From contig JAHDVS010000003.1 in assembly GCA_023382435.1 (NCBI GenBank), forward strand, positions 1-64,000: a DNA stretch of 64,000 bases, in the 5' to 3' direction. Source of the stretch: Thermoleophilia bacterium. GTDB taxonomy: Bacteria; Actinomycetota; Thermoleophilia; Gaiellales; Gaiellaceae. Under the pieces are notes generated by a model. The model was not told the DNA's origin and ran no database searches. It saw only the letters and a program-made list of their open reading frames with translations. How positions within the stretch are numbered: position 1 is the stretch's first letter; every line of letters begins with the position of its first letter. Position numbers and translations under genes: made by a program. This document shows, in pieces, positions 1-64,000 of this stretch.

Positions 1-63
1 TCTCTGCAACAAATCCCTTGAACACGGCCATCGCCGTGGAATCAATCATCTAGCGTCGGACCT

Positions 64-101
64 CTCGCCTGGGCGAGGTTTCAGGAATGTTCCCCGACGA
101 G
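64..101 (+). repeat. Dispersed ~37-bp repeat, copy 1
   Basis: It begins with the inverted repeat CTCGCC-TG-GGCGAG (64-77) and continues with a core reading TTTCAGGAATGTTCCCCG. Four similar copies follow in the next 2.5 kb, all in the same orientation and all outside genes. The inverted repeat is shared almost exactly with copy 2. No transposase lies next to it. The first 60 bases of the window hold no gene I can support. Confidence 0.55.
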
Positions 102-154
102 GATCAGGGTCAACCAGCCGAGCGCGGCCCACTCCTCGCTACGGTTTCCGGTGT

Positions 155-964
155 ATGAGCGGTTCGAGTGTCGGCGTCCTGCATCGGCATGGACACCGCA
201 TCCATAGCCATCCGCACGGCGGGTCACACCGTCACGTTGTGCTACCGCACCGGTCGCAGCCACTCGCAGACGCCTACGCACGCGACGACGAGCGTAGGCT
301 TGGCCACGCTCACGATGATGGTCACGGCCACTCGCACGGGCTCATTGATCCGTCGGTAGTCCGGTCACGCGAGGGCGTGAAGGCAGTCTCGATCAGCCTC
401 GCTGTGCTCGGAATCACGGCTGGGGCGCAGGTGGCCATCTTCACCCTGTCGGGCTCGGTCGCGCTCCTCGCTGACCTGATCCACAACGTCGGTGACGCCC
501 TGACGGCGGTACCCCTCGGGATCGCCTTCTTCCTTCGCTCCGTCCGGGGCGAGAAGCTCGCAGGGCTTGCGGTCGTGCTCGTGATCTTCGCTTCAGCCTG
601 CGTGGCGCTGTACGAGACGGTCCAGCGTTTGATCCACCCGCAGCATCTCTCGCACCTGTGGGTCTTGGCCGCTGCCGGAGTGATCGGGTTCGTCGGCAAC
701 GAGATTGCGGCGCAGGTACGCCTCCGCGCTGGCAAGCGACTGTCGAGCCCAGCCCTGATCGCGGACGGTAATCACGCTCGCGTGGACGGCTTGGTCTCGC
801 TCGGCGTCGTCGCCAGCGCTATCGTCGTGTCACTCGGCGCGCAAATCGGTGACCCGATCGTCGGGCTTGCGATCACGCTCGTCATCCTGCGCATCACCTG
901 GCAGTCGTGGCGGACGGTAACCACGACCGACCCCGGCGAGATGATCGAACCGCACGAACACTAG
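155..964 (+). CDS. Cation diffusion facilitator (CDF) metal exporter lacking the C-terminal domain
   Basis: The product resembles CDF proton-driven exporters of Zn2+, Co2+, Mn2+ or similar ions in the cytoplasmic membrane. A His-rich N-terminus includes GHAHDDGHGHSHG. The two metal-site motifs are visible: DLIHNVGD in TM2 (about residues 107-114) and HARVD in TM5 (about 208-212). The protein is 269 aa and stops soon after the last helix at EPHEH, so the usual ~90-residue cytoplasmic dimerisation domain is absent. The reading frame is open upstream to the window edge, so the ATG at 155 is only the first plausible start; the CDF match is solid from about residue 50. Repeat copies 1 and 2 flank the gene. 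The metal cannot be told from sequence. Confidence 0.85.
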   Translation: MSGSSVGVLHRHGHRIHSHPHGGSHRHVVLPHRSQPLADAYARDDERRLGHAHDDGHGHSHGLIDPSVVRSREGVKAVSISLAVLGITAGAQVAIFTLSGSVALLADLIHNVGDALTAVPLGIAFFLRSVRGEKLAGLAVVLVIFASACVALYETVQRLIHPQHLSHLWVLAAAGVIGFVGNEIAAQVRLRAGKRLSSPALIADGNHARVDGLVSLGVVASAIVVSLGAQIGDPIVGLAITLVILRITWQSWRTVTTTDPGEMIEPHEH

Positions 965-994
965 CCGGGGCAGCTGCCCACTGGCAGCGCGTGG

Positions 995-1032
995 CTCGCC
1001 TAGGCGAGACCTCAAGAATGTGTTGTGTCCCG
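995..1032 (+). repeat. Dispersed ~37-bp repeat, copy 2
   Basis: CTCGCC-TA-GGCGAG (995-1008) is followed by ACCTCAAGAATGTGTTGTG. The inverted repeat matches copy 1 in all 12 arm bases, while the core has drifted most among the five copies. It lies 30 bp after the CDF stop codon. Confidence 0.5.
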
Positions 1033-1190
1033 GGCCGTAAGGTGGCTCCTGCCCCGATGCGTGCCCGACGGCCAGCGCGCGCAGCTCAGTCAAGGCGAAG
1101 CCGACCCCCGGAGCGTAGCGAAGAGGGTTGACGGGGCGAGCACGTCGGCCAGAATCAGCGGCGCTCGGGGCCGGCGCGAGACGATGCTCC

Positions 1191-1225
1191 GATGCGCCAG
1201 CGTTCCGGAATGTCCCCTGACGCTG
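1191..1225 (+). repeat. Dispersed ~37-bp repeat, copy 3
   Basis: The core reads GTTCCGGAATGTCCCCTGAC. The left part GCGCCAGCG corresponds to the inverted repeat but is degenerate. CAGCGT (1198-1203) and ACGCTG (1220-1225) form a second, outer inverted repeat around the core. Confidence 0.5.
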
Positions 1226-1300
1226 ACGTGGCGTTGACTCGAGGGCGGCACGGGTCTCGGTGTCCAGTCCGGCAGCGTTTCGCACCGACCGCCGACGGCG

Positions 1301-2251
1301 CTATGCAGAGGAGCGGCCGCCGGTGCGAAGCACCCGGAGCGCGTGCAGGGTGAGCAACTCGCTCGGTCCGGAGCCCCAGTCGACTACCTCGACATTGCTG
1401 CCCGTGGAGCCCGGCGTCTTCCACCAGCGGGCGCCGGCGCGCCAGCGCCCGTCCGGGAGCCTCCGCTTCTCGAGCAGGTCGAGGGCGTCGAACGCGCGGG
1501 GGTCGCCGACCAGCCCCATTCGGGCGAGCACGACGAGTGCCTGGAAGAAATCGTAGTGCCAGAACGGCGGCGAGTGCACCGTCACGAATGACTCGCGGAT
1601 CGGCGCGCCAGTGGCGAGCGCTCGGAAGAGCCGGTGCTCGAGGAAGAGCTCTGCGGTGCGCCGGGCGGCGTTCCGCGCCGCCGTCTCGCCGGTCGCCACC
1701 CAGTACTCGTGCAGCCCCCACATCGGCACCAGCGACTCGTTGAACGACGAGCGGCGGCCACTCGCCTTCATGTCGCAATTCCAGCCGCCGTCCGGCCACT
1801 GCCACTCGACAAGCGACTCCGCGAGCAGTCGGACACGTGGATCGGTGGCGAGCCCGAGCCGGCAGCAGACCGCGAGTGCGTTGCCCTCCTGCGATGCGCA
1901 GCGCCGCGTCAGCCCGTCGATGACCGGAATACGGTCGCGATGGGTCTTGCCGGTGAGCCAGGCAAGTACGGTCTCCGCCGCCGCGACACAGCGCGGCTCG
2001 CCGGCCGGGACACCGAGCTCGACCAACGAGACGAGGCGCCAGTGGGCGCCGCCCCATTTCGCGTAGGCGTGGCTGCCGAAGCCCCCGTCCGCCCGCTGAC
2101 CAGAAAGCAGCGTGCGCACCTTCGGGCCTTCGAGCACCCGCCCCGCCTCCGCCGGAGCCTGCTCATCGAGGAGGTCCCGCTTCGCTTGCGCGACGATCCC
2201 CGGCTCGTCCGACTCGAGCAGCCAGGAAACCGCCGACACGGCGACGCTCAC
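1301..2251 (-). CDS. Terpene-cyclase/prenyltransferase-fold (alpha/alpha toroid) protein of unknown function
   Basis: This 316-aa soluble protein has QW-like repeats typical of the squalene-cyclase and prenyltransferase alpha/alpha toroid: GQRADGGFG near residues 51-59 and WQWPDGGWN at about 150-158, plus weaker repeats. The length is about half of a bacterial squalene-hopene cyclase. I do not see the DXDD catalytic motif of class II cyclases, so a cyclase activity is not supported. Proteins of this type occur as uncharacterised single-toroid proteins. The start is GTG at 2251. A possible promoter lies about 95 bp upstream. Repeat copies 3 and 4 flank the gene. Confidence 0.6.
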   Translation of the reverse strand: MSVAVSAVSWLLESDEPGIVAQAKRDLLDEQAPAEAGRVLEGPKVRTLLSGQRADGGFGSHAYAKWGGAHWRLVSLVELGVPAGEPRCVAAAETVLAWLTGKTHRDRIPVIDGLTRRCASQEGNALAVCCRLGLATDPRVRLLAESLVEWQWPDGGWNCDMKASGRRSSFNESLVPMWGLHEYWVATGETAARNAARRTAELFLEHRLFRALATGAPIRESFVTVHSPPFWHYDFFQALVVLARMGLVGDPRAFDALDLLEKRRLPDGRWRAGARWWKTPGSTGSNVEVVDWGSGPSELLTLHALRVLRTGGRSSA

Positions 2252-2342
2252 GTGAGACCTCTACGTCGATCCTCGCCTTCCACGGCGAGCGCGGCTTTCG
2301 CCACCACGAGTCCGAGGAACGACTCCCGCTGCACGCCCCTCG

Positions 2343-2371
2343 ACTATAGATGCCAGCCGGGGACTGGGTCA
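2343..2371 (-). promoter_or_regulatory. Possible promoter of the toroid gene
   Basis: On the minus strand TGACCC (2371-2366) and TATAGT (2348-2343) are separated by 17 bp. The -10 is good and the -35 weak. Repeat copy 4 begins 4 bp upstream of the -35. Transcription from here would give a leader of about 90 nt. Confidence 0.35.
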
Positions 2372-2374
2372 CAC

Positions 2375-2410
2375 CGCCTGCGCGAGCGTTCGGGAATGCC
2401 CCCGACGCCG
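2375..2410 (+). repeat. Dispersed ~37-bp repeat, copy 4
   Basis: GCCTGCGCGAGC corresponds to a decayed inverted repeat and is followed by the core GTTCGGGAATGCCCCCGACG. It sits between the putative toroid-gene promoter and copy 5. The 2252-2598 gap holds this copy, copy 5 and the promoter; I see no gene there. Confidence 0.5.
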
Positions 2411-2524
2411 ATCGCCGTCGCGCGGTTGGACGAAGAGCGGAATAGGCGCCGCATGACCCGAACCTAGTGCCGCTCTTGCCCGGCGACCAAGCCTGGCGCC
2501 GCCACGCCCTGGACTCGTGTCGAC

Positions 2525-2561
2525 CTATTCACCGGTCTTTCGGGAATATGCCCTGAGGGTT
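2525..2561 (+). repeat. Dispersed ~37-bp repeat, copy 5
   Basis: The core reads CTTTCGGGAATATGCCCTGA and is preceded by TTCACCGGT in place of the inverted repeat. It is the most diverged copy on the left side. It ends 37 bp before the stop codon of the small membrane protein gene. Confidence 0.45.
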
Positions 2562-2598
2562 CCACTCGTCCGCGTCTGCACTCCAGGAGCAGTGGGCC

Positions 2599-2883
2599 TC
2601 AGATCGCGTACAGGACGAGAACGGCGGCTGTCGCCAGGATGATCGCGGCGATGAACGCGATCTCGCTTCTGCGATCGCGAAGGCCGCTCACCTGGTATGC
2701 GATCAGGATCCACATCGGGACGAGCTGGCTGAAGAAGTCGAGTTCCACGTCGATCACGTTCTTCGCGATAACGGCCTCGACTAGAAGGCAGGCAGCGGCG
2801 ACGAGCGAAACCAGGACCTGCGGATCGCGGATCTGACGTCGCCACCAGGAGCCGCCTTGCCGCAACCTCAGTGCGTGCATCAC
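2599..2883 (-). CDS. Small membrane protein of unknown function
   Basis: The 94-aa product has a basic N-terminus (LRLRQGGSWWRRQ) and about three hydrophobic segments near residues 25-42, 50-66 and 74-94. It ends inside the last segment. I do not recognise a family. The GTG at 2883 is followed directly by an ATG, and a GGAGG ribosome site lies 6 nt upstream. The composition looks coding, but without a homologue the gene call rests on length, ribosome site and membrane pattern. Confidence 0.55.
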   Translation of the reverse strand: MMHALRLRQGGSWWRRQIRDPQVLVSLVAAACLLVEAVIAKNVIDVELDFFSQLVPMWILIAYQVSGLRDRRSEIAFIAAIILATAAVLVLYAI

Positions 2884-2954
2884 AACACGCCTCCCTTTCC
2901 CGAGGGTACGTACCTGGATGCTTGAGCCTCTATCGTGCTCCCCTGCATCAAGCC

Positions 2955-3366
2955 GCGCATCCGCGCCGCCCCTGATCCCGCTCGCGGAGGACTACGGATC
3001 TCCCGCCGCCAGCAACCGGTGACAACGACCAGAACCGCGGCCTGGGCGAGCGTGCCATCGCCCACGTGGACGGTCGCGCGGTCGCGGTTACCGGAGGCGT
3101 CGAGCGCCAAGGTTGCCCGCGCAGCCAGCTCGGGGACCCGCTCGATCGTGAGCACGCGCGCGCCAAGCTCGGCGAAGACGGCCGCCCGATACCCGGAGCC
3201 CGTCCCGACGTCGAGGACGTGACTCCCGGCCCTGTCGCTGCCCCCTCGCAGATGAGCGCGACCGTGTAGGGCGCGGCGACGGTCTCGCCGAAGCCGATCG
3301 GCACCGGCACGTCGCGGTAGGCGAACGGCCGCTTCGCCGGCAGGATGAAGCGCCCGCTCGAGCGCC
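2955..3366 (-). pseudogene. Decayed protein-L-isoaspartate O-methyltransferase
   Basis: Two pieces of a PCMT-type repair methyltransferase lie in different frames. One frame reads FILPAKRPFAYRDVPVPIGF and then GETVAAPYTVALICEG, matching the family's N-terminal block before the SAM site. After a frameshift near 3225-3250 the other frame reads HVLDVGTGSGYRAAVFAELG, then ERVPELA and HVGDGTLAQ, which are the SAM-binding motifs. About 50 N-terminal residues and the C-terminal third are missing. A single base error in the sequence could explain the frameshift but not both missing ends. It lies just downstream of the phosphodiesterase gene on the same strand. Confidence 0.75.
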
Positions 3367-3369
3367 GGG

Positions 3370-4803
3370 TCAGACCCCGGCCACGGCGGCGGGCGCCCGG
3401 GCACCGGGAGCGTCCAGGCCGAAGTGCCCCGCGACGAGCGGCGCGAGGTCCGTGATGCTCGGTGCGGGCGGAAGCTGGAGGCCGTCCGCGAGCCCGACCT
3501 GGATGACCGGGACGAGCGAGTCCCCGGCGAGCAACGACCCGTGGCTGCCGCCGCCGGCGTGGTGCCGGCCGCCGAGATCGACGAACTCGTAGCCCTCGGC
3601 CGCGGAAACGATCACCTCGCCGGCCGCCGGGCAGCGAAGCGCGCGCCAGGCCCGTTCGAGACCGTTCGGGTAGCGGCCGGGGTCGAGCACCTCGGGGCTT
3701 CCCTCGAGCAGCCAGCCGGCAGGCGACGGCTCGAAGCGAAGCTCGGCGCCGCCGCGGCGTGCCACGCCGGCGGCGCCCTCGAGGAACAAGACGACATCGG
3801 CAGCAGGGTCACGGTCGAGGCGCTCGGCGAGCTCGCGTGCCGCGAGTGGGCAGCCAGGCAGCCGGTAGACCATGCCGGCGCGGTTGGAGGCGGTGACGAC
3901 GAGGTCGGCGCCGCCGGCGCGCTGCCGGCGAGGCTGCAGGAGCCGCAGCCCGGCGAACGTCCGCTCGAGGCGAACCGCATGCCCCACGGGCATCTGGCCG
4001 TGGTCGGCCGAGACGATGATCGCGTAGCGCGAGAGGAACTCGTCCGGCCCGCCGGCTGCCGCGAACAGGCGGCCGAGGCACGAGTCCGCGCGCTCGAGAG
4101 CGTCGCCGGCCCCCTCGGGGCCAGCTCCGTGTGAGGCGTAGTCGTAGTCCGGAAGGTAGTAGACGAGGAAGTCGAACCCGTCGCGGGTGATGAGCCAGCG
4201 ACCGACCGCGGCCGCGTACGCGTCGACCGAGCCGGCCGCGCGCGAGCGCACGGCGAGCGGTGCGCCCGTCGCGTCCGACTCGAACAGGTTGAAGAAGAAG
4301 AACCGCTCCGGGCCGTCTACGGACTCGTACCAGCGGTTGCGCGCGGCGACTCCGGGCAGACGGATCCGGTGGGTGTGGCGGCCCCGGTAGCAGGTGAAGT
4401 TGACGGCGGCGGTCACGAGGCCCGCGTCGCCGAGCTGCTCGAACACCGTGATCGCTCCGGGGGAGAGGTGGTCGCGGCTGAGGCCGGCCACCGAGTCCCG
4501 CAGCGCCCCGCGGAGCCCGGTCGCGCGGATCGCGGCGAGCGACGACCCGTATTCGACGATCCGGCCCTCCCCGCGGTGATACCAGGCGAGGTGGGGGATA
4601 CCGTGGACGTCCGGCCCGGCGCCGGTGGCGATCGCGCTCAGGCAGACCGGGGTCACGGACGGGAACGTGCTCACGCCCCGGACGTACTGACCGCCGGCGT
4701 CGAGCAGGAGCCGGAGCGCAGGCAGCCGGCCGCGCTCGAGCCCGCGGTCGAGCGCGTCGGGCGTGAGACCGTCGATGACGGCGAGCACGAGCTTGCGGAA
4801 CAT
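3370..4803 (-). CDS. Alkaline-phosphatase superfamily phosphodiesterase/nucleotide pyrophosphatase-like protein
   Basis: The 477-aa protein belongs to the type I phosphodiesterase/nucleotide pyrophosphatase branch of the alkaline phosphatase superfamily, metal-dependent hydrolases of phosphoesters or phosphoanhydrides. Visible elements are the metal-binding Asp in LAVIDGLTPDA (residues 7-17), the nucleophile region TFPSVTPVCLSA (47-58), YYLPDYDYASHG in the middle and SADHGQMPVGH near residue 265. There is no clear signal peptide, so it is probably cytoplasmic. The start is ATG 4803, 8 nt after a TAACCT hexamer that overlaps the stop codon of the neighbouring lipid kinase. The substrate is unknown. 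Confidence 0.8.
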   Translation of the reverse strand: MFRKLVLAVIDGLTPDALDRGLERGRLPALRLLLDAGGQYVRGVSTFPSVTPVCLSAIATGAGPDVHGIPHLAWYHRGEGRIVEYGSSLAAIRATGLRGALRDSVAGLSRDHLSPGAITVFEQLGDAGLVTAAVNFTCYRGRHTHRIRLPGVAARNRWYESVDGPERFFFFNLFESDATGAPLAVRSRAAGSVDAYAAAVGRWLITRDGFDFLVYYLPDYDYASHGAGPEGAGDALERADSCLGRLFAAAGGPDEFLSRYAIIVSADHGQMPVGHAVRLERTFAGLRLLQPRRQRAGGADLVVTASNRAGMVYRLPGCPLAARELAERLDRDPAADVVLFLEGAAGVARRGGAELRFEPSPAGWLLEGSPEVLDPGRYPNGLERAWRALRCPAAGEVIVSAAEGYEFVDLGGRHHAGGGSHGSLLAGDSLVPVIQVGLADGLQLPPAPSITDLAPLVAGHFGLDAPGARAPAAVAGV

Positions 4804-4817
4804 CCACTCCCAGGTTA
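4804..4817 (-). promoter_or_regulatory. -10 element TAACCT, 8 nt before the phosphodiesterase start
   Basis: TAACCT (4817-4812) is followed by an 8-nt spacer and the ATG at 4803. Its TAA is also the stop codon of the upstream lipid-kinase gene. The spacing fits the leaderless pattern seen across the window. Confidence 0.4.
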
Positions 4818-5693
4818 GATCAGCACGCGCAGCGCCCCGCGCTCGGCCTCGAGCACGACCTCGGCGACATCGCCGACGTCCTCCCCGTCGAGCTCGAGCG
4901 GCAACGGCCGGTCACACGTGATCTCGACCCGGTCGGCGTCGTGCAGGTAGCGAACCGCGGGGGAGTCCACCTGGCGCGGGCGGACGAGCAGCCGCCACGC
5001 GAGCGCGGCGAGGCCGCCGAGCCCGAGCCGTACGGGAGCGACGAGGTCGAGGCCGAGCTCGAAGCGGGCGAGCGGCGTCGCGTGCACGGGCAGGCGCCCG
5101 GCGTAGGTGTACGGGTCGCAGTTCGTCGCGATCGCGAAGGCGGCGCGGCCGAGGCCGGCGATCTCGAGCTCCGGCTCGAGCAGGAAGCGCCGTGCCGCGA
5201 GGAGCCGGACAAGCTCCGCGACGAACGCCAGGTCCCCGGGCCTGACGCCATCCGGACGGCCCCGCCGATCGACGGCGCGCACGATCGCCGCGTCGAGGCC
5301 GATCCCGGCAGCGAACGCGAAGCGCCGCCCGTTCGCGCGCCCGAGCGAGATCAGGCGCTCGTGCCCGGCGGCGGCGAGCTGGCGGGCACACGCGATCGGG
5401 TCGCGCGGGAGGCCGAGCGCCCGCGGCAGGACGCTCGTCGCCCCGCCCGGGACGAACCCGACCGGGACGCCCCCGGGCAGCCCGTTCAGGACCTCGTTGT
5501 AGCCGCCGTCACCGGCGAGCACGTACACGGCGGAGCAGTCCGCGCATGCACCGGCGAGCTCGCTCGCGTGGCCGGGACGCTCGGTCAGGATCGTCTGCGT
5601 CGGCCCGCCGGCCGCCAGCTCCGCGCGCACCCGCTCGATCAGCTCCGGCGTGACCGCGCTCGCTCTCGGATTGACGATCAGGACGCGCCGCAC
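4815..5693 (-). CDS. Diacylglycerol kinase-family lipid kinase
   Basis: The protein resembles DagK/YegS-type kinases that use ATP to phosphorylate diacylglycerol or related lipids at the membrane. The nucleotide loop reads LAGDGGYNEVLNG (residues 59-71) and FVPGGATSVLPRALGLP follows, the usual GGTxN-type block with ATS in place of TAN. I place the start at GTG 5693 (VRRVLIVNPRAS), because the family begins with this strand; the frame is open far upstream but only as an antisense shadow of the aminotransferase. The length of 292 aa is normal. It sits 44 bp after the aminotransferase stop and may be co-transcribed with it. Confidence 0.8.
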   Translation of the reverse strand: MRRVLIVNPRASAVTPELIERVRAELAAGGPTQTILTERPGHASELAGACADCSAVYVLAGDGGYNEVLNGLPGGVPVGFVPGGATSVLPRALGLPRDPIACARQLAAAGHERLISLGRANGRRFAFAAGIGLDAAIVRAVDRRGRPDGVRPGDLAFVAELVRLLAARRFLLEPELEIAGLGRAAFAIATNCDPYTYAGRLPVHATPLARFELGLDLVAPVRLGLGGLAALAWRLLVRPRQVDSPAVRYLHDADRVEITCDRPLPLELDGEDVGDVAEVVLEAERGALRVLI

Positions 5694-5737
5694 GCGCGGA
5701 GCATGCCACGCGCGTGCGGCTGCCCGGCGCTCCCCTG

Positions 5738-7039
5738 TCAGCCCGCGCGTGCCGAGGCGTCGACGAGTGACGCCTCGAGGATCTCGAGCCCGTGGTCGAC
5801 GTCGTCGTCGGAGACGACGAGCGGCACGAGGATGCGAACGACGTTCGAGTAGATGCCGCACGCGAGCAGCAGGAGGCCCCGCTCGAGTGCGGCCGCCGTG
5901 GTGGCCGACGCGAGCGCTGCCGCTGGCGCCTTCGTGTCGCGATCCTCGACCAGCTCGAGCGCCAGCATCGGGCCGAGACCCCGCACCTCCCCGACGGCCG
6001 GGACGCGAGCCGCGATCTCCTCGAGCCGCCCCCGGATGCGCTCGCCCAGCGCCGTCGCGTGCGCCTGGAAGGCCGGCTCGGTGACCGCGTCGAAGACGGC
6101 GAGCGCGGCGACGCACGACAGCGGGTTGCCGCCGAACGTGCCCCCGAGCCCTCCCGGGTGGGCCGCGTCCATGACCTCGGCGCGGCCGGTGACGCCCGCG
6201 AGCGGCAGCCCGCCGCCGAGCGACTTCCCGGTGGTGATCAGATCCGGCTCGACGCCGTAGTGCTCGATCGCCCACAGCGGGCCCGTCCGGCACATCCCCG
6301 CCTGGACCTCGTCATCCACGTAGAGGATGCCGTGACGGTCGCAGAGCTCGCGCAAGCGCGGCGGGAAGTCGGGCGGCATCGGGATGAAGCCGCCCTCGCC
6401 CTGCACGGGCTCGAGGACGACGCAGGCGACGCTCTCCGGGTCGACGTCGCTCTTGAACAGCCGCTCTAGGCTCGAGATCGCGTCGGCGGACGACACACCC
6501 CGGTAGGGGTACGGGGCCGGCGTGCGGTAGACCTCCGGCGCGAACGGCCCGAAGCCCTTCTTGTAGACGAGCTTCGAGGTCATCGTCATCGCGAGGAGCG
6601 TCCGCCCGTGGAACGCGTTCTGGAACACGACCACCGCGGGTCGCCCCGTGGCCGCGCGCGAGATCTTGACGGCGTTCTCAAGCGCCTCCGCGCCCGAGTT
6701 GGCGAGAAACGACTTCTGCTCGGCGCCGCGGCAAGGCGAGAGCTCGGCCAGCCGTTGGCAGACCTCGACGTAGGGCTCGTACATGCCGACGACGAAGCAC
6801 TGGTGGAGGTAGCGGTCGAGCTGCTCGCGAAGTGCCTCGACGACCGCGGGAAGGTTGTGGCCGGTGTTCTGGCAGCCGATGCCGCCGGCGAAGTCGAGGA
6901 AGCGCCGGCCGTCGACGTCCTCGATCCAGGCTCCTTCGGCGCGGGCCACGGCGACCGGGCCGGTGGCGACGCCGCGGGCAACCCAGCGCTCCTTCGCCTC
7001 GACGGCCGCCTCGGTGCGGGTGCGTTCCTGAAGGGACAT
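5738..7039 (-). CDS. Class III PLP aminotransferase, 4-aminobutyrate aminotransferase-like
   Basis: The enzyme would move an amino group from a terminal amine such as GABA or ornithine to a 2-oxoacid. Family motifs are NSGAEALENAVK (114-125), NAFHGRT (141-147), LEPVQGEGG (209-217), the PLP-contacting VDDEVQAG (241-248) and the Schiff-base lysine K272 in TTGKSLGGG. Its 433 aa are full length. The ATG at 7039 is chosen over the longer open frame because MSLQERT starts exactly 7 nt after TAGACT and the upstream extension is low-complexity. GabT is the best guess, but class III specificity is hard to read; an aldehyde dehydrogenase lies nearby beyond the mod operon. Confidence 0.85.
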   Translation of the reverse strand: MSLQERTRTEAAVEAKERWVARGVATGPVAVARAEGAWIEDVDGRRFLDFAGGIGCQNTGHNLPAVVEALREQLDRYLHQCFVVGMYEPYVEVCQRLAELSPCRGAEQKSFLANSGAEALENAVKISRAATGRPAVVVFQNAFHGRTLLAMTMTSKLVYKKGFGPFAPEVYRTPAPYPYRGVSSADAISSLERLFKSDVDPESVACVVLEPVQGEGGFIPMPPDFPPRLRELCDRHGILYVDDEVQAGMCRTGPLWAIEHYGVEPDLITTGKSLGGGLPLAGVTGRAEVMDAAHPGGLGGTFGGNPLSCVAALAVFDAVTEPAFQAHATALGERIRGRLEEIAARVPAVGEVRGLGPMLALELVEDRDTKAPAAALASATTAAALERGLLLLACGIYSNVVRILVPLVVSDDDVDHGLEILEASLVDASARAG

Positions 7040-7052
7040 GCGGTCGAGTCTA
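7040..7052 (-). promoter_or_regulatory. -10 element TAGACT, 7 nt before the aminotransferase start
   Basis: TAGACT (7052-7047) is separated by the 7-nt spacer CGACCGC from ATG 7039. No ribosome binding site is present, which suggests a leaderless transcript. Confidence 0.5.
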
Positions 7053-7062
7053 GACACGCCGG

Positions 7063-7122
7063 GCCCCGGCCACCATGGCCGGGGCGGCTGGACGGAACTG
7101 CCGCCTTTGGCCACCGCGGCAG
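7063..7122 (-). terminator. Tandem hairpins after the molybdate operon
   Basis: Two GC-rich stems follow modC. CTGCCGC (7098-7104) pairs with GCGGCAG (7116-7122). GCCCCGGCC (7063-7071) pairs with GGCCGGGGC (7077-7085) around a 5-nt loop. There is no U-tract. They separate the mod operon from the aminotransferase promoter at 7052. Confidence 0.6.
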
Positions 7123-7124
7123 CC

Positions 7125-8156
7125 TCAGGCGAGCGGCACGAGGCGCGCGGCGGTGGCCTTGAACGAGGCGACCGCGACGACTCCCGGCTCGAGCCCGAGG
7201 CGCTCGGCCGAGGCAGCCGTGAGCTCCGCGACGAGCGGGCCGACCCGGATGCGGACACGATTGCCGGCGGGAGTCATCGCGACGATCGGCGCGCGCACGT
7301 GGTTGAGGGTCGAGTCCCCCGGCGGCTCCCGGGCGACCGAGACCTCCCACGGGTGGACGACCACCCCGACGCGTCCCTCGAGCCCGTCCGTCGAGTAGAG
7401 GAAGCCCCCGGTCTCGAGGACGATCTCGGTCAACCCTCCCTCGCGCCTGCTCGCGATCCCAGGGATCAGGTTGCCGCCGGTGAAGCTCGCCACGAACGGG
7501 TCCGCGGGGCGGGCGACGAGGTCGGCGGGCGCGCCGAGCTGGACGAGCTTGCCCCCGACGAGGACGCCGACCCGCCCGGCAAGCGCCGCGGCCTCCTCAA
7601 AGGAGTGCGTGACGAGCAGCGCCGGCAGCCGCAGCTCGCGGAGCAGGTCGTGCAGCTCGACGCGGACCGCGGCGCGGGTGTGGGCGTCGAGCGCGGCCGT
7701 GGGCTCGTCGAGCAGCAACACGCGGGGGGCACGGGCGAGCGCGCGGGCGAGCGCTACCCGCTGGCGCTCGCCGCCGGAGAGCGACCCGGGCCGCGCGGAG
7801 GCGAGGTGAGCGATGCCTAGGCGCTCGAGCAGCTCGCCCGCGCGGCCCCGGTCGGCGAAGCCGACGTTCTGCTCGACGGTCAGGTGAGGGAAGAGCGCGT
7901 AGTCCTGAAACACGAACCCGACCGACCGCTGCTCGGGCGGGCGGTCGATCCCCGCGTCCGTGTCCAGCCAGATCTCGTCCCCGGCGGCGACGCGGCCGCG
8001 CGCGCCGGCGGTGAGGCCCGCGACCGCACGCAGCGCGGTCGTCTTGCCCGCGCCCGACGGCCCCGCGAGCGCGACCGGCTCGTCGCCGACCTCGAGCGCT
8101 AGAGCGAGGTCGAAGGCGCGGAGCGGGACGGTGAGATCGAGGTGAAGCGTGTCCAC
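7125..8156 (-). CDS. modC: Molybdate ABC transporter ATP-binding protein ModC
   Basis: This is the ATPase of a molybdate or tungstate importer. Walker A is GPSGAGKTT (32-40), the signature is LSGGERQRVALAR near residue 133, and Walker B is VLLLDEPTAALD. A C-terminal TOBE/MOP domain (RIRVGPLVAELTA onward) binds oxyanion in this family and is characteristic of ModC over other importers. I place the start at GTG 8156, giving 343 aa, with a 58-bp overlap into modB; the longer frame upstream is antiparallel noise. It is the last gene of the operon regulator-modA-modB-modC. Confidence 0.88.
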   Translation of the reverse strand: MDTLHLDLTVPLRAFDLALALEVGDEPVALAGPSGAGKTTALRAVAGLTAGARGRVAAGDEIWLDTDAGIDRPPEQRSVGFVFQDYALFPHLTVEQNVGFADRGRAGELLERLGIAHLASARPGSLSGGERQRVALARALARAPRVLLLDEPTAALDAHTRAAVRVELHDLLRELRLPALLVTHSFEEAAALAGRVGVLVGGKLVQLGAPADLVARPADPFVASFTGGNLIPGIASRREGGLTEIVLETGGFLYSTDGLEGRVGVVVHPWEVSVAREPPGDSTLNHVRAPIVAMTPAGNRVRIRVGPLVAELTAASAERLGLEPGVVAVASFKATAARLVPLA

Positions 8157-8923
8157 GACGGGAGCAGCTTGACGGCAAGCAGGACGGCGAGGCTGACGAG
8201 CACGAGCAGGGCACCGACGGCGAGCGCGACGTCGAAGTCGCGGTCGAGCTGCGCATAGATCATCAGCGGCAGCGTCTGGGTACGCCCCTGGAGCGAGCCC
8301 GCGAACATGATCGTGGCGCCGAACTCCCCGAGCCCGCGCGCGAACGCGAGCGTGGCACCGGCGCCGAGTCCGGGCGCCGCAAGCGGCAGGGCGACGCGCC
8401 GGAATGTCCGCGCGGGGGAGGCCCCGAGCGTACGCGAGGCCTCGAGGAGGCCCGTGTCGACCGACTCGAAGGCCGCGATCGCGGCCCGCAGGTAGAACGG
8501 GCTCGCGACTAGCACGACGGCGAGCACGACCGCCGCCTGCGTGAACGGGATGGACACGCCGAGGGCATCGAGCGTTCCGCCGAGCAGTCCGCGGCGCCCG
8601 AACGCCGCCAGCAGCGCGATCCCGGCCACCGCGGGGGGCAGCACGAGCGGGAGCTCGATCAGGGTCAGCGCCACGGCCCGGCCGCGGAAGCGGCGGGTCG
8701 CGAGCAGATACGCGGCCGGCGTCCCGACGCAGAGCACGAGCCCGCTCGCGATCAGGCTCGTCTTCAGGCTGACGAGCAGCGCGTCGACGGCGGCCGGGTT
8801 GCCGAGCTGGGCGAACAACTCGACCGGCGAGACGCGCAGGAACACGGCCGCTAACGGCAGCGCGAGGAACGCGAGCGCGAGCGCGCACGCGGCCACGAGC
8901 ACGGCGTCGAAGCGCCTGCTCAC
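8099..8923 (-). CDS. modB: Molybdate ABC transporter permease ModB
   Basis: This is the membrane subunit of the molybdate importer, with about six hydrophobic helices in 274 aa. The ABC-coupling (EAA) loop reads EASRTLGASPARTFRRVALP, followed by APGLGAGATLAFARGLGEFG, which is typical of ModB. The ATG overlaps the modA stop by 4 bp, and the 3' end overlaps modC. Confidence 0.88.
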   Translation of the reverse strand: MSRRFDAVLVAACALALAFLALPLAAVFLRVSPVELFAQLGNPAAVDALLVSLKTSLIASGLVLCVGTPAAYLLATRRFRGRAVALTLIELPLVLPPAVAGIALLAAFGRRGLLGGTLDALGVSIPFTQAAVVLAVVLVASPFYLRAAIAAFESVDTGLLEASRTLGASPARTFRRVALPLAAPGLGAGATLAFARGLGEFGATIMFAGSLQGRTQTLPLMIYAQLDRDFDVALAVGALLVLVSLAVLLAVKLLPSWTRFTSISPSRSAPSTSL

Positions 8924-9636
8924 GGCAGCCCGAACCCCGCGGCCTCGAGCGCGGCGCGCCCTTCCGGCCCGAGCAGCCGGTCGACGAACGCCTCGGCCGC
9001 CTCCCGGCTGTCGCTGTCGGTGACGACCGCGACGGCATACTCGATCGCCGGCTGGGCCGCGGGCGGCAGCTCGAGCACCCGCACGGCCGCCCCCGCCGGC
9101 GCCACGTTGGTGACGTAGACGATGCCGGCGTCCGCCTCGCCGAGCACGACCTTGGCGACGATGCCGCCGACGTCGTCCTCCTCGCTGACGACGTTGTCGA
9201 GCACATCCGAGGCGCCGAGCGCCGCGAGCGCGGCCCGGGCGTAGTCGCCCACCGGGACGCCCTCCGCCCCGACGACGAGCTTGACGCCCGGCCGGGCGAG
9301 GTCGGCCACTGAGGCGAGCTCGGACACGGAGGGGACGATCACCGCCAGGCGGTTCGTCGCGAACACGCGCGGCTCCTCGACGAGCCCTTCCTCGCGGAGC
9401 GCGCGCGCGTGCTCGACGCTCGCGGCGGCGAACACGTCGGCAGCCGCGCCCTCGCGGATCTGGGTAGCGAGGCTCGCGGAGCCCCCGAGCTGGTAGGTGG
9501 CGTCCGGCTCGAACGCCGGCAGCGCCTCCGCGAGCGACGCCGCGGCGAAGACCGTGAGCCTGGCGTCGCCGCCCGCCCCACCGCAGCCCGCGGCCAGCGC
9601 CGCCAGAGCGCCGAGGAGCACGCCGAGCCTCCTCAC
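8920..9636 (-). CDS. modA: Molybdate-binding lipoprotein ModA
   Basis: This is the extracytoplasmic substrate-binding protein of the importer. The N-terminal signal ends in a lipobox LAALAAGC, so the mature protein is membrane-anchored. LTVFAAASLAEALPAF is the characteristic ModA opening, followed by the second ligand loop GGSASLATQI. The length of 238 aa is usual. It overlaps the regulator gene by 4 bp (ATGA) and modB by 4 bp. Tungstate specificity cannot be excluded. Confidence 0.88.
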   Translation of the reverse strand: MRRLGVLLGALAALAAGCGGAGGDARLTVFAAASLAEALPAFEPDATYQLGGSASLATQIREGAAADVFAAASVEHARALREEGLVEEPRVFATNRLAVIVPSVSELASVADLARPGVKLVVGAEGVPVGDYARAALAALGASDVLDNVVSEEDDVGGIVAKVVLGEADAGIVYVTNVAPAGAAVRVLELPPAAQPAIEYAVAVVTDSDSREAAEAFVDRLLGPEGRAALEAAGFGLP

Positions 9637-10007
9637 GGCGCCACCGCCTCGACCATCACGGAGGTCGCCTTGACGATGCCGGCGGCCCGCGCTCCGGGTC
9701 TCAGCCCGAGCTCGGCGGCGGCGTCGCTCGTGATCACGGCGACGACCCGGGCCGGGCCGTCCACGTCGATCTCGATCTGGGCGAGCAGGCCCTCGACCCT
9801 GACGCTCGCGACCACGCCCTCGAAGCGGTTGCGGGCGCTCAGCTGCTCGGCGGCGACGGCGCCGCGCAGCCGCTCGACCTCGGAGACCGGGACGAGCCGG
9901 CGGTTCGCGCCGTCCCGCGCCGTCTCGATCCGGCCCGTCCGGTCCCAGCGGCGCAGCGTGTCGAGCGAGATCCCGAGCGAGCGAGCGGCCTCGGAGGCGT
10001 TGAGCAT
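9633..10007 (-). CDS. HTH-TOBE regulator of the molybdate operon
   Basis: A MerR/excisionase-type helix-turn-helix (LNASEAARSLGISLDTLRRW, about residues 2-21) is joined to one TOBE/MOP domain (RNRFEGVVASVRVEGLLAQI to the end), the oxyanion-binding module of ModE and ModC. It is probably a molybdate-sensing repressor of its own operon, although it lacks the classical ModE architecture. I prefer ATG 10007 (124 aa) over GTG 10019, because families of this type begin at this helix and because the two palindromes at 10009-10030 would then lie entirely upstream of the coding region. Confidence 0.8.
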   Translation of the reverse strand: MLNASEAARSLGISLDTLRRWDRTGRIETARDGANRRLVPVSEVERLRGAVAAEQLSARNRFEGVVASVRVEGLLAQIEIDVDGPARVVAVITSDAAAELGLRPGARAAGIVKATSVMVEAVAP

Positions 10008-10008
10008 C

Positions 10009-10030
10009 TGCCTAGGCACTACCTAGGTAG
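10009..10030. promoter_or_regulatory. Two abutting palindromes, probable operator of the molybdate operon
   Basis: TGCCTAGGCA (10009-10018) and CTACCTAGGTAG (10019-10030) are perfect palindromes placed end to end, sharing the core CCTAGG at a centre-to-centre distance of 11 bp, close to one helical turn. They lie directly upstream of ATG 10007. TACCCT on the minus strand, next to the second palindrome, is a possible -10. This is the expected geometry for a dimeric HTH regulator, presumably the TOBE protein encoded downstream. Confidence 0.55.
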
Positions 10031-10040
10031 GGTAGCGGAT

Positions 10041-10052
10041 GGCGCCGGCGCC
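10041..10052. repeat. 12-bp palindrome GGCGCCGGCGCC
   Basis: A perfect 12-bp palindrome lies between the operator-like pair (10009-10030) and the longer palindrome (10061-10081). In this GC-rich DNA it may be incidental. Confidence 0.3.
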
Positions 10053-10060
10053 GGAAATCG

Positions 10061-10081
10061 ACGTAGGGGCCGCCCCTACGT
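10061..10081. terminator. 21-bp perfect inverted repeat, terminator or operator
   Basis: ACGTAGGGGC (10061-10070) and GCCCCTACGT (10072-10081) are exact inverted copies around one central base. It lies 28 bp after the aldehyde dehydrogenase stop, where a terminator would be expected. A usable hairpin needs a few unpaired bases, and there is no U-tract, so a regulator site is equally possible. Confidence 0.45.
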
Positions 10082-10109
10082 TTCCAGCGCAACGTCGCGA
10101 GAAACCGCA

Positions 10110-11576
10110 CTAGAGACCGAACGGGTTCGGCGTCCTCGCGCCGATGCCGACGAGCACGCTCTTCGTCTCGAGGTAGGCCTCGAGCGTCTCGAGCGCGAGC
10201 TCCCGGCCGAACCCGGACTGCTTGTAGCCGCCGAACGGAATCCCCGGCCGGGCCGTGAACGGCGTGTTCACCCCCACCTGCCCCGCCCTGATCCGCTGCG
10301 CCAGCCGGTGGCCGCGGCCCGGGTCGCCCGTCCAGACGGTGGCGAACAGGCCGTAGCGGACGTCGTTGGCGATCCGCACGGCGTCGTCCTCGTCCTCGAA
10401 CGGGATCGCGGACACGACGGGCCCGAAGATCTCCTCCTGCGCGACGGTCATCGCGTTGTCCACGCTCGCGAGCACGGTCGCGGGGTAGAACGCCCCGGGC
10501 CCGTCCGGAATGCCGCCGCCGCAGACCACCTCGGCGCCCTCCTCGACGCCGGCGGCGACGAAGCCGTGGACGCGGTCGCGGTGCGCGCGGGAGCTCAGCG
10601 AGCCGAGCTGGGTCTCGGGATCGAGCGGATCGCCCGCACGGATCCGCCCGGCCGCAGCGGCGACCCCGGCGACGACCTCGTCGTAGACTGATCGCTCGAC
10701 GAGCAGTCGCGAGCGGCACTCGCAGCTCTGCCCCGCCGAGGCGTAGACCGCCCAGGCAGACGCGGGGATCACCTCCGGGAGCGGCGCGTCGGCGAAGACG
10801 ACGTTGGGGCTCTTGCCGCCGAGCTCGAGCGTGAGCCTCTTGATACCCGCCGCCGCCAGACGCATCACCTCCGCACCGGTGCGCGTCGAGCCGGTGAACG
10901 CGACCTTGTCGACGCCCGGGTGGGAGACGAGGTAGGCACCGGTGGTCGGCCCGTCCGCCGGTAGCACGTTGACCGCGCCGGCGGGGAAGCCGGCGGCGGC
11001 GGCAAGCTCGGCGACCCGGAGCGCCGTCAAGGGCGTCTGCGGGTCCGGCTTCAGCACGACCGCGCAGCCGGCGGCGAGCGCGGGGGCGAGCCTCCAGCCC
11101 GCCATCAGGATCGGGTAGTTCCAGGGGACGATCTGGGCGCAGACCCCGACGGGCTCCTTGAGCGAGTAGTGGAGGAGCGAGCTTCCGAACGGCGTCGCGC
11201 GGCCCTGGATCGAGGCGATCCCGGAGGCGTAGTAGCGCAGCACCTCGGCCGCGCCCGCGACCTCGCCCCCGGTCGAGGAGATCGGCTTGCCGGTGTTGCG
11301 AGTCTCGAGCTCGGCCAGCGCGTCGCGCTCGGCCTCGATCGCGTCGGCGAGCGCATGCAGGAGGCGGGAGCGCTCCGGCGGCGGCGTCTTACCCCAGCGC
11401 CCGTCGAGCGCGCCCCGCGCGGCCGCCACTGCCCGGTCGACGTCGGCCTCGCCGGCGAGCGCGCAGCGCGCGAGCGGCGCGCCCGTGGCCGGCTCGGAGA
11501 GCTCGCGGAGCTCGCCGGACGCCGCCTCGACGAGCTCGCCGCCGACGAAGAGCCCGTGGACGCGGCCCGCGGTCAT
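10110..11576 (-). CDS. NAD(P)+-dependent aldehyde dehydrogenase
   Basis: The product oxidises an aldehyde to a carboxylate. The cofactor region is [20 protein letters not shown], the general-base glutamate lies in LELGGKSPN, and the nucleophilic cysteine in GQSCECRSR near residue 285. EEIFGPV and the C-terminal [13 protein letters not shown] are also typical. The closest families are betaine-aldehyde and aminobutyraldehyde dehydrogenases, but the substrate is not decided. ATG 11576 overlaps the thiolase stop (ATGA), so the two genes are translationally coupled; this gives 488 aa. Confidence 0.85.
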
Positions 11577-12745
11577 GCGCCGGGCCTGTCGAACAGCGCC
11601 GCCTGCCCCTGGCCGACGCCGACGCACAGCGTGGCGAGGCCGTAGCGCCCGCCGCGGCGGCGCAGCTCGTGCAGCAGGGAAACGACGAGGCGAGCTCCGC
11701 TCATGCCGAGCGGGTGCCCGAGCGCGATCGCCCCCCCGTTGACGTTGACCCGGGCCGGATCGAGCCGCAGCTCCCGGATCACGGCGAGGCTCTGCGAGGC
11801 GAACGCCTCGTTCAACTCGACGAGGTCGAGGTCGGAGACCGCAACCCCGGCGCGATCGAGGAGCTTCCGCACCGCGGGTACCGGCCCGATTCCCATCACG
11901 CGCGGATCGACACCGGCGACGGCGCTCGCGACGAAGCGGCCGAGCGGCTCGGCAGCGAGCGAGCGCGCCTTCTCGGCGCTCGCGACGACCAGAGCGGCCG
12001 CGCCGTCGTTGATGCCGCTCGCGTTCCCGGCGGTGACCGTGCCGCCGGTGCGGAAGGCCGGCTTCAGGCCGGCGAGCTGCTCGAGCGTCGTCTGCGGGCG
12101 AGGATGCTCGTCCGTGTCGAGGCCATCGACCGGAACGACCTCGTCCGCGAGATGCCCTGCCTCCCGGGCCGCCAGCCAGCGACGCTGGCTCTCGAGCGCG
12201 AATGCGTCCTGATGCTCGCGGCTGATTCCGTACTCGGCGGCGACGTTCTCGGCCGTCTCACCCATCGACTCGGGCGGGAAGCCGAGCCGGGGGTTGACGA
12301 ACCGCCAGCCGATCGTCGAGTCGTACGCCGTCCGGTCGCCGCGCGGGAACGCGGCGTCCGGCTTGCCGAGCACGAGCGGCGCGCGGCTCATCGACTCGAC
12401 GCCGCCGGCGACGAACAGGTCGCCCTCGCCCGCCCGGATCGCGTGGCAGGCGGCGACAACAGCGGACAGCCCGCTAGCGCAGAGGCGGTTCACGGTCACA
12501 CCCGCCACCTCCTGCGGCAGCCCCGCGAGCAGGGCCGCGAGCCGGGCAACGTTGCGATTGTCCTCGCCGGCCTGATTCGCGCAGCCGAGGTAGACGTCCT
12601 CGATCTCGCCCGGGTCGACGCCGGCGCGCTCGACGGCCGCCCCGATCGCGCGGGCCGCCAGATCGTCCGGTCGGACGCCGGCGAGCGCGCCCGCGTAGCG
12701 CCCGATCGGAGTACGCACGGCGGAGAGGACGACCGCGTCCGGCAC
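11573..12745 (-). CDS. Acetyl-CoA acyltransferase (thiolase), 3-oxoadipyl-CoA thiolase-like
   Basis: The enzyme cleaves 3-oxoacyl-CoA with CoA or runs in reverse. The acyl-accepting cysteine is C89 in [12 protein letters not shown]; the catalytic histidine lies in [16 protein letters not shown] and the second cysteine in [26 protein letters not shown] is characteristic of PcaF/PaaJ-type thiolases of aromatic-acid degradation, but general acetyl-CoA acetyltransferases are close. It is coupled to the aldehyde dehydrogenase downstream, which suggests a short catabolic unit. The GTG start at 12745 follows TAGGCT by 6 nt. Confidence 0.85.
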
Positions 12746-12757
12746 GGCCGCAGCCTA
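12746..12757 (-). promoter_or_regulatory. -10 element TAGGCT, 6 nt before the thiolase start
   Basis: TAGGCT (12757-12752) is followed by GCGGCC and the GTG start. No ribosome site is visible. Confidence 0.45.
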
Positions 12758-12768
12758 GCGCGCGGCCG

Positions 12769-13599
12769 TCAGGTAACGAACTCGACGCGCACGGGGCCGG
12801 GGAACGCACCGATCTCCTCCCCGCGGCGCAAGAGCTCGGTCACGGCCGCCCGGCCCTCGTCCCCGTAGTCCTGCGTGAGCTCGTTCACGTACATGCCGAC
12901 GAACCGGTCGGCCAGCGCCGGGTCGAGGCCGCGCCCGAACTCGAGCGCGTACTCGAGGGCCTCCTCACGGTGCTCGAGCCCCGCCTCGATCGAGTCGTGC
13001 AGGATCTCCGAGAGGACGTGGAGCGTCTCCGCACCGAGATCGCGCCGCGCGACGTTGATCCCGAGCGGAAGCGGCAGCCCGGTCTCGAGCAGCCACCACT
13101 CACCGAGATCGACAACCTTGTGGAGACCCTGGCGCTCGAACGTGAGCTGCCCCTCGTGGATGACGAGCCCCGCGTCGCAGCGGCCCGCCGTGACCTCGTC
13201 CATGACGCTCTCGAACGGGACCTCGCGGTAGGAGAAGTCCTCGCCGAGGCAGAGCCGCAGGGCCAGGAAGGCGGTCGTCATCCTGCCGGGAACTGCGATC
13301 TCGATCCGGCCGAGATCCTCGCGGGCCAGTGGCTCGCGGGAGACGACCACCGGCCCGTAGCCCGAGCCCATGCTGGCCCCGTGGGGCAGCAGCATGTAGC
13401 GCTCCTGCACGAACGGGTACGTGTGCAGCGAGATCGCGGTCACCTCGAGCCGGCCCTCGAGCGCCCATTCGTTGAGCGTCTGGATGCCCTCCAGCACGTG
13501 CTCGAAGTCGAACCCGCGAGCGCCGACCCGCCCGCTCGCCAGGCCCCAGAACATGAACGCGTCGTCTGGGTCTGGGCTGTGGCCGAGGCGAATCAGCAT
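12769..13599 (-). CDS. mqnD: 1,4-dihydroxy-6-naphthoate synthase
   Basis: MqnD catalyses the release of 1,4-dihydroxy-6-naphthoate from cyclic de-hypoxanthine futalosine in the futalosine route to menaquinone. The opening RLGHSPDPDDAFMFWGLA is diagnostic. The protein has the periplasmic-binding-protein-like fold expected at 276 aa, with HTYPFVQ and PHGASMGSGYGP as further family blocks. No other mqn gene is in the window. The product would supply the quinone used by the complex I encoded further on. Confidence 0.9.
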   Translation of the reverse strand: MLIRLGHSPDPDDAFMFWGLASGRVGARGFDFEHVLEGIQTLNEWALEGRLEVTAISLHTYPFVQERYMLLPHGASMGSGYGPVVVSREPLAREDLGRIEIAVPGRMTTAFLALRLCLGEDFSYREVPFESVMDEVTAGRCDAGLVIHEGQLTFERQGLHKVVDLGEWWLLETGLPLPLGINVARRDLGAETLHVLSEILHDSIEAGLEHREEALEYALEFGRGLDPALADRFVGMYVNELTQDYGDEGRAAVTELLRRGEEIGAFPGPVRVEFVT

Positions 13600-13659
13600 G
13601 GAGCGCGTGAGGCTAGCAATCCTGCGTGGTCCGTGGGGAGAGAGCCATCCGGGCTGCCG

Positions 13660-13672
13660 TAGAATCCTCGGC
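13660..13672 (+). promoter_or_regulatory. -10 element TAGAAT, 7 nt before the DtxR-type regulator start
   Basis: TAGAAT (13660-13665) plus the 7-nt spacer CCTCGGC leads to GTG 13673. No ribosome site and no clear -35 are present. Confidence 0.5.
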
Positions 13673-14332
13673 GTGTCGAAAGTCGAGCTGTCCGACGCGA
13701 TCCAGGACTACCTGAAGGAGATCTACAAGCTCCAGGCAAGCGGTGGGCGAGCCACGACAACGGCGATCGCACGGGCGACTCACGTTGCGCCCTCGTCCGT
13801 GACCTCGATGCTGAAGAAGCTGGCGGCGCTCGGACTCGTCGAGCATGCCCGCTACCGCGGCGCGCGCCTGACGCAGCCGGGAGAGCGCGTCGCGCTCGAG
13901 GTGATCCGCCACCACCGACTGCTCGAGCAGTACCTGGCCCAGACGCTCGGGCTGTCGATCGACGCGGTGCACGCCGAGGCCGACAGGCTCGAGCACGCTC
14001 TCTCCGAGGAGCTCGAGGCGCTGATCGACCGGGCGCTCGGGTATCCGACGCACGACCCCCACGGCCACCCGATCCCCAACGCCGAGCTCGAGCTCGCGCA
14101 CTCGGAGCTGAGGCCGCTCGCGGAGCTCGGCCCGGGCGAGCACGCCACGGTGCGGCACGTCCCGGACGGCGACCCGGCGCTCCTGCGCTACCTGTCGAAG
14201 CTGTCACTCGTGCCCGGCCGCCGGGTCGAGGTCTGCAACGCCGCCCCGTTCGGCGGTCCGGTCACGGTGCTGGTCGAGAAGACGGAGCACGCGATCTCGC
14301 GCGAGCTCGCCGGCCAGATCGGCGTTTCGTAG
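13673..14332 (+). CDS. DtxR/MntR-family metal-dependent transcriptional regulator
   Basis: The 219-aa protein has a winged HTH (residues 5-65, TTAIARATHVAPSSVTSMLK), a metal-binding dimerisation domain (HHRLLEQYLAQTLG, ADRLEHALSEEL) and a C-terminal FeoA/SH3-like domain. At the position of IdeR Cys102 and MntR Glu99 it carries Asp (EADRLEH), which favours a hard ion such as Mn2+ over Fe2+; this is an inference from alignment by eye. The GTG at 13673 is chosen because the family begins at this helix and a TAGAAT lies 7 nt upstream. Target genes are not evident nearby. Confidence 0.85.
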   Translation: MSKVELSDAIQDYLKEIYKLQASGGRATTTAIARATHVAPSSVTSMLKKLAALGLVEHARYRGARLTQPGERVALEVIRHHRLLEQYLAQTLGLSIDAVHAEADRLEHALSEELEALIDRALGYPTHDPHGHPIPNAELELAHSELRPLAELGPGEHATVRHVPDGDPALLRYLSKLSLVPGRRVEVCNAAPFGGPVTVLVEKTEHAISRELAGQIGVS

Positions 14333-14344
14333 CTCGAGCGCCCG

Positions 14345-14698
14345 CTACGGGAGCGGTGGGTGGCCGAAGAACCAGCGCTCGAGCGGTCGCAGCAACTCGT
14401 CGTCGGAGAACTCGGAGACCGGCTCGCTGACGCCCTCCGTGCGGGAGACGGCGAGATCGTCGCGCAGGGCGGCGTTGGCGGCTTCGAGCGCGTCGCCGAG
14501 CTCGTAGCCCTCGAAGACGTAGTCGTCGGGCCTCGGCTCGGGAACGGCCCGGTTGTTCGGGTTGATCGCCCGCCCCACGCCCCAGACCGCTCCCGGACGG
14601 CGCTCGATCCAGATCACGATCTCCTGGCGGACACCGTCGTCGCCCACGCCGTGCAAGACGCGTTCCGCGAACCGCATGCCCTCGGACGCCTGCTTCAC
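14345..14698 (-). CDS. Conserved-looking hypothetical protein, 117 aa
   Basis: I do not recognise a family. The product is acidic in its C-terminal half and ends RPLERWFFGHPPLP; the middle reads EIVIWIERRPGAVWGVGRAI, suggestive of a beta-sheet core. The start is GTG 14698, 7 nt after TATCCT. It is divergent from the 81-aa gene and convergent with the DtxR-type gene. Confidence 0.65.
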   Translation of the reverse strand: MKQASEGMRFAERVLHGVGDDGVRQEIVIWIERRPGAVWGVGRAINPNNRAVPEPRPDDYVFEGYELGDALEAANAALRDDLAVSRTEGVSEPVSEFSDDELLRPLERWFFGHPPLP

Positions 14699-14722
14699 CC
14701 GTCTAAGGATACAATCCCGCTC
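14699..14722. promoter_or_regulatory. Divergent leaderless promoters with overlapping -10 elements
   Basis: In AGGATACAAT (14706-14715) the minus strand reads TATCCT (14711-14706), 7 nt before GTG 14698. The plus strand reads TACAAT (14710-14715), 7 nt before ATG 14723. The two hexamers share two base pairs, so the two polymerases should exclude each other. Confidence 0.6.
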
Positions 14723-14968
14723 ATGGGCCGCCTCTCCAGGTACCTGCGCAACCCGCTCGCGTCGCTGTTCTCCCGTAACACCCGCGAGGATCAGCTTGCC
14801 GCCTACGTGATCCGGGAGCACAAGCTCGGCCGCGATCTCGACGACATCCTCGACGACCCGTACATGCGCAACCGGGCAAGCGATCTCGAGCGGCGCCGGC
14901 TGCTCGAGCGGCCGGATCTGATTCGCGCGATCGGCGAAGACACCGCCCGCGCCGGCCAGCCCGAGTAG
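14723..14968 (+). CDS. Small charged hypothetical protein, 81 aa
   Basis: The protein is helical and highly charged, with a basic N-terminus (MGRLSRYLRNPL) and a core rich in Arg, Asp and Glu (EHKLGRDLDDILDDPYMRN, DLERRRLLERPDLIRAI). I do not know the family. The start is fixed by TACAAT lying 7 nt upstream. It is transcribed away from the 117-aa gene and toward the ornithine-cyclodeaminase-like gene. Confidence 0.65.
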   Translation: MGRLSRYLRNPLASLFSRNTREDQLAAYVIREHKLGRDLDDILDDPYMRNRASDLERRRLLERPDLIRAIGEDTARAGQPE

Positions 14969-14974
14969 CCCGCC

Positions 14975-15889
14975 TCACGAGGCCAGCGCGCGCTCCAGCA
15001 CGAGCGCGGCCAGCGAGGCGTCGGCAAGCGCCGCTCCCGAGCTCTTGTACAGCATGACGTCGTCGTCACGCCCGCGCGGCTGGACCGCGCCGCCGACGAC
15101 GCCGGCCAGAGCGTGCACCTCGAGCCAGTCGAGCACACCACGCTCGACCGGCTCGGCCAGGTCGCCCGCCTCCAGACGGGCCTGCCCGAGCGAGTCGCAG
15201 CAGACGAACGAGGCGCGCGCGAGCACCGCGTTGTCGAGTTCCCGGTCCTCGCGGCGCGTGGCTCCCGTGGCGAGCACGCAGGCGCCCGGCCGCAGCCAGT
15301 CGCCCCGCAGGACGGGATCGCGCGAACTCGTGGCCGTGACCACGATCTCCTGCTCTGCGGCGTCGCGGCCGTACTCGGCCGGCTCCGCCCCGGTCCGCTC
15401 GCAGAATGCGGAAAGCCGGGACGGCGTGCGGCAGTAGGCAACGACGCGGTCGAGCCCCGGTAGCGCCACCCGCAGGCATTCCACGTGAGCGGTCGCGAGG
15501 CGGCCGCACCCGATCAGACCGAGCGCCCGAGTCCCGGGCCGGGAGAGCAGGCGTGCCGCGACCGCAGAGGTCGCCGCGGCCCGCAGCGCGGACAGCCGGC
15601 CGGCCTCGACGAGTGCCAGCAGCTCCGGACGGTCGGACCCGACGAGCACGACCGCCCCCGCACTCCCGTCGCCGCGCGCGGACAGGAGGGCCGTGACCGA
15701 GCCGAACCCGAGCTCCGGGTCGGCCGTGGAGGCCGCGGTCAAGGAGCCGGTCTCGAGCGCGACTCGCCCCCCTGGCGGACAGTCGACGGAGCCGGCCGCA
15801 ACCCGCAGGAGACAGGCCTCGACGACCGCGATCGCGTCCGACGGGGCGATCAGCGCCTCGACGTCGGCCTCGCGCAGGTGGAGCGTCAC
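14975..15889 (-). CDS. Ornithine cyclodeaminase/mu-crystallin family protein
   Basis: This 304-aa NAD(P)-binding protein belongs to the family of ornithine cyclodeaminase, alanine dehydrogenase (archaeal) and ketimine reductases. The Rossmann loop reads ALGLIGCGRLATAHVECL, followed by VVAYCRTPSRLSAF; RLSALRAAATSAVAARLLSR upstream is a family block. The substrate cannot be read. The start is GTG 15889; no clear promoter is seen. Confidence 0.75.
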   Translation of the reverse strand: MTLHLREADVEALIAPSDAIAVVEACLLRVAAGSVDCPPGGRVALETGSLTAASTADPELGFGSVTALLSARGDGSAGAVVLVGSDRPELLALVEAGRLSALRAAATSAVAARLLSRPGTRALGLIGCGRLATAHVECLRVALPGLDRVVAYCRTPSRLSAFCERTGAEPAEYGRDAAEQEIVVTATSSRDPVLRGDWLRPGACVLATGATRREDRELDNAVLARASFVCCDSLGQARLEAGDLAEPVERGVLDWLEVHALAGVVGGAVQPRGRDDDVMLYKSSGAALADASLAALVLERALAS

Positions 15890-15956
15890 GGGTGCCTCGC
15901 CACGACCGCACCCATCCCGGACCCTCCTCGCTCGACGTGCACGCGAACGCGACCCA

Positions 15957-16029
15957 TGCGCCCGAGAGGATTCGAACCTCTGGCCTCAGCCTCCGCAGGG
16001 CTGCGCTCTATCCCCTGAGCTACGGGCGC
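15957..16029 (-). tRNA. tRNA-Arg, anticodon GCG
   Basis: A 73-nt cloverleaf can be folded: acceptor GCGCCCG/CGGGCGC with discriminator A, D arm GCTC/GAGC, anticodon stem CAGCC/GGCTG, loop CTGCGGA, T arm AGAGG/CCTCT with TTCGAAT. The anticodon is GCG (codons CGC and CGU). A20 in the D loop and C35 fit arginine identity. CCA is not encoded. The usual bacterial decoder of these codons carries ACG, so GCG is notable. The 5' end overlaps the last 10 nt of the upstream ygfZ-like gene on the same strand. Confidence 0.92.
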
Positions 16030-16841
16030 GCCGGAGCGACCATTGTAGCCGTGCGCCCGCCGACGCCGAGCGCTGCGTCCTCGGGCACCTCGACGCGGAC
16101 GAATCCGAGCGCCACGACCGCCCCGTCCGCTGCGGCGGCGCTCGTGATCCGGCCGACCGCTTTTCCCCCGAGGAAAATCGGGCTCCCCGGCTCGGGCGGC
16201 AACTCCCCGTCGATCTCGAGCACCCGGAGAGCCCGGTTGGGGTGGCCGCGGTAGTGCAGCCGGGCCACCGGCTCCTGCCCCGGGTAGCAGCCCTTCTGGA
16301 AGCTGACCGCGCGCTCGACCAGGCCGGCCTCGGCGGGAAGGACACGGTTGTCGATCTCCAGACCGAAGCGAGGCGTGCCCGCCCGGATCCGCAGCCGCTC
16401 GAGCTCGTCGGCGCCCAGCTCGACCGCGCCGGCGGGTGGCTCCAGATCGAGGAGCTCGTGCCCCGGAAGTCCGTAGTCGCCCGTCGGCACCGCGAGCGAG
16501 CCGGGTGGCGGCGGGGCGCCGAGGACGACCCGCGAGGAGTGCTCCTCGAGCACGATCTCGGCCCGCGCGGCGAACAGTGTGCGCAGGAGCTCGCGGCGGA
16601 CGACCTCGCCGAGCTCGGGCTCCGTCAGGACCAGGAAGTCGTCCTCGGCCCGGCGCAGGACACGGAGGGTCGCGACCACCCGGGCCTTCGCCGTCAGGAG
16701 CAACGCATCGCACGACTCGCCAGGAGCGAGGGCGAGCACGTCGTTCGAGACCATCCGCTGGAGGTGGTCGCCCGCGTCCGGTCCGATGACGCCCACGAAG
16801 GCGCGCGGCCGGGGCGCGACGCGCACGCGTCGGCTTGCCAC
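16020..16841 (-). CDS. ygfZ: YgfZ/GcvT-type folate-binding Fe-S assembly protein
   Basis: YgfZ proteins use tetrahydrofolate in maturation or repair of Fe-S clusters. The diagnostic motif KGCYPGQEPVAR is present near residue 190, and the fold is that of the glycine-cleavage T protein. The frame allows GTG at 16844 or 16841; I take 16841 because TACAAT lies 6 nt before it. The stop codon TAG is formed by bases 8-10 of the tRNA-Arg gene, so processing of the tRNA would cut off the end of this message. Confidence 0.82.
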   Translation of the reverse strand: MASRRVRVAPRPRAFVGVIGPDAGDHLQRMVSNDVLALAPGESCDALLLTAKARVVATLRVLRRAEDDFLVLTEPELGEVVRRELLRTLFAARAEIVLEEHSSRVVLGAPPPPGSLAVPTGDYGLPGHELLDLEPPAGAVELGADELERLRIRAGTPRFGLEIDNRVLPAEAGLVERAVSFQKGCYPGQEPVARLHYRGHPNRALRVLEIDGELPPEPGSPIFLGGKAVGRITSAAAADGAVVALGFVRVEVPEDAALGVGGRTATMVAPARP

Positions 16842-16853
16842 CACTCCATTGTA
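16842..16853 (-). promoter_or_regulatory. -10 element TACAAT before the ygfZ-like gene
   Basis: TACAAT (16853-16848) lies 6 nt before GTG 16841 and 3 nt before GTG 16844. The tRNA-Arg at the far end of the gene probably depends on this promoter as well. Confidence 0.4.
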
Positions 16854-16903
16854 CGGAGCGCGTCCAGCCGCCCGGGCGGCTCGGGCGAGTCATGGACCCG
16901 CCC

Positions 16904-18919
16904 CTACACGTGGTCGCGGGGAACGCTCGCGTTCCAGCGCCGCGAGAAGACCCGCTCGGCGCCGTCGTGGGCATCCACCTCGTTACACGTGAAGAAGTGC
17001 TCGGCGTCCGCCCACATCACGCTGCGTGCCTCGATGCGGCGCCGGTCAGGCCCCCGGCCCACGACGACCGTGTGATCGGTCTCGACCCGGGCCGAGAGCG
17101 GGGAGCCCTCCACGATCGAGAACGTCTCCCTGTAGGCATCGTCGAGCACGATCCCCCCGGGTAGTCGCCGCTCGCCGCCGCCGTAGGAGTAGACGAGCTC
17201 GACGCGCCCCGTCGCGAGGTCACGGGTGACGACGCGCGAGGCGTGGCCGGGCGAGAGCTCCTCGACGTCGAGCGCTGGCGCGCCCTCGGGCGGGCCGAAC
17301 GGCGGCAGCTCCCGATCGCCGGCGGACTGCGGGCGCACGGGCAGGACGAGGCGGCTAGCGCCCGCGATCACGGTCAACGTCGCGGCCTCGGGGGAGGGCC
17401 AGAGCAGCGGCCAGTAACAGGTCGAGAGAGCGAGGCGGATGCGGTGCCCGGGCTGGAACGCGTGGCCGATCGCGTCGAGCTTCACCGAGACGTCGTAGCG
17501 GCGGCCCGGATCGAGCGGCTGCGGATGCTCGTGGCTCTCGCGGTGAGTCAGGTTCAGGTACCCGCGCGTGACGAGCGCCGAGCTTCCGTCGGGGGCTACG
17601 TCGCAGAGGCGCGCCGCGACGAGCGCGCGGGGCCGATCGGCCGAGAGGACGAGTCGCGCCTCGGGAAAGCCGAGCAGCTCGAGGCGCTCCCGGAGCGGGG
17701 GCGAGTCGAAGACGAGGGAGAGACCGTCGTCCCGGCGCTGGTCGCCTGGCAGGTCGGCCGCGTCGCCGTACGGGCACCAGAGACCGGAGTCGAGCCCGGT
17801 CGCCTGGAGCGACGCGTGGGCGAGCGCACGCTCAGGGCCGGGAGCGGCGTCGAGGCTGCCCGGCCCGAGGAAGAGCTCGCGCGGCCCGCGGCCCGGCGGC
17901 GGCCAGACGGGCTCGGCCACCCACCGGCCCGGGCGACTCCTCACGCAGGCCCCGGGCCGGGTCGGCTCCTGGAGCCAGGCGCGCAGCATCGGCTCGTCCA
18001 TGACGCCGGTGTCGATCCCCTTCAGCCACTGGTCCCACCAGCGCAGCGACTCCTGCAGGAAGCCGATCGCCGGCCCGGGCACTCCCTCCTCCGGAAACGC
18101 GTGCGCCCAGGGCCCGATCAACCCCTTGCGCGGGCAGGAGAGCCCCTCGAGCAGCCGCGGCACCGCGTTCGTGTACCCGTCGGCCCAGCCGCCGACCGCG
18201 TAGACGGGGCAGCGGATCGCCGCGTACTCCTCGCAGACGGAGCCATGGCGCCAGTAGGCATCGCGGCGCTGGTGGGCGAGCCAGGCCTCCACGTAGGGCG
18301 GCGTGCCCTCGAGCCGCTCGAGCCAGCGCTCCCGCCACCCGGGTCCGACCACCTCCGGCTCGGGGGGCGCGGCGTTCCAGACGAGCGTCTGGGAGGCCCA
18401 CGGGAGCATATCGACCGCGAGCACGCACCCTCCCGCGTAGTGGACGTCGTCCGCATAGCGGTCGTCCGTCGAGCACACGGTCAGAATCGCCCCGAGCGCC
18501 GGTGGGCGACGGGCCGCCACCTGGAGCGCGTTGAAGCCGCCCCACGAGATCCCGAACATGCCCACCACACCGCTGCACCAGGGCTGGGCGGCCAGCCACG
18601 CAATCGCCTCGACCAGATCGTCCTGCTCCCGCGGCAGGTACTCGTCGAGCAGGAGGCCGTCGGAGTCGCCGCTGCCGCGCAGGTCGACCCTGGCCGCCGC
18701 GTAGCCGTGGCCGGCAAGATAGGGATGCCGCAGCGCGTCCCGCGCCGCCGTCCAGTCGCTCTTTCGGTAGGGGATCGCCTCGATCAGCGCGGGCACCGGG
18801 CTCGCTTCGGCGTCCTCCGGAAGCCAGATTCGCGCCGCGAGCCGGCAGCCGTCGGAGAGCGGGATCCAGACGTTCGGGATCTCGCGTACCCGGCGGGGAA
18901 GATCGGCCCTTGCTCGCAT
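16904..18919 (-). CDS. CocE/NonD (S15 X-Pro dipeptidyl-peptidase-like) hydrolase
   Basis: This 671-aa protein has an alpha/beta-hydrolase core and a C-terminal jelly-roll, as in cocaine esterase and X-Pro dipeptidyl peptidases. The nucleophile elbow is GISWGG near residue 120; VDLRGSGDSDG and GGWADGYTN are further family blocks, and GPWAHAFPEEG carries the likely catalytic histidine. No signal peptide is visible. GTG 18931 and ATG 18919 are possible starts; a TATCCT at 18939-18934 leaves too little room for the former. Substrates in this family range from peptides to esters and acylated antibiotics. Confidence 0.8.
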   Translation of the reverse strand: MRARADLPRRVREIPNVWIPLSDGCRLAARIWLPEDAEASPVPALIEAIPYRKSDWTAARDALRHPYLAGHGYAAARVDLRGSGDSDGLLLDEYLPREQDDLVEAIAWLAAQPWCSGVVGMFGISWGGFNALQVAARRPPALGAILTVCSTDDRYADDVHYAGGCVLAVDMLPWASQTLVWNAAPPEPEVVGPGWRERWLERLEGTPPYVEAWLAHQRRDAYWRHGSVCEEYAAIRCPVYAVGGWADGYTNAVPRLLEGLSCPRKGLIGPWAHAFPEEGVPGPAIGFLQESLRWWDQWLKGIDTGVMDEPMLRAWLQEPTRPGACVRSRPGRWVAEPVWPPPGRGPRELFLGPGSLDAAPGPERALAHASLQATGLDSGLWCPYGDAADLPGDQRRDDGLSLVFDSPPLRERLELLGFPEARLVLSADRPRALVAARLCDVAPDGSSALVTRGYLNLTHRESHEHPQPLDPGRRYDVSVKLDAIGHAFQPGHRIRLALSTCYWPLLWPSPEAATLTVIAGASRLVLPVRPQSAGDRELPPFGPPEGAPALDVEELSPGHASRVVTRDLATGRVELVYSYGGGERRLPGGIVLDDAYRETFSIVEGSPLSARVETDHTVVVGRGPDRRRIEARSVMWADAEHFFTCNEVDAHDGAERVFSRRWNASVPRDHV

Positions 18920-18933
18920 CCGTCCGGTCACGG

Positions 18934-18941
18934 AGGATAAT
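18934..18941. promoter_or_regulatory. Divergent overlapping -10 elements between hydrolase and LD-carboxypeptidase genes
   Basis: AGGATAAT reads TATCCT on the minus strand (18939-18934) and GATAAT on the plus strand (18936-18941). It repeats the compact back-to-back layout seen at 14706-14715 and 62381-62388. The starts lie 14 nt (minus) and 22 nt (plus) away, so short leaders are expected here. Confidence 0.45.
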
Positions 18942-18963
18942 GCCGCCAGCTCGGACGACCGCG

Positions 18964-19929
18964 ATGCCCATTCACGCCACCCGCTTCGGCAAGGCCCTTC
19001 CGCCCGGCGGCACGATCGGCGTGCCCGCGCCGGCGAGCCCCGCGCACAACCGCTCCGAGGTGCTGCGCGGAGCCGAGTGGTGGGAAGCGCGGGGCTATCG
19101 GGTGAAGCTCTCGGAGGGGATCTACGCGCGCGACGACTGGGTCGCGGGCGACGCGGGCGACCGGGCGCGCGACCTCGAGGCGATGTTCGCCGACCCCGAG
19201 GTCGACGTCGTCCAGTGCGCCGGGGGCGGCTACGGCTCGGCCCAGCTCATCCCCCAGCTCGACTTCGACCTGATCGCGGACAACGCGAAGCCGTTCGTCG
19301 GCTTCTCGGACATCACGGCGCTGCACGTCGCCATCCGCCAGCGCGCGGGGCTGGCCACCTTCTACGCGAACGGTCTGACGGGCGTCGGCGACAAGGAGAC
19401 GACGGACTTCTCGAAGGCCCGTCTGCTGTCGGTACTCGGGGGCGAGACGACCGGCGAGGTGCCTCGCGATCCCGACGATCCCTACGTCCGGGCGCTCAGC
19501 GGCGGCACGGCCACCGCCCCGCTCGTCGGCGGCTGCCTCTGGCTCCTGATGCAGACGCTCGCGACCCCGTGGGAGGTCGAGCTCGACGGCGGCATCCTCT
19601 TCTTCGAGGACACGGACCTGCCCACCTGGTACCTCGACGGCGCGCTGGTGCAGCTCACGCAGGCCGGCAAACTCGCGGGCGTTGCCGGCGTCGTAGTCGG
19701 GGAGATGTGGAAATGCGACTGGCCCGAGCACGGCTCGAACGACTTCGCACGGACGAAGTCGGTCGAGGACGTGCTCGAGCAGCGCCTGCAGCCGCTCGGC
19801 GTCCCGGTGCTGTACGGGCTGCCGCTCGGCCACGGCAAGCACCTCGCGACGCTACCGCTGGGTGTCACGGCCACGCTCGACGCCGACCGGCGGACGTTGA
19901 CCATAGACGAGCCCGCGCTGCGGGCGTAG
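18964..19929 (+). CDS. S66 family LD-carboxypeptidase/MccF-like serine peptidase
   Basis: S66 enzymes cleave after an L-amino acid in peptides such as murein tetrapeptide, or hydrolyse aminoacyl-nucleotide antibiotics (MccF). The nucleophile Ser lies in CAGGGYGSAQLI, Glu in GILFFEDTD and His in GLPLGHGKHLATLPLG, which completes the Ser-Glu-His triad. The 321 aa are normal and no signal peptide is seen, so it is cytoplasmic. An in-frame ATG at 18940 lies inside the -10 element and is unlikely. The peptide importer begins 49 bp downstream, which suggests imported peptides as substrate. Confidence 0.82.
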   Translation: MPIHATRFGKALPPGGTIGVPAPASPAHNRSEVLRGAEWWEARGYRVKLSEGIYARDDWVAGDAGDRARDLEAMFADPEVDVVQCAGGGYGSAQLIPQLDFDLIADNAKPFVGFSDITALHVAIRQRAGLATFYANGLTGVGDKETTDFSKARLLSVLGGETTGEVPRDPDDPYVRALSGGTATAPLVGGCLWLLMQTLATPWEVELDGGILFFEDTDLPTWYLDGALVQLTQAGKLAGVAGVVVGEMWKCDWPEHGSNDFARTKSVEDVLEQRLQPLGVPVLYGLPLGHGKHLATLPLGVTATLDADRRTLTIDEPALRA

Positions 19930-19938
19930 GATCGCAGG

Positions 19939-19954
19939 CCCCGTGGGCACGGGG
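19939..19954 (+). terminator. Short hairpin between the LD-carboxypeptidase and the peptide importer
   Basis: CCCCGTG (19939-19945) pairs with CACGGGG (19948-19954) around a 2-nt centre. A TAGGAT at 19927-19932 just before it could be the -10 of the importer operon, in which case the hairpin lies in a 40-nt leader and is not a terminator. Confidence 0.3.
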
Positions 19955-19978
19955 ACAGATGGGGAAAGGAGACACGGA

Positions 19979-21784
19979 ATGAGGGCACGGATGTTCCTCT
20001 TGCTTGCCGCGCTGGCCGCGGCGGGAGCGCTCCTCGTCGCGGGCTGCGGCGGGGAGGACTCGGAGAGCGCGCCGCCGACGACCGCCGCTGCGGAGACCGA
20101 GGCGCCGCCGGCGGAGACCGAGGAACCTCCCGGGACGGAGCCGGCGGCGACGGAGCCCGACCAGGAGCTCCAGAAGGGCGGGATCCTGCGGATCGGCACG
20201 ATCAACGACATCGACTCGCTGAACCCGTTCAACTTCATCGAGGCCCAGGCCTACCAGGCGTTCATCATGCTGCTGCCGCAACTCGTCCAGTACGACTACG
20301 GCGAGAACGGCTACGAGATCGTGGGTGACTGGGCGACGTCCTGGGAGACATCGTCCGACGGCCGGGACTGGACGTTCCACCTCGCACCGGGCACGTCCTG
20401 GTCGGACGGGACGCCGATGACCGCGGGCGACGCGGCCTGGACGATCAACACGACGGTGAAGTACGCAAACGGGCCGACGGCCGTGATGGCACCGTCCGTC
20501 AACCACGTGGCCAGCGCCGAGGCGACCGATGACCAGACGCTCGTGCTCCATTACGAGAGCCCGGTCGGCAACGCGCTCGAGCAGCTCGAGCAGCTGTTCA
20601 TCGTGCCGCGCCACGTGTGGGAACCGCTCGAGCAGGAGAACCCCAAGGAGCTGAAGCGCTTCAAGCCGGAGCAGAACCTGCCGATGGTCACCGGCGGCGC
20701 GTTCCTGCTCAAGCAGTTCGAGCCGAAGGGCACGATGGTGTTCGTCCCCGACCCCAACTACTGGGGCGAGCCGGCCAACGCCGAGGCGGTCGCGATGGTC
20801 TACTACACGAACTCCGACTCGATGATCGCCGACCTCCGCGCGGGCGAGCTCGACTGGGTCGACCAGGTGCCGTTCAACGCGGTCGACGTCCTCAAGGCGG
20901 ACGAGAACATCGTCGTCAACGAGGTTCCCGGCGCCGAGACCACGAACATCACCTGGAACGCGAACCCGCGGAAGCCCGAGAACCGCGAGCTGCTCGACCC
21001 GCAGGTCAAGAAGGCGCTCTCGATGTGCATCGACCGGGAGAAGCTGATCGAGGTGGTCTTCAACGGCTACGCCACCACCGTCGAGAGCCTCGTCGGCCAC
21101 GTCTCGCCGCTCGAGAACCCGGACCTGGGCCCGCTCGTCCATGACTGCGCGGAGGGCAACCGGGTGCTCGACGAGCTCGGCTACACCCGCGGCTCCGACG
21201 ACATCCGGGTCGCGCCCGCGACAGCCGGCGAGTACGCGCAGCCCGAGCACCGGATGTCCTACGAGATCGTCACGCCGACCGGGGTCGACTTCAACATCGA
21301 CCGCTCGTTCCAGATCGTCCAGGAGGGCTTCGCCGAGGCCGGCGTCGAGGTCACGCAGCACGTCGGCGGCGACTCGACCTCGACGTACGAGATCGAGACC
21401 GGCAACGACTGCGACCCGGATGCCGGCACCGGATACACGGGCTGGGACATTGCGATGTGGGACTGGGTCGGCTACGTAGATCCGGACTTCATGCTCTCGG
21501 TGGTCACGAAGGGGCAGTGGTGCTCCTGGAGCGACACCGGCTGGGACGACCCCGAGTACGACGCTCTCTACGAGCAACAGGGCACCACGGTCGACCCGGA
21601 GGAGCGCAAGGAGATCATCTGGGAGATGCAGCGGATGATCTATGACGCGTTCGTGTACACCCAGCTCACGAACCACGTGTACCTCGACGCCCACCGCAAG
21701 GAGTGGGGCGGCATTACGCCCGAGCTGACGAACCTGAACGCGTACTCGAAGCACTACTGGACGCGCCCGGGCCTCGCCGGGTAG
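19979..21784 (+). CDS. Peptide ABC transporter substrate-binding lipoprotein (SBP family 5)
   Basis: This 601-aa lipoprotein captures the transporter's substrate outside the cell. The signal ends in LLVAGC, and a Pro/Glu/Thr-rich linker (residues ~24-60) precedes the folded domain. GGILRIGTINDIDSLNPF is the typical start of family 5 proteins (DppA/OppA/NikA). Di- and oligopeptides are the commonest ligands, but sugars and nickel occur. An AAAGGAGA ribosome site precedes ATG 19979. First gene of a five-gene operon. Confidence 0.88.
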   Translation: MRARMFLLLAALAAAGALLVAGCGGEDSESAPPTTAAAETEAPPAETEEPPGTEPAATEPDQELQKGGILRIGTINDIDSLNPFNFIEAQAYQAFIMLLPQLVQYDYGENGYEIVGDWATSWETSSDGRDWTFHLAPGTSWSDGTPMTAGDAAWTINTTVKYANGPTAVMAPSVNHVASAEATDDQTLVLHYESPVGNALEQLEQLFIVPRHVWEPLEQENPKELKRFKPEQNLPMVTGGAFLLKQFEPKGTMVFVPDPNYWGEPANAEAVAMVYYTNSDSMIADLRAGELDWVDQVPFNAVDVLKADENIVVNEVPGAETTNITWNANPRKPENRELLDPQVKKALSMCIDREKLIEVVFNGYATTVESLVGHVSPLENPDLGPLVHDCAEGNRVLDELGYTRGSDDIRVAPATAGEYAQPEHRMSYEIVTPTGVDFNIDRSFQIVQEGFAEAGVEVTQHVGGDSTSTYEIETGNDCDPDAGTGYTGWDIAMWDWVGYVDPDFMLSVVTKGQWCSWSDTGWDDPEYDALYEQQGTTVDPEERKEIIWEMQRMIYDAFVYTQLTNHVYLDAHRKEWGGITPELTNLNAYSKHYWTRPGLAG

Positions 21785-21817
21785 CCGGGCAGAAGGGGGG
21801 CGGGAAGAGGGCGAGGG

Positions 21818-22792
21818 GTGGGACGCGGCGACTACATCGCGAAGCGCGTGGGGTTCGCGCTGATCACCGTGCTCGTCGCGATCACGCTCAACTTCGTCCT
21901 CTTCCGCGCCATCCCCGGTGACGCGGTCTCGGCGCTGCGCTGCCGCCAGTGCACTGCGGCGTTCAAGGAGTTCCAGCGCCAGGAGCTCGGCCTCGACAAG
22001 TCGAAATGGGAGCAGTACCGGCTGTACCTCGCCGACCTCGCCCACGGCGACCTCGGGCGGTCGCTGAGGACCGAGCGCTCGGTCGCCAGCGAGCTCTGGG
22101 CGCCGATCCGCAACACCCTGCCGATGGTCGCGCTAGGCACGTTCTTCTCCATCCTCCTGGGAGTGGCGGCCGGGGTCGTCTCCGCCTGGCGACGGGGCAC
22201 GATCGTCGACCGCGGCACGCTGTATACGGGTCTCGGCTTCTACTCGATGCCGCCACAGTGGCTCGGACTCCTGATGGTGCTGTACGTCTCCGGATGGCTC
22301 GGACTGCCGACATCGGGGGTCAAGGACCCGATCCTCGGCATCCTCGGCGACGCGTCCACCTGGGACGTAGTCGTCGACCGGCTCGAGCACATGGTGCTCC
22401 CCTCGCTCACGCTCGGGCTCGTCCTCCTCGGCGAGTACGCGCTGATCACGCGCTCGGCGATGCTCGAGACCCTGGGTGAGGACTACGCGCTGACGGCCCG
22501 GGCAAAGGGCCTTTCGAACTGGGCCGTGGTGCGCAGGCACGGGCTTCGCAACGCGCTTCTCCCGGTGGTCACCCTGGTTGCGCTGTCGCTCGGCTTCATC
22601 ATCGGCGGCGCGATCACGATCGAGTACGTGTTCTCCTACCCGGGCATCGGGCTCGCGATCGTGGAGGCGATCGACAAGCGCGACTTCCCCGTGCTCCAGG
22701 GAGCGTTCCTCCTGCTCACGCTCTCGGTGATCGCGTTCAACCTGCTCGCAGACCTCCTCTACTTCAAGCTCGACCCGCGGGTGACGACGTGA
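21818..22792 (+). CDS. Peptide ABC transporter permease, DppB type
   Basis: The 324-aa membrane protein opens with YIAKRVGFALITVLVAITLN and FVLFRAIPGD, the DppB/OppB hallmark. The ABC-coupling loop reads YALTARAKGLSNWAVVRRHG and RNALLPVVT follows. About six helices. The start is GTG 21818, after GGGCGAGG. It overlaps the next permease by 4 bp. Confidence 0.88.
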   Translation: MGRGDYIAKRVGFALITVLVAITLNFVLFRAIPGDAVSALRCRQCTAAFKEFQRQELGLDKSKWEQYRLYLADLAHGDLGRSLRTERSVASELWAPIRNTLPMVALGTFFSILLGVAAGVVSAWRRGTIVDRGTLYTGLGFYSMPPQWLGLLMVLYVSGWLGLPTSGVKDPILGILGDASTWDVVVDRLEHMVLPSLTLGLVLLGEYALITRSAMLETLGEDYALTARAKGLSNWAVVRRHGLRNALLPVVTLVALSLGFIIGGAITIEYVFSYPGIGLAIVEAIDKRDFPVLQGAFLLLTLSVIAFNLLADLLYFKLDPRVTT

Positions 22793-23727
22793 GTGCCGGC
22801 GTCGAGGGGGCCGCCTTCGTGGAGCGCCAGGGTCGCGGGCGCGCGCTCCTCTCCGCCCTCCGCGGCCCGCAGCTCGCGATCGGCCTCCTGATCCTGCTCG
22901 CCTTCACCGTGATCGCGGTCTTCAGCCCGCTGATCCTCTCCCGGGACGCGAAGACGAAGGTCGGCGACGTGTTCGAGCCCCCGAGCGGAGCGCACGTGCT
23001 CGGCACCGACGGCGGCGGGGCCGACATGGTGGCGCTGCTCGTTCAGGGCGCCGGGGTGTCGCTCGCGGTCGGGTTCGCCGCCGCGGTCGTCAGCGCGCTG
23101 ATCGGAGGCGCCGTCGGCCTCCTCTCGGGCTACTTCGGCGGCAAGGTCGACACGCTCCTGATGCGGATCACGGACTACGTGCTGGTGATACCGGACGTTC
23201 CGCTGATGATCATCGTCGCCGCCCTGTTCGGCCGCTCGCTCACGAACATCATCCTGATCATCGGAGCGATCTACTGGACCACGACCGCGCGGCTCATCCG
23301 CGCCCAGGTGAAGAGCGTCCGCGAGCGCGTCTACGTGAAGCGCGCCCGCGCGATCGGGGCCGGCAACACCCGGATCATCTTCCGCCACGTCCTCCCGCAG
23401 GTTGCGCCGCTGCTCGTCGCCAACACCGTCCTGCTCGTCGCGCTCGCGATCTTCGCCGAGACCTTCATCACGTTCCTCGGCCTCGGTGACCCCGCCCTCG
23501 TCTCGTGGGGGCGCCTGATCGAGAACGCCTTCAAGGACGACGCGCTCCTCAACGAGGCCTGGTGGGCGATCGTCCCGCCCGGGGTCTGCGTGACCCTGCT
23601 GATCCTCGCCTGCACGATGATCGGCCAGTCGCTCGAGGACTCCCTCAACCCGCGCCTGCGGGTCGGCCACCTGTCGGTCCGGCGCTTCCGCCTGCGACCG
23701 CTCGACGGGAGGCTCGACGCCGAATGA
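22789..23727 (+). CDS. Peptide ABC transporter permease, DppC type
   Basis: This is the second membrane subunit, 312 aa. HVLGTDGGGADMVALLVQGA and the coupling loop RAIGAGNTRIIFRHVLPQV are typical of DppC. One helix follows the N-terminus before the main five-helix domain. It overlaps dppB-type and dppD-type neighbours by 4 bp on each side, indicating translational coupling. Confidence 0.88.
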   Translation: MSAGVEGAAFVERQGRGRALLSALRGPQLAIGLLILLAFTVIAVFSPLILSRDAKTKVGDVFEPPSGAHVLGTDGGGADMVALLVQGAGVSLAVGFAAAVVSALIGGAVGLLSGYFGGKVDTLLMRITDYVLVIPDVPLMIIVAALFGRSLTNIILIIGAIYWTTTARLIRAQVKSVRERVYVKRARAIGAGNTRIIFRHVLPQVAPLLVANTVLLVALAIFAETFITFLGLGDPALVSWGRLIENAFKDDALLNEAWWAIVPPGVCVTLLILACTMIGQSLEDSLNPRLRVGHLSVRRFRLRPLDGRLDAE

Positions 23728-24701
23728 GCGCGCCGCTGCTGCGGGTCGAGACGTTGCACGTGTGGTTCGAGCTCGCGGGCGGCGGCGAGTTGCACGCGGT
23801 GCGCGGGATCGACTTCGAGCTCGCGGTGGGGGAGCGCTTCGGCCTCGTCGGCGAGTCGGGCTGCGGAAAGACCACGGCGATCCTTGCGCTGATGGGGCTG
23901 CTGCCCCCGAACGCGAGCGTGGCCGGCCGGGTCGTCCTCGACGGCGAGGACATCCTCGCCCGCGGGGAGGACAGCGTCAGCCCCCACCGCTGGCGTGACA
24001 TCGCCATGGTCTTCCAGGGCGCGATGAACGCCTTCAACCCGGTGCGGCGGATCGGAGACCAGATCGTCGAGCCGATGGAGCTGCACCGAGTTGCCGAGGG
24101 GAAGGAGGCCCATCGCCGGGCGGCCGAGCTGCTCGAGCTCGTCGGGATCGCGCGCAACCGGATCGAGTCCTACCCGCACGAGCTCTCCGGCGGCATGCGC
24201 CAGCGAGCCGCGATCGCGATGGCGCTGGCCTGCAAGCCCAAGCTCGTGCTCGCGGACGAGCCGACGACGGCGCTCGACGTGATGGTGCAGGCCCAGATCC
24301 TCAACCTCCTCGTCAGCCTGTCCGAGGAGCTCGGGCTCGCCCTCGTCCTCGTCACGCACGACCTGCCCGTGGTCGCGCAGACCTGCGGGCGGACCGCGGT
24401 CATGTACGCGGGCCGGATCGCCGAGGCGGGGCCTCTCGACGCCCTCTACCACGACCCCCGGCACCCGTACACGCGCCTTCTGTTCGCGACCACGCCCGAC
24501 CTCTTCGAGCAGCGGGAGGTCGTGTCGATCCCCGGCGTGCCGCCACGCCTCGATCGGGAGCCCGCGGGCTGCGCGTTCGCCCCGCGCTGCGACAGCGCGT
24601 TCGCTCCCTGCGCGAGCGTCACTCCGAGAGCCCTCATCGTCGGGGACGGGCGAACGGCGGAATGCCACCTCAACGACCCGGCCGCAAGGGCGGCGTCTTG
24701 A
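23724..24701 (+). CDS. Peptide ABC transporter ATP-binding protein, DppD type
   Basis: ATPase subunit of 325 aa. Walker A is GESGCGKTTAI, the signature LSGGMRQRAAIAMALA, Walker B LVLADEPTTALD. The C-terminal oligopeptide-transporter extension (GVPPRLDREPAGCAFAPRCD) carries the spaced cysteines that often hold an Fe-S cluster in this family. ATG 23724 overlaps the permease stop by 4 bp. Confidence 0.9.
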   Translation: MSAPLLRVETLHVWFELAGGGELHAVRGIDFELAVGERFGLVGESGCGKTTAILALMGLLPPNASVAGRVVLDGEDILARGEDSVSPHRWRDIAMVFQGAMNAFNPVRRIGDQIVEPMELHRVAEGKEAHRRAAELLELVGIARNRIESYPHELSGGMRQRAAIAMALACKPKLVLADEPTTALDVMVQAQILNLLVSLSEELGLALVLVTHDLPVVAQTCGRTAVMYAGRIAEAGPLDALYHDPRHPYTRLLFATTPDLFEQREVVSIPGVPPRLDREPAGCAFAPRCDSAFAPCASVTPRALIVGDGRTAECHLNDPAARAAS

Positions 24702-25723
24702 GCTCGAACGGGGTCACGGCGCTGCTCGAGGTCGAGGGGCTCGTGACCCGGTTCCCGGTTCGCCGTGGCCTCGCGAGCGCCCTGGCACGGCGCCCCAGGC
24801 AGATGGTGCACGCCGTCGAGGGGGTGTCGTTCTCACTGCACGCCGGCGAGCTGCTAGCGCTGGTCGGCGAGTCCGGCTGCGGCAAGACCACGACCGCGCA
24901 CACCGCGATGCGCCTGCTCGAGCCGGACGCGGGCACGATCCGCTTCCACGGCCACGACATCACGCGGCTCCGCCCGCGCGAGCTGCGGCCGCTACGCAGA
25001 TTGATGCAGATCATCTACCAGGACCCGTACGAAGCCCTCGATCCCCGCTTCCGCGTGCGCCAGACAATCGAGGAGCCGCTCCTCGTGCACCGCCTCGGCA
25101 CGTCGCGGGCCGAGCGGAACGCGCTGATGCACGAGGCGCTGACGCGGGCCGGGCTGACCCCACCGGAGCTCTACGCAGAGCGCTTCCCGCACGAGTTGTC
25201 GGGCGGCCAGCGCCAGCGAGCCGCGGTGGCCGCGGCCCTCGTGCTCGGCCCCGAGCTGCTGGTCGCCGACGAGCCCGTATCGATGCTCGACGTGTCGGTG
25301 CGCGCCGGCATCCTCTCGCTGCTCGACGAGCTCCGCCGCTCCGGGCTCGGGGTGCTGATGATCACGCACGATCTCTCGACAGCCGCCCACTACGCGGATC
25401 GGATCGCCGTCATGTACCTCGGACGGATCGTGGAGGAGGGCCCGGCGCGGGAGGTGGTCTCGAGCCCGCGCCATCCGTACACGCGGGCGCTCGTCTCGGT
25501 CATCCCACGGCCCGACCCGCGCGAGCGCTCGACCCCGCAGATCCTGCGGGGAGAGGCGCCCGACCCCGTCGACGTGCCGCCGGGCTGCCGGTTTCACCCG
25601 CGCTGCCCGCTCGCCTTCGACCGCTGCGCGACTGACGACCCGGTCGAGCTCGTGACCGTCGGGTCGAGCGGGCACCGGGCGGCCTGCTGGCTGCTGGGGA
25701 ACAGCACGAACGACGGCCCCTAA
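24698..25723 (+). CDS. Peptide ABC transporter ATP-binding protein, DppF type
   Basis: The second ATPase carries Walker A GESGCGKTTTA, signature LSGGQRQRAAVAAALV and Walker B LLVADEPVSMLD, and ends with GCRFHPRCPLAFDRC. I take TTG 24698, whose TTGA overlap with the previous stop matches the coupling elsewhere in the operon (341 aa). ATG 24662 in the same frame would overlap the previous gene by 40 bp (353 aa). The operon ends at a strong hairpin. Confidence 0.85.
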   Translation: MSSNGVTALLEVEGLVTRFPVRRGLASALARRPRQMVHAVEGVSFSLHAGELLALVGESGCGKTTTAHTAMRLLEPDAGTIRFHGHDITRLRPRELRPLRRLMQIIYQDPYEALDPRFRVRQTIEEPLLVHRLGTSRAERNALMHEALTRAGLTPPELYAERFPHELSGGQRQRAAVAAALVLGPELLVADEPVSMLDVSVRAGILSLLDELRRSGLGVLMITHDLSTAAHYADRIAVMYLGRIVEEGPAREVVSSPRHPYTRALVSVIPRPDPRERSTPQILRGEAPDPVDVPPGCRFHPRCPLAFDRCATDDPVELVTVGSSGHRAACWLLGNSTNDGP

Positions 25724-25724
25724 A

Positions 25725-25760
25725 ACGTCGGAAGGGCCGGTCTCCCGGCCCTTCCGACGT
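25725..25760. terminator. Bidirectional terminator between the importer operon and groEL
   Basis: ACGTCGGAAGGGCCGG (25725-25740) and its exact inverse (25745-25760) form a 16-bp perfect stem with loop TCTC. AAAA at 25722-25725 gives a short U-tract for groEL transcripts coming from the right. Convergent stop codons lie on both sides. Confidence 0.88.
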
Positions 25761-25781
25761 CGATCCCCTGGCGCGGGGTCT

Positions 25782-27416
<1,635 letters not shown>

Positions 27417-27438
27417 TCAGGTTTCCTCCGTGCCTTTC

Positions 27439-27759
27439 CTAGGCGGCTTTCTTCGACTTCTTGGTCTCGGTCTTCACGACCTTTGCGAGCACGTCGGACT
27501 CCCGGAGGATCAGGTACTCCTCGGCGCCGATCTTGATCTCCGTGCCGCCGTACTTGGAGAAGATGATCTCGTCACCCTCGTCCACGTCCATCTTCACGTG
27601 CTCGCCGTCCTCGTCCCGGGGGCCCGGGCCGACCGCCAGCACGCGGCCCCGCTGCGGCTTCTCCTTCGCCGTGTCCGGCAGAACGATGCCGCTCGCCAGG
27701 ACCTCCTCCTCGTCGAGAACCTCGACGATGAGGCGGTCACCAAGAGGCTGCAGATCCAT
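27439..27759 (-). CDS. groES: Co-chaperonin GroES (Hsp10)
   Basis: The 106-aa lid of the GroEL chamber. [14 protein letters not shown], the mobile-loop region [15 protein letters not shown], and [15 protein letters not shown] are typical; a basic tail KKSKKAA is added. AGGAGG precedes ATG 27759. Two CIRCE operators upstream show HrcA control. Confidence 0.96.
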
Positions 27760-27793
27760 GTAGCGCTCCTCCTGTCTTCGCCGTTTCGAATCG

Positions 27794-27820
27794 CTGGCAC
27801 TCGCTAGAGGGGAGTGCCAG
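27794..27820. promoter_or_regulatory. CIRCE operator 1 (HrcA site), promoter-proximal
   Basis: CTGGCACTC (27794-27802), a 9-bp spacer and GAGTGCCAG (27812-27820) form a perfect inverted repeat that follows the CIRCE rule (TTAGCACTC-N9-GAGTGCTAA) with two changes per arm. It lies in the groES leader just after the predicted transcription start. Confidence 0.9.
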
Positions 27821-27836
27821 GAATTGCTCCCTGCGA

Positions 27837-27866
27837 ACTGTAGCGCAGCCGGAGCGATTCCCGCAA
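27837..27866 (-). promoter_or_regulatory. groES promoter
   Basis: TTGCGG (27866-27861) and TACAGT (27842-27837), 18 bp apart on the minus strand, form a sigma-70-type promoter. It lies between the two CIRCE elements and predicts a start near 27830. Confidence 0.6.
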
Positions 27867-27873
27867 GTGCTGC

Positions 27874-27900
27874 CTGGCACTCGACACGTACGAGTGCCAA
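27874..27900. promoter_or_regulatory. CIRCE operator 2 (HrcA site), upstream of the -35
   Basis: CTGGCACTC (27874-27882), a 9-bp spacer and GAGTGCCAA (27892-27900) differ in one outer base pair. Centre-to-centre distance from operator 1 is 80 bp, so two HrcA dimers would bracket the promoter. Confidence 0.88.
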
Positions 27901-27974
27901 AACGACGAACCGGGTGCCCGTTCGTGCTCCCGGGGCGGGAACCTCTATCATTCCCTGCGCCCCGGGGCACGCCC

Positions 27975-28343
27975 ATGCCGAGCTACGCTCTCAACTTCTA
28001 CTCGCCGATCGTCGCCGATCAGCTGCGCAGCCGGCGCAAGACGGCCACGATCAGGCTCGGAGACAAGTCCGGGAAGTACAAGAAGGGGATGATCGTCCGC
28101 GTCCTCGCCGGCACCCGCTTCGGCCCGCGGGAGCTGATTTTCGACGCGGTCATCGACAAGGTCGAGGTCAAGCCGCTCGGAGAGCTGTCCCCCCGCGAGG
28201 TCACGCACGACAGCCCGGAGCTGCGCCGGACGGACGAGGTCGCGCAGTTTCTCTCGCAGCTCTACAACCGGGACGTGACCGAGACCGACACGGTCACGGT
28301 GATCTACTTCTCGGAGATCCTCAACGGGGCAAGGCCCCGGTAG
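27975..28343 (+). CDS. ASCH/PUA-like domain protein
   Basis: The 122-aa protein opens [20 protein letters not shown] followed by [11 protein letters not shown], the pattern of ASCH domains, a PUA-like fold proposed to bind RNA or modified nucleosides. [19 protein letters not shown] and [15 protein letters not shown] follow. The function is not established. ATG 27975 begins directly before the domain; TATCAT at 27946-27951 is a possible -10. It is divergent from groES, and CIRCE operator 2 lies between them. Confidence 0.7.
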
Positions 28344-28358
28344 ACGCAGCCGGCGACT

Positions 28359-28640
28359 CTAGCGGCGGGAGGCCCGGCGGATCGGAACGCCGAACCTGGT
28401 CGGCTCCCTGAGCGCAGCGCCGCACTCCTCGCACTCGACCGAGAACACGGAAGGGATCCTCGCGTCGCAGGCCGGGCAGCGGCTGAGGTACGCGGTCGCG
28501 CAGGCGGGGCATGCCGACGGCAAGGCGGCCTCGCCGCCCTCGAAGTAGCGCTGGGCGTGGCCGCAGGCCGGGCAGAACGCGACCCAGTCGCCGAGGGTCT
28601 TCCGCCGCTCCTCCTGGAGCCAGGTTCGTTTGCGGGGCAT
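28359..28640 (-). CDS. Small zinc-ribbon protein
   Basis: The 93-aa protein carries four CxxC knuckles (CPAC, CPAC, CPAC, CEEC), enough for two zinc ribbons. Basic termini (MPRKRTW, IRRASRR) suggest nucleic-acid contact. The function is unknown. ATG 28640 lies 6 nt after TAGAGT. Confidence 0.65.
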   Translation of the reverse strand: MPRKRTWLQEERRKTLGDWVAFCPACGHAQRYFEGGEAALPSACPACATAYLSRCPACDARIPSVFSVECEECGAALREPTRFGVPIRRASRR

Positions 28641-28652
28641 GGCCTCACTCTA
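28641..28652 (-). promoter_or_regulatory. -10 element TAGAGT, 6 nt before the zinc-ribbon gene
   Basis: TAGAGT (28652-28647) and the spacer GAGGCC lead to ATG 28640. The spacer contains GAGG, so a ribosome contact is not excluded. Confidence 0.4.
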
Positions 28653-28681
28653 GTCGCGCCGGGGGGTCGGGAGCCGTCGGC

Positions 28682-28716
28682 TAGAGTTGGCGGGAGCGAC
28701 GAGAGGAGACGCTCGC
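28682..28716 (+). promoter_or_regulatory. Promoter and ribosome site of the 2-oxoacid dehydrogenase operon
   Basis: The same hexamer TAGAGT (28682-28687) faces the plus strand. It is followed by a short leader with AGAGGAG (28702-28708), 8 nt before ATG 28717. Unlike most neighbours this operon has a leader and a ribosome site. Confidence 0.5.
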
Positions 28717-29763
28717 ATGGCCCTCGCCAGGGAGGCAGAGCCGGTCGGCTCGCTCCACGAGATCAGAGAGGCCGGGCTCGCCCGGGATGACCTCCTCACC
28801 ATCTACCGCCACCTCCTCGTGACCCGCGGTGTCGAGGAGCGCGGCCACATCCTCTACAGGCAGGGCAAGATCCCCGGCAGCTTCTACACGGGCCGCGGGA
28901 ACGAGGCCGCCGCTGTCGGCGTGGCCACCGCGATGGGCCCGCACGACGTCGGCGCGCCACTGCACCGCGACATGGGCGTCCAGATCGTCCGCGGCGTGGA
29001 GCCGTGGCGGATCTTCGCGAACTACATGGGCCGGGCAGGTGGGCCCGCGAAGGGCAAGGACGGCAACGTCCACATGGCCGACGACCACCTCGGGCTGATC
29101 GCGATGGTCAGCCACCTGCCGGCCGTGATGCCCGTCGCGGTCGGCTGCGCGCTCGCCTTTCGCATCCGCGAGGAGGCCCGCGTTGCGGTCACCTGGTTCG
29201 GCGACGGCGCCTCCGCACGCGGCGACACCCACGAGGCGATGAATTTCGCCGGCGTGCGGCGTCTCCCCGTCGTCTTCGTCTGTGACAACAACCACTGGGC
29301 CTACTCGACCCCGAGCCATCTCGAGTACGCGTGCGATCGGATCGCCGACAGGGCGCAGGCCTACGGCTTCGAGGGGGTTGTCGTCGACGGCACCGACGTG
29401 CTGGCCGTGTACCGGGAGGCCGGGCGAGCGATCGAGAAGGCGCGCGCCGGCGGGGGGCCGACGCTGCTCGAGTGCGAGACGATGCGCATGGAGGGCCACG
29501 CCGCGCACGACGACGCGTCCTACGTGCCGAGGGAGATGCTCGAGGCGTGGGCCGAGCGCGACCCGATCGACCGGTTCCGCGCCTGGCTGCGCGAGCACGC
29601 CGGCCTGACCGAGGGCGAGGAGGACGACCTGCGCTCGGACGTCAAGCGGCTGCTCGAGGATGCGGTCCGCCGCGCGGAGGAGAGCCCGCTGCCCGAACCG
29701 GAGACCGCGCTCGAAGGGGTGTACGCGGAGCCCGGCGAGCTCGACGTGCTGCACTTCCCCTGA
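28717..29763 (+). CDS. 2-oxoacid dehydrogenase E1 alpha subunit (pyruvate or branched-chain type)
   Basis: This is the thiamine-diphosphate subunit that decarboxylates pyruvate or a branched-chain 2-oxoacid. The ThDP motif runs from GDGASARGD to CDNNHWAYS, with the expected ~30-residue spacing. ECETMRMEGHAAHDDASYVP near residue 250 is the phosphorylation-loop-like block of this alpha2beta2 family. The ATG at 28717 has a good ribosome site, and a 348-aa length is usual. Whether it is PDH or BCKDH cannot be settled by eye. E1 beta starts 1 bp after the stop codon. Confidence 0.85.
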   Translation: MALAREAEPVGSLHEIREAGLARDDLLTIYRHLLVTRGVEERGHILYRQGKIPGSFYTGRGNEAAAVGVATAMGPHDVGAPLHRDMGVQIVRGVEPWRIFANYMGRAGGPAKGKDGNVHMADDHLGLIAMVSHLPAVMPVAVGCALAFRIREEARVAVTWFGDGASARGDTHEAMNFAGVRRLPVVFVCDNNHWAYSTPSHLEYACDRIADRAQAYGFEGVVVDGTDVLAVYREAGRAIEKARAGGGPTLLECETMRMEGHAAHDDASYVPREMLEAWAERDPIDRFRAWLREHAGLTEGEEDDLRSDVKRLLEDAVRRAEESPLPEPETALEGVYAEPGELDVLHFP

Positions 29764-29764
29764 C

Positions 29765-30739
29765 ATGGCCGAGCTGACCTACGTCCAGGCGATCTCGCAG
29801 GCGCTCGTGGAGGAGCTGCGCCGGGACGAGCGTGTGTTCGTGATCGGCCAGGACGTGGGCATGTTCGGCGGCGCGTTCAAGGTCACGAAGGGCCTCCAGG
29901 AGGAGTTCGGCGAGTGGCGGGTGATCGACGCGCCGCTGTCGGAGGTCGCGATCGTCGGCGGCGCGATCGGGGCCGCGCTCGTGGGCCTGCGCCCGATCGC
30001 CGAGATCCAGTTCGCGGACTTCGTCTCGATCGCCTGGGACCAGCTGACCACCGTCGCCGCCAAACAGCACTACCGCGCCGGCACGCCGGTGCCGCTGGTC
30101 GTGCGCCTGCCGTCGGGCGGAGGCTTCTCCGGCGGCCCCTTCCACTCGCAGAGCCCCGAGTCGAGCTTCGCGCACGTGCCCGGCCTCAAGATCGCCTGTC
30201 CGGCAACCCCGGCGGACGCCAAGGGCCTGCTCGTCTCGGCGCTCGCCGACCCGAACCCTGTCCTCTACTTCGAGCACAAGCACCTCTACCGGCGCATCAA
30301 GGGGGAGGTTCCCGACGGTCGCTTCGCCGTGCCGTTCGGCAAGGCGCGCATCCACCGCGAGGGCTCCGACGCGACGGTCGTGACCTGGGGGGCCATGGTG
30401 CACACGGCTGCGGAGGCGGCCGAGATCGTGGCAGCCGACGGGATCTCGGCCGAGATCCTCGACCTGCGCACGCTCGCGCCCTGGGACCGCGAGGCCGTGC
30501 TCGGGTCGGTCGCGAAGACGTCGAAGCTGCTCGTGCTGCACGAGGACGTGCGCACCGGCGGCTTCGGCGCGGAGATCGCCGCAACCGTGGCGGAGGAGGC
30601 GTTCGAGTCGCTCGACGCGCCCATCACCCGGATCGCCGCGCCCGACACCCCCGTCCCGTTCTCGCCGCCGCTCGAGCGGCGCTTCATCCCCCAGGTGGAG
30701 GACGTCGCTCGCGGCCTGCGCGAGCTCGCCGCCTACTAG
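29765..30739 (+). CDS. 2-oxoacid dehydrogenase E1 beta subunit
   Basis: The beta subunit completes the E1 heterotetramer and contacts E2. LTYVQAISQALVEELRRDER and VFVIGQDVGMFGG, EIQFADF and PFHSQSPESSFAHVPGLKIA are family blocks; the last carries the active-site His. 324 aa is normal. Tightly linked to E1 alpha and, through a 14-bp gap with CGGAGGAG, to E2. Confidence 0.87.
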   Translation: MAELTYVQAISQALVEELRRDERVFVIGQDVGMFGGAFKVTKGLQEEFGEWRVIDAPLSEVAIVGGAIGAALVGLRPIAEIQFADFVSIAWDQLTTVAAKQHYRAGTPVPLVVRLPSGGGFSGGPFHSQSPESSFAHVPGLKIACPATPADAKGLLVSALADPNPVLYFEHKHLYRRIKGEVPDGRFAVPFGKARIHREGSDATVVTWGAMVHTAAEAAEIVAADGISAEILDLRTLAPWDREAVLGSVAKTSKLLVLHEDVRTGGFGAEIAATVAEEAFESLDAPITRIAAPDTPVPFSPPLERRFIPQVEDVARGLRELAAY

Positions 30740-30753
30740 TCTCCGGAGGAGCG

Positions 30754-32109
30754 ATGGTCACAGGAACCGCAGTCGAGGTGGTGATGCCCCAGATGGGCGT
30801 GTCCGTCTCCGAGGGCACGATTACGCGCTGGCTCAAGTCGGAGGGTGACGCCGTTGCCGCCGACGAGCCGCTGCTCGAGATCTCGACCGACAAGGTGGAC
30901 ACCGAGGTGCCGTGCCCCGCTGACGGGGTGCTCGCCCGGATCCTCGTGGGAGAAGGCGAGACCGTCGCGGTCGGGACCGCGCTCGCGACGATCGTCCCGC
31001 CCGGAGGCGAGACACCGCCCGCGCCCTCGCCTGCTGCCGCGCCGGCAGCGGAGGCTCCGGCGGTAGCGCCTCCCGTGGCGGAACGCGAGCTCGCGCCCGC
31101 GAGCGGCGACGGCGAGAACGGCCAGGGCGAGGGCCGCGCGTTCGTCTCCCCCGTCGTCGCCCGGATCGCAGCCGAGCACGGGGTCGACGTGAGTCGCGTG
31201 CCGGGCACCGGCCGCGGTGGGCGCGTCACCAAGAAGGACATCCTCGCGCACGTCGAGTCCGGCGCGCCCGAAGCGGCGGCTCCCGCCCCTCCCTCCGAGA
31301 CCCCGCCCGCGGAGCCGCCGCCCCACCTCGCGCCGCCCGAGCGGGCGCTCGCCCCGCCCGCGACCCCGGCCCAGCCGGCCGCGGCGGAGACGCTCCCCGG
31401 CGAGACGATCGAGCCGCTGAGCGTGATGCGCCGCGCGATCGCCGAGCACATGACCCGCTCCGTCCAGACGTCCGCGCACGTCACCTGCGTGTTCGAGATC
31501 GACATGTCACGGGTGGTCGCGATCCGTGAGCGGCGCAAGCGCGAGTACGAGGAGCGCCACGGCGTGCGCCTCACCTACCTCCCGTTCATCTGCCGCGCGA
31601 TCGTGGACGCGCTCGGGACGTGGCCACGGCTGAACGCGGAGATCCGCGGCGACACGATCGTGACGAAGCGCTTCGTCAACCTCGGTGTCGCGGTCGCGCT
31701 CGACGACGGCAAGGGTCTGATCGTCCCCGTGATCCGAAACGCCGAGGAGAAGAACCTGCTCGGGCTCGCACGCTCCATCGCCGATCTGGCCGAGCGGGCA
31801 CGCACCAAGCGGCTCTCCCCGGACGAGGTCCGCGGCGGCACGTTCACGATCACGAACCCGGGCGGGTTCGGCGCGATCATGGGCACGCCGATCATCAACC
31901 AGCCGCAGGTCGGGATCATCGACGTCGAGGCGATCGTCAAGCGCCCCGTCGTCGTCACCGACGAGCACGGGAACGACGCGATCGCGATCCGCCCGGTCAT
32001 GAACCTGTCGCTCTCCTACGACCACCGCCTCGTCGACGGCGCGTACGCCGCTCCGTTCATGCGCGACATCCGCACGAGCCTCGAGACCTGGGAGGAGGAG
32101 GCGTATTAG
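30754..32109 (+). CDS. Dihydrolipoamide acyltransferase (E2)
   Basis: E2 carries the acyl group on lipoate and passes it to CoA. One lipoyl domain (residues ~5-80) has the lysine in EISTDKVDTEV. A Pro/Ala-rich linker follows, then the E1/E3-binding domain FVSPVVARIAAEHGVDVSRV (~130-165). A second linker leads to the catalytic domain with SYDHRLVDGAYAAPFM (catalytic His) and NPGGFGAIMGTPIINQPQ. 451 aa. No E3 gene is in the operon, so a shared lipoamide dehydrogenase is expected elsewhere. lipB and lipA, which attach and make the lipoate, follow directly. Confidence 0.9.
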   Translation: MVTGTAVEVVMPQMGVSVSEGTITRWLKSEGDAVAADEPLLEISTDKVDTEVPCPADGVLARILVGEGETVAVGTALATIVPPGGETPPAPSPAAAPAAEAPAVAPPVAERELAPASGDGENGQGEGRAFVSPVVARIAAEHGVDVSRVPGTGRGGRVTKKDILAHVESGAPEAAAPAPPSETPPAEPPPHLAPPERALAPPATPAQPAAAETLPGETIEPLSVMRRAIAEHMTRSVQTSAHVTCVFEIDMSRVVAIRERRKREYEERHGVRLTYLPFICRAIVDALGTWPRLNAEIRGDTIVTKRFVNLGVAVALDDGKGLIVPVIRNAEEKNLLGLARSIADLAERARTKRLSPDEVRGGTFTITNPGGFGAIMGTPIINQPQVGIIDVEAIVKRPVVVTDEHGNDAIAIRPVMNLSLSYDHRLVDGAYAAPFMRDIRTSLETWEEEAY

Positions 32110-32866
32110 CCGCGGCGCCTACCTCCTGAACGCGGGCCTGACCGGCTACCGGGAGGCGTGGGAGCTCCAGCGCAACCTCGCCGCCGCCGTCCGCCAGAGC
32201 GCGATCCCCGACACGGTCGTCCTGCTCGAGCACCCGCCGACGATCACGCTGGGACGCCGCACCTCCGGGGAGGAGCTACACGTGCCGCACGGGCTCGGCG
32301 TCGAGGTCGTCGAGACCGACCGCGGCGGGCGCTCCACCTACCACGCGCCCGGCCAGCTCGTCTGCTACCCGATCCTCGATCTGAACCGCCACGGGCGCGA
32401 CGTCAGGAAGTACTGCCGCGACCTCGAGCAGGCGGTGATCGAGACGCTGTCGGCCTTCGACCTCGAGGGCGCGAGGATCGACGGTCTCACCGGCGTCTGG
32501 CTGAGGGATCCCGACCGGAAAATCGCCTCGATCGGCGTCCACATCGCGCGCTGGGTCACGACCCACGGCTTCGCGCTCAACGTCGATCTCGACCCCGCTC
32601 CGTTCACGGACTGGATCACCGCCTGCGGGCTCGAGGGCGCGACGTTCACCACGATCGCGGCGGAGCTCGAGCGGCCCGTCACGGTCGCCCAGGCGCGCCC
32701 GCACGCCGCCCGCGCCGTCGCCTCCGTTTTCGACCTCGCGCTCGAGGAGCTGCCGGCCGGCGATGGCCTCGACCTCTGGCCCCAGCCGGTGCACGAGCGC
32801 GTCGTGAGGAACCCCGCCCCTCCGAAGGAGCCCCGTGGAGCCGAGCAAGTCGCTGCCCGTAGCTGA
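32105..32866 (+). CDS. lipB: Lipoyl(octanoyl) transferase
   Basis: LipB moves octanoate from acyl carrier protein to the lipoyl domains of E2. LLEHPPTITLGRR, RGGRSTYHAPGQLVCYP and the catalytic-Lys block DRKIASIGVHIARWVTTHGF with Cys in DWITACGLEG are diagnostic. No ATG, GTG or TTG occurs in frame until residue ~60, well inside the LEHPP block, so the true start must be unusual. ATT at 32105 overlaps the E2 stop (ATTAG) and lies 6 nt after GGAGGAGG, which makes it the best candidate (253 aa). GTG 32282 would remove essential sequence. Confidence 0.85.
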   Translation: MSRGAYLLNAGLTGYREAWELQRNLAAAVRQSAIPDTVVLLEHPPTITLGRRTSGEELHVPHGLGVEVVETDRGGRSTYHAPGQLVCYPILDLNRHGRDVRKYCRDLEQAVIETLSAFDLEGARIDGLTGVWLRDPDRKIASIGVHIARWVTTHGFALNVDLDPAPFTDWITACGLEGATFTTIAAELERPVTVAQARPHAARAVASVFDLALEELPAGDGLDLWPQPVHERVVRNPAPPKEPRGAEQVAARS

Positions 32867-33761
32867 GCGGCCGCGCCGGCCCGAGTGGATGAGGGTTCGC
32901 GCGCCGAGCCGCGACTCACGCTACTTCGAGGTGCGCGAGCTCCTGCACGGCCAGCGGCTCGCGACGATCTGCGAGGAGGCGCGCTGCCCGAACATCGGCG
33001 AATGCTGGGGACGCGGCACGGCGACGTTCCAGATCCTCGGCGAGACGTGCACGCGTGCCTGCCGCTACTGCTACGTGCACTCCGGCCGCCCGGATGCGCC
33101 GCCCGACCCGCTCGAGCCGCTGCGCCTCGCGCAGACCGCAAAGCAGATGGGGCTCTCGCACGTCGTCGTCACCTCGGTCGACCGCGACGACCTCCCCGAC
33201 CGCGGCGCCGGCCAGTTCGCGGCCGTCACCCGCGCGCTCGCGCGGATCCTGCCCGCCGCATCCGTCGAGCTCCTCACTCCCGACTTCCTCGGCGTCGAGG
33301 AGGAGGCGCTGCTGACCGTGCTCGCGGAGCGCCCGCAGGTGCTCGGTCACAACATCGAGACCGTTCGGCGCCTGCACCGCTCCATGCGCGGGGCGAAGGC
33401 CGACTACGACGGGGCGCTGGCACTGCTCGCCCGCGCGAAGGAGCTCGCCCGCTACCCGGTGCTGACCAAGTCCGGGCTGATCGTCGGGCTCGGCGAGACG
33501 AACGACGAGGTACTCGAGACGATGCGGAACCTGCGCGCACACGGCGTCGACGTGGTCACGATCGGCCAGTACCTCCGGCCCTCCCCGAAGCACGCGGCGA
33601 TCGACCGGTGGGTGCACCCCGACGAGTTCCGCGCCTTCCGCGAGGAGGGGGAGCGGATGGGCTTCGGCAGCGTCTTCGCGGGCCCGCTCGTGCGCTCCTC
33701 CTACCGCGCCGACGAGCAGCGCCACGCGGCCGAGAGCGGCCGCGGCGCGGTCGCCTACTGA
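32835..33761 (+). CDS. lipA: Lipoyl synthase (radical SAM)
   Basis: LipA inserts two sulfurs into octanoyl groups on lipoyl domains. It has the auxiliary-cluster motif CEEARCPNIGEC (near residues 48-59), the radical-SAM motif CTRACRYC, and the C-terminal RSSY serine ligand. 308 aa. GTG 32835 overlaps the end of lipB by 32 bp. Immediate linkage E2-lipB-lipA shows coupled production of the complex and its cofactor. Confidence 0.93.
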   Translation: MEPSKSLPVAERPRRPEWMRVRAPSRDSRYFEVRELLHGQRLATICEEARCPNIGECWGRGTATFQILGETCTRACRYCYVHSGRPDAPPDPLEPLRLAQTAKQMGLSHVVVTSVDRDDLPDRGAGQFAAVTRALARILPAASVELLTPDFLGVEEEALLTVLAERPQVLGHNIETVRRLHRSMRGAKADYDGALALLARAKELARYPVLTKSGLIVGLGETNDEVLETMRNLRAHGVDVVTIGQYLRPSPKHAAIDRWVHPDEFRAFREEGERMGFGSVFAGPLVRSSYRADEQRHAAESGRGAVAY

Positions 33762-33771
33762 GCTCCCGGCG

Positions 33772-35097
33772 CTAGCCGTGCGGCCGCGCCATCGCGCGGT
33801 AGTCGAGCGCCCGGTCGAGCACGTCGTCTGCGACGCCCCGCTCGCGCGCGACCTCGCGCAGCGAGCGACCCGAGGCGGACGCCACCTTCACGATCTCCGC
33901 GGCGGCGTCGTAGCCGATGTAGGGGTTGAGCGCCGTGGCGGCCGAAAGCGTCAGCTCGGCGTAGCGCTCGCACTGCTCCCGGTTCGCCTCGATCCCGTCG
34001 ACGCACTTCTCCGCGAGCAGCCGGGAGGCGCTTGCAAGCAGCCCGATCGACTGGAGCAGATTGCGAGCCATCAGAGGCACGAACACGTTCAGCTCGAAAT
34101 GACCCTGCATGCCCCCCACCGCGATCGCCTGGTCGTTCCCGATCACCTGCGCCGCGACCTGGGTCACGACCTCCGGGATCACCGGGTTGACTTTTCCGGG
34201 CATGATCGAGCTGCCCTTCTGGAGCTCAGGGAGGAACAGCTCGGCGAGCCCCGCCCTCGGCCCTGATCCCATCAGACGGAGATCGTTGGCGATCTTCGTC
34301 AGCGAGACGGCAACGACCTTGAGAGCGCCCGACGCCTCGACGAGCCCGTCGCGGGCGGCCTGCGCCTCGAACGGGTCGGCGGGCGGATTGATCGCGAGGC
34401 CCGACCCCCGCGCGAGCAGACCGCGTACCCGGACCGCAAACTCGGGATGCGTGTTCAGGCCGGTGCCGGTCGCGGTGCCGCCGAGCGGGATCTGGCCGAG
34501 GCGTCCGAGCATCGACTCGAGGCGGGCCGCCCCCTCGCGCACCTGGGCCGCATAGCCCGAGAGCTCCTGCCCCAGCGTCACCGGCACCGCGTCCATCAGG
34601 TGCGTGCGCCCGGACTTGACGACGTCGGCGAACTCGGTTGCCTTGCCGGCCAGCGAGGCCTCGAGCTGCCGCAGCGCCGGCAGCAGATCGCCGACGACAT
34701 CGTGGAGGGCGGCCAGGTGCACGGCCGACGGGAAGACGTCGTTCGAGGACTGGCCCATGTTGACGTGGTCGTTCGGATGCACGCCCTCGCCCGCGAGCGT
34801 CGCGATTACCTCGTTGGCGTTCATGTTCGAAGACGTGCCCGAGCCGGTCTGGAAGACGTCGATCGGGAACTGGTCGTCGAACTCGCCCGCGGCGACGCGG
34901 TCGGCCGCGGCCGCGATCCGGTCGGCCAGCTCGCGGTCGAGCAGCCCGAGCTCGGCGTTCACGCGGGCGGCGGCAGCCTTGATCCGCGCGAGCCAGCGCG
35001 CGACGGAGACGGGGATCGGCTCCCCCGAGACGGGAAAATTGGCGATCGCCTTGCGCGTCTCGCCGCCCCAGAGCTCCTGCCGCTCGCTCGCAGCCAC
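33772..35097 (-). CDS. fumC: Class II fumarate hydratase
   Basis: FumC interconverts fumarate and malate in the TCA cycle. GSGTSSNMNANEVI, HPNDHVNMGQSSND, GRTHLMDAVPVTLGQE and the signature GSSIMPGKVNPV identify a class II fumarase; the last distinguishes it from aspartase only weakly. I take GTG 35097 (441 aa), since the extra upstream residues do not resemble the family and TAGACT lies 8 nt before it. Convergent with lipA. Confidence 0.9.
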   Translation of the reverse strand: MAASERQELWGGETRKAIANFPVSGEPIPVSVARWLARIKAAAARVNAELGLLDRELADRIAAAADRVAAGEFDDQFPIDVFQTGSGTSSNMNANEVIATLAGEGVHPNDHVNMGQSSNDVFPSAVHLAALHDVVGDLLPALRQLEASLAGKATEFADVVKSGRTHLMDAVPVTLGQELSGYAAQVREGAARLESMLGRLGQIPLGGTATGTGLNTHPEFAVRVRGLLARGSGLAINPPADPFEAQAARDGLVEASGALKVVAVSLTKIANDLRLMGSGPRAGLAELFLPELQKGSSIMPGKVNPVIPEVVTQVAAQVIGNDQAIAVGGMQGHFELNVFVPLMARNLLQSIGLLASASRLLAEKCVDGIEANREQCERYAELTLSAATALNPYIGYDAAAEIVKVASASGRSLREVARERGVADDVLDRALDYRAMARPHG

Positions 35098-35111
35098 GGA
35101 TCGTGAGTCTA
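35098..35111 (-). promoter_or_regulatory. -10 element TAGACT, 8 nt before fumC
   Basis: TAGACT (35111-35106) with spacer CACGATCC leads to GTG 35097. The 70-bp gap to the divergent regulator gene contains no other clear promoter. Confidence 0.4.
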
Positions 35112-35167
35112 GCCGGGCGGCGGAGTTGCGCGGCGAGGCAGCGTGCGCGACGATTGACCTGGAAGCG

Positions 35168-36343
35168 ATGCTTGAAGACACCGTCGTCGCCACAACCGGG
35201 ATTCCGGAGCTCGATCTCGCGCTCGGCGGGCTCTACTGGGGCGACAACGTCGTGTGGGAGATCGAGGGATCCGGCACGGCGGAGCCGTTCTTCCGCGCCG
35301 CCGTCACCCGGGCGGGCACGTATGACACTGCCGCGTACGTGACCGTGACACGCTCGCCCGACGAGGTGCGGGCCGTCTTCCCCGGCCTCGACGTGCTCGA
35401 CGCCCGGCCCGGCTCGCCGCTCGCGGCCGCCGACCCCCTGATCCGCGAGATGCGCTCGCGCTGCAAGGCATTCGAGCGAGATCTGCTCCTGTTCGACCCC
35501 CTCGACGCGATCGCCGAGCAGTGGGGCGCGGACTGCGCCCAGCACTTCTTCACGCGCGGCTGCCCGATGCTGCTCGAGCTCGGTGCCATCGCCTACTGGT
35601 CGCTCGCGGCCGGGAGCTACCCGCTCGCGCTCCGGCGCGAGATCGAGGAGGTTACCCAGTGCGTCTTCGCGGTAGCCGACGGGCGAGTGCGCATCGCGAA
35701 GGCGGAAGGCAGGCCGTTCGGCGTCCAGGGCACCGTGTTTCGCTACGAGCTCGAGGGCGATACCGTGAGCCTCGCTCCCGCGCCAGCAGCCGCGCGCCTG
35801 GGGGGGGCCCTGCGCTCGATCCGTCTCCAGCGCCACCTCTCGCAGAGCGAGTTGGCGCGGCTTGCAGGCGTCTCGCCGAGCGCCGTCTCCCAGGCCGAGC
35901 GGGGCCAGCGCGGCCTCTCGCTCGAGACGCTGCTCGATCTGACCTCGAGGCTCGGCATCACACTCGACGAGCTCCTGCGCGGCGAGGTCGCCCCCGGCTA
36001 CCGTCTCGCCCGTCGTCACGATCCGCCGCGCCGGACCTCGGACGGCAAGCCGGTGGCGCTGCTCGACGATCCGCAGACGGGTCTGCGCTGCTACCTCATC
36101 CGACTGCCGGTGAAGGGAACCTCGGAGCTCGGCTTCACGCACAAGGGCATCGAGCTGATCGCCGTCGCCAGCGGCCTCGTCCAGGTCGTGCTGGCGACCG
36201 GTCGGCCGGTCCTGCGCCAGGGGGAGGCCCTGCTCGCGGAGCGCAGCGGCATCTCTGCCGTGCGCAACCTCTCCGACTCCGAGGCGGTTGTCTTCTGGGT
36301 CCTGCGCGACGAGCCCGCCCGGCCCGAGGCCGCACCGGTCTGA
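35168..36343 (+). CDS. Fusion regulator: degenerate KaiC/RecA-like domain, XRE helix-turn-helix, cupin
   Basis: The 391-aa protein has three parts. Residues ~8-200 follow the KaiC/RadA layout: TTGIPELDLALGG at the start, a Walker B-like strand DLLLFDPLDAI, and VFAVADGRVRIAKAEGRPFG near the end. The P-loop, however, reads EIEGSGTAEPFF, lacking the Lys-Thr/Ser needed for ATP. Residues ~212-268 are a XRE HTH (LSQSELARLAGVSPSAVSQA). Residues ~285-385 form a cupin (GKPVALLDD to EAVVFWVLRD). XRE-cupin regulators are common, but this N-terminal addition is not one I know. ATG 35168 is the start closest to the TTGIP block. It is divergent from fumC. Ligand and targets are unknown. Confidence 0.75.
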   Translation: MLEDTVVATTGIPELDLALGGLYWGDNVVWEIEGSGTAEPFFRAAVTRAGTYDTAAYVTVTRSPDEVRAVFPGLDVLDARPGSPLAAADPLIREMRSRCKAFERDLLLFDPLDAIAEQWGADCAQHFFTRGCPMLLELGAIAYWSLAAGSYPLALRREIEEVTQCVFAVADGRVRIAKAEGRPFGVQGTVFRYELEGDTVSLAPAPAAARLGGALRSIRLQRHLSQSELARLAGVSPSAVSQAERGQRGLSLETLLDLTSRLGITLDELLRGEVAPGYRLARRHDPPRRTSDGKPVALLDDPQTGLRCYLIRLPVKGTSELGFTHKGIELIAVASGLVQVVLATGRPVLRQGEALLAERSGISAVRNLSDSEAVVFWVLRDEPARPEAAPV

Positions 36344-36353
36344 TCCGGCCGGG

Positions 36354-37724
36354 TCAGCGAGACGCGCCGAGCGCGGTCGCGAGCAGGTCGTCCCACGTCA
36401 CGAGCTTCACGCGAGGGCGGCCCTCCCGCTCACCCCGCGCGCGCTCGGCACGATCGATCGCCTCCCAGGCCTCGTAACTCACGACCCGGCAGCGACGCCG
36501 GGCAAGCAGCTCCTCGACGCTCGACCCGGCGCGGGCAGGTCGCGGCAGCCGCCCCGCGCGGGCGTCCTCGAGCAGGCCCTCGGTCGTCTCGGCCGCGCAC
36601 TTCTTGTTCGTTCCGATCACGCCGCTCGGACCCCGCTTGATCCAGCCGGCGCAGTAGACCCCGGGGAGCGGCTCGCCCGCCGCGTCGAGCACGCGGCCGT
36701 CGCGGTTTCGAATCGTGCCACGCTCCCCGTCGAACGGCACCCCGTCGAGCGAAACGCCGCGGTAGCCGACGCTCCGGAGCACGAGCCCGCACGGGATCGT
36801 CTCCCGCTCGTCGGTCGGGACGGCCCGGACACTGCCGCGCCCGTCGGCGACGAGCTGGTTGCGCACGACCTCGATCGCCTCGACCCGCCCGTCCCCGTGA
36901 ATCGCAACAGGCGACGTCCGGAAGCGCAGCCGCAGCGTCCGCCGCTTGCCGCGAGGGGAGCCCGGCGCGTACTCGCGCAGCACCTCCAGATTGCGCTCGG
37001 CGGTCGCGTCGACGCCGGCGTCTCCGCCCGCACCCGGCTCGAGATCAAGGGGATCGATGGTCACGTCGGCATCCGCGAGCTCCCCGAGCTCCCTGAGCTC
37101 CGGCGTCGTGAACGCAGCCTGGGCCGGCCCCCGCCGCCCGAGCACGAGGATCTCCCGAATGCCCGAGCTCACGATCGCGGCAATCGCCTCGTCGGTCGTG
37201 TCCGTTTTCGCCAGCTCCGACTCCGAGAGCGCCAGCATGCGAGCCACGTCCACGGCCACATTCCCGTTGCCGATCACGACGGCCCGCTCGCACGAGAGGT
37301 CGAACCCGGCCCGCTGGAAGTCCGGATGGCCGTTGTACCAGGCCACGAGCTCGGTCGCCGGCCACGAGCCCGGCAGGTCCTCGCCCGGGATCCCGAGCCG
37401 CCGGTCCGTCTGGGCTCCGACCGCGTAGACGACGGCGTCGTAGAGCGCCACGAGGTCGCCGTGGCCGAGATCGCGGCCCACCTCGACGTTCCCCAGGAAG
37501 CGGAAGCCCGGTTGCCGGGCGATCTTCTCGAATACCCGCGAGACGACCTTGATGTTCGGATGGTCGGGCGCGACGCCGAAGCGCACGAGCCCCCATGGCG
37601 TCGGTAGCCGCTCGATCAGGTCGACCTCCACCGGGAGGTCGGCCGCGAGCAACTGGCCGGCCGCGTAGAAGCCGGCGGGACCAGACCCGACCACCGCGAC
37701 GCGAAGCGGCCGGCCGTCCGTCAC
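36354..37724 (-). CDS. Ferredoxin/adrenodoxin-type NADP+ reductase
   Basis: A 456-aa flavoprotein of the adrenodoxin-reductase/FprA type, which moves electrons between NADPH and ferredoxin. The FAD loop is VVGSGPAGFYAAGQLL; PTPWGLVRFGVAPDHPNIK and the NADP loop VIGNGNVAVDVARML are diagnostic, with YCAGWIKRGPSGVIGTNKK near the C-terminus. GTG 37724 is chosen because VTDGRPLRVAVVG begins the FAD fold. The A-type Fe-S carrier lies 31 bp upstream on the same strand. Confidence 0.88.
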   Translation of the reverse strand: MTDGRPLRVAVVGSGPAGFYAAGQLLAADLPVEVDLIERLPTPWGLVRFGVAPDHPNIKVVSRVFEKIARQPGFRFLGNVEVGRDLGHGDLVALYDAVVYAVGAQTDRRLGIPGEDLPGSWPATELVAWYNGHPDFQRAGFDLSCERAVVIGNGNVAVDVARMLALSESELAKTDTTDEAIAAIVSSGIREILVLGRRGPAQAAFTTPELRELGELADADVTIDPLDLEPGAGGDAGVDATAERNLEVLREYAPGSPRGKRRTLRLRFRTSPVAIHGDGRVEAIEVVRNQLVADGRGSVRAVPTDERETIPCGLVLRSVGYRGVSLDGVPFDGERGTIRNRDGRVLDAAGEPLPGVYCAGWIKRGPSGVIGTNKKCAAETTEGLLEDARAGRLPRPARAGSSVEELLARRRCRVVSYEAWEAIDRAERARGEREGRPRVKLVTWDDLLATALGASR

Positions 37725-37755
37725 AACATGCTGTCCCGAAGCGGGTCCGGAGCCG

Positions 37756-38172
37756 TCAGTGCCCGCAGCCGGAGCCGCAACCGCCGTGGCCGGCGTGCAC
37801 GTCCTCGGCGTCGTCCTCGTCCTTCGCCTGGAACGAGGAGCCGCAGCCACACGAGGAGACGACGTTCGGGTTCTCGATCGAGAACCCGGCGCCCATCAGC
37901 CCGTCGAGGAAATCGATCTCCGCACCGGAGAGGTACGGGGCGCTGTGCGGGTCGACGACGATGCGCACGCCGTGAAGCTCGAGCTCGTGGTCGCCGTCCT
38001 GCGGGCCGCGATCGAACCCGAGCGCGTACTGGAAGCCCGAGCAGCCTCCGCCCTGAATCGCGATGCGGAGAACCTCGGCCTCGCCGGCGGGCTCCTGGCC
38101 GGCCAGCTCTCTGACTTTTCCGGCCGCGCGCTCGGTGAGGGAGAGCAGCTGGCCTGTCTCGGTGGTTGCCAT
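37756..38172 (-). CDS. erpA: A-type Fe-S carrier (ErpA/HesB-like) with Cys/His-rich tail
   Basis: A-type carriers pass Fe-S clusters to target enzymes. The three conserved cysteines are present: QGGGCSGFQYAL and, in the C-terminal motif, SSCGCGSSF. The protein then adds about 25 residues: an acidic stretch (KDEDDAEDVHAG) and the cysteine/histidine-rich end HGGCGSGCGH, which ordinary ErpA proteins lack. ATG 38172 lies 6 nt after TAGAAT. It is divergent from the Fe-S-rich nuo operon, a likely client. IscA or SufA are alternative names. Confidence 0.85.
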   Translation of the reverse strand: MATTETGQLLSLTERAAGKVRELAGQEPAGEAEVLRIAIQGGGCSGFQYALGFDRGPQDGDHELELHGVRIVVDPHSAPYLSGAEIDFLDGLMGAGFSIENPNVVSSCGCGSSFQAKDEDDAEDVHAGHGGCGSGCGH

Positions 38173-38184
38173 GGCCCGATTCTA
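38173..38184 (-). promoter_or_regulatory. -10 element TAGAAT, 6 nt before the A-type carrier gene
   Basis: TAGAAT (38184-38179) and spacer CGGGCC lead to ATG 38172. Confidence 0.45.
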
Positions 38185-38305
38185 GCAATCGGGGCGCGGC
38201 CGACCGGTGGGCACGGTCGAGCCGGGCTTTGTGACACTCGTGGCAGAGAAAACTTGCCCGCTCAGACGGCACTCTTCCCGCTCGCGCGACGCGCGCTTGT
38301 GGCGG

Positions 38306-38318
38306 TAGGATGCACCCG
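38306..38318 (+). promoter_or_regulatory. -10 element TAGGAT, 7 nt before nuoA
   Basis: TAGGAT (38306-38311) plus GCACCCG leads to GTG 38319. An ATG at 38310 lies inside the hexamer and cannot be the start if this is the promoter. The 14-gene operon thus appears to begin with a leaderless message. Confidence 0.55.
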
Positions 38319-38675
38319 GTGCTGGACAGCTACCTGCCCCTCTTCATCTACGCGCTGCTCGCGCTGGCCATCCCGGCGTCGATGATCGCGCTCTCCTTCG
38401 TCCTGTCGACGCGGCCGTCCCGCCGCACGCGAGCCCGGACGCTCCCGTTCGAGTCGGGCGTCTCGACCGGACCGCCGCCGCAGCAGCGGCTCTCCGTCAA
38501 GTTCTATCTGATCGCGATGCTGTTCCTCGTCTTCGACATCGAGGTGGTGTTCCTCTACCCGATCGCCACGATGATCGGGGACATCGGCTGGTTCGCGGTG
38601 GCCGAGTTCGGCTTCTTCCTGGCGATGCTGGTCGTCCCGCTCGTGTACGTCTGGAAGAGGGGAGCACTCGAGTGA
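38319..38675 (+). CDS. nuoA: NADH-quinone oxidoreductase subunit A
   Basis: This small membrane subunit (118 aa, three helices) lies at the quinone-site junction of complex I. The conserved acidic loop [10 protein letters not shown] is present. The start is GTG 38319 ([14 protein letters not shown]), matching the usual N-terminus and the promoter spacing. It overlaps nuoB by 4 bp. Confidence 0.93.
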
Positions 38676-39259
38676 CCCGGGCGGCGCCACCACGGCGACT
38701 CGCCGAGCTCGGGCTTTCCTCGGAGCGCGTGCTGATGAAGGACAAGGAGCCGGGCTCGTTCGAGCGCGAGGTGGCCGAGCTCGAGGAGCGCCTGCTTCCG
38801 ACCACGCTCGAGAAGGCGGTCTCCTGGGCGCAGACGAAATCGATGTGGCCCGACACGTTCGGGCTCGCCTGCTGCGCGATCGAGATGATGTCGATCGTCT
38901 CCGCGCGCTACGACATCGCGCGCTTCGGGATGGAGGCGTTCCGCGCCTCGCCCCGCCAGGCCGACCTGCTGATCGTCTCGGGACGCGTATCGCACAAGAT
39001 GGCGGCGCCGCTGCGTCAGATCTACGACCAGATGCTCGAGCCGAAGTGGGTGATCGCGATGGGGGCCTGCGCCAGCTCCGGCGGCATGTTCAACAACTAC
39101 GCGGTCCTCCAGGGTGTGGACCGGATCGTCCCTGTCGACATCCACGTTCCCGGCTGCCCGCCGCGCCCGGAGGCGCTCATGGAGGGCATAGTCCGGCTGC
39201 ACGAGAAGGTACGGGCAGGGGTGCCGCCCGCCTACGAGTTCCGGAGGGTCGCAACGTGA
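38672..39259 (+). CDS. nuoB: NADH-quinone oxidoreductase subunit B
   Basis: NuoB holds cluster N2, the last before quinone. The ligands are visible in [18 protein letters not shown] and [10 protein letters not shown]. 195 aa, GTG start. The N-terminal ~45 residues are longer than in E. coli-type proteins and have no known role. Confidence 0.93.
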
Positions 39260-39278
39260 CAGCCGGGGATCGCGCCTA

Positions 39279-39824
39279 GTGGCGTACGAGCACGTCCCCG
39301 GGTACGTCTCCGAGGAGACCTCGCGCGGCGAGACAACCGTCGTCGTCGAGCGAGCACGTGTACGCGAGGCCGCCGAGTACCTCCGCGACGCGCACGGCTT
39401 CAACTTCCTCTCCGACGTCGCGGCCGCCGACTACCTCGGCTGGGGCGGCGCGGGCGTTGCCGGCTCCTGGGGCAGCGCGGGCGGCCGGGACGGGAGCTCC
39501 CCGGGCTCCGGGGGGCTCGCGAGGCTGCCGGGGCCGAAGCCGAAGCGCTTCTCCGTCTCCTACCACCTGCTCTCGCTGCGCCGGGGCGCGCCCAGGGTGC
39601 GACTCCAGGTTTGGTGCGACGACGGCGAGCCGGTCCCGAGCGTCGTGCCCGTGTGGCCGACCGCCGACTGGCTCGAACGCGAGCAGTACGACCTCCTCGG
39701 GATCCATTTCGAGGGTCACCCGAACCTCGTGCGGATCCTGATGTCCGAGGACTGGGAGGGGCACCCGCTGCGCAAGGACTACCCGATCGGCGGCGAGCCC
39801 GTCCGCTTCTCGGAGGCCGAGTGA
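39279..39824 (+). CDS. nuoC: NADH-quinone oxidoreductase subunit C, with glycine-rich insertion
   Basis: NuoC is a peripheral-arm scaffold subunit. The family signature [20 protein letters not shown] and the C-terminal [14 protein letters not shown] are present. Between [11 protein letters not shown] and [14 protein letters not shown] lies a ~30-residue Gly/Ser/Pro-rich insertion ([16 protein letters not shown] and more) that the usual NuoC lacks. 181 aa, GTG start at 39279, 19 bp after nuoB. Confidence 0.9.
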
Positions 39825-41140
39825 CCGGCCGCAGCGCGGCCGCGGGGGTCGAGTTCCCCGCCACCGGCGCCGCGCGCGTGCGTCGCGTCTCGGTCGGTGA
39901 GCCCGTCTACCGCGGCACCCGCATCCCCTCGCCGATCCCGACGATCCTCCAGGTGCCCGAGGAGATCGCCGCGGCCGGGGACGTGCTCACGGTCAACTTC
40001 GGGCCGAACCACCCCTCGACCCACGGTGTCCTGCGGCTCGTCGTCGACCTCGACGGCGAGCGGGTCGTCGGCATCCGCGCCGTGATCGGCTACCTGCACA
40101 CGGGCTTCGAGAAATCGATGGAGTCGAAGTCGTACTGGAAAGCGATCACGTATCCGGCGCGGATGGATTACCTCTGCTTCCAGCAGAACGAGCTCCTGTT
40201 CGTGATGGCGATCGAGAGACTGCTCGAGACGGAGCCGCCGCCGAAGGCAATCTGGATGCGCACGCTGCTCGCCGAGCTGACCCGCATCCACTCGCACCTC
40301 GTCTGGCTCGGCACGACCGGGCTCGAGCTCGGCGCGATCTCGATGTTCTGGTACTGCTTCCGCGAGCGCGACCAGATCCTCGACCTGATGGAGATGGTCA
40401 CGGGGGTGCGCATGCACACCCGCTACTTCCAGGCGGGCGGCCTCGCGGAGGACATCCCGCCCGGCTTTGCGGCGGAGTGCCGCAAGCTCATCGAGGTGAT
40501 GCCGGGCCGGATCGGCGAGTACGAGGCCCTGTTCGACCGCAACCCGATCTTCCTCGAGCGCACGAAGGGGGTCGGCCTGCTGTCCGCCGAGGACGCCATC
40601 GCGCTCGGCCAGTCCGGACCGATGCTGCGCGCATCCGGAGTGGACTGGGATCTCCGGCGCGACCAGCCCTACCTCGCCTACCCGGAGCTCGACTTCGACG
40701 TCCCCGTCTACCCGGAGTGCGACGTGTACGCCCGCTACCGGGTGCACATGGACGAGATGCGCCAGTCGGTCAGGATGATCGAGCAATGCCTCGACGGGAT
40801 GCCCGACGGCCCCTGGATCGTGAACGACCGCAAGTTCGTCCTGCCGCCCCGTGACGAGCTGCACACGTCGATGGAGAGCCTGATCCACCACTTCAAGCTC
40901 GTGAGCGAGGGCTATCGCGTCCCCGAGGGCGAGGTGTACGAGACGATCGAGAGCGCCCGCGGCGAGCTCGGCTGCTACCTCGTCTCCGACGGCGGCCCGC
41001 GCCCCTGGCGCGTGCACTTCCGCGCGCCCTCCTTCGTGGCGCTCCAGGCGATCGCCGCCTGCCTGACCGACAGCCTGATCGCCGACATGATCGCGATCGC
41101 GGCCTCGCTCGATCCCGTGATGGGGGACGTTGACCGCTAG
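39821..41140 (+). CDS. nuoD: NADH-quinone oxidoreductase subunit D
   Basis: NuoD shapes the quinone pocket together with Nuo[16 protein letters not shown], the quinone-contacting block [16 protein letters not shown] and [18 protein letters not shown] are typical. I use GTG 39821, which overlaps the nuoC stop (GTGA); the ~55 residues before the family core are variable. 439 aa. Confidence 0.93.
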
Positions 41141-41617
41141 ATGAGCGAGCTCCGCGACGAGATCCACGCCGTTGCCCGACGCTACCCGGCGCGCCGCTCC
41201 GCGGTCATCCCGGCCCTGCGCCTCGCCCAGGAGCGCTACGGCTGGCTGCCGCCGGAGGCGTTTCGCGAGGTGGCCGCCGCGCTCGACCTGACGCCCGCGT
41301 ACTGCAAATCGGTCGCGAGCTTCTACGACATGTTCCACCTCGAGCCCGTCGGCGCTCACACGGTCGAGATCTGCACGAACGTCTCCTGCGCGCTCGTGGG
41401 GGCCCAGCGCACGCTCGAGGCGTTCGAGCGGGAGCTCGGAATCCGAGCCGGCGAGACGACGCGGGACGGCGCGGTCAGCCTCCGGACGATCGAGTGTGCC
41501 GGGGGATGCGGCTGGGGGCCGGTCGTGGCCGTCGACCACCGCTACCGCGAGCCGGTGCGACCCGAGGACGTCCCGGCGATCGTCGGGGAGCTGCGGAGGA
41601 CCACCGGTGGCGCCTAG
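41141..41617 (+). CDS. nuoE: NADH-quinone oxidoreductase subunit E
   Basis: NuoE holds the 2Fe-2S cluster N1a of the NADH module. The four cysteines lie in CTNVSC and ECAGGCGWGP. The ATG follows the nuoD stop directly, and the gene overlaps nuoF by 11 bp. 158 aa. Confidence 0.93.
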   Translation: MSELRDEIHAVARRYPARRSAVIPALRLAQERYGWLPPEAFREVAAALDLTPAYCKSVASFYDMFHLEPVGAHTVEICTNVSCALVGAQRTLEAFERELGIRAGETTRDGAVSLRTIECAGGCGWGPVVAVDHRYREPVRPEDVPAIVGELRRTTGGA

Positions 41618-42959
41618 GCACGTCGTCTTCGAGCTGGCCGAGAGCGCCGACGTGACGCGGCTCTCCGACTACGAGCGGGCGGGTGGCTACGAATCGCTGC
41701 GCAAGGCGCTCGCGATGGAGCCGGCGCAGGTGATCGAGGAGCTGCTCGCCTCTGGCCTGCGCGGCCGCGGCGGAGCCGGGTTCCCGATGGGCCGGAAGGC
41801 GAGCTTTCTGCCGAAGCCCGATCAGACGCCGAAGCCGATCTACCTGGCGGTCAACGCCGACGAGTCCGAGCCCGGCACGTTCAAGGATCGCGAGATCATG
41901 CTGCGCGTCCCCCACCAGGTGATCGAGGGGATCCTGATCTCGAGCTACGCGATCCAGGCTCGAGCCGCCTTCGTCTACATCCGCGGCGAATACCTGACCG
42001 AGTACGAGGTGCTGAGGACGGCCCTGGAGGAGGCTCTCGACCGCGGCCTCGTCGGCGCGAACATCCTCGGCTCGGGCTACTCGGTGACGATCGTGCTCCA
42101 CCGGGGCGCGGGCGCCTACATCTGCGGCGAGGAGACCGGGCTGCTCGAATCGCTCGAGGGCAAGCGCGGCCAGCCGCGCACGAAGCCGCCCTTCCCCGCC
42201 ATCGCCGGCCTGTACGCGGCGCCGACCCTGATCAACAACGTCGAGACGCTCGCCACCGTCCCGCGCATCCTCGCGCTCGGCGGGGAGAACTACGCGAAGC
42301 TCGGCGTCGAGAACTCCTCGGGAACGCGCGTCTTCTCCCTGTCCGGGAACGTCGCGCGGCCGGGCAACTACGAGCTCGAGCTGGGCATGAGCCTGCGCGA
42401 CCTGATCGTCGGGATCGGGGGCGGCGTTCCCGGCGGGCGCCAGCTCAAGGCTGTCATCCCGGGCGGCTCGTCGACACCGGTGCTGACGGCCGACGAGCTC
42501 GACACCCGGCTCGACTTCGATTCGATGGCCCGCGCCGGCACGATGCTCGGCTCCGGCGCCGTGATCGTGATCGACGACCGCTGCTGCATGGTGCAGCTCG
42601 CGCTCAGGGTGGCGCAGTTCTACCGGCACGAGTCGTGCGGCAAGTGCACGCCCTGCCGGGAGGGCACGCGGTGGATGGTGGAGATCATCCGGCGAATCGA
42701 GCAGGGCGCGGCCGGCCAGGGTGAGCTCGACCTGCTCCTGAACGTCTGCGACCGCATCCTCGGCAGGTGTCTCTGCCCGCTCGGCGATGCCGCCGCGATG
42801 CCGGTCGCGAGCTACGTGGCGAAGTTCCGCTCCGAGTTCCAGCGGCACATCGACGAGGGCGGCTGCCCGTTCCGGGGCACGTCGTCGCTCGAGGGCGTTC
42901 TCGCCCCCGTCGACGAGCACCATGCCCGCGCCCGCGCCCGCATCGAGGTTCCCGCATGA
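41607..42959 (+). CDS. nuoF: NADH-quinone oxidoreductase subunit F
   Basis: NuoF binds NADH, FMN and cluster N3. The FMN loop is GLRGRGGAGFPMGRK, the NADH region NADESEPGTFKDREIM, and the cluster motif ESCGKCTPCREGT with a fourth Cys in RCLCPLGD. GTG 41607 opens the VAPRHVVFEL N-terminus. 450 aa; overlaps nuoG by 4 bp. Confidence 0.94.
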   Translation: MAPRHVVFELAESADVTRLSDYERAGGYESLRKALAMEPAQVIEELLASGLRGRGGAGFPMGRKASFLPKPDQTPKPIYLAVNADESEPGTFKDREIMLRVPHQVIEGILISSYAIQARAAFVYIRGEYLTEYEVLRTALEEALDRGLVGANILGSGYSVTIVLHRGAGAYICGEETGLLESLEGKRGQPRTKPPFPAIAGLYAAPTLINNVETLATVPRILALGGENYAKLGVENSSGTRVFSLSGNVARPGNYELELGMSLRDLIVGIGGGVPGGRQLKAVIPGGSSTPVLTADELDTRLDFDSMARAGTMLGSGAVIVIDDRCCMVQLALRVAQFYRHESCGKCTPCREGTRWMVEIIRRIEQGAAGQGELDLLLNVCDRILGRCLCPLGDAAAMPVASYVAKFRSEFQRHIDEGGCPFRGTSSLEGVLAPVDEHHARARARIEVPA

Positions 42960-45160
42960 GCGCGCCGCCAGAGCAGGTCACGATCACGATCGATGACCGC
43001 TCGGTCTCCGTGCCGAAGGGCACGGGGCTCGTCGAGTCGGCGCTCCAGGCCGGAATCGAGATCCCCGTCTTCTGCTACGAGCCGCGGCTCGGCCCGCCGC
43101 TCGGCGCCTGCCGGATGTGCCTCGTCGAGATCGAAGGGCTACCCAAGCTCCAGGCGGCGTGCACGCTGAGCGCGCAGGACGGGATGGTCGTCAGGACCTC
43201 GGCAACGAGCGCGCAGGCGGCCGACGGCCAGGAGGGCGTGCTCGAGTTCATCCTGCTCAACCACCCGCTCGACTGCCCCGACTGCGACAAGGGCGGCGAG
43301 TGCCCTCTCCAGGATCTCACGCTCCGCTACGGGCCCGGAACCAGCCGCATGGTCGTGCAGAAACGGACGTTCGACAAGCCGATCCCGATCTCGCCGTTGA
43401 TCGCCCTCGACCGCGAGCGCTGCATCCTCTGCTACCGCTGCACGCGCTTCTCCGAGCAGGTCGCCGAGGACGGGCAGCTCGTCGCCCTCAACCGCGGCGC
43501 CAGCTCGATCATCGCCACGTTCGAGGACGAGCCCTACCGCGCCCACTTCAGCGGCAACGTGATCGACCTCTGCCCGGTCGGGGCACTCACCTCCACCGTC
43601 TACCGGTTCCGGGCTCGCCCCTGGGAGATCCAGAACGTGCCGACCGTGTGCGCCATGTGCCCCGTCGGCTGCAACGTCTGGGCGACGACCCGCGAGGGCA
43701 AGGTCGCGCGCGTCCTCGCTCGCAATCACCCGGAGGTGGACGGGGGCTGGCTCTGCGACAAGGGCCGCTTCGCCCACGACCATCTGCGCGCCGCCGACCG
43801 GCTGACCGAGCCGATCCGCCGCATCCGCATGCGGGGCCTCGTCGCCGTCCCCTGGGAGGAAGCACTCGATGCCGCTGACGAGGGGCTGCGCGCCGCCGGC
43901 GCATCGGTCTGCGTCGCCTTCTCGGGTGGCGAGACCGTCGAGCAGGCGGACGCGCTCTCCCGGCTCGTCCGGCAGGGCCTCGGCGCGGACGTCGCGCTCC
44001 TGCCCGACGACCCCGACCCTGCGCTCGATGCGTTCCGCGCCCCGCTCGCCGCGATCCGCTCCGCCAACGTCTGCCTCGTCGTCGGCGACGAGCCGGTGCT
44101 CGAGCGGGCGCCGATCGTCGACCTCTGGCTGCGCGCGGCGCGCCGTGGCGGCGCCGAGGTCGTGACCGTCGGTCCGGCCGGAGCGATTGCCGCTCCACCC
44201 GGCTCGGCCGCGGCGATCTGCGCGGCGCTGGCCGCCAGCAGCCCGCCGGAGGAGCTCCGCGAGCTGGCCCGCGACCTGCGTGAGGCCGATCGCGTGGCCC
44301 TCGTCTGGTCGGGCGACGACGACACCGGGGGACGGCACCTCGCGGGGCTCGCCGCCGCGCTCGAGCTCGGTGAGGGATCGGGCGCCTATTTCCTGCCGCG
44401 GACGCCGAATGGGCGGGGCGTCGCGCAGGCGTGGCGGGCGGCCGGCGATGGACGCGGGATAGACCCGTCCGGCGACGAGGCGCTGGGCGCGCTGATCGTC
44501 TCCGGCGACGAGGCCCTCCGCGACACGCGCGTCGTCGCGCTCGCCGATCGCGCCCGCTTCGTGCTGACCACCGCCATGTTCATGAACGAGGCGGCCGGGC
44601 AGTCACACGTGATCCTTCCGGGCACCGGCTACCTCGAACGCGACGGCACCGTGGTCAACCTCGAGGGTCGCTCCCAGCGCCTGCGGCGTACGGTCGAGCC
44701 GCCCGGGTGGGACGAGCTCGCCTTCTTCGCGCAACTCGCCCGGCGCTTCGGCGTCGATGTCGACCCGTGGACACGCGCTGGCGTGGACGAGCTCGCGGCG
44801 CTGCCCGCCCGCTCGGGCACCGCACCCGTCGTTGCGGCCCCCGCCGCGCGCGGGCCGCAACGAGCCGCCGGAGCCGGGGGAGACTTCGAGCTCGTGCGCT
44901 ACCGGGCGCTCTTCTCGGGCGCCGCGGTCGAGCGCGTGCCGCAGCTCGCGTTCCAGCGCCCGGCCGCGGAGGTCGAGCTTCCCGGGGGTGACGCGAGCCG
45001 TCTTCACATCGCCACCGGCGAGCGGGTCGTCCTGCGCTCGGGCGAGGTCTCGCGGGAGCTCGCGGCACGGGTCAACCGCCGCCTCGCGCCCGGTGTGGCC
45101 CGCGTCGCGGAGGAGCACGCCGACGGGCTCGCGGACTCGGTCCGGATCGAGAAGGCCTAG
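42956..45160 (+). CDS. nuoG: NADH-quinone oxidoreductase subunit G
   Basis: NuoG carries N1b ([16 protein letters not shown]), N5 with its His ligand ([14 protein letters not shown]), N4 ([10 protein letters not shown] with CPVGAL) and the extra N7-type motif [11 protein letters not shown] with a distant Cys (WLCDKGRF). The molybdopterin-oxidoreductase-like C-terminal half is present but has no catalytic cofactor role in complex I. 734 aa. N7 is found only in some bacteria. ATG 42956 overlaps nuoF. Confidence 0.93.
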
Positions 45161-45163
45161 GCG

Positions 45164-46162
45164 ATGGACGGGACGGCACTCAACCAGCCCTGGTGGATCG
45201 ACCTCCTCAAGGCCGCCGTCGTCATCAACGTGTTCCTCGGCGTCGTCGCGTACGCGACCCTGATCGAGCGCAAGCTGCTCGGCCGGATGCAGCTTCGCTA
45301 CGGCCCCAACCGGGCCGGCCCGTTCGGCCTGCTCCAGCCGATCGCCGACCTCGTCAAGATGGTGCGCAAGGAGGCGTTCGCCCCGGCCGCCGCGGCGGAT
45401 CTCCTCTACATCGTCTCGCCGCTAGTCGCGGCATTCACCGCCCTGACGTCGTTCGCGCTCATCCCCTGGGGCCCGGTATGGTCGATCGGCGGCTACGACG
45501 TCACCGGCTGGGTCGCCGACGTCCCGATCGGGCTGATCCTCCTGTTCGCGCTCGGCTCGCTCGGGATCTACGGGTTCATCGTCGGCGGTTGGGCGAGCGG
45601 GTCGAAGTACTCGCTGCTCGGCACGATGCGCACGTGCGCCCAGATGGTCTCCTACGAGGTCTCGCTCGCGCTGTCCGTGCTCGGCGTCGTTTTGATGGCG
45701 GGCTCGCTCTCGCTCGTGGACATCGCCGTGCGCCAGCAGGAGACGGTCTGGTTCGCCGGGCCCCAGTTCATCGGGTTCCTCGTCTTCTTCGTCGCGGGCG
45801 TCGCCGAGACGAACCGGGCCCCGTTCGACCTCCCCGAGGCGGAGTCCGAGCTCGTCGCCGGCTACCTGACCGAGTACAGCGGCATGCGCTGGGGCCTGTT
45901 CCAGCTCGCCGAGTACGCGAACGTCGTCATGCTCTCGGGCCTCACCGTCACGCTCTTCTTCGGCGGCTGGGGCGGGCCGGGCCTGCCGGGGCCGATCTGG
46001 TTCGCGATCAAGCTCGCCTGCGTCCTGTTCGTGATGATCTGGATCCGCGCCACGCTGCCGCGGCTGCGCTACGACCAGCTGATGCGTTTCGGGTGGAAGG
46101 TGCTCCTGCCGGTCGCGACGCTGAACGCGCTCGTGACCGCGATCCTGGTGGTGGCGGTCTGA
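45164..46162 (+). CDS. nuoH: NADH-quinone oxidoreductase subunit H
   Basis: NuoH is the membrane subunit (332 aa, about eight helices) that lines the quinone channel and links the two arms. [20 protein letters not shown] and [20 protein letters not shown] are diagnostic. The ATG lies 3 bp after the nuoG stop. The last base is shared with the start of nuoI. Confidence 0.95.
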
Positions 46163-46656
46163 TGCAGAACCCGTTCGAGGGAGCCAAGGGCTTCGCCGTC
46201 ACGCTGGGGCAGATCTTCCGCAAGCCGATCACGCAGCAGTACCCCGAGTACAAGCGGCCGGTCTACCCCCGCTTCCGCGGGCGCCACCGCCTCCACCGTC
46301 ACGAGAACGGGCTCGAGAAGTGCGTCGGCTGCTCCCTGTGCGCCGCCGCCTGCCCGTCGGACTGCATCCGCGTCGTGGCCGCCGAGAACTCGCCCGGGAA
46401 CAGGGTCTCGCCGGGCGAACGCTACGCGCGGATCTACGAGATCAACCTGTCGCGCTGCATCTTCTGCGGCTACTGCGAGCTCGCGTGTCCCTTCGACGCG
46501 ATCACGCTCGGCAACGAGTTCGAGCTCTCCGAGTACTCGCGCGACGACCTGATCTACACGAAGGACATGCTGCTGCGGCCGCCGACCAAGACCATGCCCG
46601 TCGCCGACCGCGATCTGTACGACACGCCCGACCCGGTCTGGAAGCGGGAGAGCTGA
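46162..46656 (+). CDS. nuoI: NADH-quinone oxidoreductase subunit I
   Basis: NuoI carries two 4Fe-4S clusters, N6a and N6b, in [12 protein letters not shown] and [15 protein letters not shown] 46162 overlaps the nuoH stop by one base. 164 aa. Confidence 0.95.
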
Positions 46657-46660
46657 GCGG

Positions 46661-47212
46661 ATGATCCTCGCCTCCCTCGCCGGTGACGTGCTCGTCTGGG
46701 TCGTGTGGGTGGTTGCCGCCATCGCCCTGCTCGCTTCCGGCTTCGCGGTCGTCCTGTTTCGCAACCCGTTCCACAGCGCGCTCGCGCTGATTCTGAACCT
46801 CGGCTCGCTCGCTGTCCTCTACCTGCTGCTCTCGGCCGAGTTCGTCGCCGCCGCCCAGGTGCTCGTGTACGCGGGCGCGGTGATGGTGATGTTCCTGTTC
46901 GTGATCGCCTACCTCGGTGGCCGCGCCGACGCTCCCTGGGCGAGCAGCCAGGCCGCGGTTCGGGTGGCCGCCGTCGTCACGTGCGTCGTGCTCCTAGCCG
47001 AGGTCGTGCTCGTGATCGCGCTCGATGCCCGCGACGGCCTCTCGAGCGCGGCGGAGATCACCGAAGGCTTCGGTAGCCCGAGGGAGCTCGGACGGCTGTT
47101 TCTCGGCGACAACCTGCTCGCGTTCGAAGTATCGTCGCTCGTTCTGCTGATCGGGGCTGTCGGCGGCGTCATCCTGGGGGCCACGGTGCGACGCGGGGAG
47201 GTCGAGGAGTAG
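46661..47212 (+). CDS. nuoJ: NADH-quinone oxidoreductase subunit J
   Basis: Membrane subunit with five helices; LLLSAEFVAAAQVLVYAGAV is the conserved TM3 block near the proton-coupling region. 183 aa. The stop TAG shares a base with the GTG of nuoK. Confidence 0.92.
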   Translation: MILASLAGDVLVWVVWVVAAIALLASGFAVVLFRNPFHSALALILNLGSLAVLYLLLSAEFVAAAQVLVYAGAVMVMFLFVIAYLGGRADAPWASSQAAVRVAAVVTCVVLLAEVVLVIALDARDGLSSAAEITEGFGSPRELGRLFLGDNLLAFEVSSLVLLIGAVGGVILGATVRRGEVEE

Positions 47213-47520
47213 TGCTCGGGCCCACCGTGGCCGCCTACCTGGTGCTATCCGCGATCCTGTTCGCGACCGGCGCCGCGGGCGTGCTGATCCGCCGCAGCCC
47301 GCTGATCGTGCTGCTCGCGCTCGAGCTGATGCTGAACGCGGGCAATCTGGCGCTGATCGCGTTCGCGCGCCAGCACGCGGACAGCGGCGGCCAGGTGTTC
47401 GCGCTCGCGGTGATGGTCGTGGCGGCCACCGAGGTCGTCGTGGGGCTCGGCCTGATCGTGGCGATGTCGCGCAAGAAAGTGGAGCTCGACGTCGACGCCC
47501 TGACGGAGCTCGAGGGATGA
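47212..47520 (+). CDS. nuoK: NADH-quinone oxidoreductase subunit K
   Basis: Three-helix membrane subunit related to MrpC, 102 aa. The conserved membrane Glu is in LLALELMLNAGNLALI, the second in AATEVVVGLGLIVAM. GTG start; overlaps nuoL by 4 bp. Confidence 0.93.
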   Translation: MLGPTVAAYLVLSAILFATGAAGVLIRRSPLIVLLALELMLNAGNLALIAFARQHADSGGQVFALAVMVVAATEVVVGLGLIVAMSRKKVELDVDALTELEG

Positions 47521-49421
47521 CGGCGGCAGCCTGGCTCGCGCTCTTCTCGCCGCTCGGAGCCGCGGTCGCGCTCGCCGTGCTCGGCGACCGGATCAGCCGG
47601 AGCAGGGCCGGCCTGCTCGTGTCCGGCTCCGTGCTCGTCTCGTTCGTGAGCTCCGCCTACGTGCTCGCGCGCCTGCTCTCCGAGCACCCCGAGCAGCGCT
47701 CGCACGTCTCCACGCTCTGGACCTGGCTCTCCGCCGGCGACCTGCAGGTTGGCTTCGAGATCCTCGTCGACCCGCTCTCCGTGTTCATGATGCTGGTGGT
47801 CTCCGGCGTCGGCTTCCTGATCGTCTCCTACGCGACCGGTTACATGAGAGGCGACGACGAGGAGCGCCGCTACCACGCCTACAAGGCGCTGTTCGTCTTC
47901 TCGATGCTCCTGCTCGTCCAGTCGGGGAATCTGTTGCTCCTGCTCGTCGGCTGGGGCATGGTCGGGCTCTCCTCGTACCTTCTGATCAATTTCTGGCACC
48001 AGCGGCGCAGCGCGGTCGCTGCCGGCAAGAAAGCGTTCATCGTCAACGCATTCGGCGACGCGACCGTCGCGCTCGGCCTGTTCCTCGTCATCCAGCGAGT
48101 GGGCGCGCTCGACTTCGCAACCGTGTTCGGCAGTGCCGAGGCGGAGATCGGCCGCTCGAACACGGTCGCGGTGCTGATCGCGCTCGGGCTCCTGGGCGGC
48201 GCGGCTGCGAAGTCGGCGCAGGTGCCTCTCCACACGTGGCTTCCGGACGCGATGGAGGGCCCGACCCCGGTCAGCGCCCTCATCCACGCGGCGACCATGG
48301 TCACCGCGGGCGTGTACCTGATCGCGCGCACGCACGTGCTGTTCGAGCTCGCGCCCGTCGTGCTCCACACCGCCGCGGTGCTCGGCGGCGTGACGCTGCT
48401 CGTCGCCGGGGTGATCGCGCTCGTCCAGACGGACATCAAGCGCGTGATCGCCTACTCGACGATGAGCCAGATCGGCTACATGTTCGTCGCCGCGGGCGTG
48501 GGCGCGTACGGCGCCGGGATGTTCCACCTGATGACCCACGCCTTCTTCAAGGCGCTCCTGTTCATGGCGGCCGGTCTCGTGATCCATGCGCTCGCGGGCG
48601 AGCAGGACATCCGCAGGATGGGCGGGCTCGGCCGCGAGCTGCCGCGGACGACCCGCGCCTTCCTGATCGGGACGCTCGCGCTCGCGGGCGTGCCGCCGCT
48701 CGCCGGCTTCTTCTCGAAGGACGAGATCCTCGCGAACACGCTCGACGGTGGCCCGCTCGGGATCGTCCTGTTCGTGTTCGGCGTCGCCGGGGCGTTCCTG
48801 ACCGCCATGTATTCGTTCAGGCTCCTGTTCGTGGTCTTCCGCGGCAAGCAGTCCGAGCACGTCCAGCATCACCTCCACCGGGAGCCGAACGAGGGGCCGC
48901 TCTCGATGGTCTGGCCGGTCGGCGTGCTCGCCGTCCTCGCGGTCGTGGGCGGCCTCGTCTCCGTGCCCGGCGGCTGGCACGCCGTCGACACCTGGCTCGA
49001 GCCGGTGTCGCGGCCGCTCGTGCACCCGGCCGGGTGGATGGAGGCGTTCTCGCCGATCCTCTCGGTGTGCGTGGCACTGCTCGGAATCGCGGTCGCCTGG
49101 CGGCTCTGGGGACAGGCGAGCGACCTGCCCACGGCCCTCGCCCGACGCTACCCGCTCGCGACCGTCGCCCTCGAGCGGAAGCTCTACTTCGACGAGGTCT
49201 ACGACGCTCTCCTCGTCCGCCCCGCCGCCCGGCTCGCCGTCACGCTCGAGCGCGTCGTGGAGCGGCCGATCGTCGCCGGGTCCGCCCGCGCGACCGCGGG
49301 CGGGATCCGCGGGCTCGCGAGTCGGGTCGCGGCGACCCAGTCCGGCCTCCTGCGCGTGTACGCGCTCGTCGTCGCGGTCGGGCTCGCGACCCTCGTCCTC
49401 GTCTTCATCTCGGTGCGCTGA
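47517..49421 (+). CDS. nuoL: NADH-quinone oxidoreductase subunit L
   Basis: Antiporter-like proton-pumping subunit with a long lateral helix at the end. Typical blocks are FSMLLLVQSGNLLLLLVGWG, KSAQVPLHTWLPDAMEGPTP and TDIKRVIAYSTMSQIGYMF. 634 aa. It shares one base with nuoM. Confidence 0.94.
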   Translation: MTAAAWLALFSPLGAAVALAVLGDRISRSRAGLLVSGSVLVSFVSSAYVLARLLSEHPEQRSHVSTLWTWLSAGDLQVGFEILVDPLSVFMMLVVSGVGFLIVSYATGYMRGDDEERRYHAYKALFVFSMLLLVQSGNLLLLLVGWGMVGLSSYLLINFWHQRRSAVAAGKKAFIVNAFGDATVALGLFLVIQRVGALDFATVFGSAEAEIGRSNTVAVLIALGLLGGAAAKSAQVPLHTWLPDAMEGPTPVSALIHAATMVTAGVYLIARTHVLFELAPVVLHTAAVLGGVTLLVAGVIALVQTDIKRVIAYSTMSQIGYMFVAAGVGAYGAGMFHLMTHAFFKALLFMAAGLVIHALAGEQDIRRMGGLGRELPRTTRAFLIGTLALAGVPPLAGFFSKDEILANTLDGGPLGIVLFVFGVAGAFLTAMYSFRLLFVVFRGKQSEHVQHHLHREPNEGPLSMVWPVGVLAVLAVVGGLVSVPGGWHAVDTWLEPVSRPLVHPAGWMEAFSPILSVCVALLGIAVAWRLWGQASDLPTALARRYPLATVALERKLYFDEVYDALLVRPAARLAVTLERVVERPIVAGSARATAGGIRGLASRVAATQSGLLRVYALVVAVGLATLVLVFISVR

Positions 49422-50869
49422 TGCTGTCGACCTTCCTCGTCTTCCTCCCCATTGCCGGCGCGATCCTCGTCTGGGCGCTCCCCTGGCGGACGCCACGCCA
49501 GGCGGGCGGCTTCGCGCTCCTGCTCGCGCTCGCCGAGCTCGCGATCTGGGTGGGCGGAACGGCCGGCTTCGACTACGGCAACCCGGGCCTCCAGCACTCG
49601 ACCACCGCCGTGTGGTCGGGGGATCTCGGCATCGCCTACAAGGTCGGCCTGTACGACTGGTCGCTCTGGCTGGTCGGGCTGACCGTCGGGGTGATGGCCG
49701 TCGCGATCGCGTACGGACTGTGGGTCGGTCGCGAGCGAGCGCGAGCTTACTTCGGCCTGATGCTGTTCCTGACCGGGGCCACGGTCGGAGTGTTCGTCGC
49801 CCAGGACCTCCTGCTCTTCTACGTGTTCTACGAGGCGATGCTGATCCCGCTCTACGTGCTGATGGGCGTGTGGGGCGGCGCCGGGCGAGCACTCGCGACG
49901 ATCCGCTTCGTCATCTACACGATCGCGGGCTCCCTCCTGATGCTGGTCGCGATCGTCGCGCTCGGGCTCACGGAGGGAACGTTCGACCTGACCCGGATCG
50001 GAACGAGCGGCAGCCTCGTCATGTTCCTCGGCTTCGCGATCGCGTTCGGGGTCAAGGCGCCGGTCTGGCCGCTCCACGGCTGGCTCCCGGACGCCTACCG
50101 GGAGGCGCCCCCCGAGGTGTCGGCGGTGCTGTCCGGCGTGATCTCGAAGACCGCCGCGTACGGCCTCCTGCGGATCGCGATCCCGGTCTTCCCCGAGCCG
50201 GTCGAGGACATGCGGGTCGCGATCCTCGCGCTCGCCTCGATCGGGCTCGTCTACGGCTCCCTGCTCGCGTTCCGCCAACCGGACTTCCGCGGCGTCGTCG
50301 CCTACTCGAGCCTCGCGCAGATGTGCCTGATCGTGATCGGCCTGTTCGCCGTCAACGACTCGGGCCTGAACGGCGCGCTGCTCCTGATGGTCAACCACGG
50401 CCTCGTCTCGGCGGCGCTGTTCCTGATCGCAGGCTGCATCGAGCGGCGCACGCTCACGGGCCAGCTCGCCCGCCTCGGCGGCATGGCCCGGGGTCGGCCG
50501 ATCCTCGCCACGCTCTTGATCACGACCGGCGTGATCGCCCTCGCCGTCCCCGGCTCGAGCGCGTTCGCGGCCGAGTTCCTCGTCCTCAACGGCGTCTTCA
50601 CGGTCGGCTGGGGCTGGGCCGTCGTCGGGGCGATCGCGATCGTCCTGGCCGCGATGTACATGCTCCGTGTGATCTCCGCCGCCCTCCACGAGGAGCGGGG
50701 CCCGGCGGTGCATGACCGCCAGCTCGACCTCCGGCCGGCCGAGGTCGGCCTGATCGTCCCGCTCGTCGCCGTGCTCATCTTCCTCAGCTTCTGGCCTGCG
50801 AGCATCACCGACCACAGCTTCGGGGGCACCCCGACCGCGACGGTCACGAGCCGCTTCGAGGCGCCGTGA
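49421..50869 (+). CDS. nuoM: NADH-quinone oxidoreductase subunit M
   Basis: Second antiporter-like subunit, 482 aa. FYEAMLIPLYVLMGVWGG carries the key Glu; KAPVWPLHGWLPDAYREAPP and RGVVAYSSLAQMC follow. ATG 49421 overlaps the nuoL stop (TGATG). Confidence 0.94.
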   Translation: MLSTFLVFLPIAGAILVWALPWRTPRQAGGFALLLALAELAIWVGGTAGFDYGNPGLQHSTTAVWSGDLGIAYKVGLYDWSLWLVGLTVGVMAVAIAYGLWVGRERARAYFGLMLFLTGATVGVFVAQDLLLFYVFYEAMLIPLYVLMGVWGGAGRALATIRFVIYTIAGSLLMLVAIVALGLTEGTFDLTRIGTSGSLVMFLGFAIAFGVKAPVWPLHGWLPDAYREAPPEVSAVLSGVISKTAAYGLLRIAIPVFPEPVEDMRVAILALASIGLVYGSLLAFRQPDFRGVVAYSSLAQMCLIVIGLFAVNDSGLNGALLLMVNHGLVSAALFLIAGCIERRTLTGQLARLGGMARGRPILATLLITTGVIALAVPGSSAFAAEFLVLNGVFTVGWGWAVVGAIAIVLAAMYMLRVISAALHEERGPAVHDRQLDLRPAEVGLIVPLVAVLIFLSFWPASITDHSFGGTPTATVTSRFEAP

Positions 50870-52338
50870 GCATCGACACGCCCGCCATCGACTGGGCCGG
50901 CCTGTCGCCGTATTTCGCGCTCCTCGGCGGAATCGTCGCCGCGCTGCTTTCCTCCGTGTTCTTGCGCGGCCCGGCCCGCAACGCGGCCGGCTTCGCGATC
51001 GCCGCCCTGGCGCTGCTCGGCGCCCTTGCGGCAGCGATCGCGCTCGCGGTCGTGGACGAGACCGGGTCGGGGATGATCGCCGACTCCCTGCGTCGCGACC
51101 GTCTCGCCGACGTCGCGCAGATCGTGGTCGTCTGCGCCGGCCTGCTCGCCGCGCTCCTGTTCGTCCGGGAGCCGGACGCGGGGGAGCGTAGGGGCGACGC
51201 CTACGCGCTGCTCCTGTCGGCGGTCGCCGGGATGGCGCTCTTCGTCGCGGCCAACGACCTGATCGTGCTGTTCCTCGGGCTCGAGTGGTTCTCGATCTCG
51301 CTCTACATCCTCTGCGCGGTCACGCCGGAGCGCACGCGCTCGCTCGAGGCCTCGCTGAAATACCTGATCGTGGGCGGCTTCGGGTCGGCGGTGCTGCTCT
51401 TCGGCGCCGCGCTCGTGTACGGAGCCAGCGGGAAGCTGAGGTTCGCGGAGATCGGGCTCGCCGGCCCGGGTAGCGACCGGCTGCTGCTCGTCACCGGGCT
51501 CGCGATGCTGCTCGTCGGCCTCGCCTTCAAGGTCTCGGCGGCGCCGTTCCACATGTGGACACCCGACGTTTACCAGGGCGCGCCGACCCCGGTGACCGGC
51601 TTCATGGCGGCGGCGACGAAAGCTGCGGCGCTGGTCGTCGCCCTGCGCTTCCTCACGGAGGCGTTCCCCGGGGAGGCGGCGCTCTGGACGATCACGCTGG
51701 CCGTGCTGGCCGTCGCGTCGCTTGCGGTCGGTAACCTCGGAGCGCTCGTCCAGCGCGATCTCAAGCGCCTGCTCGCCTATTCGAGCGTGTCCCACGCGGG
51801 CTTTCTGCTGATGCCCGTCGCCGCCGGCAACGCACTCGGTGGCCGCGCGCTCCTCTACTACCTGATCCCGTACGCGGCGCTCTCGGTCGGGTCGTTCGCG
51901 GTCGTCGCCGCCCGCGAGCGGGAGCTCGGCCGCGCGGTCACGATCGACGGCATGACCGGCCTCGGCTGGGAACGGCCGGTGCACGGCGCGGCGATGACGA
52001 CGTTCATGCTCGGCTTCATCGGGCTGCCGCCAACGGGCCTCTTCCTCGGCAAGTTCTACGCGTTCTCGGCGCTCTACGAGCGCGGCTGGACCTGGCTCAT
52101 GATCATCGGCGCCGTCTTCACGGCCGTCTCGGTTGCCTACTACCTCGGGGTCGTTCGCGCGATCTACGCGCGCCCGGTGCTCGCAGCCGCTCCCGCGGGC
52201 GGCTCGCCGCCACGGGACACCGCGATCGACGTCGCGATCGTCGCCTCGCTCGTGATCGCCGTCGGCACGTTCTTCGGGGTCGACCCCCTGATCGACGTCG
52301 TCACGCGCGCGGTAGCCGACCTGACGTTCCCGTTCTGA
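50866..52338 (+). CDS. nuoN: NADH-quinone oxidoreductase subunit N
   Basis: Third antiporter-like subunit, 490 aa, last of the operon. LEWFSISLYILCA, KVSAAPFHMWTPDVYQGAPT and RDLKRLLAYSSVSHAGFLL are typical. GTG start overlapping nuoM by 4 bp. The stop lies in a short inverted repeat CTGACC-GG-GGTCAG (52335-52348) that also holds the stop of the convergent gene. Confidence 0.94.
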   Translation: MSIDTPAIDWAGLSPYFALLGGIVAALLSSVFLRGPARNAAGFAIAALALLGALAAAIALAVVDETGSGMIADSLRRDRLADVAQIVVVCAGLLAALLFVREPDAGERRGDAYALLLSAVAGMALFVAANDLIVLFLGLEWFSISLYILCAVTPERTRSLEASLKYLIVGGFGSAVLLFGAALVYGASGKLRFAEIGLAGPGSDRLLLVTGLAMLLVGLAFKVSAAPFHMWTPDVYQGAPTPVTGFMAAATKAAALVVALRFLTEAFPGEAALWTITLAVLAVASLAVGNLGALVQRDLKRLLAYSSVSHAGFLLMPVAAGNALGGRALLYYLIPYAALSVGSFAVVAARERELGRAVTIDGMTGLGWERPVHGAAMTTFMLGFIGLPPTGLFLGKFYAFSALYERGWTWLMIIGAVFTAVSVAYYLGVVRAIYARPVLAAAPAGGSPPRDTAIDVAIVASLVIAVGTFFGVDPLIDVVTRAVADLTFPF

Positions 52339-52344
52339 CCGGGG

Positions 52345-52701
52345 TCAGCAGGGAGTCTCCGCCGGCCGGGACGCCGGGCCTTCCTGGCTCCAGGTCCGGC
52401 CGAGGTACGCGACCTCGGCGCAGTAGCTCGCGGTTTCGACCCGCTCGAGGCGAAGGGTGCCATCGACATCAAGCCGGTACTCGGTCGCGAGTCTGGCGGG
52501 CGTCGCGCCGACGTACGTCCCGTGGTCGGCGCGGTAGGCCTCGAGCGTCGTCGCGACCGCGGCGGTGCTCGCCCGCGCGACGGTGCTCGCAGTCCGCCGC
52601 AGCTGCGCCTGCACCTGAGCGACCACGACCCCGCCGAAGACGATCACGATCGCGAGGATCACGATTCGCTCGACCCTGGCTATGGTCCGAGTCCTGGTCA
52701 T
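52345..52701 (-). CDS. Type IV pilin-like small membrane protein
   Basis: The 118-aa protein has one N-terminal membrane segment (residues ~12-30, IVILAIVIVFGGVVVAQV) and then TTLEAYRADHGTYVGATPARL and TASYCAEVAYLGRTWSQEGP. This order resembles the globular part of actinobacterial pilin-like proteins. A clear prepilin-peptidase site (G before F/M at the membrane segment) is not seen, and no pilus genes are nearby, so pilin function is uncertain. Confidence 0.55.
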   Translation of the reverse strand: MTRTRTIARVERIVILAIVIVFGGVVVAQVQAQLRRTASTVARASTAAVATTLEAYRADHGTYVGATPARLATEYRLDVDGTLRLERVETASYCAEVAYLGRTWSQEGPASRPAETPC

Positions 52702-52789
52702 CGCAGTCGCAGGGCGCGCACGGAGCCCGTGGGGCCTGAATCGGCGAGACAGCGCGGGACCTTAGTCATGTACCTGGAAAGGGGGAGTC

Positions 52790-52957
52790 GTGAGCGAATC
52801 GCTGACGTGGTTCGGGCACAGTGCTTTTCGGCTCGGCAGCGCTGGCGGGGTGCGCCTCCAGATCGACCCGTGGCTCGCCAACCCCTCGTGCCCGCAGGCG
52901 GAGCGCCCGACCGACCGGGTCGACCCGGTCGTCCTCGCCGAGCTCCGTAAGCGATAG
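52790..52957 (+). pseudogene. Truncated UPF0173-type metal-dependent hydrolase (N-terminal fragment)
   Basis: The 55-residue ORF begins SESLTWFGHSAFRLGSAGGV and continues RLQIDPWLANPSCP, which is the start of UPF0173 metallo-beta-lactamase-fold hydrolases. The family continues with a HxHxDH metal motif, but here a stop follows after VLAELRKR. The start GTG with GGGGGAG ahead of it is intact. The missing ~170 residues are not found downstream, where mrp begins on the other strand, so this is a remnant. Confidence 0.65.
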
Positions 52958-52963
52958 CGGCCG

Positions 52964-54064
52964 CTAGGCCGAGACGAGCGGCAGCGTCTTCGTGATGCCG
53001 ATTCCGGGCTCGCGCGGAATCGCGAGCAGCGCCTCCGCGACGGCCCGGATCGCTTGCGACGCCTCCGCGTCGGGCCGGGACAGCACGACGGGGTCGCCGG
53101 CGTCGGCGGCCTCCCGAAGCGCCGGGTCGAGCGGCACTTTGCCGAGCAGGGGCGCGCCGATCGCTGTCGCGAGCTGGTCGCCTCCGCCCGAGCCGAAGAT
53201 CGCGTCGCCCGTGCCGACGAGGTAGGACATGTTCTCGATCACGCCGAGGAGCCGCATGTTCGTCTTCCGCGCCATCTCCGCGGCCCGGACGGCCACCTCC
53301 TGCGCGGCGCGCTGCGGGGTCGTGACGACGATCACCTCCGCCCTGGGCAGAAGCTGGCCGAGCGAGATCGACACGTCCCCCGTGCCGGGGGGCATGTCCA
53401 CGACGAGCCAGTCGAGCTCACCCCAGTGGACGTCGGAGAGGAACTGCTCGAGAGCGCGGTGCAGCATCGGTCCCCTCCACATGATCGGGGCGTTGTCCTC
53501 GAGGAAGAACCCGATCGACATCACCTTGAGGTCGCCGCGCACCGGCGGGACGATCATGTCGTCCACGGCCACGGGTCGCTGGTCGATGCCGAGCATGCCG
53601 GGGATCGAGTAGCCGTACACGTCGGCGTCGAGCACGCCGACGCGCTGCCCGAGCGCCGACAGCGCTGCGGCGAGGTTCACGGTCAGGGACGACTTTCCGA
53701 CGCCGCCCTTGCCGCTCGCGACAGCCACCACCCGCGTCCGTGCGTCGACCGAGAGGCCCTTCGCCCGCTCGGTCACGCCTCCCCGCAGCCTCGCCGTCAG
53801 GGCGGCCTTCTCCTCGGGGCTCATCACGTCGAATGCGAGCGACACCCGCTCGACCCCGGGAAGCGCCCCGACCTCACGATCGACCTGCTCCTGGAAGCTC
53901 GACCGCAGCGGGCAGCCCGGAACGGTGAGTGCGATCGTCACGGTGACGTCGGGCCCGTCGATCCCGATGTCACGCACCATCTCGAGCTCGACGACGGAGC
54001 CGCGGAGCTCGGGGTCGATCACCCGCTCGAGCGCCTTCAGAACGTCCTCGCGCGTGACACCCAT
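52964..54064 (-). CDS. mrp: Mrp/ApbC-family P-loop Fe-S carrier protein
   Basis: Mrp proteins are ATPases that carry Fe-S clusters. The N-terminal MIP18/DUF59 domain (residues ~5-85) is followed by a deviant Walker A, ASGKGGVGKSSLTVNL, then DADVYGYSIPGMLG and DMPPGTGDVSISL. The C-terminal CxxC of many Mrp proteins is absent (ENMSYLVGTGDAIFGSGGG), as is usual in actinobacterial homologues. 366 aa. ATG 54064 lies 7 nt after TAGCCT. Confidence 0.9.
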   Translation of the reverse strand: MGVTREDVLKALERVIDPELRGSVVELEMVRDIGIDGPDVTVTIALTVPGCPLRSSFQEQVDREVGALPGVERVSLAFDVMSPEEKAALTARLRGGVTERAKGLSVDARTRVVAVASGKGGVGKSSLTVNLAAALSALGQRVGVLDADVYGYSIPGMLGIDQRPVAVDDMIVPPVRGDLKVMSIGFFLEDNAPIMWRGPMLHRALEQFLSDVHWGELDWLVVDMPPGTGDVSISLGQLLPRAEVIVVTTPQRAAQEVAVRAAEMARKTNMRLLGVIENMSYLVGTGDAIFGSGGGDQLATAIGAPLLGKVPLDPALREAADAGDPVVLSRPDAEASQAIRAVAEALLAIPREPGIGITKTLPLVSA

Positions 54065-54077
54065 GCTCCCAAGGCTA
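54065..54077 (-). promoter_or_regulatory. -10 element TAGCCT, 7 nt before mrp
   Basis: TAGCCT (54077-54072), spacer TGGGAGC, ATG 54064. The spacer contains GGGAG, so weak ribosome pairing is possible. Confidence 0.45.
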
Positions 54078-54126
54078 CCGGAGGCAACGGGACGCCCGCG
54101 TCGGCTCGGAGACTCGCCCGCGTTGA

Positions 54127-54148
54127 GCCCGGGAGGCCCCTCCCGGGC
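54127..54148 (-). terminator. Hairpin after the inositol-monophosphatase-like gene
   Basis: GCCCGGGAGG (54127-54136) and CCTCCCGGGC (54139-54148) are exact inverted copies with a 2-nt centre. It lies 8 bp after the stop codon and has no U-tract. Confidence 0.6.
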
Positions 54149-54155
54149 GGTCTCG

Positions 54156-54998
54156 TCAGAGCAGGAGCGCTCTGGCGAGCCTCGCGCAGTCGCCGGGTGT
54201 CCGCCCGGCGACGACGCGCGAGCGGGCGGTAACGTCGAGAGGCGCCTCGTCGAGCGGGCCCGCGTCGGGCAACTCGATCGAGAGGCCGCGCTCGCGCACG
54301 AGCAGCTGCGCTGCGGCGATGTCGACGCTGCGGATCGGGCGCAGCGACACGACGGCGTCCACGCGGCCGGCAGCGAGCTGGCAGAGCGAGAGCGCTAGCG
54401 AGCCCATGATCCGAAGGCGCGGGGCGAGATCGCGGAACGCCTCGACCCGCGCGGCGACGTACTCGGTCAACGTCGCCTCGAGCGAGAGCAGCTCGATCTC
54501 CTCCTTCGGGCCCGCGCAGTCGAGCGGCAGCCCGTCCAGCCACGCCCCTTTCCCCCGCTCCGCGACCCACTCCTCGCCGGACCCGAAGTCGTGGACGTAG
54601 CCGAACACGATGTCGCCCATCGCCGGGCCGGTCGCGACTGCGACCGACAGTGCGAAGAACGGGATCAGCCGCTTCGCGTTGACGCTCCCGTCGATCGGGT
54701 CGACGACGACCCGCCACGCGGGCCTCTCTCCGAAGACGCGCTCGCCGAGCTCTTCGGACACGAGCACGAGGTCGACGCCGGTGGCGTGGAGCGCCTCGAG
54801 GCGCCGCTCCATCGCCCGCTCGGCCGCGATGTCGATCGCGACCGTGTCGTCGCCGCCCTGGCCGCGGCCGGCCGGCTGCTCCCGCTCGGCGCGCGTCGGG
54901 AGCTCGGCGAGCGCGTGATGGATGTCGCCCGCGACCTCGCGGCAGAGGCTCAGCCACGGGCCCCCGGCCCCGGCGGGGACGGTCGGGGCGCCGCTCAC
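54156..54998 (-). CDS. Inositol monophosphatase family phosphatase
   Basis: Mg2+-dependent phosphatases of this family act on inositol phosphates, fructose-1,6-bisphosphate or PAP. The metal site DPIDGSVNAKR and the second motif SVDIAAAQLLVRERG are present; the usual Glu lies in LVSEELGE. GTG 54998 overlaps the DUF1015 stop (GTGA), giving 280 aa. The variant DGSVNAKR (normally DGTxNF) makes the substrate uncertain. Confidence 0.8.
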   Translation of the reverse strand: MSGAPTVPAGAGGPWLSLCREVAGDIHHALAELPTRAEREQPAGRGQGGDDTVAIDIAAERAMERRLEALHATGVDLVLVSEELGERVFGERPAWRVVVDPIDGSVNAKRLIPFFALSVAVATGPAMGDIVFGYVHDFGSGEEWVAERGKGAWLDGLPLDCAGPKEEIELLSLEATLTEYVAARVEAFRDLAPRLRIMGSLALSLCQLAAGRVDAVVSLRPIRSVDIAAAQLLVRERGLSIELPDAGPLDEAPLDVTARSRVVAGRTPGDCARLARALLL

Positions 54999-56125
54999 TC
55001 GTCGAACGGCGAGAAGAGCAGCCCGCTCGCCAGCTTCGGGTAGAAGTACGTCGACTTCTGCGGCATCGTCCGGCCGCTGCGGGCGATCTCCTGGACGTCC
55101 GCCACCGTCGGCGCGCGAACGAGCAGGGCCGCGCCCGCGCGGCCGCTCGCCACCGCCGCCTCCGCGTCGGCGAGGAACGGCGTGAACGCAACCCGCTCGA
55201 GCGCGAGGCGGTCGACGGCGGCGACGTCCAGCCGTTCGACCGGGTCGCCGGCAGCCGGCGCCTCCGCCAGCACGACCCCGCTCGCCGAGACGACCACGAA
55301 CGCCGGATGGTCGCGGCCGAGCGCGTCGAGCCGGGCCAGCCCCTCCCGGGTGCCGCCGAGCACGCTCGTCAGCCGCAGGTCGCCGTTCAGAAGCGGCGGC
55401 TCCCCCTCGACGAGGCGATGGGTCGGAAAGATGGTCAGCCCCTCGTCCTGCGCGCTGACGAGGACCGCGAGCACATGCGATGTCTCCGCGCTGCCCTCCT
55501 CGCGGTGGAAGCGCAGCGCGGCATCGTAGCGATGGTGGCCGTCGGCGATCACGAGCGGAGCCCGCACGGTCGCCACGGCCCCCGCGATCCGGCCGGGGTC
55601 GTCCACCCGCCAGAGGCGGGCGGTCGAGCCGCCGAGGTCGGCCTCGAGGTCGGGTCGGCCGACCGGCGGCGGCGGCGGCGGGCCGTCGTGGAGCGCCAGC
55701 ACGGGCGAGAGCTTCGTCCGCGTCGCGCGCAGGAGCTCGAGCCGCCGCTCCGACTGGGCCGGGAAGATCCGCTCGTGCGGGAGCACGACCCCGGCCTCGT
55801 ACGGCTCGAGCCGCACCCTCGCAACGAGCCCGGCTCGTGTACGGGAGACCCCGTCCGGCCCGACGAACTCCTCCTCGAGCTGCCAGATCGCCGGTAGCGC
55901 CTCGCGGCGTAGCACGCCCGCGGCCGCCCACTCGGTCAGGCGCCGGCCCGCCTCGGCCGCCTCGCGCGGGCGGATCAGGCGGATCACGTTGTACGGGCTC
56001 GCCGCTGCCAGCATGTCGCCGTCCTCTTTCGAGATCACGTCCCAGGGCGGCGCGATCAGACGGTCGAGCGGGCCGGCGACCTCCTGGTCGTAGCGCAGGG
56101 CGCGAAACGGCTGGACGAGGCCCAC
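54995..56125 (-). CDS. DUF1015 family protein
   Basis: The 376-aa protein shows the DUF1015 opening VQPFRALRYDQEVAGPLDRL, then APPWDVISKED, YNVIRLIRP and, later, PHERIFPAQSERRLELLRAT and ADGHHRYDAALRFHRE. The function is unknown. GTG 56125 is chosen because it starts the family block and TAAGCT lies exactly 7 nt upstream; the frame is open further but only as antisense of the HD gene. Translationally coupled to the phosphatase. Confidence 0.82.
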   Translation of the reverse strand: MGLVQPFRALRYDQEVAGPLDRLIAPPWDVISKEDGDMLAAASPYNVIRLIRPREAAEAGRRLTEWAAAGVLRREALPAIWQLEEEFVGPDGVSRTRAGLVARVRLEPYEAGVVLPHERIFPAQSERRLELLRATRTKLSPVLALHDGPPPPPPVGRPDLEADLGGSTARLWRVDDPGRIAGAVATVRAPLVIADGHHRYDAALRFHREEGSAETSHVLAVLVSAQDEGLTIFPTHRLVEGEPPLLNGDLRLTSVLGGTREGLARLDALGRDHPAFVVVSASGVVLAEAPAAGDPVERLDVAAVDRLALERVAFTPFLADAEAAVASGRAGAALLVRAPTVADVQEIARSGRTMPQKSTYFYPKLASGLLFSPFDE

Positions 56126-56138
56126 GCCGGCGAGCTTA
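56126..56138 (-). promoter_or_regulatory. -10 element TAAGCT, 7 nt before the DUF1015 gene
   Basis: TAAGCT (56138-56133), spacer CGCCGGC, GTG 56125. No ribosome site. Confidence 0.45.
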
Positions 56139-56155
56139 CCATCCTCTCCCCGGCC

Positions 56156-56167
56156 TAGACTCCGATC
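56156..56167 (+). promoter_or_regulatory. -10 element TAGACT, 6 nt before the YhaM-like gene
   Basis: TAGACT (56156-56161), spacer CCGATC, GTG 56168. It is 17 bp from the divergent TAAGCT. Confidence 0.45.
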
Positions 56168-57022
56168 GTGAGCGCCGCGACCCCGATCGCCGAGCTGGCC
56201 GCGGACCGCACCGCCGAGGGGGTTTTCGCGGTTGCCCGCAAGGAGCGCCTGCGCACCCGTTCCGGGGCCCCCTACCTCGCGCTCGAGCTCGTCGATCCGA
56301 CCGGCCGGCTCGACGCCCGGGTGTGGGACGACGTCGAGCTGATCGACCGGCGCTTCGAGGAGGGCGACGCGGTGCGCGTGCTCGGGCGCGTCGAGCGCTT
56401 CCGCGACCGCCTCCAGCTGGAGGTGCGGGCGCTCGAGCGCGCGGACGTGGAGGCGGCCACGCTCGTGCCCACCTCCCGCCGGGACCTCGACGAGCTCGAC
56501 GGCTTCCTCGAGTTCCTGGCCTCCGAGATTCACCACGCGGGGCTGCGAACGGTCGTCGACCGCTTTTTCGCGGACGCGGCGCTGCGCGACCGGCTTCGCC
56601 GCCTGCCCGCCACGCCCGCAGGGCACCACGGCTACGCGGGCGGCCTCCTCGAGCACACGGTCAACGTGGCAACGCTCTGCCGCGAGACCGCCAGCGTCCA
56701 CCCCAGACTCCGCTCCGACCTGCTCGCCGCCGCCGCCCTCCTCCACGACGTCGGGCGGACGAGAGAGCTCGACCGCGGCCCCCTCTCCCTGCCGACCCGC
56801 GAAGGCACGCTGCTCGGGCACGTCCACCTCGGACTGCGCCTGATCGAGGAGCGGGCGACCGCACTCGACGTCGACACGCGGGCCGAGCTCCTGCACGCGA
56901 TCGCCGTCCACCACGACCTCCGCGACGCCCGCACCGCCGAGGCGGCTGTCCTGTACCACGCGAACCAGCTCGACGCCGTCGCCGCGACTCGTCCCGTGGA
57001 CGATCCCGGCGAACAGCGTTAG
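56168..57022 (+). CDS. OB-fold plus HD-domain protein, YhaM-like 3'-5' exonuclease
   Basis: YhaM-type enzymes degrade RNA or DNA from the 3' end. An OB-fold (residues ~12-85, YLALELVDPTGRLDARVWDD) is followed by an HD domain with GGLLEHTVNVATLC, LLHDVGRTREL and AIAVHHDLRD. This order and the length of 284 aa match YhaM. GTG start. Convergent with the YchF-like gene, 9 bp apart. Confidence 0.8.
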   Translation: MSAATPIAELAADRTAEGVFAVARKERLRTRSGAPYLALELVDPTGRLDARVWDDVELIDRRFEEGDAVRVLGRVERFRDRLQLEVRALERADVEAATLVPTSRRDLDELDGFLEFLASEIHHAGLRTVVDRFFADAALRDRLRRLPATPAGHHGYAGGLLEHTVNVATLCRETASVHPRLRSDLLAAAALLHDVGRTRELDRGPLSLPTREGTLLGHVHLGLRLIEERATALDVDTRAELLHAIAVHHDLRDARTAEAAVLYHANQLDAVAATRPVDDPGEQR

Positions 57023-57031
57023 CCAGGACGC

Positions 57032-57973
57032 TCAGACGTTGAAGCGGACGTTGAGGACGTCGCCGTCCTCGACCACGTACGTCTTGCCCTCCAGGCGCTG
57101 CAGACCGCGCTTCGCCGCCTCCGCCCGGGAGCCGCACTCGACGAGGTCTCCCCAGCGGATCACCTCGCAGCGGATGAATCCACGCGCGATGTCGGTGTGG
57201 ATCGTCGCGGCGGCGTCGAGGGCGGTCTCGCCACGCGCGAGCGTCCAGGCGCGCGTCTCCTGCTCGCCCGCGGTGAAGAACGAGATCAGGTCGAGCGCGG
57301 CGAACAGGCGGTGGACGACCTCGTCGAGCGCCGATTCCTCCCCGTCGCGAAACGCCGCCGCCTCGTCCGGGTCGAGCTCCGCGAGCTCCGCCTCGAGCTT
57401 CGCGTCGATGCCGCCCGGGCCGTTGACGATCTCGATCAACGGCTTCGTCGTCAGCGGCTCGAGCTCCCCCGGCAGCGGGCCCGGGTACGTGGCGAGCGGC
57501 TGCTCGGCATCGAGCTGGGCCAGCAGACGCTCGAGCTCCGCCGCCTCCGCCCTGAGCCCGGCGTCCCCCGACTTGGCCTGCTTCGCGACCCGCTCGAGCC
57601 GCCGCTCGACGTGCTCGCGGTCTGCCACGAGCAGCTCGAGCCGCAACGTGGCGAGATCGCGCTCGGGGCTCGCGTTCGCGGAGAACCCGTCGACCACGGC
57701 CAGAATCGCGTCGCACTGCCGCAGATTCCCGAGCAGGGCCGCGCCCGTTCCGGACACGTCGACCACCCGAACGGCGGCGGGCGTGACCTTGCGGGCGGAG
57801 ACGACGGCCGCGACTCTCGGCAGCCGCTCGTCGGTGATTGCCGCCATCCCGACATTCGTCCTGCTCCCGCCCGGCGACTGGGCGCCGGGCGACTGGCCGG
57901 CTCGCGTCAGCGCTCGGAAGAGCGTCGTCTTGCCGGAGTTCGGAAGCCCGACGATGCCGACCTCGAGCGCCAC
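57032..57973 (-). CDS. Shortened YchF/OLA1-like GTPase
   Basis: The P-loop GLPNSGKTTLF and the C-terminal TGS-type region (GDLVECGSRAEAAKRGLQRL) place it with YchF, an Obg-family nucleotidase that prefers ATP. It is 313 aa; YchF is usually about 360. The switch region reads VRVVDVSGTGAALLGNLRQC, lacking the GLVKGASKGEGLGNQFL stretch of true YchF, and the NxxE-type base-recognition motif is replaced by EIVNGPG. It is a divergent family member whose activity is unproven. GTG 57973; the 75-aa gene lies directly upstream. Confidence 0.72.
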   Translation of the reverse strand: MALEVGIVGLPNSGKTTLFRALTRAGQSPGAQSPGGSRTNVGMAAITDERLPRVAAVVSARKVTPAAVRVVDVSGTGAALLGNLRQCDAILAVVDGFSANASPERDLATLRLELLVADREHVERRLERVAKQAKSGDAGLRAEAAELERLLAQLDAEQPLATYPGPLPGELEPLTTKPLIEIVNGPGGIDAKLEAELAELDPDEAAAFRDGEESALDEVVHRLFAALDLISFFTAGEQETRAWTLARGETALDAAATIHTDIARGFIRCEVIRWGDLVECGSRAEAAKRGLQRLEGKTYVVEDGDVLNVRFNV

Positions 57974-57979
57974 CGTCAG

Positions 57980-58207
57980 CTAGCGGCCGCCGAAGCCGAT
58001 CTGGCTCTCCCGCGAGAAGCGCTTGAGATAGCGGACGTGGCCAACGACGATCGTGAGACGGCCGTCGCCGTCCTCGAGCTCGACGGCTCCGCCCTCGCCG
58101 GAGAGGAGGTGCCTCTCGACCCGGTCCGCGTCGCCCGGCGACACCTCGGTACGGAGCAGCTGCCCACCCTCGAAGCCGATCTCGATCCGGACCCGCTCGT
58201 CAGCCAC
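57980..58207 (-). CDS. Small hypothetical protein, 75 aa
   Basis: RIEIGFEGGQLLRTEVSPGD opens what looks like an all-beta protein, ending YLKRFSRESQIGFGGR. I do not recognise it. The GTG start overlaps the methylmalonyl-CoA epimerase stop by 8 bp and the YchF-like gene follows in 6 bp, so it belongs to a three-gene operon. Confidence 0.6.
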   Translation of the reverse strand: MADERVRIEIGFEGGQLLRTEVSPGDADRVERHLLSGEGGAVELEDGDGRLTIVVGHVRYLKRFSRESQIGFGGR

Positions 58208-58604
58208 GGCTCACCACCTCGACGAGGACGCCGTGCAGCGACTCGGGGTGCACGAAGGCGACCTCGTGGTCTCCGAGCCCGCGACGCGGTCGGGAGTCGA
58301 TCAGCCGCGCGCCGACGCTCTCGAGCTCGTCGAGGGCGGCGGTCACGTCTTCGACCTGGAGCGCCACGTGGTGCATGCCGGGGCCGCGGGCTGCCAGGAA
58401 GCGGGCGACCCCGGACTCCTGGTCGAGCGGGCAGATCAGCTCGAGCCGGGCATCGCCGGCCCGCAGCATCGCTGCCTCGACGCCCTGCGCCTCGAGCGTC
58501 TCCCTGTTCTCCACGGTCGCACCGAGCAGCCGCTCGTAGACGCCGAGCGCGGCGTCGAGGTCGGGAACGACCATCGCGACGTGATCGATGGCGCGGATCT
58601 CCAT
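58200..58604 (-). CDS. mce: Methylmalonyl-CoA epimerase
   Basis: The 134-aa VOC-fold enzyme interconverts (2R)- and (2S)-methylmalonyl-CoA in propionyl-CoA metabolism. Metal ligands fit AIDHVAMVVPD, GMHHVALQVEDV and VLVEVV, and RLELICPLDQESGVARFLA is typical. ATG 58604 lies 6 nt after TAGGAT. The mutase partner is not in the window. Confidence 0.85.
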   Translation of the reverse strand: MEIRAIDHVAMVVPDLDAALGVYERLLGATVENRETLEAQGVEAAMLRAGDARLELICPLDQESGVARFLAARGPGMHHVALQVEDVTAALDELESVGARLIDSRPRRGLGDHEVAFVHPESLHGVLVEVVSRG

Positions 58605-58616
58605 GCCGCGATCCTA
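58605..58616 (-). promoter_or_regulatory. -10 element TAGGAT, 6 nt before the epimerase gene
   Basis: TAGGAT (58616-58611), spacer CGCGGC, ATG 58604. The ftsH-like stop codon lies 19 bp upstream. Confidence 0.45.
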
Positions 58617-58634
58617 CCGGGCAGCGAGGCGCCG

Positions 58635-60158
58635 CTAGTCGGAGACGGTGATCGCACGCGGGGTGCCGACTGTCTCGGAGGCATCCGATTCACGCTCGAC
58701 GTCGCCGAGGAGCTCGTCGAGCTCGGCGCGACCGAGTGTCTCCTTCTCGAGCAGCGAGACCGCTAGGCGGTCGAGCGCGGCCCGGTGCTTGCCGATCAGG
58801 CGCTTCGCCTCCTCGTACGCGGTGTCGGTGAGTCGCGCCTGCTCGTCGTCGCGAAGCCGCTTCGTCTCCTCCGACAGCGCGTAGTTGTCCGCTCGCATCG
58901 TCCGGGAGGTGATCTCGTCACCCATTCCGAACTCGAAGATCATCGCCCGCGCGATCTCGGTCGCACGCTCGAGATCGTTGGCCGCCCCGTTCGTGATCCG
59001 CCCGAACACGACGTGCTCGGCGGCGCGGCCGGCCAGGAGCACCTCGAGCAGGTCGAACAGCTCCTCCTTCGTGTGCAGGTAGCGGTCCTCCTGGGGGGTG
59101 TTGAGCGTGTAGCCGAGAGCGCGGCCGCGGGAGATGATCGTGACTTTCTGGACGGGCTGCGGCTCACCGACCAGATGCGACATGAGGGCGTGGCCGGCCT
59201 CGTGGTACGCAAGGATCCGCTTCTCCTTCTCCGTCACCACGCGGCGCTGCTGAAGCCCGGCGACGACGCGCTCGAGCGCTGTGTCGAAGTCGATCTGGCA
59301 GATCCGCGCCCGCTCCGCCCGCGCGGCGCAGATCGCGGCCTCGTTGCAGATGTTCGAGAGGTCGGCACCGGTGAGCCCGGACGTCTGCCGGGCGACCGCG
59401 TTCAGGTCGATGTCGTCGGCGAGCGGCTTGCCCCGCGTGTGCACGCCGAGGATCGCCTCGCGGCCGGCTAGATCGGGCGGCGAGACCAGCACCTGGCGAT
59501 CGAACCGGCCGGGGCGCAAAAGCGCCGGGTCGAGATCCTCGAGCCGGTTCGAAGCTCCGATCACCACGACCTGGCCGGCGTCGACGAACCCGTCGAGCTC
59601 GACGAGGAGCTGGTTCAGCGTCTGGTCGTGCTCCCGGTTGAACGCGTGCCCGGAGCGACGCATGCCGACGGCGTCGAGCTCGTCGATGAAGACGATCGCG
59701 GGCTGGTTCTTGCGGGCGGTGGCGAACAGGTTGCGGATGCGGGCGGCGCCGAGGCCGGCGAACATCTCCACGAACGCCGCCGCGCTCTGCGAGTAGAAGC
59801 TCGCGCCGGACGCGTGCGCGACCGCCTTCGCGAGCAGGGTCTTGCCAGTGCCGGGCGGGCCGTACAGGAGGATGCCCTTGGGCACTCGGGCGCCGAGCGC
59901 AGCGAAGCGGCGGGGGTCGAGAAGGAAGTCGACGACCTCCTGGAGCTCGGCGGCTGCCTCGTCAACGCCGCCCACGTCGGACCACGTGATCGAGGACTTC
60001 GACGTCGGCTCCACGACCTTCGGCCGGATCCGGGGCATGAGCTGGATCGTGCGCCAGAGCAGGTAGACGAGCGCGCCGAAGAAGACGAGCGGCAGCCACG
60101 TCAGGATGCCGTTCTGAAACTCGTCGAACCAGCCCGCCAGAAGCACTTCCCCACTCAT
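58635..60158 (-). CDS. FtsH-like AAA+ zinc metalloprotease with a single membrane segment
   Basis: A membrane protease that unfolds and degrades membrane and regulatory proteins. Walker A is GPPGTGKTLLAKA, the pore loop FVEMFAGLGAARIRNLF, Walker B IVFIDELDAVG, second region of homology RPGRFDRQV; the zinc site is HEAGHA with the distant Asp in NGAANDLERA. It is 507 aa, about 100-140 shorter than FtsH, because only one helix (residues ~18-40) is present and the periplasmic domain between two helices is missing. It may be a second, specialised FtsH. No clear promoter at 60159-60293. Confidence 0.85.
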   Translation of the reverse strand: MSGEVLLAGWFDEFQNGILTWLPLVFFGALVYLLWRTIQLMPRIRPKVVEPTSKSSITWSDVGGVDEAAAELQEVVDFLLDPRRFAALGARVPKGILLYGPPGTGKTLLAKAVAHASGASFYSQSAAAFVEMFAGLGAARIRNLFATARKNQPAIVFIDELDAVGMRRSGHAFNREHDQTLNQLLVELDGFVDAGQVVVIGASNRLEDLDPALLRPGRFDRQVLVSPPDLAGREAILGVHTRGKPLADDIDLNAVARQTSGLTGADLSNICNEAAICAARAERARICQIDFDTALERVVAGLQQRRVVTEKEKRILAYHEAGHALMSHLVGEPQPVQKVTIISRGRALGYTLNTPQEDRYLHTKEELFDLLEVLLAGRAAEHVVFGRITNGAANDLERATEIARAMIFEFGMGDEITSRTMRADNYALSEETKRLRDDEQARLTDTAYEEAKRLIGKHRAALDRLAVSLLEKETLGRAELDELLGDVERESDASETVGTPRAITVSD

Positions 60159-60293
60159 CGGCCGCGGGGGAGCGAAGCTGTAGCGCAGCTCGTGCGACCC
60201 CTCATGACGTTCGACCGCGGACCGCTGGCCGGGATCGGCCGCGGCGATCGACGTGGGGGCCGGACCTGTCTCGCAGGTGTGTAGGCAACGGAC

Positions 60294-61076
60294 CTAGCCG
60301 GCGGCCGCCTCGAGCCGCAGGCACTCCTCGAGCGCGGCCTGCGCGACCTCGAGTTGCTCCGGAGTCGGCTCGGCCGTGAGCACGCGGCTCTGGAGCGTCG
60401 CACCGGGCCAGGCCAGAGCGCGGGCGAGCGGGCGGTCGGGATGGCGCAGCGCCCAACCGTACAGCTCCCCGGCCGCCGCGAGCGCTCCGGCTCCAGCCAG
60501 CGCCCGCGCCGCGATGCGACCTCGCGCGGTGCGGGCGACCTTGCCGGCGAGGACGTTCCCGGCCGCCGTCAGCGCGAGCAGCGGCGCCAGCATGTGGGAG
60601 CCGCAGCGCTCGTGCTCGCGCGGCCTCGGCTCGCCGTGCTCGTAGCTCCCGATCGCGATGTGCTCCGCGCCGTGGTAGGCGGCGACGTCGGTTCCCCGGA
60701 GCGCGAAGCTCGTCGGGACGAGCGTCAGGAGCACTGCGATCACCTCCTGGGCGCCCGGCGAGAGCCCGCTCGAGCGCAGGCCGCGGACCACGGCGCTCGT
60801 GCCGGCGAACGCGGCGAGCACGCGTCCCTGAACGAACGGGAGCTCGGCGGCCGGCAGCGCCCGACCGACCTCCGGCAGGAGCGCGAGCACCTCGGCAACC
60901 CGGGCCGGCACGCGCAGGACGGGCGAGCGCACCTCCGAGGCGCGGATCGACTTGCGGCCGGAGGCGAGCTCGAGGCGCCCGTCCGCGTGGCGGATCGCGC
61001 AGGCCCAGTGGCCGGGCCCGTGGACGAGCACGCCGTTCGCGAGCGCCATCCCGCCGAGGCGAACCGGCTCGCTCAC
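60294..61076 (-). CDS. DUF1385 (YqhQ-like) membrane protein
   Basis: LGGMALANGVLVHGPGHWAC opens a DUF1385 domain, and YHGAEHIAIGSYEHGEP with CGSHMLAPLLALT gives its conserved His/Glu/Cys block. Several hydrophobic stretches indicate a membrane protein. The function is unknown. GTG 61076 overlaps the peptidase stop (GTGA), giving 260 aa. The longer open frame upstream is an antisense shadow. Confidence 0.75.
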   Translation of the reverse strand: MSEPVRLGGMALANGVLVHGPGHWACAIRHADGRLELASGRKSIRASEVRSPVLRVPARVAEVLALLPEVGRALPAAELPFVQGRVLAAFAGTSAVVRGLRSSGLSPGAQEVIAVLLTLVPTSFALRGTDVAAYHGAEHIAIGSYEHGEPRPREHERCGSHMLAPLLALTAAGNVLAGKVARTARGRIAARALAGAGALAAAGELYGWALRHPDRPLARALAWPGATLQSRVLTAEPTPEQLEVAQAALEECLRLEAAAG

Positions 61077-62374
61077 CCGACGAGCTCCCTCGCCACATGG
61101 ATGAGGCAACGCGTCCCGAGCTCGAGATCGTCCACGGAGACGCGCTCGTCGGCGGAGTGCACGAGCGACGCGGCCAGGTCGGCCGCCATCGCCCGCATCG
61201 GGAAGAAGCCGTACGCGACCGTGCCGAAGGCCTCGCGCAGGTAGTGGCTGTCGGTGAAGCCGGCCAGCAGCGTCGGCACGAGTGCGGCCCCCGGGTCCTC
61301 CCTGGCGATGAACGATTCGAGCGCGTCCCGCAGGGGCGTGTCGAACGCGGAGCGGCTGCCCCCGACATGCTCGAGCCACTCGAGCTCGTAGTCGCCGTCG
61401 CCGAGCGCCTCGCGGATCGCCGCCTCGACCCGGGACTGCGACTCGCCGGGCAGGAGCCGGCAGTCGCAGACCACCTCGCAGCTACCGGGGATCACGTTCT
61501 GCTTGTCGGAGGCGGCGATCTGGGTCGGAGACACGGTCGCTCTGAGCATCGGCTCCACCATTGCCCCGGGGCGCGCTCCGAGCTTCGACAGGCGCGCCAG
61601 CACGTCTGCGGGGGCGGGGACGTCCCCGAGCACGGCCTCGAGGAAGGCTCGCGTCTCCGGCAGGAGCGTGATCTCCGTCTCGACGCGCTCGAGCCGACCG
61701 ATCAGCCGCGCCGCCTTCACGAGCGCGTTGTCCCCGACCGCCGGCATCGACGCATGCCCGCTTCGCCCGGAGACTCGCAGCCGAAACGGCGAGGTCGCCT
61801 TCTCGGATGTGGCGCACAGGTAGAGAGCCTTGCCGCCCAGCTCGATCCGGTCGCCACCGCCTTCGTTGACGCACCAGGTCGCCCGAACGGCCTCGGGGTG
61901 CTCCGTGCAGAGCCACGAAAGCCCGAAGTCCTCGCCCACCTCCTCGTCGGCGGTCGCCGCGAACACCAGGTCGCCGGTCGGCTCGAATCCCTCGCGAGCG
62001 AGCGTCGCCAGCGCGACCGCCGAGGCCGCGACCTGGCCCTTCATGTCGAGCGCGCCCCTGCCCCAGATCTGCCCGTCCCTGAGCTCGCCGGACCACGGGT
62101 CGACCGACCACTCGACCGGATCGGCAAGCACGGTGTCGGTGTGGGAGAGGAAGAGCAGCCGCGGCGCAGCCGGGTCGCGGCCGGGTATCCGCGCCACGAG
62201 ATTCGCACGCTCAGGCACCCTCGTGTGGAGGCTGCACTCGATGCCGTGACTCTCCAGGTAGGCGCGTAGGAGCTCCGCCGCCCGCGTCTCGTTTCCCGGC
62301 GGATTGACGGTGTCGAGGCGCAGGAGCTCCCGCAGGAGCGCGGTCACCTCGTCTCGCAGCGAGACCGCGGCCAT
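61073..62374 (-). CDS. M20 family metallopeptidase (ArgE/DapE/ACY1-like)
   Basis: A two-zinc hydrolase that removes acyl groups or terminal residues from amino acids or peptides. Zinc-site motifs are LFLSHTDTVLAD, GRGALDMKGQVAAS (Asp bridge) and TADEEVGEDFG (catalytic Glu pair); a C-terminal FTDSHYLREAFG carries the last His. The dimerisation lid (SGRSGHASMPAVGDNA) is complete. ATG 62374 gives 433 aa and lies 6 nt after TATGCT. The substrate is not determinable. Confidence 0.85.
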   Translation of the reverse strand: MAAVSLRDEVTALLRELLRLDTVNPPGNETRAAELLRAYLESHGIECSLHTRVPERANLVARIPGRDPAAPRLLFLSHTDTVLADPVEWSVDPWSGELRDGQIWGRGALDMKGQVAASAVALATLAREGFEPTGDLVFAATADEEVGEDFGLSWLCTEHPEAVRATWCVNEGGGDRIELGGKALYLCATSEKATSPFRLRVSGRSGHASMPAVGDNALVKAARLIGRLERVETEITLLPETRAFLEAVLGDVPAPADVLARLSKLGARPGAMVEPMLRATVSPTQIAASDKQNVIPGSCEVVCDCRLLPGESQSRVEAAIREALGDGDYELEWLEHVGGSRSAFDTPLRDALESFIAREDPGAALVPTLLAGFTDSHYLREAFGTVAYGFFPMRAMAADLAASLVHSADERVSVDDLELGTRCLIHVARELVG

Positions 62375-62395
62375 CGAGTCAGCATACTTCGAGCG
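62375..62395. promoter_or_regulatory. Divergent leaderless promoters with overlapping -10 elements (M20 peptidase and rarA)
   Basis: In AGCATACT (62381-62388) the minus strand reads TATGCT (62386-62381), 6 nt before ATG 62374. The plus strand reads CATACT (62383-62388), 7 nt before ATG 62396. Four base pairs are shared, so the 21-bp gap holds both promoters. Confidence 0.55.
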
Positions 62396-63631
62396 ATGAG
62401 CGACCTGTTCTCGGACGCGGCCGCGGAGCGCCTGCCCGGCGTCGGCCCGCTCGCGAGCCGACTGCGCCCGGCCACCCTCGGCGAACTCGTCGGACAGCGG
62501 CACGTCGCGGGGCCCGGCTCGGCGCTCGCGCTCGCGATCACCGGGGATCGCGTCCCCTCCTGCGTCTTCTTCGGCCCGCCCGGGAGCGGCAAGACGACGC
62601 TCGCGCGGATCGTCGCCTCCGCCACGGGGGCGGTCTTCGAGGAGCTCTCGGCGGTTTCGGCCACGGTCGCCGACGTACGCGGCGTGCTCGCGCGTGCTCG
62701 CGAGCGTCTCGGAGCCGAGGGCCGGCGAACGATCCTGTTTCTCGACGAGATCCACCGCTTCAACAAGGCCCAGCAGGACGCCCTCCTGCCCGCGGTCGAG
62801 GAGGGGGTGGTGGTGCTGATCGGCGCGACCACCGAGAACCCGTACTACGAAGTCAATGCCGCGTTGCTCTCACGCTGCCAGGTCTACGAGCTCGAGCCGC
62901 TCGCGGAGGAGGAGCTCGCCGTGATCGCCCGTCGCGGCGCCGCGGAGCTCGGAATCGAGCTCCCCGAGGAGCTCGTGACGCTGGTTGCCCGCCGCGCGGG
63001 CGGGGACGCGCGGGCCGCCCTGAACATCGTCGAGCTCGCCGTGCGCACTGCCACGGCCGAGAACCGGCCCGTCGAGGAGAGTCACGTGGAGGACGCGGCG
63101 CGCAAGCGGCCGCTCGTCTACGACAAGAGCGGCAGCGCGCACTACGACTTCGCGTCCGCGTTCATCAAGTCGCTGCGCGGCTCCGACCCCGACGCGGCCG
63201 TCTACTACCTGGCGGCGATGCTCGAGGCCGGAGAGGATCCCCGATTTCTCGCGCGGCGGATGATCATCTTCGCTTCCGAGGACGTCGGTAACGCCGACCC
63301 GCAGGCGCTGCTCGTGGCCGTCGCCGCGGCGCGAGCGCTCGAGCAGGTGGGCCTGCCGGAGGCCCGCCTGAACCTCGCCCAGGCCGCCCTCTACCTCGCC
63401 CTGGCCGCCAAGTCGAACGCCGTTTTGACCGCGCTCTCGGCAGCCGCGAGGGACGTGCGCGAGCACGGCGCCCTGCGCCCGCCGCGCTCGCTGCGGGACG
63501 CCCACCATCCCGGCTCGCGGCGGCTCGGCCGCGGCGAGGGCTACATCTACCCGCACGACGACCCGCGTGGCTTCGACGCCGACCATCTCCCCGAGGAGCT
63601 CAGAGGCCGGGTCTACTACGATCCCCCGTGA
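62396..63631 (+). CDS. rarA: Replication-associated recombination protein A (MgsA/RarA AAA+ ATPase)
   Basis: RarA acts at stalled replication forks and single-stranded gaps. Its 411 aa carry RPATLGELVGQRHV, Walker A FGPPGSGKTTLAR, Walker B ILFLDEIHRFNKAQQDALLP, sensor GATTENPYYEVNAALLSR, and the C-terminal tetramerisation region (DFASAFIKSLRGSDPDAAVY, MIIFASEDVGNADPQAL). ATG start next to a leaderless promoter. Confidence 0.93.
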   Translation: MSDLFSDAAAERLPGVGPLASRLRPATLGELVGQRHVAGPGSALALAITGDRVPSCVFFGPPGSGKTTLARIVASATGAVFEELSAVSATVADVRGVLARARERLGAEGRRTILFLDEIHRFNKAQQDALLPAVEEGVVVLIGATTENPYYEVNAALLSRCQVYELEPLAEEELAVIARRGAAELGIELPEELVTLVARRAGGDARAALNIVELAVRTATAENRPVEESHVEDAARKRPLVYDKSGSAHYDFASAFIKSLRGSDPDAAVYYLAAMLEAGEDPRFLARRMIIFASEDVGNADPQALLVAVAAARALEQVGLPEARLNLAQAALYLALAAKSNAVLTALSAAARDVREHGALRPPRSLRDAHHPGSRRLGRGEGYIYPHDDPRGFDADHLPEELRGRVYYDPP

Positions 63632-63633
63632 GC

Positions 63634-63649
63634 GCCGGGCTCGCCCGGC
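63634..63649 (+). terminator. Short hairpin between rarA and tRNA-Phe
   Basis: GCCGGGC (63634-63640) and GCCCGGC (63643-63649) with a 2-nt centre follow the rarA stop by 2 bp. No U-tract. It ends directly at the tRNA -10. Confidence 0.45.
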
Positions 63650-63655
63650 TACACT
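63650..63655 (+). promoter_or_regulatory. -10 element TACACT of tRNA-Phe
   Basis: TACACT ends 10 nt before the first base of the mature tRNA. A -35 is not clear. Confidence 0.45.
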
Positions 63656-63665
63656 TCCTCGGCTC

Positions 63666-63738
63666 GGCGAGGTAGCTCAGCTGGTAGAGCACGCGGCTGA
63701 AAACCGCGGTGTCGCCGGTTCAAGTCCGGCCCTCGCCA
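63666..63738 (+). tRNA. tRNA-Phe, anticodon GAA
   Basis: A 73-nt cloverleaf: acceptor GGCGAGG/CCTCGCC with discriminator A, D arm GCTC/GAGC, anticodon stem CGCGG/CCGCG with loop CTGAAAA, T arm GCCGG/CCGGC with TTCAAGT. The anticodon GAA reads Phe codons. CCA is not encoded. Confidence 0.95.
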
Positions 63739-63741
63739 CTC

Positions 63742-64000
63742 TTGCCCCCGGTCTTTCTCGTCCTCGCGGCGATCGCGTCCGTCCAGTTCGGAGCCGCGCT
63801 CGCCGCGACGCTGTTCTCCGAGGTCGGCCCCGGCGGCGCCGTCTTCCTGCGGGTCGCGATCGCCGCCGCCCTGCTCGCGGCCCTCTGGCGCCCCAGCGTC
63901 CGCGGCCGGGCTCGGGCCGACCTCGCGCTCGCCGCGGCGTTCGGGGTCGTCCTCGGCGCGATGAACCTCCTCTTCTACCTCGCGATCGACCGGCTCGCAC
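63742..64000 (+). CDS. EamA/DMT-family exporter (partial, N-terminal part)
   Basis: The reading frame after the tRNA gives PPVFLVLAAIASVQFGAALA and, later, LGAMNLLFYLAIDRLA, the opening helices of EamA/RhtA-type exporters (amino-acid or related metabolite efflux). It starts at TTG 63742, 3 nt after the tRNA, and runs off the window after 86 codons. No other in-frame ATG or GTG start precedes the first helix, so the TTG is likely but unproven. Confidence 0.7.
   Translation, partial: MPPVFLVLAAIASVQFGAALAATLFSEVGPGGAVFLRVAIAAALLAALWRPSVRGRARADLALAAAFGVVLGAMNLLFYLAIDRLA

Follow-up and report, generated by a model that had tools for sequence, protein, structure and literature searches.

A gene for a three-part regulator lies on the forward strand of the window, by which we mean the whole 64-kb stretch of DNA that was analysed. 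A preliminary description of this DNA had read its 391-residue product as a KaiC/RecA-like domain followed by an XRE helix-turn-helix (HTH) and a cupin, and this reading was confirmed, with TTGIPELD, GSGTAEPFF, DLLLFDP and VRIAKAEGR all found in place. Because there are 14 full-length three-part homologues at 36–60% identity, from Actinomycetota and including two genomes of the window's own family and several of its order and class, the regulator is a real, conserved gene. The extra N-terminal domain (N-domain) was present in every member and sets the family apart from ordinary two-domain XRE-cupin proteins. The gene is patchily distributed: with a limit of E 1e-15, the N-domain turned up in 21 of the 399 genomes searched in the class, and in 2 of those 21 it belongs to a long PPDK-type protein. 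No homologue was found among the PLSDB plasmids at 1e-20, and a promoter and terminator scan at the regulator locus found nothing.

Table 1. Features of the regulator locus, in window positions.
Feature	Position	Strand	Basis or remark
Divergent intergenic region, fumC/regulator	35098..35167	.	fumC on the minus strand, with a putative GTG start at 35097
Putative operator AAGCGATGCTT (AGC-N3-GCT), centred on the start codon	35163..35173	.	Conservation upstream of homologues
Three-domain regulator (dead KaiC-like domain, XRE HTH, cupin)	35168..36343	+	Open reading frame (ATG at 35168, stop ends at 36343); 14 full-length homologues
GDN-type inactivated KaiC/RadA-type RecA-fold domain, residues 1-203	35168..35776	+	AF2 models, KaiC top matches, RadA profile match
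G25-D26-N27-V28-V29 motif, before the lost P-loop	35240..35254	+	G25, D26, N27 and V29 invariant in 40/40
EGSGTAEPFF, degenerate P-loop position	35264..35293	+	Sequence and length vary among relatives
LLLFDP, Walker B-like strand	35483..35500	+	D110 position acidic in 39/40
KAEGR (178-182), conserved late strand	35699..35713	+	Homologue alignments
XRE/Cro-type HTH, residues 210-270	35795..35977	+	HTH_3 6e-15, HTH_31 9.2e-10
Cupin, residues ~301-381	36068..36310	+	Cupin_2 5.9e-4 (below Pfam cut-off), 1y9q matches

The C-terminal half of the protein is that of a familiar type of transcription factor. The Pfam HTH_3 match covers residues 215–269, and an XRE HTH was found in 15 of 15 members. Cupin_2 matched residues 311–378 of the window protein and was matched in 12 of the 15 members, with a best E value of 3.1e-7. 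The family profile aligns to the HTH-cupin protein 1y9q, to which there is also a fold match (E 1.1e-11); the C-terminal domain is a cupin. Throughout the family this cupin is without the usual set of metal ligands, the first motif having at most one His and the second reading WRN.

The fold of the N-domain was examined with AlphaFold2 models built on a seven-sequence alignment, for which the mean pLDDT was 82 over the whole protein and 85 over residues 1–203. When the N-domain model was searched against the PDB with Foldseek, KaiC came first (E 2e-10; TM 0.74, normalised by query length), and FlaH and further KaiC structures ranked behind it. The full-length model had the HTH-cupin 1y9q as its top match, and also matched KaiC, FlaH and sso2452. 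Residues 1–203 of the window protein alone gave no sequence match in Pfam, NCBIfam or the PDB, and a family profile was needed. This profile matched RadA/Sms by sequence at E values of about 1e-5 to 1e-4 per genome, in an alignment that brings the Walker B strands together and sets the RadA loop GEPGVGKST opposite a variable segment. Weak matches pointed in the same direction, namely to NCBIfam PRK09302 (KaiC; 0.011), to FlaH 4yds (0.06) and to Pfam DUF7504 (PF24336), which three relatives matched with a best E value of 2.8e-4. DUF7504 had no match in the window protein and none in the class at the curated cut-off or gathering score, and Haloferax volcanii was the one genome among 14 controls to match it. 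Two PDB matches of the N-domain profile, AvrPib and TRPV2, were short and partial, with E values of 0.07 or worse, and were rejected. The N-domain is a RecA fold of the KaiC/RadA branch, as had been proposed, and no other fold outranked it.

The ATPase site of this domain has been lost. Among 44 domains compared, four from RadA and 40 others from XRE-cupin proteins and a smaller PPDK-type set, the Walker A motif GxxxxGK(S/T) was present in 4 of 4 RadA domains versus 0 of 40 family domains. A tree split the family from intact RadA/KaiC with a support of 100, and grouped the PPDK-type members together, also with a support of 100; because the tree separates the 40 domains from RadA/KaiC, the loss of Walker A is ancestral to the family. 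The loss of the Walker A lysine, noted in the preliminary description, is conserved together with the HTH-cupin fusion, an intact GKT/S being found in none of the fused homologues. The preliminary reading of GSG as the P-loop held only in part: the loop is degenerate, but relatives drop the glycines and vary the loop length, so that GSG is an accident of the window sequence, and the family signature, GDN, precedes it. No conserved pair of catalytic glutamates was found after strand 2, where, as mapped by the RadA alignment, the window reads VTVTRSP. Seven residues (G25, D26, N27, V29, C132, P133 and Q164) are identical in all 40 domains. As judged from these alignments, conservation is shifted rather than vanished, with GDN-x-V, CP and Q replacing the ATPase motifs as the signature of the family. 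Because the family keeps these invariant residues of its own, the N-domain appears to be a constrained pseudo-ATPase and not part of a decaying gene, and the conserved set GDN, CP and Q offers targets for tests in place of the lost ATPase site. In one relative (L010:6150-6330) an in-frame tandem repeat insertion, made of GSVQGIGAASPIQAEATA units, lies within the dead KaiC domain.

From the missing motifs we infer that the N-domain binds no nucleotide. The alternative is that it binds a nucleotide or nucleotide-like ligand at a non-canonical site made of GDN and the Walker B acid, and that it serves as an energy or nucleotide sensor. The acid is kept in 39 of 40 domains, G-D-N stands beside the former P-loop in all 40, and a related domain is joined to PPDK_N, an AMP/ATP-binding module; however, with Walker A absent throughout, a replacement segment of varying length and KaiC-type catalytic glutamates that are not conserved, we judge such a sensor to be improbable. 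The fused proteins, of about 870 residues, occur in other Actinomycetota; a GDN-type dead KaiC domain heads them, and the middle part matches PPDK_N (E 1.9e-44). These PEP-synthase-like proteins were found at L094:9027-11639 and L095:9276-11885, and also in L053, L056, L061, L062, L067 and L070. Pfam and NCBIfam gave no KaiC-like annotation for their N-terminal part. That a PEP-synthase-like enzyme carries this domain too is a hint that the enzyme and the regulator share a signal. The broader proposal, that the GDN domain had a single origin in Bacteria as a dedicated sensory module, independent of nucleotides, and was attached to two unlike outputs, the XRE-cupin repressor and the PPDK_N enzyme, to both of which it reports the same kind of signal, we hold to be rather doubtful.

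The intergenic region between fumC and the regulator had been put forward as the place for binding assays. It does hold a likely operator, as predicted from conservation, but the putative site extends beyond it, over the start codon. A palindrome, AGC-N3-GCT, is present upstream of 11 of 15 homologues, where 1.17 were expected from dinucleotide shuffles (interval −160 to +20), and it is centred on the start codon in the window and in several relatives. The motif was first spotted by eye, so that this discovery count is post hoc; it was therefore tested on loci not used for its definition. Among 11 such held-out loci, from which two duplicates of L009 and L011 had been removed and four of which had been inspected earlier, after the motif was fixed, seven had the palindrome, against about 0.65 expected. 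The window site is itself weak, scoring 7 of 12 against the full consensus, and is not significant alone, so that its support comes from conservation; MAGCNNTGCTK has one other match in the 64 kb. Six of the seven genes with a start-codon site have CTT as their second codon (L016, among the genes checked, has a GTG start), although only 4% of the remaining Leu codons in these genes are CTT, which argues that the DNA rather than the protein is under constraint; the binomial value is indicative only, because the genes are related. A perfect ACAGCANTGCTGT occurs once each in the L006 and L008 genomes, in the gap between a universal-stress-protein (USP)-like gene and the regulator, and relatives often have a second site 50–150 bp upstream. 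Members of the L017-L020 branch and several distant relatives, among all of which some start codons are uncertain, do not have the AGC-N3-GCT core. In one distant homologue without the core (L096, about 9175–9225), the start is closely preceded by a longer inverted repeat, TGCTTAATGC...GCATTAAGCA, which is possibly a variant operator. A genome-wide scan with the consensus, allowing one mismatch, gave no clear excess over a reversed control pattern, and we therefore make no regulon prediction. The placing of the palindrome across the start codon of the regulator implies autoregulation, and the predicted site makes the regulator family directly testable.

The position of the gene suggests another target. 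It is divergent from fumC, with which it shares a region of 70 bp; the presumed fumC start has the putative operator some 65 bp upstream of it, and XRE-cupin factors commonly regulate their neighbours (PMC7901475). The protein might then regulate fumC and central carbon metabolism, and the preliminary description had taken central carbon flux as a possible signal. However, fumC, lipA, fprA and nuo genes were near the regulator in 0 of 23 homologue loci (a few of them on short contigs), and the site, lying on the regulator's start codon, is better placed for autoregulation. Because fumC is in none of these loci and relatives adjoin USP or nitrogen genes, the central-carbon idea is unsupported, and we consider control of fumC unlikely.

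USP-like genes adjoin or are near the regulator in L006, L007, L008, L010, L081 and L082; of the USP calls, that in L081 is confirmed by Pfam, one in L086 is marginal, and the rest were read from sequence. Genes for type III glutamine synthetase, permease, ammonium transporter and sarcosine oxidase are near the regulator in L006 and L084-L087, some of these assignments being matches below the curated cut-off. Convergent with the regulator at L081:8716-9407 and L082:8229-9420 are runs of small related genes (about 115–135 aa, with MSPKVNxxQ-like starts). At L084:8134-11727 the regulator is followed by glutamine-synthetase-like, class II amidotransferase and FwdC-like genes, in an arrangement that resembles an N-methylglutamate-type cluster. 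The family might on this account be a regulator of nitrogen or methylated-amine metabolism, acting in trans in the window genome, where a type III glutamine synthetase is encoded on another contig (615 bits, over the cut-off). Relatives near the synthetase, an amino acid permease, the ammonium transporter, sarcosine oxidase or a class II amidotransferase speak for such a role, but the association comes from five loci, of which three (L085-L087) belong to a single branch, and close relatives more commonly have USP as the neighbour; we regard a nitrogen role as somewhat unlikely.

In sum, the protein probably binds DNA to regulate its own gene, most likely as a local repressor, with an ATP-dead KaiC/RadA-type N-domain and a start-codon operator. 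A dimer of the XRE HTH would bind (A/C)AGC-N3-GCT(T/G) where it overlaps the regulator's own start codon and would block the regulator's own transcription; in many relatives, transcription of the divergent neighbour would probably be blocked as well. The N-domain, which would have ceased to bind and hydrolyse ATP in the ancestor shared by the whole family while keeping GDN, CP, TQ and KAExR, is most likely a nucleotide-independent module for assembly or for binding a partner or ligand, and the metal-less cupin is likely to be a small-molecule pocket.

Both inactivated KaiC domains and XRE-cupin regulators have been described before, and their combination appears to be undescribed. In the incomplete literature covered, no paper dealt with a KaiC-XRE-cupin fusion, which is weak evidence of novelty, and none mentioned DUF7504. 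The AGC-N3-GCT palindrome upstream of most homologues, as a candidate operator, would also be new here. Like KaiC, RadA and FlaH (ArlH), the family has the fold and strand order, the (S/T)TGIxELDxxLGG start, a Walker B-like acid and the late KAEGR strand; unlike them, it is without Walker A and conserved catalytic glutamates, and has GDN, CP and TQ as invariant or near-invariant residues instead. XRE regulators often autoregulate via palindromes (PMC12565409), and the Pseudomonas XRE-cupin factors bind palindromic sites beside their own genes and repress neighbours (PMC7901475). The window protein resembles PsdR, PauR and ErfA of that group in having an XRE HTH followed by a cupin and, going by sequence conservation, a putative palindromic site beside its own gene; it differs in the pseudo-ATPase of about 200 residues in front, in the placing of the putative operator over the start codon and in a cupin without the usual metal ligands. 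Inactivated KaiC domains (iKaiC) are reported in archaeal signalling proteins (PMC5847659, with credit there to Makarova et al. 2017 mBio). The likeness is one of an inactivated KaiC-like domain serving as a signalling module in fusions, a parallel in kind, ancestry aside, whereas the domains studied here are from Actinomycetota and are fused to an XRE HTH and cupin or to PPDK_N. The comparison carries the idea of signalling by inactivated KaiC domains from archaea to a bacterial transcription-factor family.
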